Source: a virus. Taken from it: a DNA stretch of 34,288 bases. The position numbers were made by a program, and so were the translations under genes. Below, piece after piece: positions 1-34,288 of this stretch. The notes under the pieces were generated by a model that saw nothing but the letters and a program-made list of their open reading frames with translations, had not been told where the DNA came from and did not search any database. How positions within the stretch are numbered: position 1 is the first letter of the stretch; every line of letters begins with the position of its first letter. Location: positions 1 to 34,288 of IMG/VR virus record IMGVR_UViG_3300042879_005258, one strand, 5' to 3'.

Positions 1-223
1 ATGCTGCTTTCCACGGTGTTTCGCCACACATCGGGGAACTGGGGTTAAGATGAAGGTGGTCACCCCAAAACAGGGCGTCCATCGCCTCCTCGTCCTCGTG
101 GCAGGGGAAGAAGGGGATCGCTTTGTTGGGGGAGCCGAACTCCGCCTTGATCGCGGTGTCGCGCATTTCGTTTATGTGGGATTCGATGTCTTCGATGAGT
201 TTGGATGATACTTTGATAGCCAT
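1..223 (-). CDS. hypothetical protein, partial (C-terminus outside the window)
   Basis: The reading frame opens with ATG at 223 and stays open to the window edge for 74 residues. It begins MAIKVSSKLIEDIESHINEM and contains a Cys-His-acidic stretch (PCHEDEEAMDALFWGDHLH). I do not recognise the family. The start has no Shine-Dalgarno sequence. It is about 27 bases downstream of a copy of the conserved GGGTGTAATAT box (250-271), which would give it its own promoter. It is the last gene visible in the minus-strand early arm, so its length and function cannot be judged here. Confidence 0.65.
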   Translation of the reverse strand, partial: MAIKVSSKLIEDIESHINEMRDTAIKAEFGSPNKAIPFFPCHEDEEAMDALFWGDHLHLNPSSPMCGETPWKAA

Positions 224-249
224 AATTTTAGTTTTCTTGTTTAGGGTTG

Positions 250-271
250 ATGTTGCCGGAATATTACACCC
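250..271 (-). promoter_or_regulatory. conserved GGGTGTAATAT box, copy 1
   Basis: Read on the minus strand this is GGGTGTAATATTCC, five variable bases, then ACAT. It lies between the stop of the 273-866 gene and the start at 223, pointing at the latter. It is enclosed by a perfect 7-base inverted repeat, GTTGCCG at 252-258 and CGGCAAC at 278-284. No -35 hexamer is visible at 16-18 bases. Confidence 0.65.
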
Positions 272-272
272 G

Positions 273-866
273 TCACGCGGCAACGGCGGTCGGGGTGGTT
301 GTGTAACAGGAGTGGAGTTTGGGGAATTCTTCGCCCTCGCACTTGGCCTTGAAGGCTTCGACGACAAGGAAATCCAAGTAGCCGGGCGGCAGGGCTGCAG
401 GGGTGGGGAGCGGCTGGGCGAACTGGTTGCAGATCGCCACCGCGCCGTTGAACAAGTGGACGCTCTGCATAGTGTAGTAGGACTTGTGCGAGCGGGCTTT
501 GGTGGCCCGTCGATACATGCTGCTGGCCATCTCCAACTTATTGGAGACCCATTCTCTCGGCCCTTCGCCGCCGTCCAAAGAACTCACATGGATGGGCTGC
601 TTGCAGCATGAGCGATTCAAGGCGCAAGATACGAGGGATTTGTGCTTGGCGGTAGAGTTCGAGCGGGTTTTTTCGGTGAAGAGGATCAACCCGTCGCGCT
701 TTTCGGCGATGCAGAAGTGTGGTCCCCACGAGAATATCTTATCGTGTGTGGCCTCCATGCTGTTGGCTTCGAAGTGTTCGGCGTTGGGGCTGAGGGTGCC
801 GACCGCCCAAGCGACGGCCAGACTGCTGTTTGATTTGTAGCGGGTTTTGGGTCGTTTGTTTCTCAT
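273..866 (-). CDS. hypothetical protein, 197 aa
   Basis: A 197-residue basic protein of no family I recognise. It starts at ATG 866, seven bases after the previous gene's stop, and its stop abuts the regulatory box at 250-271. The N-terminus (MRNKRPKTRYKSNSSLA) is basic, and a central segment reads WGPHFCIAEKRDGLILFTEKT. There is no signal peptide or clear membrane segment. The 3' part contains one of the dispersed CAGGGCTGCAGGGGTGG elements (390-406), read here as Pro-Ala-Ala-Leu-Pro. It is the penultimate gene of the chain that begins with the MoxR gene at 4546, so co-transcription with the AAA+/VWA genes is likely but not shown. Confidence 0.6.
   Translation of the reverse strand: MRNKRPKTRYKSNSSLAVAWAVGTLSPNAEHFEANSMEATHDKIFSWGPHFCIAEKRDGLILFTEKTRSNSTAKHKSLVSCALNRSCCKQPIHVSSLDGGEGPREWVSNKLEMASSMYRRATKARSHKSYYTMQSVHLFNGAVAICNQFAQPLPTPAALPPGYLDFLVVEAFKAKCEGEEFPKLHSCYTTTPTAVAA
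390..406 (+). repeat. dispersed element GGGYTGCAGGG, first copy
   Basis: CAGGGCTGCAGGGGTGG here recurs exactly at 4604-4620. Shorter versions occur at 4728-4741, 7079-7099 (tandem), 9834-9856 (tandem) and inverted at 9133-9150. It is found both inside small genes and in the non-coding regions. Confidence 0.5.
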
Positions 867-872
867 GGTTTG

Positions 873-1154
873 TCAGTTGTTGAATTTCTTGGCGACGGCG
901 AGGGCTGTAACCAACTCGTCGAATTCGTCGTCTTTGAGTTGCAGGGCGCGGACGAACGCGCCGGAGGTGAAGTCGCGGTAGCTGCCGAACCTGGAGGAAC
1001 GGCGGTCCCATCCGCGTGCGATGTGTGAAGGGTGGCAGACACCCTTGAGTTTGCGGCTGCGCTTCTCGCGCATGTCGGGCTTGCACTCACATTTTACAGG
1101 GTGCGGCTGCGACAGGGCTGCGAGGGAACGCATGAGGTCGGGTTCGATGGTCAT
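873..1154 (-). CDS. hypothetical protein, 93 aa
   Basis: A 93-residue protein starting MTIEPDLMRSLAALSQPHP. Its ATG at 1154 overlaps the previous gene's TGA by four bases (ATGA), so translational coupling is expected. Two cysteines and two histidines (VKCECKPDMRE and KGVCHPSHIARGW) fall within about 25 residues and could bind a metal, but the spacing matches no zinc finger I know. The C-terminus (ALQLKDDEFDELVTALAVAKKF) is an amphipathic helix. Function unknown. Confidence 0.65.
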   Translation of the reverse strand: MTIEPDLMRSLAALSQPHPVKCECKPDMREKRSRKLKGVCHPSHIARGWDRRSSRFGSYRDFTSGAFVRALQLKDDEFDELVTALAVAKKFNN

Positions 1155-1774
1155 AGGAGGTTTCCTTTCTTGCTGTAAAGCCAGTCGTTGGCGCTGCTCA
1201 TTTCAGCGACATGTTCTTCGCTGGTGAGGTATTCGTATTCCGCTTCGAGGGCCTTGTAGATTTGTTGGGCAAGGTCGCGGGCCTCTTCGAGAATGGGGGC
1301 TTCCTTGAATTCCTCGCACATCTCGTCGAGGAACTCCTCGGATTCCGGAGTCGAATGGTAGAAATACAAGTCCCAATCGGATAGAGACATGTTCATTCGG
1401 CAGTGGGATGTGTTGGAAATCTCGATGCCCCCGCCGATAATGAACGAGCCGGGGTCGTAGCCGTCCATCTTCCAAGTGACACGCTGGACGAGCAGTTTGT
1501 CGCGAGCTTCTTGGGACAGCCACTTCTCGGCCTCCTTGTCGTAAAACCGGAACCGTCCGGAGAAAGCGGCCCCATCGCCTGGGCAATGGAATCCGCTGAA
1601 GCTGATCTGGGTGTCGAAATACCCTTTCTCTTTGAGCTTTTCGGACCACTCCTCGTAGACGGGCTCATACCAACTGCTGTCGAGCGTTTGGGCATACTCG
1701 ACAATCGCGGTCTGTTTGGCCTCGCGATCGAGTTCGTGGAATTGGAACGCGATTTTCTTTGGTGCTATAGTCAT
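1151..1774 (-). CDS. conserved phage-type hypothetical protein, 207 aa
   Basis: A 207-residue acidic protein. The segment ISFSGFHCPGDGAAFSGRF (about residues 57-75) resembles the SGFxxxGDGAxFxG signature of a family of uncharacterised proteins common in phage early regions. No catalytic motif is assigned. Its start at 1774 lies 55 bases beyond the VWA gene's stop. A perfect 8-base hairpin (1793-1815) lies in that gap, so expression may be partly uncoupled from the genes upstream. The 3' end overlaps the next start by ATGA. I infer only that it is an early accessory function. Confidence 0.7.
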   Translation of the reverse strand: MTIAPKKIAFQFHELDREAKQTAIVEYAQTLDSSWYEPVYEEWSEKLKEKGYFDTQISFSGFHCPGDGAAFSGRFRFYDKEAEKWLSQEARDKLLVQRVTWKMDGYDPGSFIIGGGIEISNTSHCRMNMSLSDWDLYFYHSTPESEEFLDEMCEEFKEAPILEEARDLAQQIYKALEAEYEYLTSEEHVAEMSSANDWLYSKKGNLL

Positions 1775-1792
1775 CTTAATTTTTAAGGTATT

Positions 1793-1815
1793 CCCGCAGG
1801 GATCGGACCTGCGGG
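1793..1815 (-). terminator. intergenic hairpin, partial terminator or attenuator
   Basis: CCCGCAGG and CCTGCGGG form a perfect 8-base stem around a 7-base loop, between the VWA gene stop (1829) and the next start (1774). On the minus strand no U-run follows, so it may modulate read-through, pause polymerase or protect an mRNA end rather than act as a full terminator. Confidence 0.45.
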
Positions 1816-1828
1816 ATGGGTTGGTGGG

Positions 1829-3061
1829 TTATTCCTTGACCTGCACGACCTCGCCATACGGGGCATCGGTGCAGTCGGACCATGTGGCCCAGAGCACAGG
1901 GTAGCCGGGAGGGGTTTGGCGGTGGGAGCCGTAGAGGTCGGTGAGATAGACGAGCGCCTTGCAGTTGATGCGTTGCTGCTCGACCCAGTCGAACACGGGC
2001 ACGAAGCTGGTGCCGCCCCCGCCCTGCGGACGGAAGATGATAGTATCGTCCGGTCCGAACTCGGCGGTGTTGTGAACCGCCGCGTCGCAGGCGACGCAGT
2101 GCGTCTTGATGGGGCGAAGGTCGCTGTGGATGGCGTTGACCTCGGCCATGAAGGCGTCGAGCATCGGGCCGTCGATGGAACCGGAGGTGTCGAATGCGAC
2201 GACAATCTCGCCAGCGGCCTCTTCGTCGCCGATGTCGGGGATGTAGATGTCGTCAGGCAGGAAGCGGCGGTCGGGCTTCATCCAGTCGTAATCGTTGCGG
2301 ACGATCTCGGTGAGGAAGCGGCGAAGCACGGTGCGCCATGGAACCTTGGGGGCGAGTATCTCATCGACAAGACGCTCGGCGGCGGCGGGCAGGTTGCCCT
2401 GCATCCGTGCAGCTTGGGCGGCTTGGGCGAGGCTGCGCTTGGCCTCGGCGATCATGTCGTCGTTGGACTTCTTGCGTCCGGTCTGCGGATCGACGGGGGT
2501 GACGCCGTCGAGGACTTCGCCGGGGCCACACTTGTTGCCGGGCTTGGGCTGGTTGCCTGGCTGACTGCCTTGGCCGCCCTGTCCGCCTGGAGGTGGTGGC
2601 GGGGGATCGGGCAGCTTGGCGTAGATTTCCTCCCACGACATACCAGCATACTGCGGGTCGAGCAGGGCACCGGGCGGCAGGGCGATCCCCTTGACACCGG
2701 ACTGGATACAGTCGTCGATGATCTGGTTGATCGCATAGTCCATGGCGATGTTGGCTTTCTGGTGGTCGCGGTCGCCCTTTCGCCACGGATGGCCGAGGGC
2801 GACATGGAGCGCCTCGTGGACATAGGTGCCGAGTATCTCGGGGTCCGACAGGGTCTTGGCGAACTGCGGGTTGATGAGCAGGCTGGCACCGTCGGTTGCC
2901 ATGGTCTCGACATCCTCGGTGTAGCCGCGATTGAGCCCGAGGAAGAGCGAGGCAAAGAACGGGTGGGTCATTACCAGTTCGATGACTTGCTTCTCGGAGC
3001 GTTTGATGATCTCGCTGATTTCAGCCTGCGAGAGGGGCTGTGGTGGTGTTGCGACTTGCAT
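1829..3061 (-). CDS. VWA domain protein with HExxH metallopeptidase-like motif, 410 aa
   Basis: A 410-residue protein of the predicted metallopeptidase/VWA type (DUF2201-like). An N-terminal zincin-type motif HEALH (residues 82-86) is followed by another His at 91. A Pro/Gly/Gln-rich linker covers about 150-180. A C-terminal VWA domain carries the MIDAS signature DTSGS (291-295). VWA proteins of this sort usually work with MoxR AAA+ ATPases as metal-dependent chaperone pairs. The MoxR gene lies just upstream at 3509-4546, with one small gene between. The start at 3061 is preceded by GAGGA, one of the few recognisable Shine-Dalgarno sequences here, and overlaps the 3021-3512 gene by 41 bases. 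That both active-site motifs are intact is seen; peptidase activity is inferred. Confidence 0.85.
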   Translation of the reverse strand: MQVATPPQPLSQAEISEIIKRSEKQVIELVMTHPFFASLFLGLNRGYTEDVETMATDGASLLINPQFAKTLSDPEILGTYVHEALHVALGHPWRKGDRDHQKANIAMDYAINQIIDDCIQSGVKGIALPPGALLDPQYAGMSWEEIYAKLPDPPPPPPGGQGGQGSQPGNQPKPGNKCGPGEVLDGVTPVDPQTGRKKSNDDMIAEAKRSLAQAAQAARMQGNLPAAAERLVDEILAPKVPWRTVLRRFLTEIVRNDYDWMKPDRRFLPDDIYIPDIGDEEAAGEIVVAFDTSGSIDGPMLDAFMAEVNAIHSDLRPIKTHCVACDAAVHNTAEFGPDDTIIFRPQGGGGTSFVPVFDWVEQQRINCKALVYLTDLYGSHRQTPPGYPVLWATWSDCTDAPYGEVVQVKE

Positions 3062-3512
3062 GTATAGTCCTCAGTGTGGTTTTGTGGTCGACGCCCTCCA
3101 TTTTTGCGACGACGAGCAGGGCGTTGAACTCGTCGCTGAATTCGATAGGTTTGGAGCCCCACTTTTCGGGGCCGATGCGGTTGCTGTGGGCGATGCGGCA
3201 GGCGAGAGCCAGTCGATACAAGTCCCACTCCGAACGAGTGTTTCGCAGAAATTTGGCGATAGCTTGCTTGGAATCAGACTTGATGACGATTGTTCCGGTC
3301 ACCGCATCGGCGAGGAACCACTTTTTAAACTGCCAGTTGTTCCACCTATCGGTGGCTCGGAACAGATACATCTTGGTGAATTTGAACACCTCGCGGTCCG
3401 CCTTGAGGCGGAACCGAGCGGGGTATCCGAACCACTTGTGTTCGCCCCGGAAAGGAACCCTCGCAGCTCCTCCTTCTTGGTTGGGCTCCATCTGCTTGGA
3501 GATCGTGATCAC
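3021..3512 (-). CDS. hypothetical protein between the MoxR and VWA genes, 163 aa
   Basis: The frame runs from a GTG at 3512 that overlaps the MoxR stop as GTGA, giving 163 residues; an internal ATG at 3491 is the alternative start. The protein is basic and aromatic (FRGEHKWFGYPARFRLKADREVFKF) with no recognised domain. Its end overlaps the VWA gene start by 41 bases. Sandwiched between a MoxR ATPase and a VWA protein, it could be an adaptor or substrate of that pair, by position alone. It shares a loosely similar size and layout with the 273-866 product, but I cannot align the two convincingly. Confidence 0.65.
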   Translation of the reverse strand: MITISKQMEPNQEGGAARVPFRGEHKWFGYPARFRLKADREVFKFTKMYLFRATDRWNNWQFKKWFLADAVTGTIVIKSDSKQAIAKFLRNTRSEWDLYRLALACRIAHSNRIGPEKWGSKPIEFSDEFNALLVVAKMEGVDHKTTLRTIHASRNTTTAPLAG

Positions 3513-4546
3513 AGCAGCACATCCCGGTTGTCGCTGGCCCACTTGATGAAGTCCTTGGTGGTGGTGAGCCCCTTGGTCAGCTTGTGGGTGAGGCGCACAC
3601 CGAAGACCTCGAACTCCTTGGGCAGGCGGCTGAGGTAGGTGATGACACGGCCGAAGTTGGCCGGTGTGGTGCGCTGGGACAGCGCCGCACACACCGCATA
3701 GCGGGGCGACGGGGCGGTGGGGACATCGGCACCCGTGGGGTCCATGAGGATGCCGTCGATCGAGGGCAACTGCTCGTAGGTGTCGAGGAAGGAGCCGAAC
3801 TCGGCGGCGGGACCGGCACCGAGGATACCCTCCAGCATCGGGACACGCAGCGAACTCGGCGGGTTGGAGGCGACGAGTCGGGCCGTGGCCTCCCAGCTAC
3901 GGGGCGAGGCGAAACCCTGCTCGCCGTCCCACTTGGCGGGGTCGAACGAATGCAGCAAGCCGGGGCGGAAGCGAAGGAAGGCGATGACACGGACATCGAC
4001 ACCGGCACCCAGCGCCCACTCGGTCCAGTCATCGAGGTCGGGAACCAAGTGGAGGAACATGACGCGGTTGGCCATGGCCGAGCTAAGCTTCTCGACATGG
4101 CAGCGGTCGCTTTGCGAGTTACCGGCGAGCATGATGAAGGTGTTCTCGGGAGCACGCCACTCGCCGACACGGCGCTCAAGGGCGATCTGCAAGGCGATGT
4201 TCTGGTTCTGCTTCGGCGCATTGGGGAACTCGTCGAGGTTGAGCGTGGAGTTCGGGTCGCTGGGCAACAGGGCTGGAATGCTAAAGCGCATCCTGTTGGA
4301 CTCGCGGTCGATGTAGGGGAAGCCGCACATGTCGGTCGGCGAATGCTGGCCGAGATACACGGGACGGTAGAGGTCGTCGCTGCCGCTGCGCTTGAGCGAG
4401 AACTGTCGAGCCATGGACGATTTGCCCAAGCCCGGAGGCGAGAGCACGAAGGGGACGAGCTTGGCCTCGTCGCAGTAGCGGAAAGCCTCCACGAGTTGGG
4501 AGGGCTTCACGGTGGTCTTGTTGTTGGCGATGGTTGTCTTGGACAT
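3509..4546 (-). CDS. MoxR-type AAA+ ATPase, 345 aa
   Basis: A 345-residue AAA+ ATPase. It shows Walker A (PPGLGKSS, residues 37-44), Walker B (LNLDEF, 102-106), sensor 1 (AGN, 141-143) and a candidate arginine finger in SAMANRVMF. The order and spacing match MoxR/RavA-like ATPases, which remodel or activate proteins and are usually encoded beside a VWA partner, as here (1829-3061). It starts at ATG 4546 without a Shine-Dalgarno sequence, about 25 bases downstream of a conserved GGGTGTAAT box (4570-4591), so it probably heads the 4546-to-273 transcription unit. A phage role in host takeover, virion maturation or counter-defence is open. Confidence 0.85.
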   Translation of the reverse strand: MSKTTIANNKTTVKPSQLVEAFRYCDEAKLVPFVLSPPGLGKSSMARQFSLKRSGSDDLYRPVYLGQHSPTDMCGFPYIDRESNRMRFSIPALLPSDPNSTLNLDEFPNAPKQNQNIALQIALERRVGEWRAPENTFIMLAGNSQSDRCHVEKLSSAMANRVMFLHLVPDLDDWTEWALGAGVDVRVIAFLRFRPGLLHSFDPAKWDGEQGFASPRSWEATARLVASNPPSSLRVPMLEGILGAGPAAEFGSFLDTYEQLPSIDGILMDPTGADVPTAPSPRYAVCAALSQRTTPANFGRVITYLSRLPKEFEVFGVRLTHKLTKGLTTTKDFIKWASDNRDVLL

Positions 4547-4561
4547 AATAGGTTTTTTCTG

Positions 4562-4768
4562 TTAGTTTGTTGTCTCTGTGGTATTACACCCGTTGCACGA
4601 CAACAGGGCTGCAGGGGTGGAAGGTTCTTCGTCCGGGGGTGTTGGTGGTTGTCCGCTGCCGGGCAACGGCATGAAGGTTTCTTCGAGTGAGGGGTAAACC
4701 TGCAGCACGGTGCCGTCTTCAAAGACGAGGGGCTGCAGGGAGTCGGGGTCTCTTCTAGGCGAGTTCAT
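4562..4768 (-). CDS. small proline-rich protein, 68 aa
   Basis: A 68-residue frame starting at ATG 4768 inside the last codons of the HTH gene (14-base overlap). It is rich in Pro, Glu and Ser (GSGQPPTPPDEEPSTPAALL) and ends NTTETTN. Its last codons run through the conserved promoter-like box at 4570-4591 and a CAGGGCTGCAGGGGTGG element (4604-4620). No family recognised. It is supported mainly by its place in the coupled chain and could be spurious. Confidence 0.45.
   Translation of the reverse strand: MNSPRRDPDSLQPLVFEDGTVLQVYPSLEETFMPLPGSGQPPTPPDEEPSTPAALLSCNGCNTTETTN
4570..4591 (-). promoter_or_regulatory. conserved GGGTGTAATAT box, copy 2
   Basis: On the minus strand: GGGTGTAATACCA, five variable bases, ACAA. 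It lies 24 bases upstream of the MoxR ATG at 4546 and points at it. It overlaps the 3' end of the preceding small frame. No clear -35 hexamer. Confidence 0.65.
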
Positions 4769-5093
4769 CGCGGAGTTTGTTGGCGGTGGGCCATGCGACA
4801 CCGAGCTTCTTGGCGAGGCGATAGGTGGAGAGGCGCTTGTCGCGGACCATCTTGACCTGGGCCATGGTCAAACGCTCGACCATCGGGCGGCGACCCCGTC
4901 GCTTGCGTCTGGGCGGCAGGGTTGTCTTGGAGGGCATCTCCGTTGGCTGAAGGCAGACCCTGCGGTAGAGGTCCGCGAGGAGTCGATTGTGGTCGTTCTC
5001 CCAGCCGACTTGGTTGAGGTGGGACTGTGTGACAGCCCGCAAACCGAAGGGCCGCAGGGCTGTATCGAGGAGGTTTAGTAGTGCTTGTTTCAT
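4755..5093 (-). CDS. small basic protein with C-terminal helix-turn-helix, 112 aa
   Basis: A 112-residue protein. After an Arg/Lys-rich tract (PPRRKRRGRRPM, about 71-82), the C-terminus LTMAQVKMVRDKRLSTYRLAKKLGVAWPTANKLRDEL reads as a resolvase-like helix-turn-helix, with a typical recognition helix in GVAWPTANKLRDE. The N-terminal 60 residues are not recognised. It is probably a DNA-binding early regulator and one of several candidates for binding the conserved boxes. It starts at ATG 5093, six bases from the preceding stop. Confidence 0.65.
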   Translation of the reverse strand: MKQALLNLLDTALRPFGLRAVTQSHLNQVGWENDHNRLLADLYRRVCLQPTEMPSKTTLPPRRKRRGRRPMVERLTMAQVKMVRDKRLSTYRLAKKLGVAWPTANKLRDELA

Positions 5094-5098
5094 TGTGT

Positions 5099-5446
5099 TT
5101 ATTCGAGTTTGTTTGCGACCATCGTGGCGATGGTCTGTTCGTGGGTCGGGAGACGGTCCATGTTGTCGGCGAGGTGGTTGAACATCCTTGCGACAGCGCG
5201 GAGCCAGTCGGAGTTGAAGGCGTCGAGACTCGACAAACGGCTTTCGTCGAGTTTTATCTCCGCACTCCCCATATCTACATGGTTCGAATTAGATCCGACA
5301 ATTTTCAGCCCCGAAACCCTGCGAGAAGAGTCGGAAACCTCGGCGGTTAAGAGTGTGGAAAGAGCAATGGTTTTAGACTGTGCTAATGCGGTGGAGCAGG
5401 TGTCGCTTGCTTTAAGATCGTAGTGAGTTTTTCGTAATACGCTCAT
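5099..5446 (-). CDS. hypothetical protein, 115 aa
   Basis: A 115-residue Ser/Leu-rich protein (MSVLRKTHYDLKASDTCS) with no recognised motif. The ATG at 5446 overlaps the previous stop by ATGA. The C-terminal half (SSLDAFNSDWLRAVARMFNHLADNMDRL) looks helical. Function unknown; a member of the 6605-to-4562 coupled chain. Confidence 0.6.
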   Translation of the reverse strand: MSVLRKTHYDLKASDTCSTALAQSKTIALSTLLTAEVSDSSRRVSGLKIVGSNSNHVDMGSAEIKLDESRLSSLDAFNSDWLRAVARMFNHLADNMDRLPTHEQTIATMVANKLE

Positions 5447-5961
5447 GTGTGAATACCCCAGAGACAGGGCTCAAGGGTTACAGTGAAGGTTTGTCCGGCC
5501 CGTGGGCCGTGGTAGATGAGGCCGCCGTTGTAGATGTAGCGGTATTCGTATCGGTGGAAGGCGAGATCCCAACGGACACAACGCTCGGCGGGTTCCTCGC
5601 CATAGGGCAACACCCTGTTGTAGGAATACCAGGCGAGGCTGAATCCGTGGAACGATCCGTCGTCATGGATGTGGCAGATCGAGGCGGGCACCTCGATTGA
5701 GCGTCCGTCCTCTTCCACAGTGATCTTGTGGTCGGGCACAAGGCGTTCCAAGTTCTTGAGGAAGTCGTTGGCAAGCGTGGTGGCGAACTCGGGGTTGCCG
5801 CCGTCTCGGATGCCGACGATGTAGCCGACTACCGAAGCGGCCCGTGCAAGTCCGGACTCGGTCCAGACAAGGGCTCGGTTCATGTAGCGGAGTCGATGCT
5901 CGGGGTAGCCGTAAAGCATATCCGAGAGTTGGTCGATGGGGGTTTGTGTTTGTGTAGTCAT
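5443..5961 (-). CDS. hypothetical protein, 172 aa
   Basis: A 172-residue soluble-looking protein starting MTTQTQTPIDQLSDMLYGY at 5961, where the ATGA overlap with the previous gene fixes the start. The C-terminal half is rich in Tyr, Trp and His (HDDGSFHGFSLAWYSYNRV and FHRYEYRYIYNGGLIYHG), suggesting a beta-rich fold. No family recognised. Coupled at both ends by ATGA overlaps, so it is very likely a real gene. Confidence 0.7.
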   Translation of the reverse strand: MTTQTQTPIDQLSDMLYGYPEHRLRYMNRALVWTESGLARAASVVGYIVGIRDGGNPEFATTLANDFLKNLERLVPDHKITVEEDGRSIEVPASICHIHDDGSFHGFSLAWYSYNRVLPYGEEPAERCVRWDLAFHRYEYRYIYNGGLIYHGPRAGQTFTVTLEPCLWGIHT

Positions 5962-6164
5962 AGGGTTTCTTTTTGTTGGGGATACAGGTCTGCTGGTATG
6001 GGTAAGTGGCACTCGACCACTCGGGGACTGCGATGACCCAGTGAAGGATCGTCAGCGTGGCGCTTGGCCTCCTCATAGGTGGAGAAGACCCTGCGGGTGA
6101 GCAAAGCCAAGGGGGCTTCGCAGTCGGAATCATTGGTTCCGATGACAAGGTATTGGTTGTTCAT
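5958..6164 (-). CDS. small hypothetical protein, 68 aa
   Basis: A 68-residue protein, MNNQYLVIGTNDSDCEAPLALL onward, starting at 6164, four bases after the previous stop. The end overlaps the next gene as ATGA. The segment LLTRRVFSTYEEAKRHADDP resembles small phage or ICE proteins with a YLVIxxxD...TFEEAKxHA pattern. Function unknown. Confidence 0.65.
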   Translation of the reverse strand: MNNQYLVIGTNDSDCEAPLALLTRRVFSTYEEAKRHADDPSLGHRSPRVVECHLPIPADLYPQQKETL

Positions 6165-6168
6165 TTGT

Positions 6169-6432
6169 TTACAGGGTGAGGGTTGAGCCGTCCTCAAGGG
6201 TGGCGATGCCCTCCTTGATCGTGACTTGCCCGTTGATGCGGCGAAGGCGGGCGAGGAGTTTGGTGTTGTAGAAAAGCGCCATCCCCGGCTCGGTCATCAG
6301 CCACTCCTCAATCTCCGCATCCCACTCCATTGGGATTTTAATTGTGATTCTGCGTTCGATGTGGTTGCCCGAAGCGTCCGGCACTATTACTTCGAAGGGC
6401 TGGATTTCGATTGTTCCGTGTGGTTTGGTCAT
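6169..6432 (-). CDS. small hypothetical protein, 87 aa
   Basis: An 87-residue protein (MTKPHGTIEIQPFEVIVPDASG) starting at 6432, with ATGA overlap with the upstream gene. It has alternating beta-like segments and a C-terminal INGQVTIKEGIATLEDGSTLTL. No known motif. Its strict coupling supports reality; function unknown. Confidence 0.65.
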   Translation of the reverse strand: MTKPHGTIEIQPFEVIVPDASGNHIERRITIKIPMEWDAEIEEWLMTEPGMALFYNTKLLARLRRINGQVTIKEGIATLEDGSTLTL

Positions 6433-6605
6433 GTTGTTGCTTTCTTGGTGTTGAGGTTGTCGACCATCCTCGCAAGGCGAAGGAGTTCGTCGGTGGCGGA
6501 TCGCCGGGCTTCCGCCGAAGCCTCGGGGTTTTCGAGGACGGTGATGTAGATGCGGACCGCGAACTCCCACGAGGGAGTGAGGTCGATGGTTTCGGGTGTA
6601 GTCAT
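6429..6605 (-). CDS. small helical protein, 58 aa
   Basis: A 58-residue protein (MTTPETIDLTPSWEFAVRIYI) starting at ATG 6605. Most of the sequence is amphipathic helix (EASAEARRSATDELLRLARMVDNLN). It overlaps the next start by ATGA. Function unknown. Confidence 0.6.
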   Translation of the reverse strand: MTTPETIDLTPSWEFAVRIYITVLENPEASAEARRSATDELLRLARMVDNLNTKKATT

Positions 6606-6610
6606 ATGCT

Positions 6611-6700
6611 TTAGAAGCAGGCGAAGAGCACGACGAGGGCGAGGTAGCCGAAGACGGCGATTGAGAGGAAGCACAGGGCTTCCAAGACAAGTTGTTTCAT
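6611..6700 (-). CDS. 29-residue single-span membrane peptide
   Basis: A 29-residue frame, ATG 6700 to TAA 6611, encodes MKQLVLEALCFLSIAVFGYL followed by ALVVLFACF. After a short Lys-containing head it is almost entirely hydrophobic, giving one transmembrane helix. It sits five bases before the next gene and is the first gene after a TATAAT-containing conserved box (6725-6746). Membrane location is inferred from hydrophobicity only. It is too short for a classical holin. Confidence 0.55.
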   Translation of the reverse strand: MKQLVLEALCFLSIAVFGYLALVVLFACF

Positions 6701-6724
6701 GGCTGTGTTTCTGTTGTCACCAAT

Positions 6725-6746
6725 ATGTCTATTGGATATTATACCC
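6725..6746 (-). promoter_or_regulatory. conserved GGGTATAATAT box, copy 3 (perfect TATAAT)
   Basis: On the minus strand: GGGTATAATATCC, five variable bases, ACAT. It contains a consensus TATAAT and points to the gene chain starting at 6700. It is embedded in a long dyad, with GTCTATTGG at 6727-6735 and CCAACAGAC at 6745-6753 complementary at 8 of 9 positions. No good -35 hexamer. Confidence 0.7.
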
Positions 6747-6772
6747 AACAGACAATAAGTTTTCTGTGGCGT

Positions 6773-7009
6773 TCAATTAAAATACATGGCGAGTGTGTTT
6801 CCGTCGAAGGATGCGGCGACGGCGTGATCCTGCCGGGGCCTCCACTCCTCGGCGAGGGCTTGGGATTGCAGGTCGGCGTAGCTGACCCACTCCACGGCGA
6901 AGGGGAACTTCTCTTTCAGATTGCGGAGGCCGCGCTTCGGGTTGGGCTTGGCGTTGGGGTTGGTGCGGGGTTTAACGCTAGTGCGGGGTTTGTCGATGAC
7001 GAGGGACAT
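6773..7009 (-). CDS. small basic hypothetical protein, 78 aa
   Basis: A 78-residue protein starting MSLVIDKPRTSVKPRTNPNA at 7009. The first 35 residues are a Lys/Arg/Pro/Asn-rich, probably disordered tail; the rest (NLKEKFPFAVEWVSYADLQSQALAEEW) looks folded. No family recognised. It starts divergently from the plus-strand gene at 7124, with 114 bases between them. Confidence 0.55.
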   Translation of the reverse strand: MSLVIDKPRTSVKPRTNPNAKPNPKRGLRNLKEKFPFAVEWVSYADLQSQALAEEWRPRQDHAVAASFDGNTLAMYFN

Positions 7010-7123
7010 GGTGTTTTGTTCTTTCTGTTTTGGTTTAGGTTGGCGTTCGGGGGAGAGGGGAAGACTATGCAAAGGAAAAGGGTTGCAGGGCTGCAGGGTA
7101 ATGACATATTGGTGTCCTTACTT

Positions 7124-7621
7124 ATGCCTGCACCGCTGAAGGTCAACTGGGATGCAATACGAATAGAGTTCGCACATGGTGAATCTCTGGAGTCGCTTGC
7201 AAACAAATATCAAATTAAGTTCGGGACATTAGCAGCCCGCTCTGCGAGGGAGAGATGGATGGAGTTGAGGCCGGAGGGCCACAATGCAAAGCGCCAGCAA
7301 AGCCCGGTTTTGGAGGCTGGAAAGGAGCTGGCAAAATCTTGGGCGGAGCGTGGCGAGAGTTACAGGCGTATGATATTCGAGAAGACTTCGAAGCTCATGG
7401 AGCAGGCAACCCTGGCTCCGCCGAAAAATTGGAAGGATGCCGATGTCGCCGACAAGATGGCTCGCCGTGCGGCGGGGTTGGACAACCTCGAAACACAGGT
7501 TAATACCATAATAGGTATCGGAAGCCTCGAAGATGGGCCTATGCGGGCCGATTTTGAGGGCGAGATTGTCGAGAATGTGTCATTACTTTCCGACTCTAAC
7601 GAGGGGAATCCTACGGGTTAG
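7124..7621 (+). CDS. putative terminase small subunit-like HTH protein, 165 aa
   Basis: A lone plus-strand gene inside the minus-strand arm. The N-terminus (VNWDAIRIEFAHGESLESLANKYQIKFGTLAARSARERWMELR) is a helix-turn-helix typical of small terminase subunits in many siphoviruses, followed by a helical region with MIFEKTSKLMEQ and an acidic tail. Terminase small subunits bind pac/cos DNA and recruit the large subunit. None is visible beside the large subunit at 22967, so this is the best candidate in the window. ATG 7124 is chosen; TTG and GTG codons at 7109-7114 are alternatives. It may equally be another HTH regulator. Confidence 0.5.
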   Translation: MPAPLKVNWDAIRIEFAHGESLESLANKYQIKFGTLAARSARERWMELRPEGHNAKRQQSPVLEAGKELAKSWAERGESYRRMIFEKTSKLMEQATLAPPKNWKDADVADKMARRAAGLDNLETQVNTIIGIGSLEDGPMRADFEGEIVENVSLLSDSNEGNPTG

Positions 7622-7856
7622 AGACCCGTAATCCTAGCTTGGACTCAATCGTTGCAATCCGATTGCGAATCCAATCCGGGCGAGAGATGTCCGCTTTCAG
7701 TAAAGCGATTTCGAGTCGCAGGGCAGTAGATTCAGGGGTGGGGAGGTTGGACTTGCGAGAGGATGCGCGCCGAGTTCTTCGGTATAGACAACACTGCGAC
7801 ACAGCTTCTATGTTGGATGCAAGGGGGCCGGAAGAAGAATAAGAGAGGGGCTTCAT
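7611..7856 (-). CDS. small hypothetical protein, 81 aa
   Basis: A frame from ATG 7856 to TAG 7611, 81 residues, converging on and overlapping the end of the plus-strand gene at 7621 by 11 bases. The C-terminus reads ALRLEIALLKADISRPDWIRNRIATIESKLG, two helices with heptad-like spacing. There is no recognised family and no Shine-Dalgarno sequence. Weakly supported. Confidence 0.35.
   Translation of the reverse strand: MKPLSYSSSGPLASNIEAVSQCCLYRRTRRASSRKSNLPTPESTALRLEIALLKADISRPDWIRNRIATIESKLGLRVSNP
7613..7629. terminator. hairpin at the convergent gene ends
   Basis: ACGGGT and ACCCGT form a perfect 6-base stem with a 5-base loop spanning the stop codon of the plus gene and close to that of the minus gene. 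Its position suggests a bidirectional stop, but no U-run is present on either side. Confidence 0.3.
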
Positions 7857-7876
7857 ATATAGCAAAGGGAGCCCCC

Positions 7877-7890
7877 CTCCCCGAAGGGAG
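7877..7890 (-). terminator. UUCG-tetraloop hairpin after the 7918-8343 gene
   Basis: On the minus strand CTCCC-TTCG-GGGAG forms a 5-base stem closed by the very stable C(UUCG)G tetraloop. It lies 28 bases after the stop of the 7918-8343 gene. A terminator or mRNA-end role is plausible; the U-run is lacking. Confidence 0.4.
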
Positions 7891-7917
7891 AGAGGCGTTC
7901 CCGTTTAGGTTTCCGGA

Positions 7918-8343
7918 TCAGGCGGCGGGAGCGGGGACGACCAGCTTGCGGAGTTCATCCAACTCGCGCTGAAGCCGGGCATTCTCATCCATCACGCGGG
8001 CAAGTTCGCTAGATTTAGACGCTTTCGCTTGCGCTTTCGTCGGAATGCGTCCGGACGCGTCAAAACCATCATTGTCCGTAATGCGGAATTTTGTGATATT
8101 GAAGCAAGGATCACTTGCGGCCATGGACAACACTTTCCGATTGAGCTGGTAAAACTCAATCTTAGCTTCGTTGTAGATCTTCATTTGCGCTTTGCGCGTG
8201 TCTTTATCGGCAACATTTATACCATTCAACTCAGCCCACTTCTTAAAGGGCAAAGCTCCCCCGCTCGCTTGGCGCAAGGGGTGGGCAACGATGGCATGAG
8301 TGATTTTATCCACGGAACGATTGGCTTGGACTAACGGTGTCAT
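7918..8343 (-). CDS. hypothetical protein with C-terminal coiled coil, 141 aa
   Basis: A 141-residue protein starting MTPLVQANRSVDKITHAIVA at ATG 8343. The first half contains PLRQASGGALPFKKWAELNGI. The end (SSELARVMDENARLQRELDELRKLVV, about residues 112-137) is a leucine-zipper-like coiled coil, suggesting dimerisation. No DNA-binding motif is certain. It is a monocistronic gene flanked by hairpins (7877-7890 after it, 8406-8443 before it) and sits at the edge of the large non-coding region, so a replication or regulatory role is possible. Confidence 0.65.
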   Translation of the reverse strand: MTPLVQANRSVDKITHAIVAHPLRQASGGALPFKKWAELNGINVADKDTRKAQMKIYNEAKIEFYQLNRKVLSMAASDPCFNITKFRITDNDGFDASGRIPTKAQAKASKSSELARVMDENARLQRELDELRKLVVPAPAA

Positions 8344-8405
8344 ATACAATTTCTTTCTATTTTGGATTGCTGTTTGTCTGTTGCCCGCTCATAGGAGAGG
8401 GAAAC

Positions 8406-8443
8406 AGACTACAGCAATCCCCTTTAGAGGGATTGCGTAGTCT
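8406..8443. repeat. long inverted repeat, 15-bp stem with one bulge
   Basis: AGACTAC + A + GCAATCCC pairs with GGGATTGC + GTAGTCT around a 7-base loop. All 15 pairs are Watson-Crick with a single bulged A at 8413. It lies 63 bases before the start of the 8343 gene on the minus strand, so it could be a 5' leader element, or part of a plus-strand RNA. Confidence 0.7.
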
Positions 8444-8848
8444 ATCGGCGGCGGAATATCTTTTGATCGCATAAAGCGAAGAATAAACGGCCGCACAAGT
8501 TTACCGCATAGCGCGGATTAGATAGCGGTTGAAGTTGAAACTAGCGTGTGGATTCGCTCCACACAGTTCTCGCGCGGGAGTGGCGAGACGATCACTTGAT
8601 GTTTCCAGTCGCGGCGGTGTAAATCGCTATGGCAATCCTTCGCTCGCGCTTTCGCGGTCGTGGCAAAGTTGAACTATTTTCCGGCATTTCATATCCCATC
8701 ACAGGGTGCCGTCTATTCGCGGGTTCCTTTCCGCCGCTTGTGTCATACGCTTGTCCGCGCTGCCCCGGCGAGGGGCGGCCCTTTAATCCTAGGCTAGAAA
8801 CCGCTTGCTAGGCGGCGGGCACTCATGCGGACGCATGAGATTGAAGCG

Positions 8849-8870
8849 GCGGGGGCGAGCCCCCGCTTTT
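8849..8870 (+). terminator. GC-rich hairpin followed by TTTT
   Basis: GCGGGGGC and GCCCCCGC form a stem (effectively 7 base pairs with a 4-base loop), followed immediately by TTTT on the plus strand. It has the shape of a rho-independent terminator with a short U-run and would end a plus-strand transcript of the gene-free stretch. Confidence 0.45.
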
Positions 8871-9229
8871 GCTTGTCGGCCCTTGCGAGCCCGAGCCGAT
8901 CGGCGCACCCCTTGCGGGGGCCGTCCAGTGCCTTGCCTTGCGGGAGGGGACTGGCGATCGACAAAAACCCCCGCCACCCTTCCCCAAATCCCTCTCCCCG
9001 ATAGTCTTGACGCGCGCGAGTAGCTATCGCGCGGGCGCACCACGCGGGTGGGGGTGGGGGTGGGCGTCGCACGCGCGCACACTATATATTGATAGGCAGA
9101 AAAAATTTTTTCCGAAAAAGTCGGGGTCCGGCAACCCTGTCGCCCTGCAGCCCAGCAACACCCAAACCCTACAGCCCGACAACCCCAACCCTCCAACGAT
9201 TAGGAATTGTCGAATAGATCAACTCACAC

Positions 9230-9245
9230 TTGACTTATAAGTCAA
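9230..9245. repeat. perfect 16-bp palindrome
   Basis: TTGACTTATAAGTCAA is a perfect palindrome in the gene-free region, the kind of site bound by a dimeric protein. A second short palindrome (TCGAATTCGA) follows about 20 bases later, and AACTGTCG/CGACAGTT lies at about 9290-9310. Confidence 0.7.
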
Positions 9246-9403
9246 AATCCAAACCCATCGAATTCGACGGAATTGGCAAGTCTGCTCTCAACTGTCGAAA
9301 TCCGACAGTTTCCGGCAGCCCTAACCGTATGCGGAGTGACGCGGAGAGCACGGCGATCTGCATACGAACAGGGAGTCAGGGTCGCAGGGCGGCGATCCGG
9401 CCG

Positions 9404-9424
9404 GTGGTGGTAGTGGTGGTAGTT
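9404..9424 (+). repeat. 21-bp GGT-rich direct repeat, copy A
   Basis: GTGGTGGTAGTGGTGGTAGT plus a final T. The same 21 bases recur exactly at 9493-9513, 89 bases downstream. Each unit is itself a tandem of GTGGTGGTA. An iteron-like element. Confidence 0.75.
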
Positions 9425-9454
9425 GGTGGTGGTTGTTTTCGACAACCACCACCA
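9424..9454. repeat. perfect 13-bp inverted repeat of GGT/ACC triplets
   Basis: TGGTGGTGGTTGT and ACAACCACCACCA form a perfect 13-base stem with a 5-base loop (TTTCG). It directly follows direct-repeat copy A and precedes an AT-rich stretch. Confidence 0.75.
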
Positions 9455-9492
9455 GAGTTAAGTCATTGATTTTTTGTATATCTATATTAGAA

Positions 9493-9513
9493 GTGGTGGT
9501 AGTGGTGGTAGTT
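9493..9513 (+). repeat. 21-bp GGT-rich direct repeat, copy B
   Basis: Exact second copy of the 9404-9424 repeat, placed at the edge of the AT-rich segment (TATATCTATATTAG before it, TTTTTAGTAAAATTAG after it). Confidence 0.75.
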
Positions 9514-9960
9514 TTTAGTAAAATTAGGGGGTAAATAGAGAAATAGAGATATGTCCGGCGGCCTCTCCCGCCCGTTTCGCCAAAACACGCGCTGGGCGGA
9601 GGAATTTGCCGAAAAACCACCACCACCACCACCATTTCTTTTTAGCTGCTCGCCTTCAGCCGCTTGCGTGGTGGGGGTAGGTTGTGGTGGTGGTCTGGTG
9701 GGGGTTGTTTTTCAAGAATCCGGCTGTTCTTATGCGTGCACTTATTGACTTTTAATGCGCTTTTTTCCGGAAATCCGCCCCGATCGGGCGTTCCCTCACC
9801 CCTGTCGCCCTGCAACAACCCGATCGGGTGTCTGGGCTGCAGGGTTGCAGGGTGAGTTTCACTGAAAACCCCGTTTTCACCCGCCGGTGAAATTGCCTTT
9901 CTTGTGAAAAACGCTACAGGTGATCCGAACCCTACCCTCGCCGGGTGTAGGGTGCAGCTC

Positions 9961-10009
9961 TGTTACAAAGACGCCCTGTTTTTTGTAACGGCTACCCGAC
10001 CTGTTACAA
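9961..10009. repeat. three TGTTACAA boxes spaced about 20 bp
   Basis: TGTTACAA at 9961-9968 and 10002-10009 on the plus strand, with TTGTAACG (inverted, 7 of 8 matches) at 9983-9990. The spacing of 22 and 19 bases puts them on one face of the helix, as for a cooperative binding protein. Confidence 0.55.
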
Positions 10010-10134
10010 TTTGCTGGACTCTTCGCCTGCTGTCCTACGATATGAAACGGTTTTCGGCGTCATCCCGAGAAAAAACCTCGCCGACGACCCGAAAACCGAC
10101 CGGAATGAACCGATTTTCTGTTTATCCCGCCGTT

Positions 10135-12297
10135 TTACGGCTTGGAGATCGCCCAAATGGTCTTCTTTGACCGGCTGTCCCTGCGACCCAGCCACGGGGC
10201 GACATTGCTCTTGTGGATCTGGGCGAGCCAGACGCCGAGTTGGACGGCACTCGCCCTGGTGGCGAAGAAATCGCGCCCGAGTCGGAGCAGATCGCCCGAG
10301 GTGCCTTCCCACTGGGTCGCCTTGTCGAGGAACATGGGGCTATCCTTCATGTGTCGCAGGGAGTCCAGGTCCTCCCGCAAGTGGGTGGCGGCGGCGAGGC
10401 TCTGGCTGTGGGCGAGAAGTTCGGGATGGTGGAAGGACTTCACCCCATACCTACTTTTCCCCGGCGCTGCCATGATGGACTTTGGGGGAGTCCAGTTCGA
10501 CAGCCAGCGAAGGAAGAAAGGAAGCTCGGCTTTGACCTTCGCCTCGATGATGTGGTTGGGCGGGAACTCGGGATACCATGATCCCAGCTTGAAGAGCATG
10601 AGTTTGTCGGTGATCGAATTGTCGGTCGTGGGGACAATGGATAGGGATTCCTCGTCCGTGTTGCAGGTCACGACTACCCGGCCCTGCCACGGGAGCTTGG
10701 TGGCGTCCTGGAATTTTGGGTGATACTGGATGTCGGTTTGGGCGACGACTTTTTTGACATTGGCCGAAAAGGTTTTCCGGCTGGTGCCGTCGATGGTCGC
10801 CATGCCGTCGTCCACGCTCCACACGCCGACCTCGACGAGTTCCTTGTTGAAGTCTCCGCCGCCGAGCAGGTATCCGCTCGCGTCGCTGTGGCCCCCGGCG
10901 ATCTGGCCCATGATGAAGGAGGAGAGGAAGGTCTTGCCCTGCCCGGCTTCGCCCGCGATGAAGACCATCTGCCCCGAGAGGAGCCGTCCCGCTCTGCCCG
11001 ATTCCCAGAATCTTTTTAACCAAGCAAGGAAGTAGGTGGATTGCCCGACGCCGTTGTCGTCCACGGCGTCGTCCCAGATGCCGGGGCTGATTAGAAATTT
11101 CTTGAGCCACGGGAAGTCGCCGTCCTCGGCGGCTGGCTCCATCATCCGGCGGTGGCCGATGTTGAGATACTTCATCCCGTTGAATTCGACGATCTCGACC
11201 GGGTTGTAGATGAACGGGGCGACATTCTGAACCCGTTTGGTCTGCTGGATCGCGACCATGGCCTTGTCCACCTCGCTGGCGGTGTCCTTGGTTCCGTTTT
11301 TGCTGGAGAGCCGGTAGAGGACCTTGAGGCGGCGACCCATCTCCTCGCTGACGAGGCGGCACCAGAGGTCGTTGTCCCTCACCCAGTATGCCTTGCCGTC
11401 ATACCAGAAGTCGGCAGCGGCGGCTCCGGTGCGCTCGGCCTCGTAGTCGGAGACGAATTTCTTGCCGAGAATCTCGACCCACGGGACGAAGGATTTGCCC
11501 GCGCGGTCGGAGAAACAGACGACACCGTGTTCGCCCAGCACCGCGCCGATGCGGTCGATACCGTCGTCGATCCAGAAGAGCGGGACGCGCAGCCCCTCCT
11601 GGATATTGCCCTGCAGCTTGCCGGGGAATTGTTTTTCGATCTCGGCGGCGATGCGCTCGTAGGGGATCGCGGTGGTATCAATTGATACCTTCTTGGCCTT
11701 GAGCGCGGATTCGGCGAGCCAGTGATGGACCGCATTACAGGAAATTGGGGTGGAGCCTGGGAACGCGCTCCATTCGTTGCCGATCTCGAAGACCTGGTTG
11801 CTCTTGAGAGAGGTCTCATCGAAGTGGGGGAGGAGTTTCTTGAGCCGGAGTTCCTTCGCCGCGTAACCCATGAAGGCTTCGTAGAGCGCCTTGTTGTCGA
11901 GCATGAGGGGCTCCTCGAACTCCCACACGAGCCGGATGCCGCCGCTGAAGGTGCGGGAGATCGCCGTGGGGGCGAGACCCATGGGGCTGTTGTCTTCGAC
12001 GAGTTTCTTGGCCTCTTCCAGCCCGACGACCGAGTCGTAGTCGGCAATGATGCCGTGTTGGTATTTCACCGGGTTGGTTTCGGAGACGCGCAGGCTCGGG
12101 GTGAGACCCTCGGCGAATGTGTAGAACACCCAGTCGGTGGTCGGCTTCGCGCACCATTCGCGGTATTTCTCCTTGTCGGCTCCGGCGGCGAGTCCTGGTC
12201 GGGCGGGGATGTCCGCCTCCCAAGGTTTGCCGCCCAGTTCAAAGGCGTCGTTGCTCCGGAGGTTCTTGATGGCGTGGTAGGCAGTCTGTTTTGGCAT
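10135..12297 (-). CDS. PrimPol-SF3 helicase replication protein, 720 aa
   Basis: A 720-residue primase-helicase. The N-terminal part has an archaeo-eukaryotic-primase-like motif IIADYD (Asp 86 and 88), followed by SGGIRLVWEF (118-127). The C-terminal part is an SF3/D5-type ATPase with Walker A GEAGQGKT (449-456), Walker B VWSVDDG (492-498) and a sensor-type VVVTCN. Such proteins prime and unwind DNA at phage and plasmid origins. Its gene is adjacent to the repeat-rich region at 8871-10134. The start at ATG 12297 is chosen because a conserved box (12296-12317) abuts it. The mRNA leader would then be only about five bases, so translation may be effectively leaderless. Confidence 0.85.
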   Translation of the reverse strand: MPKQTAYHAIKNLRSNDAFELGGKPWEADIPARPGLAAGADKEKYREWCAKPTTDWVFYTFAEGLTPSLRVSETNPVKYQHGIIADYDSVVGLEEAKKLVEDNSPMGLAPTAISRTFSGGIRLVWEFEEPLMLDNKALYEAFMGYAAKELRLKKLLPHFDETSLKSNQVFEIGNEWSAFPGSTPISCNAVHHWLAESALKAKKVSIDTTAIPYERIAAEIEKQFPGKLQGNIQEGLRVPLFWIDDGIDRIGAVLGEHGVVCFSDRAGKSFVPWVEILGKKFVSDYEAERTGAAAADFWYDGKAYWVRDNDLWCRLVSEEMGRRLKVLYRLSSKNGTKDTASEVDKAMVAIQQTKRVQNVAPFIYNPVEIVEFNGMKYLNIGHRRMMEPAAEDGDFPWLKKFLISPGIWDDAVDDNGVGQSTYFLAWLKRFWESGRAGRLLSGQMVFIAGEAGQGKTFLSSFIMGQIAGGHSDASGYLLGGGDFNKELVEVGVWSVDDGMATIDGTSRKTFSANVKKVVAQTDIQYHPKFQDATKLPWQGRVVVTCNTDEESLSIVPTTDNSITDKLMLFKLGSWYPEFPPNHIIEAKVKAELPFFLRWLSNWTPPKSIMAAPGKSRYGVKSFHHPELLAHSQSLAAATHLREDLDSLRHMKDSPMFLDKATQWEGTSGDLLRLGRDFFATRASAVQLGVWLAQIHKSNVAPWLGRRDSRSKKTIWAISKP

Positions 12298-12317
12298 GTT
12301 TCTGTGATAATACACCC
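12296..12317 (-). promoter_or_regulatory. conserved GGGTGTATTAT box, copy 4, touching the start codon
   Basis: On the minus strand: GGGTGTATTATCA, five variable bases, ACAT, whose last two bases are the AT of the primase ATG at 12297. It lies between the stop at 12339 and that start. No -35 hexamer is evident. Confidence 0.65.
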
Positions 12318-12338
12318 CGTTCAAAAAGGGGGAGAGGG

Positions 12339-12611
12339 TTACCGGTCGAGCTTCCAGAGGATCTGGAGCATGTCGCCGTAGGCGGAGTTGAATTCGTCTT
12401 CGACCGAGTCTTCGTCTGTTCCGTTTTTCAAGGCTTCGGCGATGGGGCTTTCGGGGTCGTCCTTGGCCCATTCGAAAAATATGGTTCGTCGCTCGACCCG
12501 GATCAGCACCGCCTCTTCGTGGGTGGACGGCATTCTGGAGTTCGATCCCAGATTCTTGAGAGCGTTGTGCTCCACCACAGCCCACTTCGACGCGTATTCT
12601 CCGATTGTCAT
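12339..12611 (-). CDS. hypothetical acidic protein, 90 aa
   Basis: A 90-residue protein (MTIGEYASKWAVVEHNALKN) starting at 12611 with ATGA overlap with the polymerase stop. The acidic C-terminal half (GTDEDSVEDEFNSAYGDMLQILWKL) could contact a basic partner. No recognised domain. Translational coupling to the polymerase suggests a replication accessory role, by position only. Confidence 0.65.
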   Translation of the reverse strand: MTIGEYASKWAVVEHNALKNLGSNSRMPSTHEEAVLIRVERRTIFFEWAKDDPESPIAEALKNGTDEDSVEDEFNSAYGDMLQILWKLDR

Positions 12612-14359
12612 TTTCCGTATTTCTCCTCGATGCCGCCTTCCGCCGAGAGGGGGAGGCCGGGCATCCAGTCCGGTGTCTCGGACATGATTTCGACAATCCG
12701 GCGGCGTGTCTGTTCAGCCTCTTCCTCGCGGGCGAGACACACTACCTCATCGTGGACGGAAAACAAAATCTGGAAGCCCTCGGCCTCGATGTTGAGGAGC
12801 TTTTCTGCGAAGACTTCGCGGGCCGTGGCCTGGGTGAGGTTCTCGACGAGGAGCCCATACCAATACTTGGCGCGCATCATTTTTCCGTTGCGGCAAGTGA
12901 CGGCGGTGAGTCCGCCGCCCGCGTTGCTGACCGACCAGTAGGTGATCTCGCGGCCGCTCGGGAGTTCCATGGAAAAGTCGGCTCCGCGCATGGCGTGGGA
13001 TTTCATCGCCTTCTCCAGTTGCTTCCAGAGCGCGGTGAGCTTCGTGTTTTTGCTTCGGAAAAGGTTTGTGAGCCGCTCGGCCTCGCTGGCAGCGGTTCCC
13101 GAGACCGTCGAGAATTTCGTCGCCGACATTCCATAGCCGAGGCCGAGGTTGAGCTGTTTAACCATGAGGCGCTTTGCGGGGTCCTTCCGGAGCGACTCTT
13201 CGCCGTCGTGCAGCCCCCAAGCTCTGGCCTGAGCGTCGTAGAGGTCGTCGGATTTTCCGATGAAGTCGAGAAGCACCTCGTCGCCACACAAGAAGGCGAG
13301 GCAGCGGGGCTCGATTTGCGAAAGATCGACCGCCACGATCCTGTAACCCTGCGGCGCGCGGATCAGGCCGCGAAGGTCCACTCCATAGAGTTCCTTGCGG
13401 TTCAGGTTTTGAAGATTGAGTCCGGCATCTCCGCTCCAGCGGCCCGTGGAGCCCGCGCCAAAATATTTTAGAGAAAATGGCATCCAGCCGTCGGGCTTCG
13501 TGCGGTTGATAAAAGTGCATACTTTTTTCAACAACATGTTGCATCTTCTCCAGTCCCTCATCGCCCCGACCCAAGGATAACTTTCGCCGTATTTGTCCTC
13601 CCACTTAATGCAATCTTCGCTATCCACTGCGAGGGATTTAGGTGGCTCGATGTTTACCTTACGGCATTCCTCGGCGAGGGCTTTGGGAGAGAGGATTTTC
13701 GCGTCGTCCTCTTTCGCCCACGGGATTTTCTGCTCGGCTTCCCAGATGAGCCCTTCGAGGTGGCGTTTGTATTCGTGGGCTTTTTCGAGGTCCACGGGCA
13801 CGCCGCGCATTCCGATCTCGCGGGTTTGGCGGGAGAGTTCGCGTTCGTGCCACGGCCATTTGTCGCCGTGTTCCTGCCACAGGCGAAGGGTCATCTCGGC
13901 GTCCTTGATCGCGTAGTCGGTGACCTCTTTTTTGAATTCCTCGGACATGGCGGACCACTGCTTGCCCTTCATGTTGGCGCGGGTGCGCTTGTCCACCTCG
14001 ACACCCAGCAGGCTTTGCGAAGCGCCCGCGAGAGAGCCTGGGCGGCCCATGTAGCGGGACATGTCGAGGACATCGAAGACCTCCTTGAATCCGAGGTCGG
14101 CGGGGATGTTGCCCTTCTCCCCTTCGGCTGCGAGCACTGTGAGGTCGTAGGCGGCGTTCGCCATGATGATTGTTTTGCCGCGCAGGAGGCCCCAGTCGAA
14201 ATCGCGTGGGTTCCCGGCATAGCGCGTGCCGTCCGATCCCGCGATCGTGAGCATGTAGTTTTCCGAAGCCCTCGCGTATTTCCACGCCCCCATTTCGACG
14301 ACGCTTATTTGGGCGTCGTAATAGTTTTCAGTATCGAGAGCGTAGATAGTGTCCGGCAT
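12608..14359 (-). CDS. family A DNA polymerase with 3'-5' exonuclease, 583 aa
   Basis: A 583-residue family A polymerase. The exonuclease motifs are DTE (Asp 9, Glu 11), Asp 72 in NAAYDL, and YAIKD (Tyr 149, Asp 153). The polymerase motifs are A, DLSQIEPR (345-352); B, in the segment KRLMVKQLNLGLGYG (396-410); and C, VHDE near residue 535. The length fits phage enzymes lacking a 5' nuclease domain. It synthesises phage DNA and proofreads. The start at ATG 14359 overlaps the upstream 101-residue gene by 55 bases; its DxE motif lies at the very N-terminus, leaving no room for a later start. Confidence 0.92.
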   Translation of the reverse strand: MPDTIYALDTENYYDAQISVVEMGAWKYARASENYMLTIAGSDGTRYAGNPRDFDWGLLRGKTIIMANAAYDLTVLAAEGEKGNIPADLGFKEVFDVLDMSRYMGRPGSLAGASQSLLGVEVDKRTRANMKGKQWSAMSEEFKKEVTDYAIKDAEMTLRLWQEHGDKWPWHERELSRQTREIGMRGVPVDLEKAHEYKRHLEGLIWEAEQKIPWAKEDDAKILSPKALAEECRKVNIEPPKSLAVDSEDCIKWEDKYGESYPWVGAMRDWRRCNMLLKKVCTFINRTKPDGWMPFSLKYFGAGSTGRWSGDAGLNLQNLNRKELYGVDLRGLIRAPQGYRIVAVDLSQIEPRCLAFLCGDEVLLDFIGKSDDLYDAQARAWGLHDGEESLRKDPAKRLMVKQLNLGLGYGMSATKFSTVSGTAASEAERLTNLFRSKNTKLTALWKQLEKAMKSHAMRGADFSMELPSGREITYWSVSNAGGGLTAVTCRNGKMMRAKYWYGLLVENLTQATAREVFAEKLLNIEAEGFQILFSVHDEVVCLAREEEAEQTRRRIVEIMSETPDWMPGLPLSAEGGIEEKYGK

Positions 14360-14610
14360 GTTTGGATGAGTTTTTTAAGTGCGTGCCGCACCAGCGCGGC
14401 TTTCCGCCTTTCGCGTCTGTATTCCGGGTCGTGGCGCATGAGCCAGCGGTGGCAGGCGCGGTCCATTTCCTGTGCGTGTTCCTTGCTGACGGGGGAGGCC
14501 GGGGCGGAGTGTTCAACAGAGGGGCTGCCGCCCGCCGCGACTACTACGACGGGGCTATTCCCTTGTCGCAGGCTCTCCCTGCGCTCTATCTCTCCGCCCC
14601 GGAAATTCAT
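14305..14610 (-). CDS. small basic hypothetical protein, 101 aa
   Basis: A 101-residue protein (MNFRGGEIERRESLRQGNSP) coupled to the dNMP kinase by an ATGA overlap at 14610. The second half is Arg/His-rich and helical (MDRACHRWLMRHDPEYRRERRKAALVRHALKKL), so nucleic-acid binding is possible. Its last 18 codons overlap the polymerase start in another frame. No family recognised. Confidence 0.55.
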   Translation of the reverse strand: MNFRGGEIERRESLRQGNSPVVVVAAGGSPSVEHSAPASPVSKEHAQEMDRACHRWLMRHDPEYRRERRKAALVRHALKKLIQTCRTLSTLSILKTITTPK

Positions 14611-15137
14611 TTCCCCTCCTGCAGCTCAAGCACGGCGAGCCGCATCCGGGTTTGAAGGAGTTCTTTCGATCCGTCGTTGACGATGCTCGCGTCGGGTTCG
14701 ATGCCGTCCATTTCGACTTCGGACGGATGGGCGTCGTTTGGGTCTCCGTAGGAGGGTCGGATGACTTTGACGATGTGCGCGCCGATCTCGCGAAGGGCTT
14801 TAGCCTCGTTCTCGAAGCGGACATCGGTGATCGCGATGTTCTTGCCGTGGCATTGGGCGATCCTCGACTTGAGGCTCTGGACCCAGACCTCCGGATAATG
14901 CTGGCGGAACATGTCGGTGCCGACTTTCTGGAGCAGCTTGCGGGGGCTTTCGAACGGCCAGCGGTCGATCGGTTTTTCCTTGAGCGCGGGGTCGTTCATC
15001 TCCTCGTCGGTGAGTTCGAAGACCACCCCGCAGACCTGCTTGAGCGGCCACGCGAAGGACATCACAGCCCACCCATTCAGACCTTCGCAGGCCAGATTCT
15101 TTCCAGCACCCTTTCGCCCTGTGACCCCGATGATCAT
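14607..15137 (-). CDS. deoxynucleoside monophosphate kinase-like P-loop protein, 176 aa
   Basis: A 176-residue P-loop kinase starting MIIGVTGRKGAGKNLACEGL. The Walker A GRKGAGKN (7-14) at the extreme N-terminus, the FAWPLK segment and a later ITDVRFENEAKALRE match phage dNMP kinases of the T4 gp1 type, which phosphorylate dNMPs for DNA synthesis. The start at 15137 is set by the ATGA overlap with the previous gene. It lies in the replication block beside the polymerase, which suits nucleotide supply. Some phages use such kinases with modified bases, but no base-modification gene is seen here. Confidence 0.8.
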   Translation of the reverse strand: MIIGVTGRKGAGKNLACEGLNGWAVMSFAWPLKQVCGVVFELTDEEMNDPALKEKPIDRWPFESPRKLLQKVGTDMFRQHYPEVWVQSLKSRIAQCHGKNIAITDVRFENEAKALREIGAHIVKVIRPSYGDPNDAHPSEVEMDGIEPDASIVNDGSKELLQTRMRLAVLELQEGK

Positions 15138-15385
15138 TGGGCGAGCGAGTAGTGGAGGATTGTCATGCGTTCGGCTGCGCGCAGCCGCCAGAAGGATTCC
15201 GCGAATTCGCGGCCCTCTTCGTGGTGGTGGATTTCCCCGAAGTCGGAGTCCATGGCGCGTCTCCAAACGAAGTCCGGGTTTTTGCGGATCGCATTGGCGT
15301 ATCGGCGGCAGGCTTGGTCGGCGACTTTGCGAAGCGCGCCGAGGTGTCGGGGTTGTGTTCTGGGGACTGAAAAAAGTTCGGGCAT
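15134..15385 (-). CDS. small hypothetical protein, 83 aa
   Basis: An 83-residue protein (MPELFSVPRTQPRHLGALRK) starting at ATG 15385 and ending in the ATGA overlap with the kinase gene. It is Arg/His-rich with a likely helical core (LRKVADQACRRYANAIRKNPDF). No motif recognised. Confidence 0.6.
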   Translation of the reverse strand: MPELFSVPRTQPRHLGALRKVADQACRRYANAIRKNPDFVWRRAMDSDFGEIHHHEEGREFAESFWRLRAAERMTILHYSLAQ

Positions 15386-15440
15386 AGATAAAAAGGGGTT
15401 GCGGGACGGACGGGGATGGGTCGTCCGCCCCGCGTTGGGT

Positions 15441-16247
15441 TCAGGGATTGATGATGGACGAGAAGAACTCGGCGGCTTCGGGTGTGTGGCGTCCCGCGAA
15501 AGCTGCGCGGGGCACATACCAGGAGTTTTTGGCGTTCTTGCGGATTTCGCTGCAGACCATGTAGTGGCCGGTGTGGAGGCCGTTTCGCAGGGTCATGGCG
15601 CTGTCGGTGAGGATTCGCTTGCCGAGCGCGGTGTAGCTGGAGCTGGCGACGGTCCACATGGCGACCGCGTAGAGCGAGTCGGCGAACTTGTAGGGGAAGA
15701 GATCGAAAATCTCGTCTCCGGCTTCGAGGTTCTCCGGCAGACGCACCGCGAAGGCGATGTGCGCGATCTCCTGGAAGTAGTTCTCGTCGCCGTATTGGAG
15801 CGACCCTCCGGCGCGACGGACTTCCTCCATCGTGTCGTAGACCTCCGGCTGCTCGCTGGAATCGCCCTCTCCCCATGCCGTCTTGCGTTGGTATTGCTTG
15901 CGGAACTGGAGCGGCGTGAGGTCGAGGGATTGCTCGGGCTTCCCGTTGGAGAGCACATAGGTCTTCTCGAACACGATGCTGCCCGGTTGGAAGGTGTCGG
16001 CGAGCGCGCCGACCTTCTGCACGAGGTTTAGGCGTGGCAGCTTGATGTCGCTCATCGAGACTTCGCCTACGACTCCCGCCGCCACGACCGGCGCGGCCAC
16101 GGCGAGCGTGCTTGCTGGCGCTGGCGTGACCGCCAAGGAGACCTCGGGTTTGTCGATGTTACTGGGATATGCTACCTCGGGCGCGACGGAAGCGTCGGTG
16201 GAGGGTGTGGATACGGGCGGCTTCGCCGCGAATGATATGGATGCCAT
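15441..16247 (-). CDS. putative phage ssDNA-binding or recombination accessory protein, 268 aa
   Basis: A 268-residue protein. A 65-residue Ala/Pro/Ser/Val-rich, low-complexity N-terminus precedes a folded part beginning DIKLPRLNLVQKVGALADTFQPGSIV. A KLPRLN(L/I)xQ-type opening is one I associate with uncharacterised phage proteins encoded beside recombination helicases and nucleases. A ssDNA-binding role is inferred from that context only. The leader just before ATG 16247 is a run of ACC triplets, with no Shine-Dalgarno sequence, echoing the GGT/ACC arrays of the candidate origin. The gene follows the helicase-nuclease stop by 27 bases. Confidence 0.5.
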   Translation of the reverse strand: MASISFAAKPPVSTPSTDASVAPEVAYPSNIDKPEVSLAVTPAPASTLAVAAPVVAAGVVGEVSMSDIKLPRLNLVQKVGALADTFQPGSIVFEKTYVLSNGKPEQSLDLTPLQFRKQYQRKTAWGEGDSSEQPEVYDTMEEVRRAGGSLQYGDENYFQEIAHIAFAVRLPENLEAGDEIFDLFPYKFADSLYAVAMWTVASSSYTALGKRILTDSAMTLRNGLHTGHYMVCSEIRKNAKNSWYVPRAAFAGRHTPEAAEFFSSIINP

Positions 16248-16274
16248 TTTTTGGTGGTATTGGTGGTTTTGGTT

Positions 16275-18758
16275 TTAGTTTTTCTCAGCCTTGAGGACAT
16301 GGATTGTGCCCTCTTGTTTGAGACACCCGGCGTCCGTGAGACGGTCGACGAGTTGTTGTTTTGCCTGGCCCTTCTTCCCTCTCGGGACGGATTCGGCAAA
16401 GTAGTCTTCGAGGTCCGGCACGCTGACTTTGGTGCAGGCCGCGAGAAAATCGTTGATTGAAACGGTGTCCTTGACCGCCTCGTAGGCTTGGAGAGCGGAG
16501 GTGATCGAGCGCGGAGTCTTGCGCTCCTGCAGCCGGTAGCCCGGCAGCTCCCAGCCCTCTTCAAGGGCTTTTGAGAGGGCGAGCTTCTTGATGCCTTCGG
16601 CCCAGCTTTCCATGATCGGAGCGAGCTTGAGAAGGGCGGCAAGGTCTTCGGCCGAGGCTTCGGCACCGGTAATATCCTGCGGTATGGGAAACCCTGTTTC
16701 CGGATACTTGATGGCGATAAGAAGGGCCTTTTTCGCCAGCGCGGGGCAGCTCGCCTGATTGCCGCAGTAGTCGCAGACGCCTGGCTGGGGGTTGAAGATT
16801 TTGCCGTCCTTCGCCCGCTTGATGATCGTCTGCAGGCGCAGCTTCATCTCCGGTAGCTGGCTTCGCGTAAATGTCGCGTAGGACACCTCATCGCGAACTG
16901 GCATCAGAAAATAGAAGTCGATTTTCTCGATTTTGTTGAACCGTTGAAAAGCCCCGATCGAGTAGGCCCACGCCTGTGTGTTGATCTCGGCGTCCTCGAC
17001 CGCGCCGTAGCCTGTCTTGTAGTCGAGAAGGACCATCTCGGTTTCCGAAAACATGAGGCCGAGGTCGCAGGTCCCGAAAGTGGCTTCCCCTCCGCCGAGG
17101 TCGATGTCCACGCGGATTTCCTTGTGGGTTTCCAACACCCTGCCGCCCTTCGATTCGATCAACGATTGGACATAATCGTAGCATTTTTGGGCAATCGCTT
17201 GCTCGTCCGGATCGACGAGGCGGGAGATGTCTTCGGCTTCGAGGGCTTCGTGAATTCGAGTGCCGCGATCTGCGGCCCAATTGGTGCCGCCACTGGGTTT
17301 GTAGCCGGGGCAAATCTCGAACATTTTCAGCGAGGAGGGGCTGTGTTCGGCGTGGTCGCGGGAGGAGTGGTCGATCGTGTTTGAAGTAGTCTCTGTGGGC
17401 ATCGGCGATGTTTCTGTCACTCTGTTGTCAACTGGGTAATATACCCCAGTTGCCGAGTTCGACAACCCGACTTGCGATCCGTTCAAAATTTCTTGCGACT
17501 TGATTTTTTCCTTCACCGCCTTCGCCACTTTTTCCTCGATCGTGCCCTCGGCAACGAGAATTCGCTGGATTGCGGGGCTCTTGCCTCCGGCCCTGTGGAC
17601 GCGGCCCAGAACCTGCACGAGCGACTTGGCGTTGAAGTTCGGACTGATGAGCGCTGTGCGCGGTCTTTCGCCGGTGGTGTCGTGCAACGACACGCCCACG
17701 CCACCGGCTTCCATGTTGCAAATGATCGTTCTTGTGGTGCCGGATTGGAATCTTGAAATGGAAAGTTCCCTTTCTGTTTCGGCCTGCCCGCCCCGTATTA
17801 TGGAAACTGTCTTTTCCGTTTGCTGCAGCCGAGCCATGAGCGCCTCGATCGTCGCGTCGAAGTTCACGAACACGGCGGCGCTGCGGCCCTCGTCGTGGAT
17901 TTCGCCGATCATCTCGACCATCAGCGGAACCTTGCAGAGTTCCACCGCCTGCCTGGCGCGAAGCTGAGCCACGAGCGCCTTGGCGGCCGGATTCGTGCTG
18001 TCGTCGGCCATCTCGGCTTTCAGCGCGTCGAGTTCCTGCTCCATCTCTTGGTAGAGCTTTTGGATTCGTCCGTCGTCCGAGAAGTCCAGCGGGTCGTCGA
18101 TGATGAAGTTTTCCGCGAAGTGGCCCGCCATGTCCTGGATCGACATGCGGCTGCCGCGCTCCGGCATGATTTGTTGATGTATTTTTTCGAGGGCCTTGGA
18201 CTTTTTGTGGTTGAACTCCATCGCTCCCCAAGGGTTGACCGTGCATCCGTGGGCGCGGCACCAGTTCCAGAACTTTTGAAGTTCGAAGAGGCCCAGCACG
18301 AAGCCCACCCCGCGCAGCTCTGTGGGGTCATCCGCGACCGTGGCCGAGAGCATGAGGTTGTAGTGGGGTTTCGCAGAAATGAGCATTTTGGTGTTCTGCG
18401 CCGTGGGGCTTTTGCAGCGGTGGACCTCGTCCCATACAATCAGGTGATCACCCTCCAACGCCCACACCCACTTCTTGCCGTTCCATGAGCCGAGTCCGGT
18501 TTTTCCCGTGCGCAGCTTTTCATAGTTCAACACTTGAACCGCCCGCACGCCCTGCTCATCGAGTTCCCGACGCCACGCGGGAATGACCGCCTTCGGGCAG
18601 ACGACCAACACGGGGAGACCCAGTTTGCGCGCAGTGAGAATCGCGCAGAGGGTCTTTCCCGTGCCGGTAGACGAAGTATCCAGCGCGGCGCGGTGTTTGA
18701 CGAGCGCGGCGTGGAGCGCGTCGATGTGGGCCTGCTGGACGGGGTAGGGGGTTTTCAT
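16275..18758 (-). CDS. SF2 helicase fused to a Cas4/RecB-like nuclease, 827 aa
   Basis: One 827-codon frame holds two enzymes. Residues 1 to about 440 form an SNF2/DEAD-type helicase: Walker A STGTGKT (30-36), DEVH (110-113) and motif VI QVLGRVHRAGG. From about 453 onward comes a PD-(D/E)XK nuclease: DRGTRIHE, then a GTCDLGLMF strand and LLDYKTGYG carrying the Asp and Asp-x-Lys residues. Four Cys (FEICPGY, then CDYC and SC) are placed as in Cas4/AddB iron-sulfur nucleases. Such proteins unwind and resect DNA in phage recombination. A conserved box (17425-17446) lies at the junction, and an in-frame ATG at 17402 could yield a free 375-residue nuclease. The start at 18758 is set by ATGA overlap with the zinc-ribbon gene. 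Confidence 0.85.
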   Translation of the reverse strand: MKTPYPVQQAHIDALHAALVKHRAALDTSSTGTGKTLCAILTARKLGLPVLVVCPKAVIPAWRRELDEQGVRAVQVLNYEKLRTGKTGLGSWNGKKWVWALEGDHLIVWDEVHRCKSPTAQNTKMLISAKPHYNLMLSATVADDPTELRGVGFVLGLFELQKFWNWCRAHGCTVNPWGAMEFNHKKSKALEKIHQQIMPERGSRMSIQDMAGHFAENFIIDDPLDFSDDGRIQKLYQEMEQELDALKAEMADDSTNPAAKALVAQLRARQAVELCKVPLMVEMIGEIHDEGRSAAVFVNFDATIEALMARLQQTEKTVSIIRGGQAETERELSISRFQSGTTRTIICNMEAGGVGVSLHDTTGERPRTALISPNFNAKSLVQVLGRVHRAGGKSPAIQRILVAEGTIEEKVAKAVKEKIKSQEILNGSQVGLSNSATGVYYPVDNRVTETSPMPTETTSNTIDHSSRDHAEHSPSSLKMFEICPGYKPSGGTNWAADRGTRIHEALEAEDISRLVDPDEQAIAQKCYDYVQSLIESKGGRVLETHKEIRVDIDLGGGEATFGTCDLGLMFSETEMVLLDYKTGYGAVEDAEINTQAWAYSIGAFQRFNKIEKIDFYFLMPVRDEVSYATFTRSQLPEMKLRLQTIIKRAKDGKIFNPQPGVCDYCGNQASCPALAKKALLIAIKYPETGFPIPQDITGAEASAEDLAALLKLAPIMESWAEGIKKLALSKALEEGWELPGYRLQERKTPRSITSALQAYEAVKDTVSINDFLAACTKVSVPDLEDYFAESVPRGKKGQAKQQLVDRLTDAGCLKQEGTIHVLKAEKN
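17425..17446 (-). promoter_or_regulatory. conserved GGGTATATTAC box, copy 5, inside a coding frame
   Basis: On the minus strand: GGGTATATTACCC, five variable bases, ACAA. It is the most symmetric copy, with CAACTGGG (17429-17436) and CCCAGTTG (17445-17452) as perfect arms. It lies inside the fused helicase-nuclease frame, 23 bases upstream of an in-frame ATG at 17402. A TTGTCG (17465-17460, minus strand) lies 16 bases upstream of the hexamer as a possible -35. Confidence 0.65.
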
Positions 18759-19069
18759 ATTTTTTGCCGAAGAACTTTTTCGTGCGTTTCGGTTTCGTCC
18801 AGGCGTCTCAGTATTTTCTGGAGCCAGTCGGTTTTGGTCGACGGTTGCTTGCGCTTCGTGGTCGCTTTTCTGGGCTTCCGCAACGCGTAGGGGGTTGACT
18901 TGAAATATTTCTTTTTGGGATGCGGCTCCACGAATTCGTAGGTGGTGAATCTTTGCTGGCAACTGAGGCACACCCTTCGCCTACGGAATCTCTCACCAAA
19001 CGTGTCCCGTTTCATTCGGGAGTCTACAACATTTGAGCGGTTAAACTTTCCGCAATTTGGGCATGTCAT
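18755..19069 (-). CDS. NrdR-like zinc-ribbon protein, 104 aa
   Basis: A 104-residue protein starting MTCPNCGKFNRSNVVDSRMK with the matching second half RRRRVCLSCQQRFTTYEFVE. The two CxxC pairs, VVDSR and RFTTYE closely follow the N-terminal zinc ribbon of NrdR, the bacterial repressor of ribonucleotide reductase genes. The ATP-cone domain of NrdR is absent. A basic, Lys/Thr-rich tail replaces it. It may bind DNA, conceivably to adjust host dNTP supply, but without the nucleotide sensor. The start and end are both fixed by ATGA overlaps. Confidence 0.75.
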   Translation of the reverse strand: MTCPNCGKFNRSNVVDSRMKRDTFGERFRRRRVCLSCQQRFTTYEFVEPHPKKKYFKSTPYALRKPRKATTKRKQPSTKTDWLQKILRRLDETETHEKVLRQKI

Positions 19070-19521
19070 TCCTGACAGCTTTGCTCCAGCGCGGACAAAG
19101 TCTCGGTCCACGCTTCGACGTCGCACTTGTGCCCAAGCGCGTCTTTCTCGAATGCCTTTCGAAGCTCCTGAGCGATCATCTCTCTTGTCGGCTTCGAGAG
19201 CACCGGCACCGCTCTTGCGAGGTCCCTGGCGAACGCGTTGGCCGAGATGGTGCGGCGTCCGAGGAAATATCGAAACGCGGCGTGAACGAGTTCGTTTGGA
19301 TCGAAAATCGTGTGGCAGAAGCTCGATTTGTCGGTTGTGAAATCGTCCCGCGAGAACATCGGCTCTCCGTTCTCGTGTAAAAACGGGTAGTGCCGTAGGC
19401 ATGAGAGCGCCCGCTTCTTTAGGTCTCTCACGGTTTTCGGTCGTGTGGTTTTGTCGAGCAGTTCGCGGAGGAACTGCTGGGTCTTTTTTAACGAGTGGTA
19501 TTGTTCGTAACGGAGGCTCAT
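19066..19521 (-). CDS. conserved hypothetical protein, MSLRYEQY type, 151 aa
   Basis: A 151-residue protein with N-terminus MSLRYEQYHSLKKTQQFLRE and then SCLRHYPFLHENGEPMFSRDDF. I associate this opening and the CLRHxPFL...GxPMFS pattern with a small uncharacterised family in Verrucomicrobia/Planctomycetes genomes, from memory and not verified. The C-terminal part (KPTREMIAQELRKAFEKDALGH) is helical. The start at 19521 is set by ATGA overlap. Function unknown, but the family is the best taxonomic hint in the window. Confidence 0.65.
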   Translation of the reverse strand: MSLRYEQYHSLKKTQQFLRELLDKTTRPKTVRDLKKRALSCLRHYPFLHENGEPMFSRDDFTTDKSSFCHTIFDPNELVHAAFRYFLGRRTISANAFARDLARAVPVLSKPTREMIAQELRKAFEKDALGHKCDVEAWTETLSALEQSCQE

Positions 19522-19688
19522 GGCGTTTTTGGGTTTTTGCTTTGAACTCTTCCCGAAGCTACCCAGCGAGCGCAGTCGCTGAGTTCGTCGGTGCGTTTGC
19601 GCCACTCTTCTTGCTCAATCTTCCCTTCGACACGGAGCGTGTTGATGTGTCGCTGCTCTTCGGCACGCGTGCGGTTGGGTTCGCTCAT
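19518..19688 (-). CDS. small helical protein, 56 aa
   Basis: A 56-residue frame (MSEPNRTRAEEQRHINTLRV) starting at 19688, where its ATG overlaps the upstream stop as ATGA. It ends in another ATGA overlap at 19518-19521. Highly charged helix (EGKIEQEEWRKRTDELSD). The frame can be read further upstream, but the double coupling supports this short form. Confidence 0.55.
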   Translation of the reverse strand: MSEPNRTRAEEQRHINTLRVEGKIEQEEWRKRTDELSDCARWVASGRVQSKNPKTP

Positions 19689-19930
19689 TCTGGGGACTTG
19701 GTCCAAGTGGTGTTCGAGTAAGCCATCCAAGATGTGGCGCTGTTGGGTTTTGTGGGCACGATGTCCGGACTGTATTTTTCCGGGAAATACCTGATGGAAT
19801 CGACTATTGAACTGATCCATACTTTCAGCCGCGTGGCCAGCGATAGCCGGACCCACTGGACTTGGAATGATGGGATGGATTGAGCTTTTGGTTTTCTTGC
19901 CCGGCGGGCTTTGGGTTTTGGTGTTTTCAT
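19685..19930 (-). CDS. small basic hypothetical protein, 81 aa
   Basis: An 81-residue frame starting MKTPKPKARRARKPKAQSIP at 19930 through an ATGA overlap with the RuvC-like gene. The N-terminal 16 residues are a strongly basic tail; the remainder (WVRLSLATRLKVWISSIVDSIRYF) is amphipathic. It overlaps an alternative frame that I reject because it lacks coupling. Function unknown. Confidence 0.5.
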   Translation of the reverse strand: MKTPKPKARRARKPKAQSIPSFQVQWVRLSLATRLKVWISSIVDSIRYFPEKYSPDIVPTKPNSATSWMAYSNTTWTKSPE

Positions 19931-20394
19931 TTTTTGCGTTCCTGGAGATCAGCGTGGCGGAAAATCAGTGCCGCGTCGGCGTTGGCCAGGGTGATTTTTT
20001 GGTTCGGATAGAGGCGCTGGGCCTCGGATTTGAGCTTGTTCTTCCATTCGGTTTTGGAAGTTCCCTTGCTGGTGCCGAGCCCGAGGGCCTTCTGCCATGT
20101 CTGCGGGGACACCAGCACCAGTTGGAATTTGAGCGCCATGAGCATTCCTTTCAGGACGCCCCAGTTCGACGCGTAGCTTGCCATGGCAGAGGAAGGCATG
20201 GGGCTGCCCGTGAATTTCACGAGGTTTTCCAAGTAGCAGATCCGCTCGTCCGCGTTTGCCTGCGCCACCATCTCCAATAGCAGGAGCAGATCGCCTTCCG
20301 TGTCCGGCAGCGAGCCGGTGAGCATGGTGCCGTTGTCGAAGCGGGCCATGAATCCTCCGTTGGATCCTGGGTCGATTCCGATCAATGTTGTCAT
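19927..20394 (-). CDS. RuvC-like Holliday junction resolvase, 155 aa
   Basis: A 155-residue RNase H-fold protein. It starts MTTLIGIDPGSNGGFMARFD, the RuvC GIDPGxxxxG signature with the first catalytic Asp at residue 8. It continues with YLENLV (acidic residue near 70), VSPQTWQKALGL and a C-terminal ANADAALIF carrying a further Asp. It would cut branched DNA during replication or before packaging. It lies at the end of the recombination block. The start codon directly follows a conserved box (20393-20414), so a transcript from it would have an almost absent 5' leader. The start also follows the preceding stop by one base. Confidence 0.85.
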   Translation of the reverse strand: MTTLIGIDPGSNGGFMARFDNGTMLTGSLPDTEGDLLLLLEMVAQANADERICYLENLVKFTGSPMPSSAMASYASNWGVLKGMLMALKFQLVLVSPQTWQKALGLGTSKGTSKTEWKNKLKSEAQRLYPNQKITLANADAALIFRHADLQERKK

Positions 20395-20414
20395 GTCACT
20401 TGGATATTACACCC
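20393..20414 (-). promoter_or_regulatory. conserved GGGTGTAATAT box, copy 6, touching the start codon
   Basis: On the minus strand: GGGTGTAATATCC, five variable bases, ACAT, whose AT begins the ATG at 20394. It is embedded in the last codons of the 20396-20731 gene. The first 19 bases of the plus-strand form (GTCACTTGGATATTA) recur at 22936-22950. Confidence 0.7.
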
Positions 20415-20731
20415 GATAGACGAGAAGCAACACGTCGCGCCGCGACGGAGCATCCCTGGTCGAGCCACCACTTCACATCGCTTTCTCGGAACCTAGGCCG
20501 TCCGGCGTGTTTGATGTATGGGAGCGGGTTTTTCCGCTGCTTCATAAAGTTGTCGATCGAGCGCATCGTCGTTCCTAGCCGGTTCGCGACTCCTCGCTTG
20601 TCGTAGAGGGTGTCATCGGGGGTGAGGTCCCCGTTGACATCCTCCATGCTGATTTCGACTCGGCCTCCCGGAAGCACTTGCACCCGGAAAGATCCTGAGC
20701 ATTCGACTACCAGTTTGGGGAGAACGCTCAT
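20396..20731 (-). CDS. MerR/excisionase-type helix-turn-helix protein, 111 aa
   Basis: A 111-residue protein. After a beta-rich 45-residue N-terminus, the segment YDKRGVANRLGTTMRSIDNFMKQRKNPLPYIKHAGRPRFRESDVKWWL has the HTH_17/excisionase layout: HTH, a wing with the pattern (L/I)PYIK...GRPRFRxSDV, then WL. Such proteins act as recombination directionality factors or small regulators. Its place two genes from the integrase makes Xis a reasonable guess. The start at 20731 is set by ATGA overlap with the 52-residue gene. Its 3' end contains regulatory box copy 6. Confidence 0.7.
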   Translation of the reverse strand: MSVLPKLVVECSGSFRVQVLPGGRVEISMEDVNGDLTPDDTLYDKRGVANRLGTTMRSIDNFMKQRKNPLPYIKHAGRPRFRESDVKWWLDQGCSVAARRVASRLSGVISK

Positions 20732-20886
20732 ACGCGGTCCGCGCGGGCGGTTTCCACTAGCCTTTCAAGGGCGATTTGGAACAGCTCCTCCTGTGTGATT
20801 CCGGCGATCCGTGCGGCTTCCTCGACGGAGGCCGCCTGCTCGTCGGTGAGTTCGATTTCGATGGTGGATGAGGCTTCGATTGTCAT
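20728..20886 (-). CDS. small ribbon-helix-helix-like protein, 52 aa
   Basis: A 52-residue protein, MTIEASSTIEIELTDEQAAS followed by VEEAARIAGITQEELFQIALERLVE. A short strand (TIEIEL) followed by two helices is the pattern of MetJ/Arc (RHH) dimers, which bind operator DNA and often repress their own gene. ATG 20886 lies 38 bases downstream of a conserved box (20924-20945). It is coupled by ATGA to the HTH gene. A candidate ligand of the box family; no direct evidence. Confidence 0.65.
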   Translation of the reverse strand: MTIEASSTIEIELTDEQAASVEEAARIAGITQEELFQIALERLVETARADRV

Positions 20887-20923
20887 GGTTCTAGGTTATT
20901 GATGTGTCATTGTTGTTGGTAAA

Positions 20924-20945
20924 TTGTTGTTTAAATAATACACCT
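20924..20945 (-). promoter_or_regulatory. conserved box, copy 7 (AGGTGTATTAT)
   Basis: On the minus strand: AGGTGTATTATTT, five variable bases, ACAA. It points at the gene starting at 20886. It differs from consensus at the first G and in the CC after the hexamer, and no -35 is seen. Confidence 0.5.
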
Positions 20946-20984
20946 GTGAGACGCGGGATTTTTAGGCCCCGGCTTTGTTGAAGG

Positions 20985-21242
20985 CTATCCTTTTTTCTTG
21001 GGAGGTCGCGGAGTTTTGCTGTGGGGTTTTCCGGTGGCGTGGCCTTCGTTGTCGTGCGGTTGACGCAGTAGAACGATTTTTTTGTTCTGACGGATTTCTT
21101 CAGCCAAGCGGTAAACCGCTTCGCGCAGCAACACGGATACCGTGAAGCCCATTTTATGGGCGTATCCCTCCAAATCATCGTAGTCGATGAGATCGGAGAT
21201 GAACACTGTCCGGCGTTTGTCGTCTGATAGTTGGTTAGCCAT
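20985..21242 (-). CDS. ribbon-helix-helix-like protein with basic tail, 85 aa
   Basis: An 85-residue protein. TVFISDLIDYDDLEGYAHKMGFTVSVLLREAVYRLAEEI reads as strand-helix-helix, similar to RHH repressors and antitoxins, followed by a Lys/Arg/Pro-rich tail (PHSKTPRPPKKKG). It starts at ATG 21242 under its own box copy (21276-21297), 33 bases upstream, and is separated from its neighbours by gaps on both sides. A regulator is likely; the target is unknown. No toxin gene is paired with it. Confidence 0.65.
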   Translation of the reverse strand: MANQLSDDKRRTVFISDLIDYDDLEGYAHKMGFTVSVLLREAVYRLAEEIRQNKKIVLLRQPHDNEGHATGKPHSKTPRPPKKKG

Positions 21243-21275
21243 ATGTTATTTCTGGTTTGGTTGATGTTTTCTGTA

Positions 21276-21297
21276 ATGCACCTCGGATATTAAACCC
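21276..21297 (-). promoter_or_regulatory. conserved box, copy 8 (GGGTTTAATATCC)
   Basis: On the minus strand: GGGTTTAATATCC, five variable bases, GCAT. It is enclosed by perfect 6-base arms, CCTCGG (21281-21286) and CCGAGG (21296-21301). It points at the RHH-like gene at 21242. Confidence 0.6.
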
Positions 21298-21346
21298 GAG
21301 GCGTTTCGCGATCAAGCGAAATTTTGTAAAAATTTTCAGCCTCCTT

Positions 21347-22513
21347 CTATTTTTTCGGTCGGATTTCGAACCACTTTTTGGCTTCGCTCTCCAAGGCGTT
21401 CGCCTTGTAGTTTTCCTGAACTTGCTGCGGCGAGTTGCCGCATTGTTCCGCCACTTTCGCCGCGTCGCGCAGGATTGCCATTTGGTAAGTGATGTAGGAG
21501 TGCCGAAGTCCGTTGTGGACCCACGGCACGCCGGATTTCTCTGACAACCTGGCGGTCATTTTGTTCGAAGTTTTTGCGGGGCAGATCGGACCTTTCTTTT
21601 CGCCTTTGTAGCTGTTGAGCCATTCGACGAGGTTGTCCGGCATATGTGCCACGCGGCGGCGTTTCGTTTTGGTGTGGCGCGCGTCGAGCACGATGACCTT
21701 CTCCTGGAAATTGATGTCCTGCCATTCGATAGAGGTCGCCTCGGAAGCCCGCGTCCCCACAAAGGCGCAAACCGCAAGGTAAGGCATCCAGCCCGTCTCG
21801 ACATTGTCGAAAAGGGTTTGGAGTTGCTTGGGCGTGAAAATGCCCGGCGAGCCCGACGACTCCACTTTGTAGGTGGTGGCCTTTTCGGCGGGGTTCGCCA
21901 TGTTGCTCGGGAGATAGTCTTTTTGGATCGCCCAGTTGAACAGGCGCGTTATCGAAATTTTGTGGTTGTTGCGGGTGCGGTTCGACCAGTCTTTCGGGCC
22001 TTGCAGGTAGCGGTCGATGTCTGTGGCGCGGATCGCTTCGAGCGGCAGCCGAACTTCGTTGCTGAACCGTGTCAGGTGTGACTTCACGGTTTGAATGTCG
22101 CGAAGCCGGTTTCCTGAAGTTTCCAAATTTTTGAGGTAGCCCTCGACGATTTTTTCCAGCGATGCGCTGCTGACGACTTTCCGCGCCCCTCCGTGATGAA
22201 GGAGGTAGTAGTCCACGGCGTCCATCAGTGACACTCCGTTCAACTTTTGCTCGCAGGCTTCGTAGTAAAGCGCCTTTTGGGATGTAACCTTTGCGGCTAG
22301 CGGTTCCCCTTTGGCGAACTGCTCCTGAATCAGCGCGGCATGATCATGCGCTGCCGACTCGTCCGAAAAGCTCATCCTTTGACGCCGCTTCCCAACCGAC
22401 CACGCGACGACGTAGACGGTCCACTTGTCGCGGTTCACATTTTTGTAGATGTGGACTTTTCCCCAGCGGCTGACGATGTGCATGGGGTAGTCCTCTGTTT
22501 TCTGTTTTGGCAT
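21347..22513 (-). CDS. int: tyrosine recombinase / integrase, 388 aa
   Basis: A 388-residue phage-type integrase. An arm-binding-like N-terminus (HIYKNVNRDKWTVYVVAW) and a SAM-like core-binding domain (about 95-215) precede the catalytic domain. That domain shows Arg 255 in GTRASEATSIEW, Lys in TKTKRRR (281-287), NGLRHS with Arg 337, GNS (359-361) and Tyr 369 in ENYK. Asn replaces His in both the HxxR and GHS positions; NGLRHS occurs in a subgroup of integrases. It integrates the phage at attB using the attP just upstream (22633-22927). ATG 22513 is chosen, as an upstream extension has no support. This gene makes the element temperate. Confidence 0.9.
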   Translation of the reverse strand: MPKQKTEDYPMHIVSRWGKVHIYKNVNRDKWTVYVVAWSVGKRRQRMSFSDESAAHDHAALIQEQFAKGEPLAAKVTSQKALYYEACEQKLNGVSLMDAVDYYLLHHGGARKVVSSASLEKIVEGYLKNLETSGNRLRDIQTVKSHLTRFSNEVRLPLEAIRATDIDRYLQGPKDWSNRTRNNHKISITRLFNWAIQKDYLPSNMANPAEKATTYKVESSGSPGIFTPKQLQTLFDNVETGWMPYLAVCAFVGTRASEATSIEWQDINFQEKVIVLDARHTKTKRRRVAHMPDNLVEWLNSYKGEKKGPICPAKTSNKMTARLSEKSGVPWVHNGLRHSYITYQMAILRDAAKVAEQCGNSPQQVQENYKANALESEAKKWFEIRPKK

Positions 22514-22632
22514 GGTTCTTTTCTGTGCTAGTATTGACACGCATGACAGATTTTTGTTCACCCGCCGCTAGGAAAAGTTTATCAACCCGTAGGCCAACCC
22601 GCAGGCTCTTTTGCGTAAGTCATTGATGATAG

Positions 22633-22651
22633 TGACTGAATAATGACAAGA
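22633..22651 (+). repeat. candidate integrase arm-type repeat, copy A
   Basis: TGACTGAATAATGACAAGA. It recurs at 22909-22927 with a single A/C difference; the tRNA-like core lies between the two copies. The inner ATAATGACAA also appears inverted at about 24789-24799. Confidence 0.55.
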
Positions 22652-22693
22652 AAAAGGCCAAAAAGTGGCAAAAAACGGTAAAAATAATAGCGC

Positions 22694-22715
22694 AGAAACA
22701 TCTGGTAATACACCC
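22694..22715 (-). promoter_or_regulatory. conserved box, copy 9 (GGGTGTATTACC)
   Basis: On the minus strand: GGGTGTATTACCA, then diverging from the ACAW end. It points toward the integrase start at 22513, about 180 bases away, across one arm-type repeat. Confidence 0.45.
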
Positions 22716-22755
22716 TAAAAACATTGTTAAACATTGAAATTAAGTAATATAATCT

Positions 22756-22781
22756 GGGTGTATTTACTAAATAATACACCT
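22756..22781. promoter_or_regulatory. divergent palindromic box, copy 10
   Basis: GGTGTATT (22757-22764) and AATACACC (22773-22780) are perfect 8-base arms around an 8-base centre, so a box half can be read in both directions. It sits 13 bases before the tRNA-like core. Confidence 0.5.
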
Positions 22782-22792
22782 AAAACTTCGGA

Positions 22793-22812
22793 TTCGAGCC
22801 CCGTAGGCTCCG
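22793..22812 (+). other. candidate attP core matching a tRNA 3' end
   Basis: TTCGAGCCCCGTAGGCTCCG reads as the T-loop (TTCGAGC), T-stem 3' half (CCCGT), acceptor strand (AGGCTCC) and discriminator G of a tRNA, followed by seven T residues. The 5' half of the T-stem before it does not pair, so the match begins at the T-loop, as expected for an attP core that restores a host tRNA end. G at the discriminator would suit a serine tRNA; this is a guess. Confidence 0.55.
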
Positions 22813-22908
22813 TTTTTTTGTGCCCAAATTTCCCCCTCGGGGAACCGCTTGAATACTGGCTCTGCGGGCTTTTTGGCGTTTTGGATTTCGCCCCTCAAAT
22901 TTTTGACA

Positions 22909-22927
22909 TGACTGCATAATGACAAGA
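22909..22927 (+). repeat. candidate integrase arm-type repeat, copy B
   Basis: TGACTGCATAATGACAAGA, 18 of 19 identical to 22633-22651 and in the same orientation, on the other side of the tRNA-like core. A TTGACA overlaps its left edge, so it may also be part of a promoter for the terminase gene. Confidence 0.55.
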
Positions 22928-22932
22928 TGTTT

Positions 22933-22954
22933 TTGTCACTTGGATATTATACCT
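22933..22954 (-). promoter_or_regulatory. conserved box, copy 11 (AGGTATAATATCC)
   Basis: On the minus strand: AGGTATAATATCC, five variable bases, ACAA, with a perfect TATAAT. It lies 12 bases before the terminase start but points away from it, toward attP and the integrase. It is the clearest copy whose direction does not match the nearest gene. On the plus strand the same bases contain TATTAT. Confidence 0.6.
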
Positions 22955-22966
22955 TTACGATGAAAA

Positions 22967-24769
22967 ATGAGTGACCACGGGTGCAAAACCCGCAACCCGC
23001 CTGCGCCGAACCTTGAGGAGCAGTGGGGCGTGTGGTGGCCGAAGACGGACAATCAACTGGTCCGCCACCTGAAGTCTTTTCGCCTGGGGCCGACCGAGGT
23101 TCCGGGCGGGCTGGGGCGGGCCGGGCACTTCAAGGCGATCTCCGACATGCTGTGGGGGCCGACGAACAAACGGAAAAAATTTGTCTGGCATCCATGGGCG
23201 GAAAAAATGTTGGAGGCCGCTTGCGAGGCGATGGCGGAGCCGAAAAGTTTCTTGGCGATCGCGGGCGCGGCGAGCACGGGCAAGTCGGATTTTGGCGCGG
23301 TGTGGGCGATCATCAATTTTCTTTGCCTGCCGAGCAAAACGATGGTGCTTGTGACTTCGACTTCGTTGAAAGATTCACGCAAGCGCATCTGGGGCGCGAT
23401 CCGCGACTACTGGCAGGCGATCCCCGGACGCGCTCCGGGCAAGCTCGTGGATTCGGTGGGTCTCATCCGATACGACATGGGGACGAAAGAATCGACCGGT
23501 TCGGATCGTTGTGGAATTTCGCTGATCGCTGCCGAGAAGAGTAAGGACAAGGAGGCTTACGGAAAGCTGATCGGCTTCAAGGCTCCCAGAGTGCTGCTCA
23601 TCGCGGACGAGTTGCCGGAGCTTGGCGAGTCGGTGGTGGGCGCGGCGTATTCGAACCTTGCGATGAACCCGTGGTTCCAGATGGTGGGGCTCGGCAACCC
23701 GGCCAGCTATTACGATGCGTTCGGTGTGTTCGCGAAGCCGAAGGCGGGCTGGGCGTCGATCAACTCGGAAAGCGAGGAATGGGAGACGGAGCGCGGGAAG
23801 TGCCTTCGACTCGATGGCGAAAAGAGCCCGAACATTTCCGCCGGGAAGACTATCTACCCCTGGCTGATTACTGCGGATTTTCTGGAGCAGCAGCGGGAGG
23901 CCCTCGGCGAAAACTCCAACGCGTATTGGCGGATGATCCGTGGGTATTGGAGCCCGACCGGGGCGGCCGACGGCATCTACAGCGAGGCGGACATCATCAA
24001 GTTCAAGGCCGACCAACCCGTCGTGTGGCTGCGGCCGCCGATCAAAATCGCCGCGCTGGACCCAGCGTTCACCAATGGTGGAGACCGCACGGCGCTTTAT
24101 TTCGGGATGTTCGGGGACAGCGGGGAAGGAATCAAAACACTACTCTTCGACCGGGTGGAGTTTTTGCGAGAGGATGTGACGAACACTGCGACTCCGCGCT
24201 CGTTCCAGATCGTGCAGCAGTTCCGTGACCGCTGCGTGGATTACGGCGTGATGCCGGAGAACGCCTGCTTCGACGCGAGCGGAGCCGGGAAGCCATTTGG
24301 GGATATTGTCGCCCGCGAGTGGTCGCCACGGGTCGCCCGGATTAATTTCGGCGGGCAGGCGAGTGACCTTCCGGCGAGCGTTTCCGACCCCACTCCGGCA
24401 AGTGAACGATACGCGAATCGCGTTACCGAGATTTGGTTCGGGGCGAAGGAGCTCATGCGAACCGGTCAGATCAAGGGCGTGACGCCGACGCTGGCCCGCG
24501 AGTTGTGCGCCCGGACCTACACGACAAAGAAGGGCGCGCAGATGCGGCTGATGGCGGAACCGAAGCCCGACATGAAGATGCGGATTGGCAAGTCGCCCGA
24601 CGAGGCGGACGCCGCCCTGATGCTCGTCGCCCTGTGCCGGGAGCGTTTCGGATTCGGCGCGGACCGAAGAATCGAGCGAGGTTCCCACGGCGGGAACTTT
24701 GTCCCGATGGGGCAGTTCTTGAAGCGGCTCAACTACGCCGCCGCCCCGAGAATTCTCACTCGGGCCTGA
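22967..24769 (+). CDS. terL: terminase large subunit, 600 aa
   Basis: A 600-residue packaging motor. The ATPase half has Walker A AASTGKSD (101-108) and Walker B VLLIADELPE (209-218). The RNase H-like nuclease half has Asp 365 in ALDPAFTNGGDRTAL, an Asp in ACFDASGAG (about 435) and the late Asp residues in SPDEADAALMLVAL. It cuts concatemers and pumps DNA into proheads through the portal encoded at 25691. It is the first gene of the plus-strand late arm. ATG 22967 overlaps a four-codon upstream frame (ATG 22960, MKNE). There is no Shine-Dalgarno sequence. No small subunit is adjacent (see 7124-7621). Confidence 0.92.
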   Translation: MSDHGCKTRNPPAPNLEEQWGVWWPKTDNQLVRHLKSFRLGPTEVPGGLGRAGHFKAISDMLWGPTNKRKKFVWHPWAEKMLEAACEAMAEPKSFLAIAGAASTGKSDFGAVWAIINFLCLPSKTMVLVTSTSLKDSRKRIWGAIRDYWQAIPGRAPGKLVDSVGLIRYDMGTKESTGSDRCGISLIAAEKSKDKEAYGKLIGFKAPRVLLIADELPELGESVVGAAYSNLAMNPWFQMVGLGNPASYYDAFGVFAKPKAGWASINSESEEWETERGKCLRLDGEKSPNISAGKTIYPWLITADFLEQQREALGENSNAYWRMIRGYWSPTGAADGIYSEADIIKFKADQPVVWLRPPIKIAALDPAFTNGGDRTALYFGMFGDSGEGIKTLLFDRVEFLREDVTNTATPRSFQIVQQFRDRCVDYGVMPENACFDASGAGKPFGDIVAREWSPRVARINFGGQASDLPASVSDPTPASERYANRVTEIWFGAKELMRTGQIKGVTPTLARELCARTYTTKKGAQMRLMAEPKPDMKMRIGKSPDEADAALMLVALCRERFGFGADRRIERGSHGGNFVPMGQFLKRLNYAAAPRILTRA

Positions 24770-24778
24770 AAATTCGTA

Positions 24779-24820
24779 TTGACAGACTTTTGTCATTATA
24801 CAATAATATCCGATTAACAT
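24779..24820 (+). promoter_or_regulatory. promoter with -35 TTGACA and conserved box, copy 14
   Basis: TTGACA at 24779-24784, then a 17-base spacer, then AATAAT at 24802-24807 followed by ATCC, five variable bases and ACAT (24817-24820). The 22-base box (24799-24820) lacks the leading GGG but keeps the rest. The exact 17-base spacing is the best evidence that the box hexamer is a -10. It lies just before the gene at 24827, leaving a leader of only about 12 bases. Confidence 0.7.
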
Positions 24821-24826
24821 ACCCAC

Positions 24827-25687
24827 ATGCTTGTCGTTATTCCTGTTTCCAGCGCAGACGCTGCGTTAACCCCGGACTTTTCTGCGGTGTTGCGGCATTT
24901 CGGGCCGTATAGCGGCCACGAGGCACTTGTCGTTGTGCGGCCCTCCGACCAGCCCCACGGCGAGAAGCTGTGGAAATCGCTGGAGGGTCTGTTCGACAAG
25001 TGCGAGCTGCATGTTTTCTCGCAGGACGGGCCGATCGGTTGGCCGCAGGGTCCGAATTTTTACTGGGGCACGACCTGCCACCACCTTCAGTTCGAGCGCG
25101 GGAATACACTTCCCTGGCTTTGGCTGGAGCTTGATTCCACGCCGCTCCGCAAGGGTTGGCTCGATGAAATCGAGACCGAGTATAATATGGCGAAAATGCC
25201 ATTTTTAGGGTCTCTGGAGGTCACCTACGCGCTCAACTCAAAAAAGGAGCGTGTTGATTTGGGGAAGCATTTGGTGGGAGTTGCGGTTTACCCCCCGAAC
25301 ATTGGGGATCACTCTACTTTGGTTTCCTTTGTGCCGAGGATGAACTCCGCTTTCGATGTCGTCTGCCAGTGGGAGTTCGTCCCTAAAGCCCATGTGTCTC
25401 CATTGTTTCAAAGCGGGTTTCGCACCCAGAACTACTCGCGCAACTCTGGGGGCGCGTATCAAGGAGAGGACCACAACAATTTTCCGTGCGGCATTCGCTT
25501 CGACGCCGAGATTCGTCCTGACGCCGCGCTGTTCCACGGGTGCGACGACGGCTCTTTGGCGAGGGTGATTTTGAAAGAAAAATGTATACCTTTTTCTGAC
25601 AAAACTCCCGAGTCGGAGGACACCCAAGAGATACGGATCGACACCGACGCCCTGCTGCCCCGCAGGAAGAGATCGAAAGCCGCCTAG
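24827..25687 (+). CDS. glycosyltransferase-like protein, 286 aa
   Basis: A 286-residue protein that looks like a GT-A glycosyltransferase. MLVVIPVSSADAAL opens like a nucleotide-sugar fold. WLWLELDSTPLRKGWLDEIE (97-116) carries an acidic ELD motif in the place of the metal-binding DxD. HLVGVAVYPPN (148-158) and ALFHGCDDG near the end are typical later segments. Donor and acceptor are unknown: capsid, tail, DNA or the host surface are all possible. It sits between the terminase and portal genes, an unusual place, with its own promoter (24779-24820). GT assignment is moderate. Confidence 0.6.
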   Translation: MLVVIPVSSADAALTPDFSAVLRHFGPYSGHEALVVVRPSDQPHGEKLWKSLEGLFDKCELHVFSQDGPIGWPQGPNFYWGTTCHHLQFERGNTLPWLWLELDSTPLRKGWLDEIETEYNMAKMPFLGSLEVTYALNSKKERVDLGKHLVGVAVYPPNIGDHSTLVSFVPRMNSAFDVVCQWEFVPKAHVSPLFQSGFRTQNYSRNSGGAYQGEDHNNFPCGIRFDAEIRPDAALFHGCDDGSLARVILKEKCIPFSDKTPESEDTQEIRIDTDALLPRRKRSKAA

Positions 25688-25690
25688 CCC

Positions 25691-27940
25691 ATGTATTCGA
25701 CTTCCACCAACGATCTCTTGCTGGAGACCCTCGATGAAAAGGGCACTCCTCCGCGCACCAGGATCAAGGATGCGAAGTCCGCCCGCGAAATTTACCACAA
25801 GCTCCTCAAGGCTGATGAAGAGAGCGCGCGCAACCGCGCCGCGATCGACGAGATGTTCGCCGGAGCGCCTCCCTATGACGACGCGGAGCTTCGCGCCACT
25901 GGGCAGGCGGCGCGCGCGAATGTGAACTTCGGCGAGGCCGACGCTTTGTTGGAAGCGGCTTTGGCCGGGTATGTCGATTTGCTTTCGAGCGTGGAGACGC
26001 TAGTCAATTTCAAGACGAAATTTGGCGACCCGCAGGAGCGCATCGAGCACGAGCAGATCGTCAGCGAAGAACTGACCCGGATGCTTCGAGGCTGGAACGC
26101 TTACACTCCGAATTGGCTTCGTCTCGCCACGCACTTCGTCGCGCACGGAGTCGGGCTCACTTACTTCGAGAGCGATCTCGACTGGCGCTGGCGTGTCGGC
26201 GGATGGAGCGATTTCCTGATCCCGCGCAAAACTCTCGCCAGCGAAAGCGAGATCGAAGTCGCCTGCTGTGCCCGATCCATGCAGGCGCAGCAGCTTTTCC
26301 GCTACATCGAGGACGAGGAAAAAGCTGCCGAGCTGGGGTGGGATGTGAAGGTCGCCAAGAAGGCGATTCAAGAGGCGGTGTCGAACTCCGCCACTGTTAA
26401 CGGCCACGCCACGGATTGGGAGGGAATCGTCCGCGAGATGAAAAACAACGATCTCTACATGGGCGTCGCGACGGCCTCGGAGATCAAGATCGTGCATCTT
26501 TGGAATGTCGAGTTCGACGGCCGCGTCACCCACTCGATCGTTCTCCGCGACGAGAATTCCGGCAACGAAGGTTTCCTCTATCGCAAAGTGGGAAAATTCT
26601 CCCGCATGGAGCAGGCGTTCACGATCTTCACCTACGGGGTTGGTGTGAACGGCCAATACCACAGTATTCGCGGGCTCGGAGCGAAAATCTTTACGGAGAT
26701 CCAGACGAGCAACCGGCTGCGCTGCCAGATGGTCGATGGCGCGCTTCTCAGCAGTAGCGTGATTCTCCAGCCCAGCAACGAAGAAGCCCTGCAGAACCTA
26801 CAGCTTTCCTACTTCGGCCCGTATTCCATTTTGACTCCCGGCGTGGAGATTCAGGAACGGGCGATTCCGAACATGTCCACGAGCGTGATGCCCGTGTTGC
26901 AGGACATGGCCCGGCTCATCAATTCGCGCACCAGTGGCTATCAGGCTTCCGCCGCCGAAGTGGAGTCCCGCGAGAAAACGAAATACGAAATCCAAGCCCA
27001 GCAGAGCGACCGGGCGCGACTTTCCACTTCGGCCCTTTCTCTTTTTTACGATCCTCTGGAACGCTTGTTCCGCGAAGTCGTCCGGCGCGTTTGTCGCCGC
27101 GACTACTACCCTGCCGAGCCCGGTGGCGACGCGGTCCGCGAGTTTAAGAAGCGCTGCGTCGAGCGCGGCGTTCCGATCGAAGCGATCTACGCGGTGGACA
27201 TCGCCCGAGTGACTGCGGTTCGAGCGATCGGTGCGGGCAGCGAGCAGATGCGCCAGTTGACCTTCGACGAGTTCACCCAGCTCGCGCCATCCTTCGACGA
27301 GTTCGGACGCCAGAATTTGCTGCGCGACCGTGTGGCGGCACGGATCGGTTACGCGAATGCCGATCGGTATGTCCAGAAGCCCACGGCGGAAAATCGTCCG
27401 CTTATGGACGAGAAGTTCGCCAATCTCGAAAACAACACGCTCCTCAACGGAGCGCAGCTTCCCGTCTACCCGAACGACAACCACACGGTTCACTCGCGTG
27501 CCCACATCCAGGCTTTGTCCGAAGGAGTCGCCGGAGTTCAGGAGTCTTCGGCCGACATGGTTCAAATTCTCCCAGGTCTCGTCGCTCTGCTGGAGCACGC
27601 CACCCAGCATGTGGACGCGATGTCTTCGGACCCGACTGTCAAAGAAGAGGCCGCCGGAAACCGCAAGATCCTCTCGCAGCTCAGCGAGATCGTCACCAAC
27701 GGGGCCAAGCATGTTGAAAAACTGCGGCGCGAGTCCGAGTCCAACCCCCAGCAACCGCAGATGGAGGGCAGCGCGGATTCCGACATGCGCATCCAGCAGC
27801 GCATCGCGGAAAATCAACTCAAGCTCCAGCACATGCGGGAGGTCGCCGACTTGAAGAACCAACTTCGGGTAGAGGAATCTTTACAGAAACGGGCCCTCCG
27901 CGACGCGGAGACCGCCGACAAACTCGCGGCACGGGTGTAA
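25691..27940 (+). CDS. portal protein, 749 aa
   Basis: A 749-residue portal (head-tail connector). The N-terminal NRAAIDEMFAGAPPYDDAEL and ARANVNFGEADALLEAALAG are typical of portal openings. The middle (GLGAKIFTEIQTSNRLRCQM and QDMARLINSRTSGYQAS) fits the helical stem/wing region, and the last 55 residues (NQLKLQHMREVADLKNQLRV) are a coiled coil. Twelve copies would form the ring at which the terminase docks. The length is above the usual 400-550, as in large-portal podovirus or siphovirus types. Order terL-portal-scaffold-capsid supports the call. It starts four bases after the previous stop without a Shine-Dalgarno sequence. Confidence 0.82.
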   Translation: MYSTSTNDLLLETLDEKGTPPRTRIKDAKSAREIYHKLLKADEESARNRAAIDEMFAGAPPYDDAELRATGQAARANVNFGEADALLEAALAGYVDLLSSVETLVNFKTKFGDPQERIEHEQIVSEELTRMLRGWNAYTPNWLRLATHFVAHGVGLTYFESDLDWRWRVGGWSDFLIPRKTLASESEIEVACCARSMQAQQLFRYIEDEEKAAELGWDVKVAKKAIQEAVSNSATVNGHATDWEGIVREMKNNDLYMGVATASEIKIVHLWNVEFDGRVTHSIVLRDENSGNEGFLYRKVGKFSRMEQAFTIFTYGVGVNGQYHSIRGLGAKIFTEIQTSNRLRCQMVDGALLSSSVILQPSNEEALQNLQLSYFGPYSILTPGVEIQERAIPNMSTSVMPVLQDMARLINSRTSGYQASAAEVESREKTKYEIQAQQSDRARLSTSALSLFYDPLERLFREVVRRVCRRDYYPAEPGGDAVREFKKRCVERGVPIEAIYAVDIARVTAVRAIGAGSEQMRQLTFDEFTQLAPSFDEFGRQNLLRDRVAARIGYANADRYVQKPTAENRPLMDEKFANLENNTLLNGAQLPVYPNDNHTVHSRAHIQALSEGVAGVQESSADMVQILPGLVALLEHATQHVDAMSSDPTVKEEAAGNRKILSQLSEIVTNGAKHVEKLRRESESNPQQPQMEGSADSDMRIQQRIAENQLKLQHMREVADLKNQLRVEESLQKRALRDAETADKLAARV

Positions 27941-27954
27941 TATCTAAAGCACAT
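27933..27954 (+). promoter_or_regulatory. conserved GGGTGTAATAT box, copy 12, touching the start codon
   Basis: GGGTGTAATATCT, five variable bases, ACAT, whose AT begins the ATG at 27953. It overlaps the portal stop codon. Its orientation follows the plus-strand late genes, showing that the box is not limited to the early arm. Confidence 0.7.
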
Positions 27955-28240
27955 GATGACAAAGGCCGAATGGGACCGCCGAGAGTCCCTCCGAATGAAA
28001 CTCTCCGAGCTTTTGGAGCAGGAGCCACTCAAGCAAGCCCTCGAAGTCTGCCTCTCGATGGAGACCGATGTGCCTCACCATTTCGTTGGGGCCGCCGATT
28101 TGCTTCAACAAGCGGCGCTCAGCGGATCGGCCCGCGAAGGCTATTTCCGTTTTTTCCGCAACCTCAAACTCCTCACCCGCGAGCCTGCCGCTCAGAAGGA
28201 TATGCCCCGCCCTTGGGTGAAGCCCGCCACCGACAGCTAG
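27953..28240 (+). CDS. small helical protein between portal and scaffold, 95 aa
   Basis: A 95-residue, largely helical protein (MMTKAEWDRRESLRMKLSEL, then ALEVCLSMETDVPHHFVGAADLLQQAALSGSAREGYFRFFRNL). No recognised family. The position between portal and scaffold suggests a minor head-assembly protein. The start touches a conserved box, giving a near-leaderless transcript; the alternative ATG is the next codon. Confidence 0.65.
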   Translation: MMTKAEWDRRESLRMKLSELLEQEPLKQALEVCLSMETDVPHHFVGAADLLQQAALSGSAREGYFRFFRNLKLLTREPAAQKDMPRPWVKPATDS

Positions 28241-28243
28241 TTT

Positions 28244-29434
28244 ATGCCAGACAACACACCAGCAGCAGAACCCGCACCTTCGGGAGCGGAGTCCACCACA
28301 GAAGCAGCAACCAACACGCCGCAGAACGACGCGTCAACCAGCGCCTCGACCTCCGGTGATTTTGAGCCGTCATGGTTCACCGCCCTAGACAACGCCTTCG
28401 CGGCCGACGAGTCGGGGACGACGGAATCCAAGACGGAAGAGGCCAAGCCCTCCGATGAAAAACCGGCCGAGTCCGAGAAAAAATCGGACGAAAGCTCGGA
28501 CGATTCCGGCGACGATGACGCCGTCAAAAACATGACCGCCAGCGCCGGGGCGAAGTTCAAGGAGATCAAAGCCGAGGCCAAAGCCGCCCGCGCCCGCGTG
28601 GCCGAGCTGGAAGCGAAGCTCTCCGAGGTCGAGAACGCTCCGAAGCCCGACCTCGTCGAAGCCGAGAAGCTCCAGGCCGCGATCGCTGAGAAGGAAGCCA
28701 AGCTCGCCGAGTATGAAAAGGAAATCGCGGTTTCCCGATTCGAAGCCACCGACGAATACAAGGAATCTGTCGTTGCTCCCATGGCCGCCATCATCGGCGT
28801 TGTCGAGGACTTGGCTAAGGAATACGAAGTCTCCGAGAAATCCCTTCTCAACATCCTCGAAGAGCCTAATCGCAAGACTCAAGAGAAGCTGATTCTGGAG
28901 CTGGCCTCCAACTTCTCCGAGCGCGACCGCATCACGCTCTACAACCTCGGCGACGACTACGCCGCCGTGATCGAGCAGCGGGACAAACTCCGCTCCCGCG
29001 CCTCTGAAGCCCTCGCCGTCCGCGAAAAAGCCAAGCAAGCCGAGGAAGCTCGCAAGGTCGAGGAATCCCGCAAAGCGTGGCAGACCTCCGCCAAGTCCGT
29101 GTGGGACTCCTTCAAGACAAAAGTCCCGCTTCCGGAATCCGAGGCCGATCGTGGTAAGTTCGAGTCCGAAGTCGTCGCCCAAGTCGCCAAGCTCGACTTC
29201 GACAAGCTCTCGAACGACCACAAAGCCTTCGCCGCCTATGCAGGCGCGGTCATTCCCGAAGTCGTCAAGGCTAACAAGGCACTTGCCTCCGAGGTTTCAG
29301 AACTAAAGGCCGCCCTTCAGAAATACCAATCCGCCACTCCCGGCGCAGGCACCGGCACCGAGACCAAGCCTCAGGAAATCGACACTTCGTTGAGCTTCCT
29401 CGACGCTTTGGAAAAACGCCTTGCGGCTTCCTAA
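28244..29434 (+). CDS. scaffold-like coiled-coil protein, 396 aa
   Basis: A 396-residue acidic protein just before the capsid gene. Residues 1 to about 95 are Ala/Ser/Thr/Glu-rich and probably disordered. Coiled coils follow (AEAKAARARVAELEAKLSEVEN, then AIAEKEAKLAEYEKEIA), then a helical central part, a second charged segment (REKAKQAEEARKVEESRKAW) and a C-terminal SELKAALQKYQ. Composition, length and gene order match phage scaffolding proteins, which shape the prohead and then leave. No protease motif is seen. It starts three bases after the previous stop. Confidence 0.75.
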   Translation: MPDNTPAAEPAPSGAESTTEAATNTPQNDASTSASTSGDFEPSWFTALDNAFAADESGTTESKTEEAKPSDEKPAESEKKSDESSDDSGDDDAVKNMTASAGAKFKEIKAEAKAARARVAELEAKLSEVENAPKPDLVEAEKLQAAIAEKEAKLAEYEKEIAVSRFEATDEYKESVVAPMAAIIGVVEDLAKEYEVSEKSLLNILEEPNRKTQEKLILELASNFSERDRITLYNLGDDYAAVIEQRDKLRSRASEALAVREKAKQAEEARKVEESRKAWQTSAKSVWDSFKTKVPLPESEADRGKFESEVVAQVAKLDFDKLSNDHKAFAAYAGAVIPEVVKANKALASEVSELKAALQKYQSATPGAGTGTETKPQEIDTSLSFLDALEKRLAAS

Positions 29435-29684
29435 GAAAAAAAAATCGTGTCCGCAACGGAAAAAAGTATTGACAAAAATTCGTCCTTACTCCACAGTTCC
29501 GTTGCGGACCGGAAACCGCCTAAAAATCCGACACTGACTTTAGAGCTAAAAGCTCCCACAAGGGAGCCCTTCCTTGGCTCGGGAAGGGGACCACAACGAC
29601 AACGCTTTGTTTTACTCCGGGTGTAATACCCGAAAGACATACCCGTTGTCGCCCAACCTAAAACTTAACCAAGGAAAACTTACA
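29435..29684 (+). other. 250-base structured leader before the capsid gene
   Basis: No gene here. It contains TTGACA at 29469-29474 without a good -10, and three overlapping hairpins: GAGCT/AGCTC (29543-29555), GCTCCC-ACAA-GGGAGC (29552-29567) and CCCTTCC/GGAAGGG (29567-29588). The conserved box follows at 29619-29640. The first two hairpins share AGCTC and cannot form together, so the leader can switch between folds. Confidence 0.6.
29619..29640 (+). promoter_or_regulatory. conserved GGGTGTAATAC box, copy 13
   Basis: GGGTGTAATACCC, five variable bases, ACAT, inside the dyad CGGGT-GTAAT-ACCCG (29618-29632). It lies 45 bases upstream of the capsid ATG, on the plus strand. Confidence 0.7.
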
Positions 29685-30830
29685 ATGGCACTCGACATTA
29701 ACAACCTGTTGGTATCCGAGTCGGGCCGCATCGGTCCCGACATCTACCACAAGTCCCTCAACACCAGCCCCTGGCTGAAACTCTGCAAAAAAGCCTCCTG
29801 GCCCGACGAAATGGGCACCGAAATCCAGGTGATGACCTATCAGCGTTCGCTCCCTGCGAACACGCTTTCCTGGAACACGGTCAACTTCACGGACGCAAAC
29901 TGCGTTCCTTCGGCCCAAGTCGTGAACTTCGCCCAGACCCTCCGCTCCTACAATCTCCAGCGCACGGCGATTGAGAGCCCGAAGATCTGCGTCGACGACC
30001 TTCGCTTCACCATGAAGCGCAAAGAGCAGCTCTCGAACATCTTCCGCATCCTGCAGGAGAACACCAGCTACGCCTGGATCGACCGCAACCGCGACGAGTT
30101 CTCCCGCCTCGCCGAGCACAAGGTCATCGCCACCGCCGCGATGCCCGAAGACAAAGCGGCTTTCCCGCTTACGGTTCCGACCAGCCGCCTTACCCAAGGC
30201 ATTCTTGACCGTATCTACATGAAGCTCATCCGCGACGGTGCGGGCAACAACCCGTTCGGCCGCGAAAATGGCCGTCCGCAGTTCGCCATCATCACCAGCT
30301 CTGAGCAGAGCAACAGCGTCATCCTCGACAACACCAAAGTCCGCGAGGATTACCGCTACAGCTCCAAAGTCAGCGAACTCCTCGCTCCTCTCGGTGTCGA
30401 GCGCGCTTACAAGGGCTTCTACCACCTCATCGACGACTTCGCTCCGCGTTGGAACTTCACCAATGGCGCGTGGGTCCGCGTGCTCCCCTACAGCCCTGTC
30501 GCCACGAGCAAAGGCAACAAGTGGGACATCAATCCCGCCTACGAGGCTGCCCTCTACGAGGACACCTTCGTGTTCCACACCGATGTCATGGAGTGCCTCA
30601 TTCCTGCCCCGATCACCTCGCCTGGTGGCAACACCAAGTTCGATCCGGTCAGCTACATGGGCGACTTCAAGTGGCTCAACATCCCGGACGCCGTCACCAA
30701 CCCCGATGGCACTATCGGCTACTTCCGCGCTGTCCTCAGCTCGGGCTCCAAGCCGGTGTTCCCTGAGTGGGGCTATGTGATCCGCACGCTCCGCTGCAAC
30801 TCCGACCTCGGTCTCCTCGCCTGCTCCTAA
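29685..30830 (+). CDS. major capsid protein, 381 aa
   Basis: A 381-residue protein starting MALDINNLLVSESGRIGPDI, assigned as the major capsid by position directly after scaffold and before fibre genes, and by size. It is rich in aromatic and beta-type segments (DDFAPRWNFTNGAWVRVLPY) with a central DDLRFTMKRKEQLSNIFRILQEN helix that could be an HK97 spine. Unlike most starts here it has a clear Shine-Dalgarno sequence (AAGGA, nine bases before ATG 29685), consistent with high expression. A longer frame from 29574 is rejected because it would run through the hairpins and the box. Confidence 0.75.
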   Translation: MALDINNLLVSESGRIGPDIYHKSLNTSPWLKLCKKASWPDEMGTEIQVMTYQRSLPANTLSWNTVNFTDANCVPSAQVVNFAQTLRSYNLQRTAIESPKICVDDLRFTMKRKEQLSNIFRILQENTSYAWIDRNRDEFSRLAEHKVIATAAMPEDKAAFPLTVPTSRLTQGILDRIYMKLIRDGAGNNPFGRENGRPQFAIITSSEQSNSVILDNTKVREDYRYSSKVSELLAPLGVERAYKGFYHLIDDFAPRWNFTNGAWVRVLPYSPVATSKGNKWDINPAYEAALYEDTFVFHTDVMECLIPAPITSPGGNTKFDPVSYMGDFKWLNIPDAVTNPDGTIGYFRAVLSSGSKPVFPEWGYVIRTLRCNSDLGLLACS

Positions 30831-30851
30831 TCGAGCAACCCTGGCATGAAC

Positions 30852-30879
30852 GACCGGCTCCGTGAAAGCGGGGCCGGTC
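30852..30879 (+). terminator. GC-rich hairpin after the capsid gene
   Basis: GACCGGC and GCCGGTC form perfect 7-base outer arms, with an inner CCG/CGG, 22 bases after the capsid stop. It has no U-run, so it may be a partial terminator or protect the capsid mRNA and lower expression of the genes after it. Confidence 0.5.
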
Positions 30880-30902
30880 AAGCCGGGCAACCCAATTTTA
30901 TC

Positions 30903-31166
30903 ATGTCAAAAGAAATCAAGTTCCCCGCACCGGACGGGTTCACCGCTCCGGAAGACGCCGATCCCACCAAACCCTTCGAAGTGATGGCCTCGGTCACCAT
31001 GGGGGAAGATGGAATGCTATCCCTCACCGCCATCGACGGCGTTCCTATCGTTTCCGAGCCCGAAGAGATGGAAGAGGAGGCGGTTGAGATGGAAGACGAC
31101 GCCATGGGCGACGGCTTTCTGGTCGCCATCGAAAAAGGCGCATCCAAAGGGGGAATGAAGTCCTGA
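30903..31166 (+). CDS. small acidic protein after the capsid, 87 aa
   Basis: An 87-residue acidic protein (MSKEIKFPAPDGFTAPEDAD) with EEMEEEAVEMEDDAMGDGF in its second half. The start at 30903 is preferred over 30846 because the longer form would translate the hairpin. Position suggests a head-completion or decoration protein; sequence gives no family. Confidence 0.6.
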   Translation: MSKEIKFPAPDGFTAPEDADPTKPFEVMASVTMGEDGMLSLTAIDGVPIVSEPEEMEEEAVEMEDDAMGDGFLVAIEKGASKGGMKS

Positions 31167-31176
31167 CGATTTTCTG

Positions 31177-32535
31177 ATGAATCTCGTCTTCGAAATCGAC
31201 AGAAACCGGCTCGTCGATGCCGCCACCGGAGCGCAGGTTTCCTCGCTCCAGTTCGCGTATCCCGACAAGTATCCGCTTTCGATTTCGGTCTCGAAAGGCA
31301 ACCAGCCTTTTGTCTTTTCAGGGAATGTCTATGTCACCCTGAAGCCCGCCAGTAGCCCGCTCTCCGCCCCGCTGGCCCTGTTGACCGTTCCGGTCAACTC
31401 CTCTTCCACCGTCTCCGGCGTCCTGGACACCCACATCCAGGAGATGGACGACTTCCTCCCGGCAGCCAACAAACGCGCCGCCGCGTTCGAAGTCCTCGTC
31501 GTCGCCCCCTCGGCCACCACCGAAGTCTCCGTCAGCGTAAACGCCCAAATCTCGCGTCGTTACAACAGCGTGGACCAACCCGGCGTCACCGTCGCCGAGA
31601 AATCCCTCGCCACCCAGGCCGAAGCTGAAGCAGGCACGAACAACACCAAGTGGATGTCCCCGCTGCGGGTCTCCCAGGCCATCTCCGCGCTCGCCAACCC
31701 GCTCGACGACACCGACGACCTCTCCGAAGGCACCACAAACCTCTACTTCACCGAAGCCCGCGCCAAATCTGCCGTCGCCGACGAACTTTCTGAAATCGGC
31801 TCCGACATCACCGAGCTAACCGGAAAAACCGGACAACTGGAAACTGATCTTTCCTCCGAGGCCGCCGCCCGCGCAGCAGGAGACGCCAGCCTCTCCGGAG
31901 GGCTGAACGATCTGATTTCGGCATTGTCCACCGAGTCGCAGACCCGCGCCGCCGCAGACTCCAGCCTTGCGGGAGGACTGGCCGCCGAAGCCTCCACCCG
32001 AGCCGCCGCCGACGCCGCGCTCGGCCAACGCATCGATTTCCTCGCCTCCAATCTCGACCCCGCCGCCCTCGATTCCATCGCCGAAGCCGCCGCCAGCATC
32101 GGCAGTCTCCAGAACCAGATCGACGGCAAAGCCCCCACCTCTCACACCCACCCCATCTCTCAAGTCACCGGCCTCTCCGACGCTCTGGATTCCAAGCAGC
32201 CCACCGGAAACTATGTCACCCGCGACCAGGTCCAAACCGGCGGCTCCAGCTACTTTGAGCGCAGCGCCAACGCCGCTTCTCAAAATGTCGGCCAAGGCCA
32301 AAGCATCCACCAGATCGTTCTGAATAACGACACCCGCCTCACCGACGCCCGCCGCGTCCAATGGTTCCCCGCTCCCGCCACACCCGGCACGGTCCCGAAC
32401 GCCGCCGCCGCTGGCTCCATGGCCTACGACGGTTCATTCCTCTACTTGCTCGTCTCCTACAGCCCACCCGACCTGCCCGCTGGCTTCCCACCACTCCTCC
32501 GTTGGGCACGCACACCCCTCTCCATGACCTGGTAA
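31177..32535 (+). CDS. fibre or spike protein with trimeric repeats, 452 aa
   Basis: A 452-residue fibre-type protein. A beta-rich N-terminal domain (1 to about 135) is followed by TKWMSPLRVSQAI and by DDTDDLSEGTTNLYFTEARA (about 170-190), a signature seen in many phage fibres. Next come heptad-like repeats (SSEAAARAAGDASLSGGLND, then TESQTRAAADSSLAGGLAAE), then SHTHPISQVTGLSDALDSK and a small C-terminal domain. This suits a trimeric, elongated fibre. Placed directly after the capsid genes, it could be a head fibre or a tail fibre; receptor unknown. Confidence 0.75.
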   Translation: MNLVFEIDRNRLVDAATGAQVSSLQFAYPDKYPLSISVSKGNQPFVFSGNVYVTLKPASSPLSAPLALLTVPVNSSSTVSGVLDTHIQEMDDFLPAANKRAAAFEVLVVAPSATTEVSVSVNAQISRRYNSVDQPGVTVAEKSLATQAEAEAGTNNTKWMSPLRVSQAISALANPLDDTDDLSEGTTNLYFTEARAKSAVADELSEIGSDITELTGKTGQLETDLSSEAAARAAGDASLSGGLNDLISALSTESQTRAAADSSLAGGLAAEASTRAAADAALGQRIDFLASNLDPAALDSIAEAAASIGSLQNQIDGKAPTSHTHPISQVTGLSDALDSKQPTGNYVTRDQVQTGGSSYFERSANAASQNVGQGQSIHQIVLNNDTRLTDARRVQWFPAPATPGTVPNAAAAGSMAYDGSFLYLLVSYSPPDLPAGFPPLLRWARTPLSMTW

Positions 32536-32536
32536 A

Positions 32537-34003
32537 ATGGCAAACCCCGGCGACATACTGGCACCCCAGCTGTTAGCGGACGGCACTTTCGAGGAAGTCG
32601 TCCTCACCCCCGCCGCCATCGGCGCGGCCTCTTCCGCTGCTCTTACCGCTGAATCTGCCGCCCGTGAGGCTGCCGACAGCGGAAAAGTTTCCAATTACAA
32701 CCACGCGGATTTTGGCGAGCAGCCGAATATCGCTCCAGCCGCCGTGGAGCTTCGCGATAAGGAAGAGCCGCAGTTTGTCGCACTCCGTTTTGACTTAAGA
32801 CAAGACGAGCCTTGGGAAGTAAAGGAACCATCAGCTTTACGCACCGCCATCGGCGCGGCTAGCAGCCAGCACACTCACGGCTACAACGACATCGAGCAGG
32901 CGCTGCAAGAAAACGCGGTAAATGTCCTCGCCGCCATCGGCGCAGCCTCCTCGCAAGACCTCGCCACCCTCGAATCCTCCCTCGCCACCCTCCAATCAGA
33001 CCCACTCGGCAATGTTTATCCAGGGGCCGCAGCCCGTGCGATTACCTTGCATGACCCGGCCAACGACCAAACGGCCCTGCGAATAGGCGACGAATATGTC
33101 GATGTCGCTCCCGCCTGGAAGCCTCGTTTCCGCGAAGCCATCGGCGCGGCCTCTCTCATCGACGGCAAAGTCCCCGCCAGTCAACTCCCCCCGATCTCCT
33201 ACCAATCCATCACCCACATCGGCGACGGCCTCACCTCCGCCTTCGCGCCCCCCGGCACACTCACCGCCAGCGACTCACCCAGCGCGTTGAGCGTCACCAT
33301 CAACGGCGTCACCCAAGAACCCGGCTCCGACTACACGCTCAACACCGCCACCAACCGCGTCGTCCTCTCCGACCCGCTCCCCCTCGGCGACAAGCTCGTC
33401 ATCACCCGCCCCATCCTCCTCCCCAGCGCCTCCACCCTCACCGCCGAGCAACTCGGAGCCGCCACCACCGCCGCCCTCGCCGTCGAATCCTCCGCCCGCG
33501 CCAGTGCCGACGCCGCACTCACCGCCGCCATCGCCGGAAAACAACCCCTCCTCACCTTTGTAGGCCAACCCACGCCCTCCAACACCAGCATCATCCCCCT
33601 CACCGCCAACAGCGCCATTTTCCTCACAAAAATCCAACCCGTCGACTTCCAACTCCAACTCCCCCAAACCGCCACCGCCGGAGACCGCATCGTCGTCGTC
33701 CGCAACGCAGGCACTGGCGACGGCCTCCTCCACATCCAGCGATTCGTTAACGGTGGCTGGCAAACCCTTTCCACCCTTACCGCAACCGGCCAGCGCGCCT
33801 CCTTCTACCGCGACTCCACCAACTGGTCCCTCGAATCCGCCCCGCCGCACACTCACCCGGTCTCTGAAATCCCCATCGCCCAGCCGCTTCGAATAAATGG
33901 CGGCGGGGCTTTAGAAATCACTCCCGGCGTCTTCGCCTCCACCTCCGCCCTCGCCGCCCTCGAAGCCCGCGTCGCCGCCCTCGAAGCCGCCTCCCAGCCA
34001 TGA
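32537..34003 (+). CDS. second fibre protein with AIGAAS repeats, 488 aa
   Basis: A 488-residue fibre protein. At least four AIGAAS repeats lie in the first half (for example AIGAASSAALTAESAAREAA), as in tail fibres built of short beta-alpha repeats. A DGLTSAFAPPGTLTASDSPS ... ALSVTINGVTQEPGSDYTLN module follows, a domain common in phage fibre tips. HTHPVSEIPIAQPLRI comes later, and a heptad coiled coil (LAALEARVAALEA) at the C-terminus could trimerise it. It begins one base after the previous stop and couples to the next gene by ATGA. Confidence 0.75.
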   Translation: MANPGDILAPQLLADGTFEEVVLTPAAIGAASSAALTAESAAREAADSGKVSNYNHADFGEQPNIAPAAVELRDKEEPQFVALRFDLRQDEPWEVKEPSALRTAIGAASSQHTHGYNDIEQALQENAVNVLAAIGAASSQDLATLESSLATLQSDPLGNVYPGAAARAITLHDPANDQTALRIGDEYVDVAPAWKPRFREAIGAASLIDGKVPASQLPPISYQSITHIGDGLTSAFAPPGTLTASDSPSALSVTINGVTQEPGSDYTLNTATNRVVLSDPLPLGDKLVITRPILLPSASTLTAEQLGAATTAALAVESSARASADAALTAAIAGKQPLLTFVGQPTPSNTSIIPLTANSAIFLTKIQPVDFQLQLPQTATAGDRIVVVRNAGTGDGLLHIQRFVNGGWQTLSTLTATGQRASFYRDSTNWSLESAPPHTHPVSEIPIAQPLRINGGGALEITPGVFASTSALAALEARVAALEAASQP

Positions 34004-34288
34004 CCACCATCCGCGACACCAACTTGAGCGCCACGCTTGATCTCTCCCAGATCAACCTCACCCTGCCCGCCCAGGTGGACTACATCGTGGACTTCCCCTC
34101 CTTGGCCGACTTCCCCGCCACCGGCGCGCCCCGCCGCCTCTACACCGCCACCACCACCGGCGTCTCCTACCTCTGGACCGGCACCAACTACACCCCCGTC
34201 GCCGACCTCCCCACCGTTTTTTCCCCCACTCCACCGCCCGCTCCCTACGAGGGCCAACGGTGGACCGACACTTCTGACATGACCACCT
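34000..34288 (+). CDS. third fibre-associated protein, partial (cut by window end)
   Basis: The first 96 codons of a gene starting at ATG 34000, in an ATGA overlap with the second fibre gene. FPSLADFPATGAPRRLYTAT and SYLWTGTNYTPVADLP are the short fibre module (DFPxxGxxxxLYxAxxTxxxYxWxGxxY) seen in many tail and head fibres, followed by a Pro-rich linker and QRWTDTSDMTT. The rest lies outside the window. Confidence 0.7.
   Translation, partial: MTTIRDTNLSATLDLSQINLTLPAQVDYIVDFPSLADFPATGAPRRLYTATTTGVSYLWTGTNYTPVADLPTVFSPTPPPAPYEGQRWTDTSDMTT

Follow-up and report, generated by a model that had tools for sequence, protein, structure and literature searches.

The gene-free stretch at positions 8344-10134 of an uncultured virus raises the question of which function it serves beside a primase-helicase gene, its right part (8871-10134) having been proposed as a replication origin in an earlier note. 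The window, i.e. the whole stretch of DNA analysed here, covers a complete IMG/VR record of 34,288 bases to which no taxonomy is assigned, and appears to represent all or much of a tailed temperate phage. Its minus strand encodes an integrase (21347-22561), a PolA-type polymerase (12608-14359), a helicase-exonuclease, a dNMP kinase and the primase-helicase (10135-12297), as well as a small gene with a C-terminal coiled-coil-like stretch (7918-8343) downstream of the gene-free stretch; a terminase large subunit and tail-type genes are located on the plus strand from 22967. No DNA similar to the window was found in isolate phages or plasmids, and the primary sequence of the primase-helicase had no match among isolate phage or plasmid records. 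The only hint at a host, which suggests Verrucomicrobiota, comes from prophages that have the replication module in common with the window.

Coding character was assessed with a hexamer model for which 15 confident genes of the window served as training set; these genes themselves scored +0.13 to +0.75 in a leave-one-out analysis. The 21 ORFs of at least 40 amino acids inside 8344-10170 ranged from -0.69 to +0.07 per codon. The stretch is hence gene-free, as had been claimed, without any ORF of coding character in 8344-10134; a hidden gene was ruled out, as all ORFs lacked a coding signal, and the homologous genes that the earlier note had said would speak against an origin were not found. Further, the stretch contains no tRNA and no Rfam family at the gathering threshold, and a structured-RNA covariance match for its left part was also absent. 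A DnaA-dependent, oriC-like origin was rejected, since the single TTWTNCACA match in 34 kb (9903-9911) compares with a chance expectation of 1.1 and forms no cluster. The GC-skew profile, proposed earlier as a check, did not switch sign at the repeats, which counts against an origin. The stretch falls into a repeat module (~9400-9710) and a left part that is poor in repeats.

Repeat module and its putative initiator

In the module, opposed sets of TGGTGGT iterons, arranged in tandem pairs 9 bp apart, enclose an AT-rich box. The triplet arrays, direct repeat, inverted repeat and AT-rich interval described in the earlier note were all recovered: TGGTGGT density in the window is maximal at 9401, the exact 21-bp direct repeat occupies 9404-9424 and 9493-9513, the perfect 13-bp inverted repeat lies at 9424-9436/9442-9454 with a loop of 5, and at 27% GC the AT-rich interval (9465-9524) is surpassed in AT content by only one other 60-mer of the 34 kb. 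When the region was dinucleotide-shuffled 200 times, direct repeats reached at most 17 (21 observed) and hairpins at most 11 (13 observed).

Read along the minus strand, on which all strand-specific features are annotated, the module starts with an outer imperfect iteron set (CCCCCACC / CCACCACCACAACC; 9669-9705), at whose place the L002 virus (see below) has CATCACCCCACCAAACCATCCCCCACC, followed by iteron set 1 (AAATGGTGGTGGTGGTGGTGGTTTTT; 9611-9637) and a CTCTATTTCTCTATTTACCCCC box (9527-9548). Iteron set 2 (9493-9513) is inverted, with two iterons 9 bp apart that make up the first copy of the 21-bp repeat; the AT-rich box (9465-9524) is a candidate melting site. Next come ATCAATGACTTAA (9458-9470), conserved as ATCAACGACTTAA in L002 and as ATGAACGACTTAA in the more distant L072, iteron set 3 (9424-9454), which is the perfect 13-bp hairpin, and iteron set 4 (9404-9424), again inverted with two iterons 9 bp apart, which is the second copy of the 21-bp repeat.

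Two other repeated words were considered. The TGTTACAA boxes counted earlier among the origin features are found at positions 9961 and 10002, on either side of an inverted TTGTAAC (9983); the boxes were missing from the relatives checked and were rejected as conserved origin boxes. Words of the CCCTGNNRCCCTG type occur at 390, 4604, 7086, 9135, 9377, 9800 and 9840 of the window and in related viruses too, and two of them (9134-9155 and 9832-9853) flank the module as an inverted pair of 22 nt. They were rejected as origin-specific, being scattered across the left part of the phage as well.

The origin proposal itself has to be narrowed from 8871-10134 to the core at ~9400-9710, whose layout, position and 9-bp pairing recur in divergent relatives. 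Its adjacency to the primase-helicase gene stands with one qualification: as the gene reads leftwards, the region is at its 3' end. The module is located ~430-730 bp 3' of the stop codon, and its core begins ~500 bp past the stop and not directly after it, which counts against an origin.

The primase-helicase is predicted to combine an archaeo-eukaryotic (AEP-like) primase, a superfamily-3 (SF3) helicase with DUF5906 and a C-terminal winged helix, and is the probable initiator; its start is probably the ATG at about 12297 and not the TTG at 12696. A full-length structure model (mean pLDDT 75) had its best fold matches with the NrS-1 polymerase CTR, pox D5/E5, ASFV PrimPol and PriRep1 with dsDNA. 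The putative primase assignment rests on an invariant DYD motif and these fold matches, and no TOPRIM match was found with Pfam in the protein, whose fold matches are of AEP type instead. The C-terminal 114 residues (pLDDT 82) form helices followed by a beta-hairpin, with weak fold matches (E 0.01-0.2), mostly to winged helices, and this beta-hairpin is the wing that varies among relatives. DUF5906, the fold matches and the winged-helix-like C-terminus, with its weak E-values, are those of an initiator helicase with a C-terminal DNA-binding domain. On the basis of the model and of the covariation of the equivalent segment in related prophages, the wing (LGRRDSRSKKTIWAI; codons at 10147-10191, minus strand) is the likely iteron-reading element.

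Recurrence of the module and covariation with the wing

The only close relatives in IMG/VR were L002, L003 and L005, which represent one virus in three samples (primase 85% identical), and L004, whose contig stops 57 bases past the primase. In L002, the order and spacing of the module are kept, with an identical CTCTATTTCTCTATT box, and the iteron letters are changed (GGTGATGG). The layout 3' of a homologous initiator, with other iteron letters, was observed in one other virus, two distant relatives and many Verrucomicrobiota prophage-like loci. For instance, L072 (38% primase identity) carries CTCCACCATCTCCACC, ATGAACGACTTAA and GGGGTGGAGATG 3' of its primase, and in L085, which stems from an Acidobacteriaceae MAG, GGTGGTGGTGGC is accompanied by an AT-rich stretch, CTACCACCACC and GGTGGTGGTAG. 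The distance to the next iteron set is 46-48 bp in the window, L002 and L072, with 9 bp within pairs. When 8-mers that recur in both orientations were scanned for blindly, the primase 3' flank ranked first in these same three genomes. Exact module patterns were found in viral contigs only in the L002 virus. Marine phage relatives (L007-L081; 33-40% primase identity), whose wing RSxGxGGGKxW is nearly constant, lack the module, an absence that counts against an origin.

Homologous initiators in chromosomes were retrieved by a DUF5906 search over a Verrucomicrobiota sample. The closest of them showed opposed iterons around an AT-rich box soon past the stop, in the 3' flank. At the primase loci of this group, 16 of 23 3' flanks beat all 100 shuffles, compared to none of the 5' flanks; this excess of repeats in the 3' flank and its absence from the 5' flank correspond to an origin directly 3' of the initiator, as in PICIs and SaPIs. 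Repeats were weak in three group members (L132, L135 and L144) and absent from two (L129 and L131). Universal occurrence in DUF5906 elements was rejected: of the 27 loci in a broader DUF5906 set, only 7 had a significant 3' flank, and the marine phages are, as mentioned, without the module. The distance to the next set is 34 bp in L133, L141, L160 and L164, again with 9 bp within pairs. L141 resides in a prophage with the order exonuclease, PolA, primase-helicase and module, the terminase being located further on. In prophage relatives, unrelated genes occupy the place of the small gene 7918-8343; the genes downstream vary between lineages, and the module therefore follows the initiator. Separately, regularly spaced repeats resembling TGTTTCGACTTCCCCCCC...GAGAGGTCGGACATAAT were noticed ~190 bases past the primase stop in L148, which may be a CRISPR-like array beside the element.

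This constancy bears on an alternative to the origin, in which the repeats control transcription, either as an array of operators or a promoter region serving the leftward genes or as a site through which the primase operon regulates itself. We consider this unlikely: the module stays 3' of the initiator although the downstream genes change, whereas a regulator site would normally be expected 5' of the genes it controls, and primase 5' flanks are without such repeats. The region does split the leftward gene block in two, a promoter-like block adjoins the module, and iteron initiators often regulate transcription as well. However, an AT-rich box between opposed iteron sets is the published layout of PICI origins.

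Whether iterons change together with the initiator was analysed in 12 non-redundant elements of the L141 subfamily, i.e. in related prophages and not in the window's own lineage. Their layout is fixed, with iterons GCGTCAT, GCGTCAG, TGTCAT type, GTGACGTT, CTGACGT or GTGACA; these word classes were named after inspection of the data, the correlation itself being calculated from k-mer counts. Iteron similarity correlated with identity in the C-terminal 45 residues of the initiator (r=0.69; 0.69 as partial correlation controlled for the remaining residues; permutation p=0.0002), whereas those remaining residues showed no correlation (r=0.04). The 14-residue wing alone gave r=0.66 (p=0.0005), compared to 0.14 for the preceding helix. 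Third codon positions gave 0.16 inside the wing and r=0.41 (p=0.003) in the last 75 codons outside it. As the latter value indicates, exchange of the gene end along with its flank contributes, and the wing-iteron correlation may in part stem from it. A 5'-flank control was not significant; it was performed with all 6-mers, since 5' flanks are without repeated 6-mers.

Wings of the form QRR[HQ]HATRIWDI accompany GCGTCAT, QGRRH[TA]TRVWII accompanies GCGTCAG, and R[TN]G[AT][KR]R goes with the TGTCAT type. L141 and L142, from one genome and 91% identical overall, differ in both wing and iterons. Because iteron similarity follows the C-terminal 45 residues, chiefly the wing, and not the remaining protein, the iterons are most likely read by the initiator, probably through the wing. 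The genome in question (G089) harbours four homologous primase-helicase elements (L137, L141, L142 and L144), each with different origin iterons.

We tentatively propose that the wing and the adjacent iterons could form an exchangeable specificity cassette in temperate phages of Verrucomicrobiota and relatives, whose joint change would insulate the replication of co-resident prophages. If true, this would resemble plasmid incompatibility groups, but within a 14-residue hairpin and an origin of ~200 bp. In these elements, a single fold and a single layout are combined with six or more iteron words and matching wing residues, and one genome alone provides four elements with four words; this natural series suits direct tests of the protein-DNA code of an SF3 initiator.

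Taken together, the core at ~9400-9710 is very probably the replication origin of the phage, most likely read by the primase-helicase. The direct grounds are layout, position, conservation, absence of genes, the fold class of the initiator and the co-change of iterons and wing in related prophages. In the mechanism that we infer for binding, melting, priming and firing direction, the primase-helicase (10135-12297, minus strand) would bind the opposed TGGTGGT iterons via its C-terminal winged helix, with helicase rings probably assembled on both sides of the AT-rich box. The box between the iteron sets would be opened, primers would be started, possibly at GTG words inside the iterons, and the phage's PolA-type polymerase (12608-14359) would elongate them. 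The iterons of the window contain GTGG, and NrS-1 PrimPol primes at GTG, GTGG or GTGA (PMC8718748); the iterons could therefore double as primer start sites, although such priming would not be general, because GCGTCAT-type iterons are without GTG.

The left part of the stretch

The left part (8344-9120) is not needed for the origin model and probably constitutes a promoter and a long leader for leftward genes. At its right end, a predicted promoter-like block (9029-9120, minus strand) with an A/T-tract and TATAGTG is 78% identical to positions 9086-9177 of L002. It is followed by the ORF-free leader of the small gene (8344-9028, minus strand), the ORF-free run from block to small gene being ~690-700 nt in both the window and L002. 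Leader homology between the two is weak, above mononucleotide shuffles, and starts in the conserved block. Just upstream of the small gene lies a long imperfect hairpin (8364-8421, minus strand); by eye and by folding, the arms GGATTGCTGTTTGTCTG, GACTACAGCAATCCC and GGGATTGCGTAGTC in 8364-8450 allow two mutually exclusive hairpins, in an attenuator-like manner.

With the leader segment folding better than shuffles (z -3.7 and -3.2; only two sequences are available), the whole stretch might be taken for a structured non-coding RNA, or else for a partition (centromere-like), packaging or recombination site, short-repeat arrays being known at such sites too. However, the complementary strand folds equally well (-4.4), Rfam offers no match, none of the genes of the window was recognised as a partition gene, the integrase and terminase genes are far off, and the prophage relatives have the module but not the leader. 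Such a site or RNA is extremely improbable.

Elsewhere in the phage, a dispersed element of ~20 bp, GGTGTAATATCCAAGTGACA, follows gene direction, with leftward copies at 251, 4571, 6726, 12297, 16157, 17426, 20394, 21277 and 22934 and rightward copies at about 27934 and 29620. Three copies end right at an ATG (the primase at 12297, ORF 19927-20394, and 27953), and the element looks like a phage-wide promoter or a near-leaderless start signal.

Comparison with known replication systems

The best fold match of the initiator is the NrS-1 primase-polymerase (PMC7102993, PMC8718748), whose priming words occur in the window iterons; however, the NrS-1 recognition sites are described as two single 8-nt copies in the genome centre and not as iteron sets. 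The alpha protein of P4, with ori and crr, is likewise a winged-helix primase-helicase that binds short origin repeats, according to the summary in PMC4234260, but has a TOPRIM-type primase and a two-site arrangement, in contrast to the AEP-type fold and the one compact module of the window.

The pRN1 protein ORF904 and, by prediction, that of Bordetella phage BIP-1 are AEP-SF3-winged-helix proteins with a stem-loop 3' of the gene (PMC4234260). The window's initiator, judged by its DYD motif and fold matches, would share with ORF904 the combination of AEP primase, SF3 helicase and winged helix in one protein, together with an essential structure 3' of the gene. The BIP-1 protein shows only weak DUF5906 similarity, and a profile comparison with the window primase did not reach significance. 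The region could be an origin in which a long cruciform or stem-loop matters and not sequence-specific iterons: stem letters would be free to vary, and the arms of a perfect 24-bp inverted repeat in L002, separated by 95 nt, resemble the 21-nt stem and 58-nt loop that pRN1 requires 3' of its AEP-SF3 protein (PMC4234260). We regard this as very unlikely, given that the arms are split into tandem copies spaced by 9 bp, in three or four sets and not one stem, that those of the window are imperfectly paired, and that the letters co-vary with the wing of the DNA-binding domain. pRN1 is described as being without iterons (PMC4234260), whereas the window has several tandem iteron sets and not a single large stem-loop. 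In BIP-1 itself (L098 1120-1240), the stem comprises TTTGCCTCG twice vs. its inverse around TACCCCATTTTTT (TTTGCCTCGTTTGCCTCG vs. its inverse), and can be read as opposed iterons.

In SCCmec, the repeats of a putative origin lie immediately downstream of the gene for Cch2 and are bound by the C-terminal domain of this helicase (PMC7581432). Cch2 resembles the window system in its D5/Primase_Cterm-type helicase and in the position of its short repeats, but SCCmec has only three direct-repeat iterons, separate primase proteins and no phage.

In the pri-rep-ori modules of PICIs and SaPIs (SaPIs, EcCICFT073), the origin follows rep on its 3' side and has iterons that flank an AT-rich region (PMC6092414). 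As proposed here, the origin is immediately 3' of the gene for a hexameric-type helicase initiator, sometimes primase-fused, whose C-terminal domain reads the origin, a property that is predicted for the window. The iteron words of PICIs are, however, unrelated to those of the window, and PICIs are satellites without full virion genes, whereas the window carries a terminase large subunit, tail-type genes including tail-fibre-like ones, and its own PolA-type DNA polymerase. As it sits in complete phages, we treat the module as a variant that would work like the PICI module rather than as a PICI. The origins of uncultured phages have rarely been mapped; in this case, the sequence points to a very probable origin and names its probable reader, in a layout that was described for phage-satellite islands and is now found in complete bacterial viruses.
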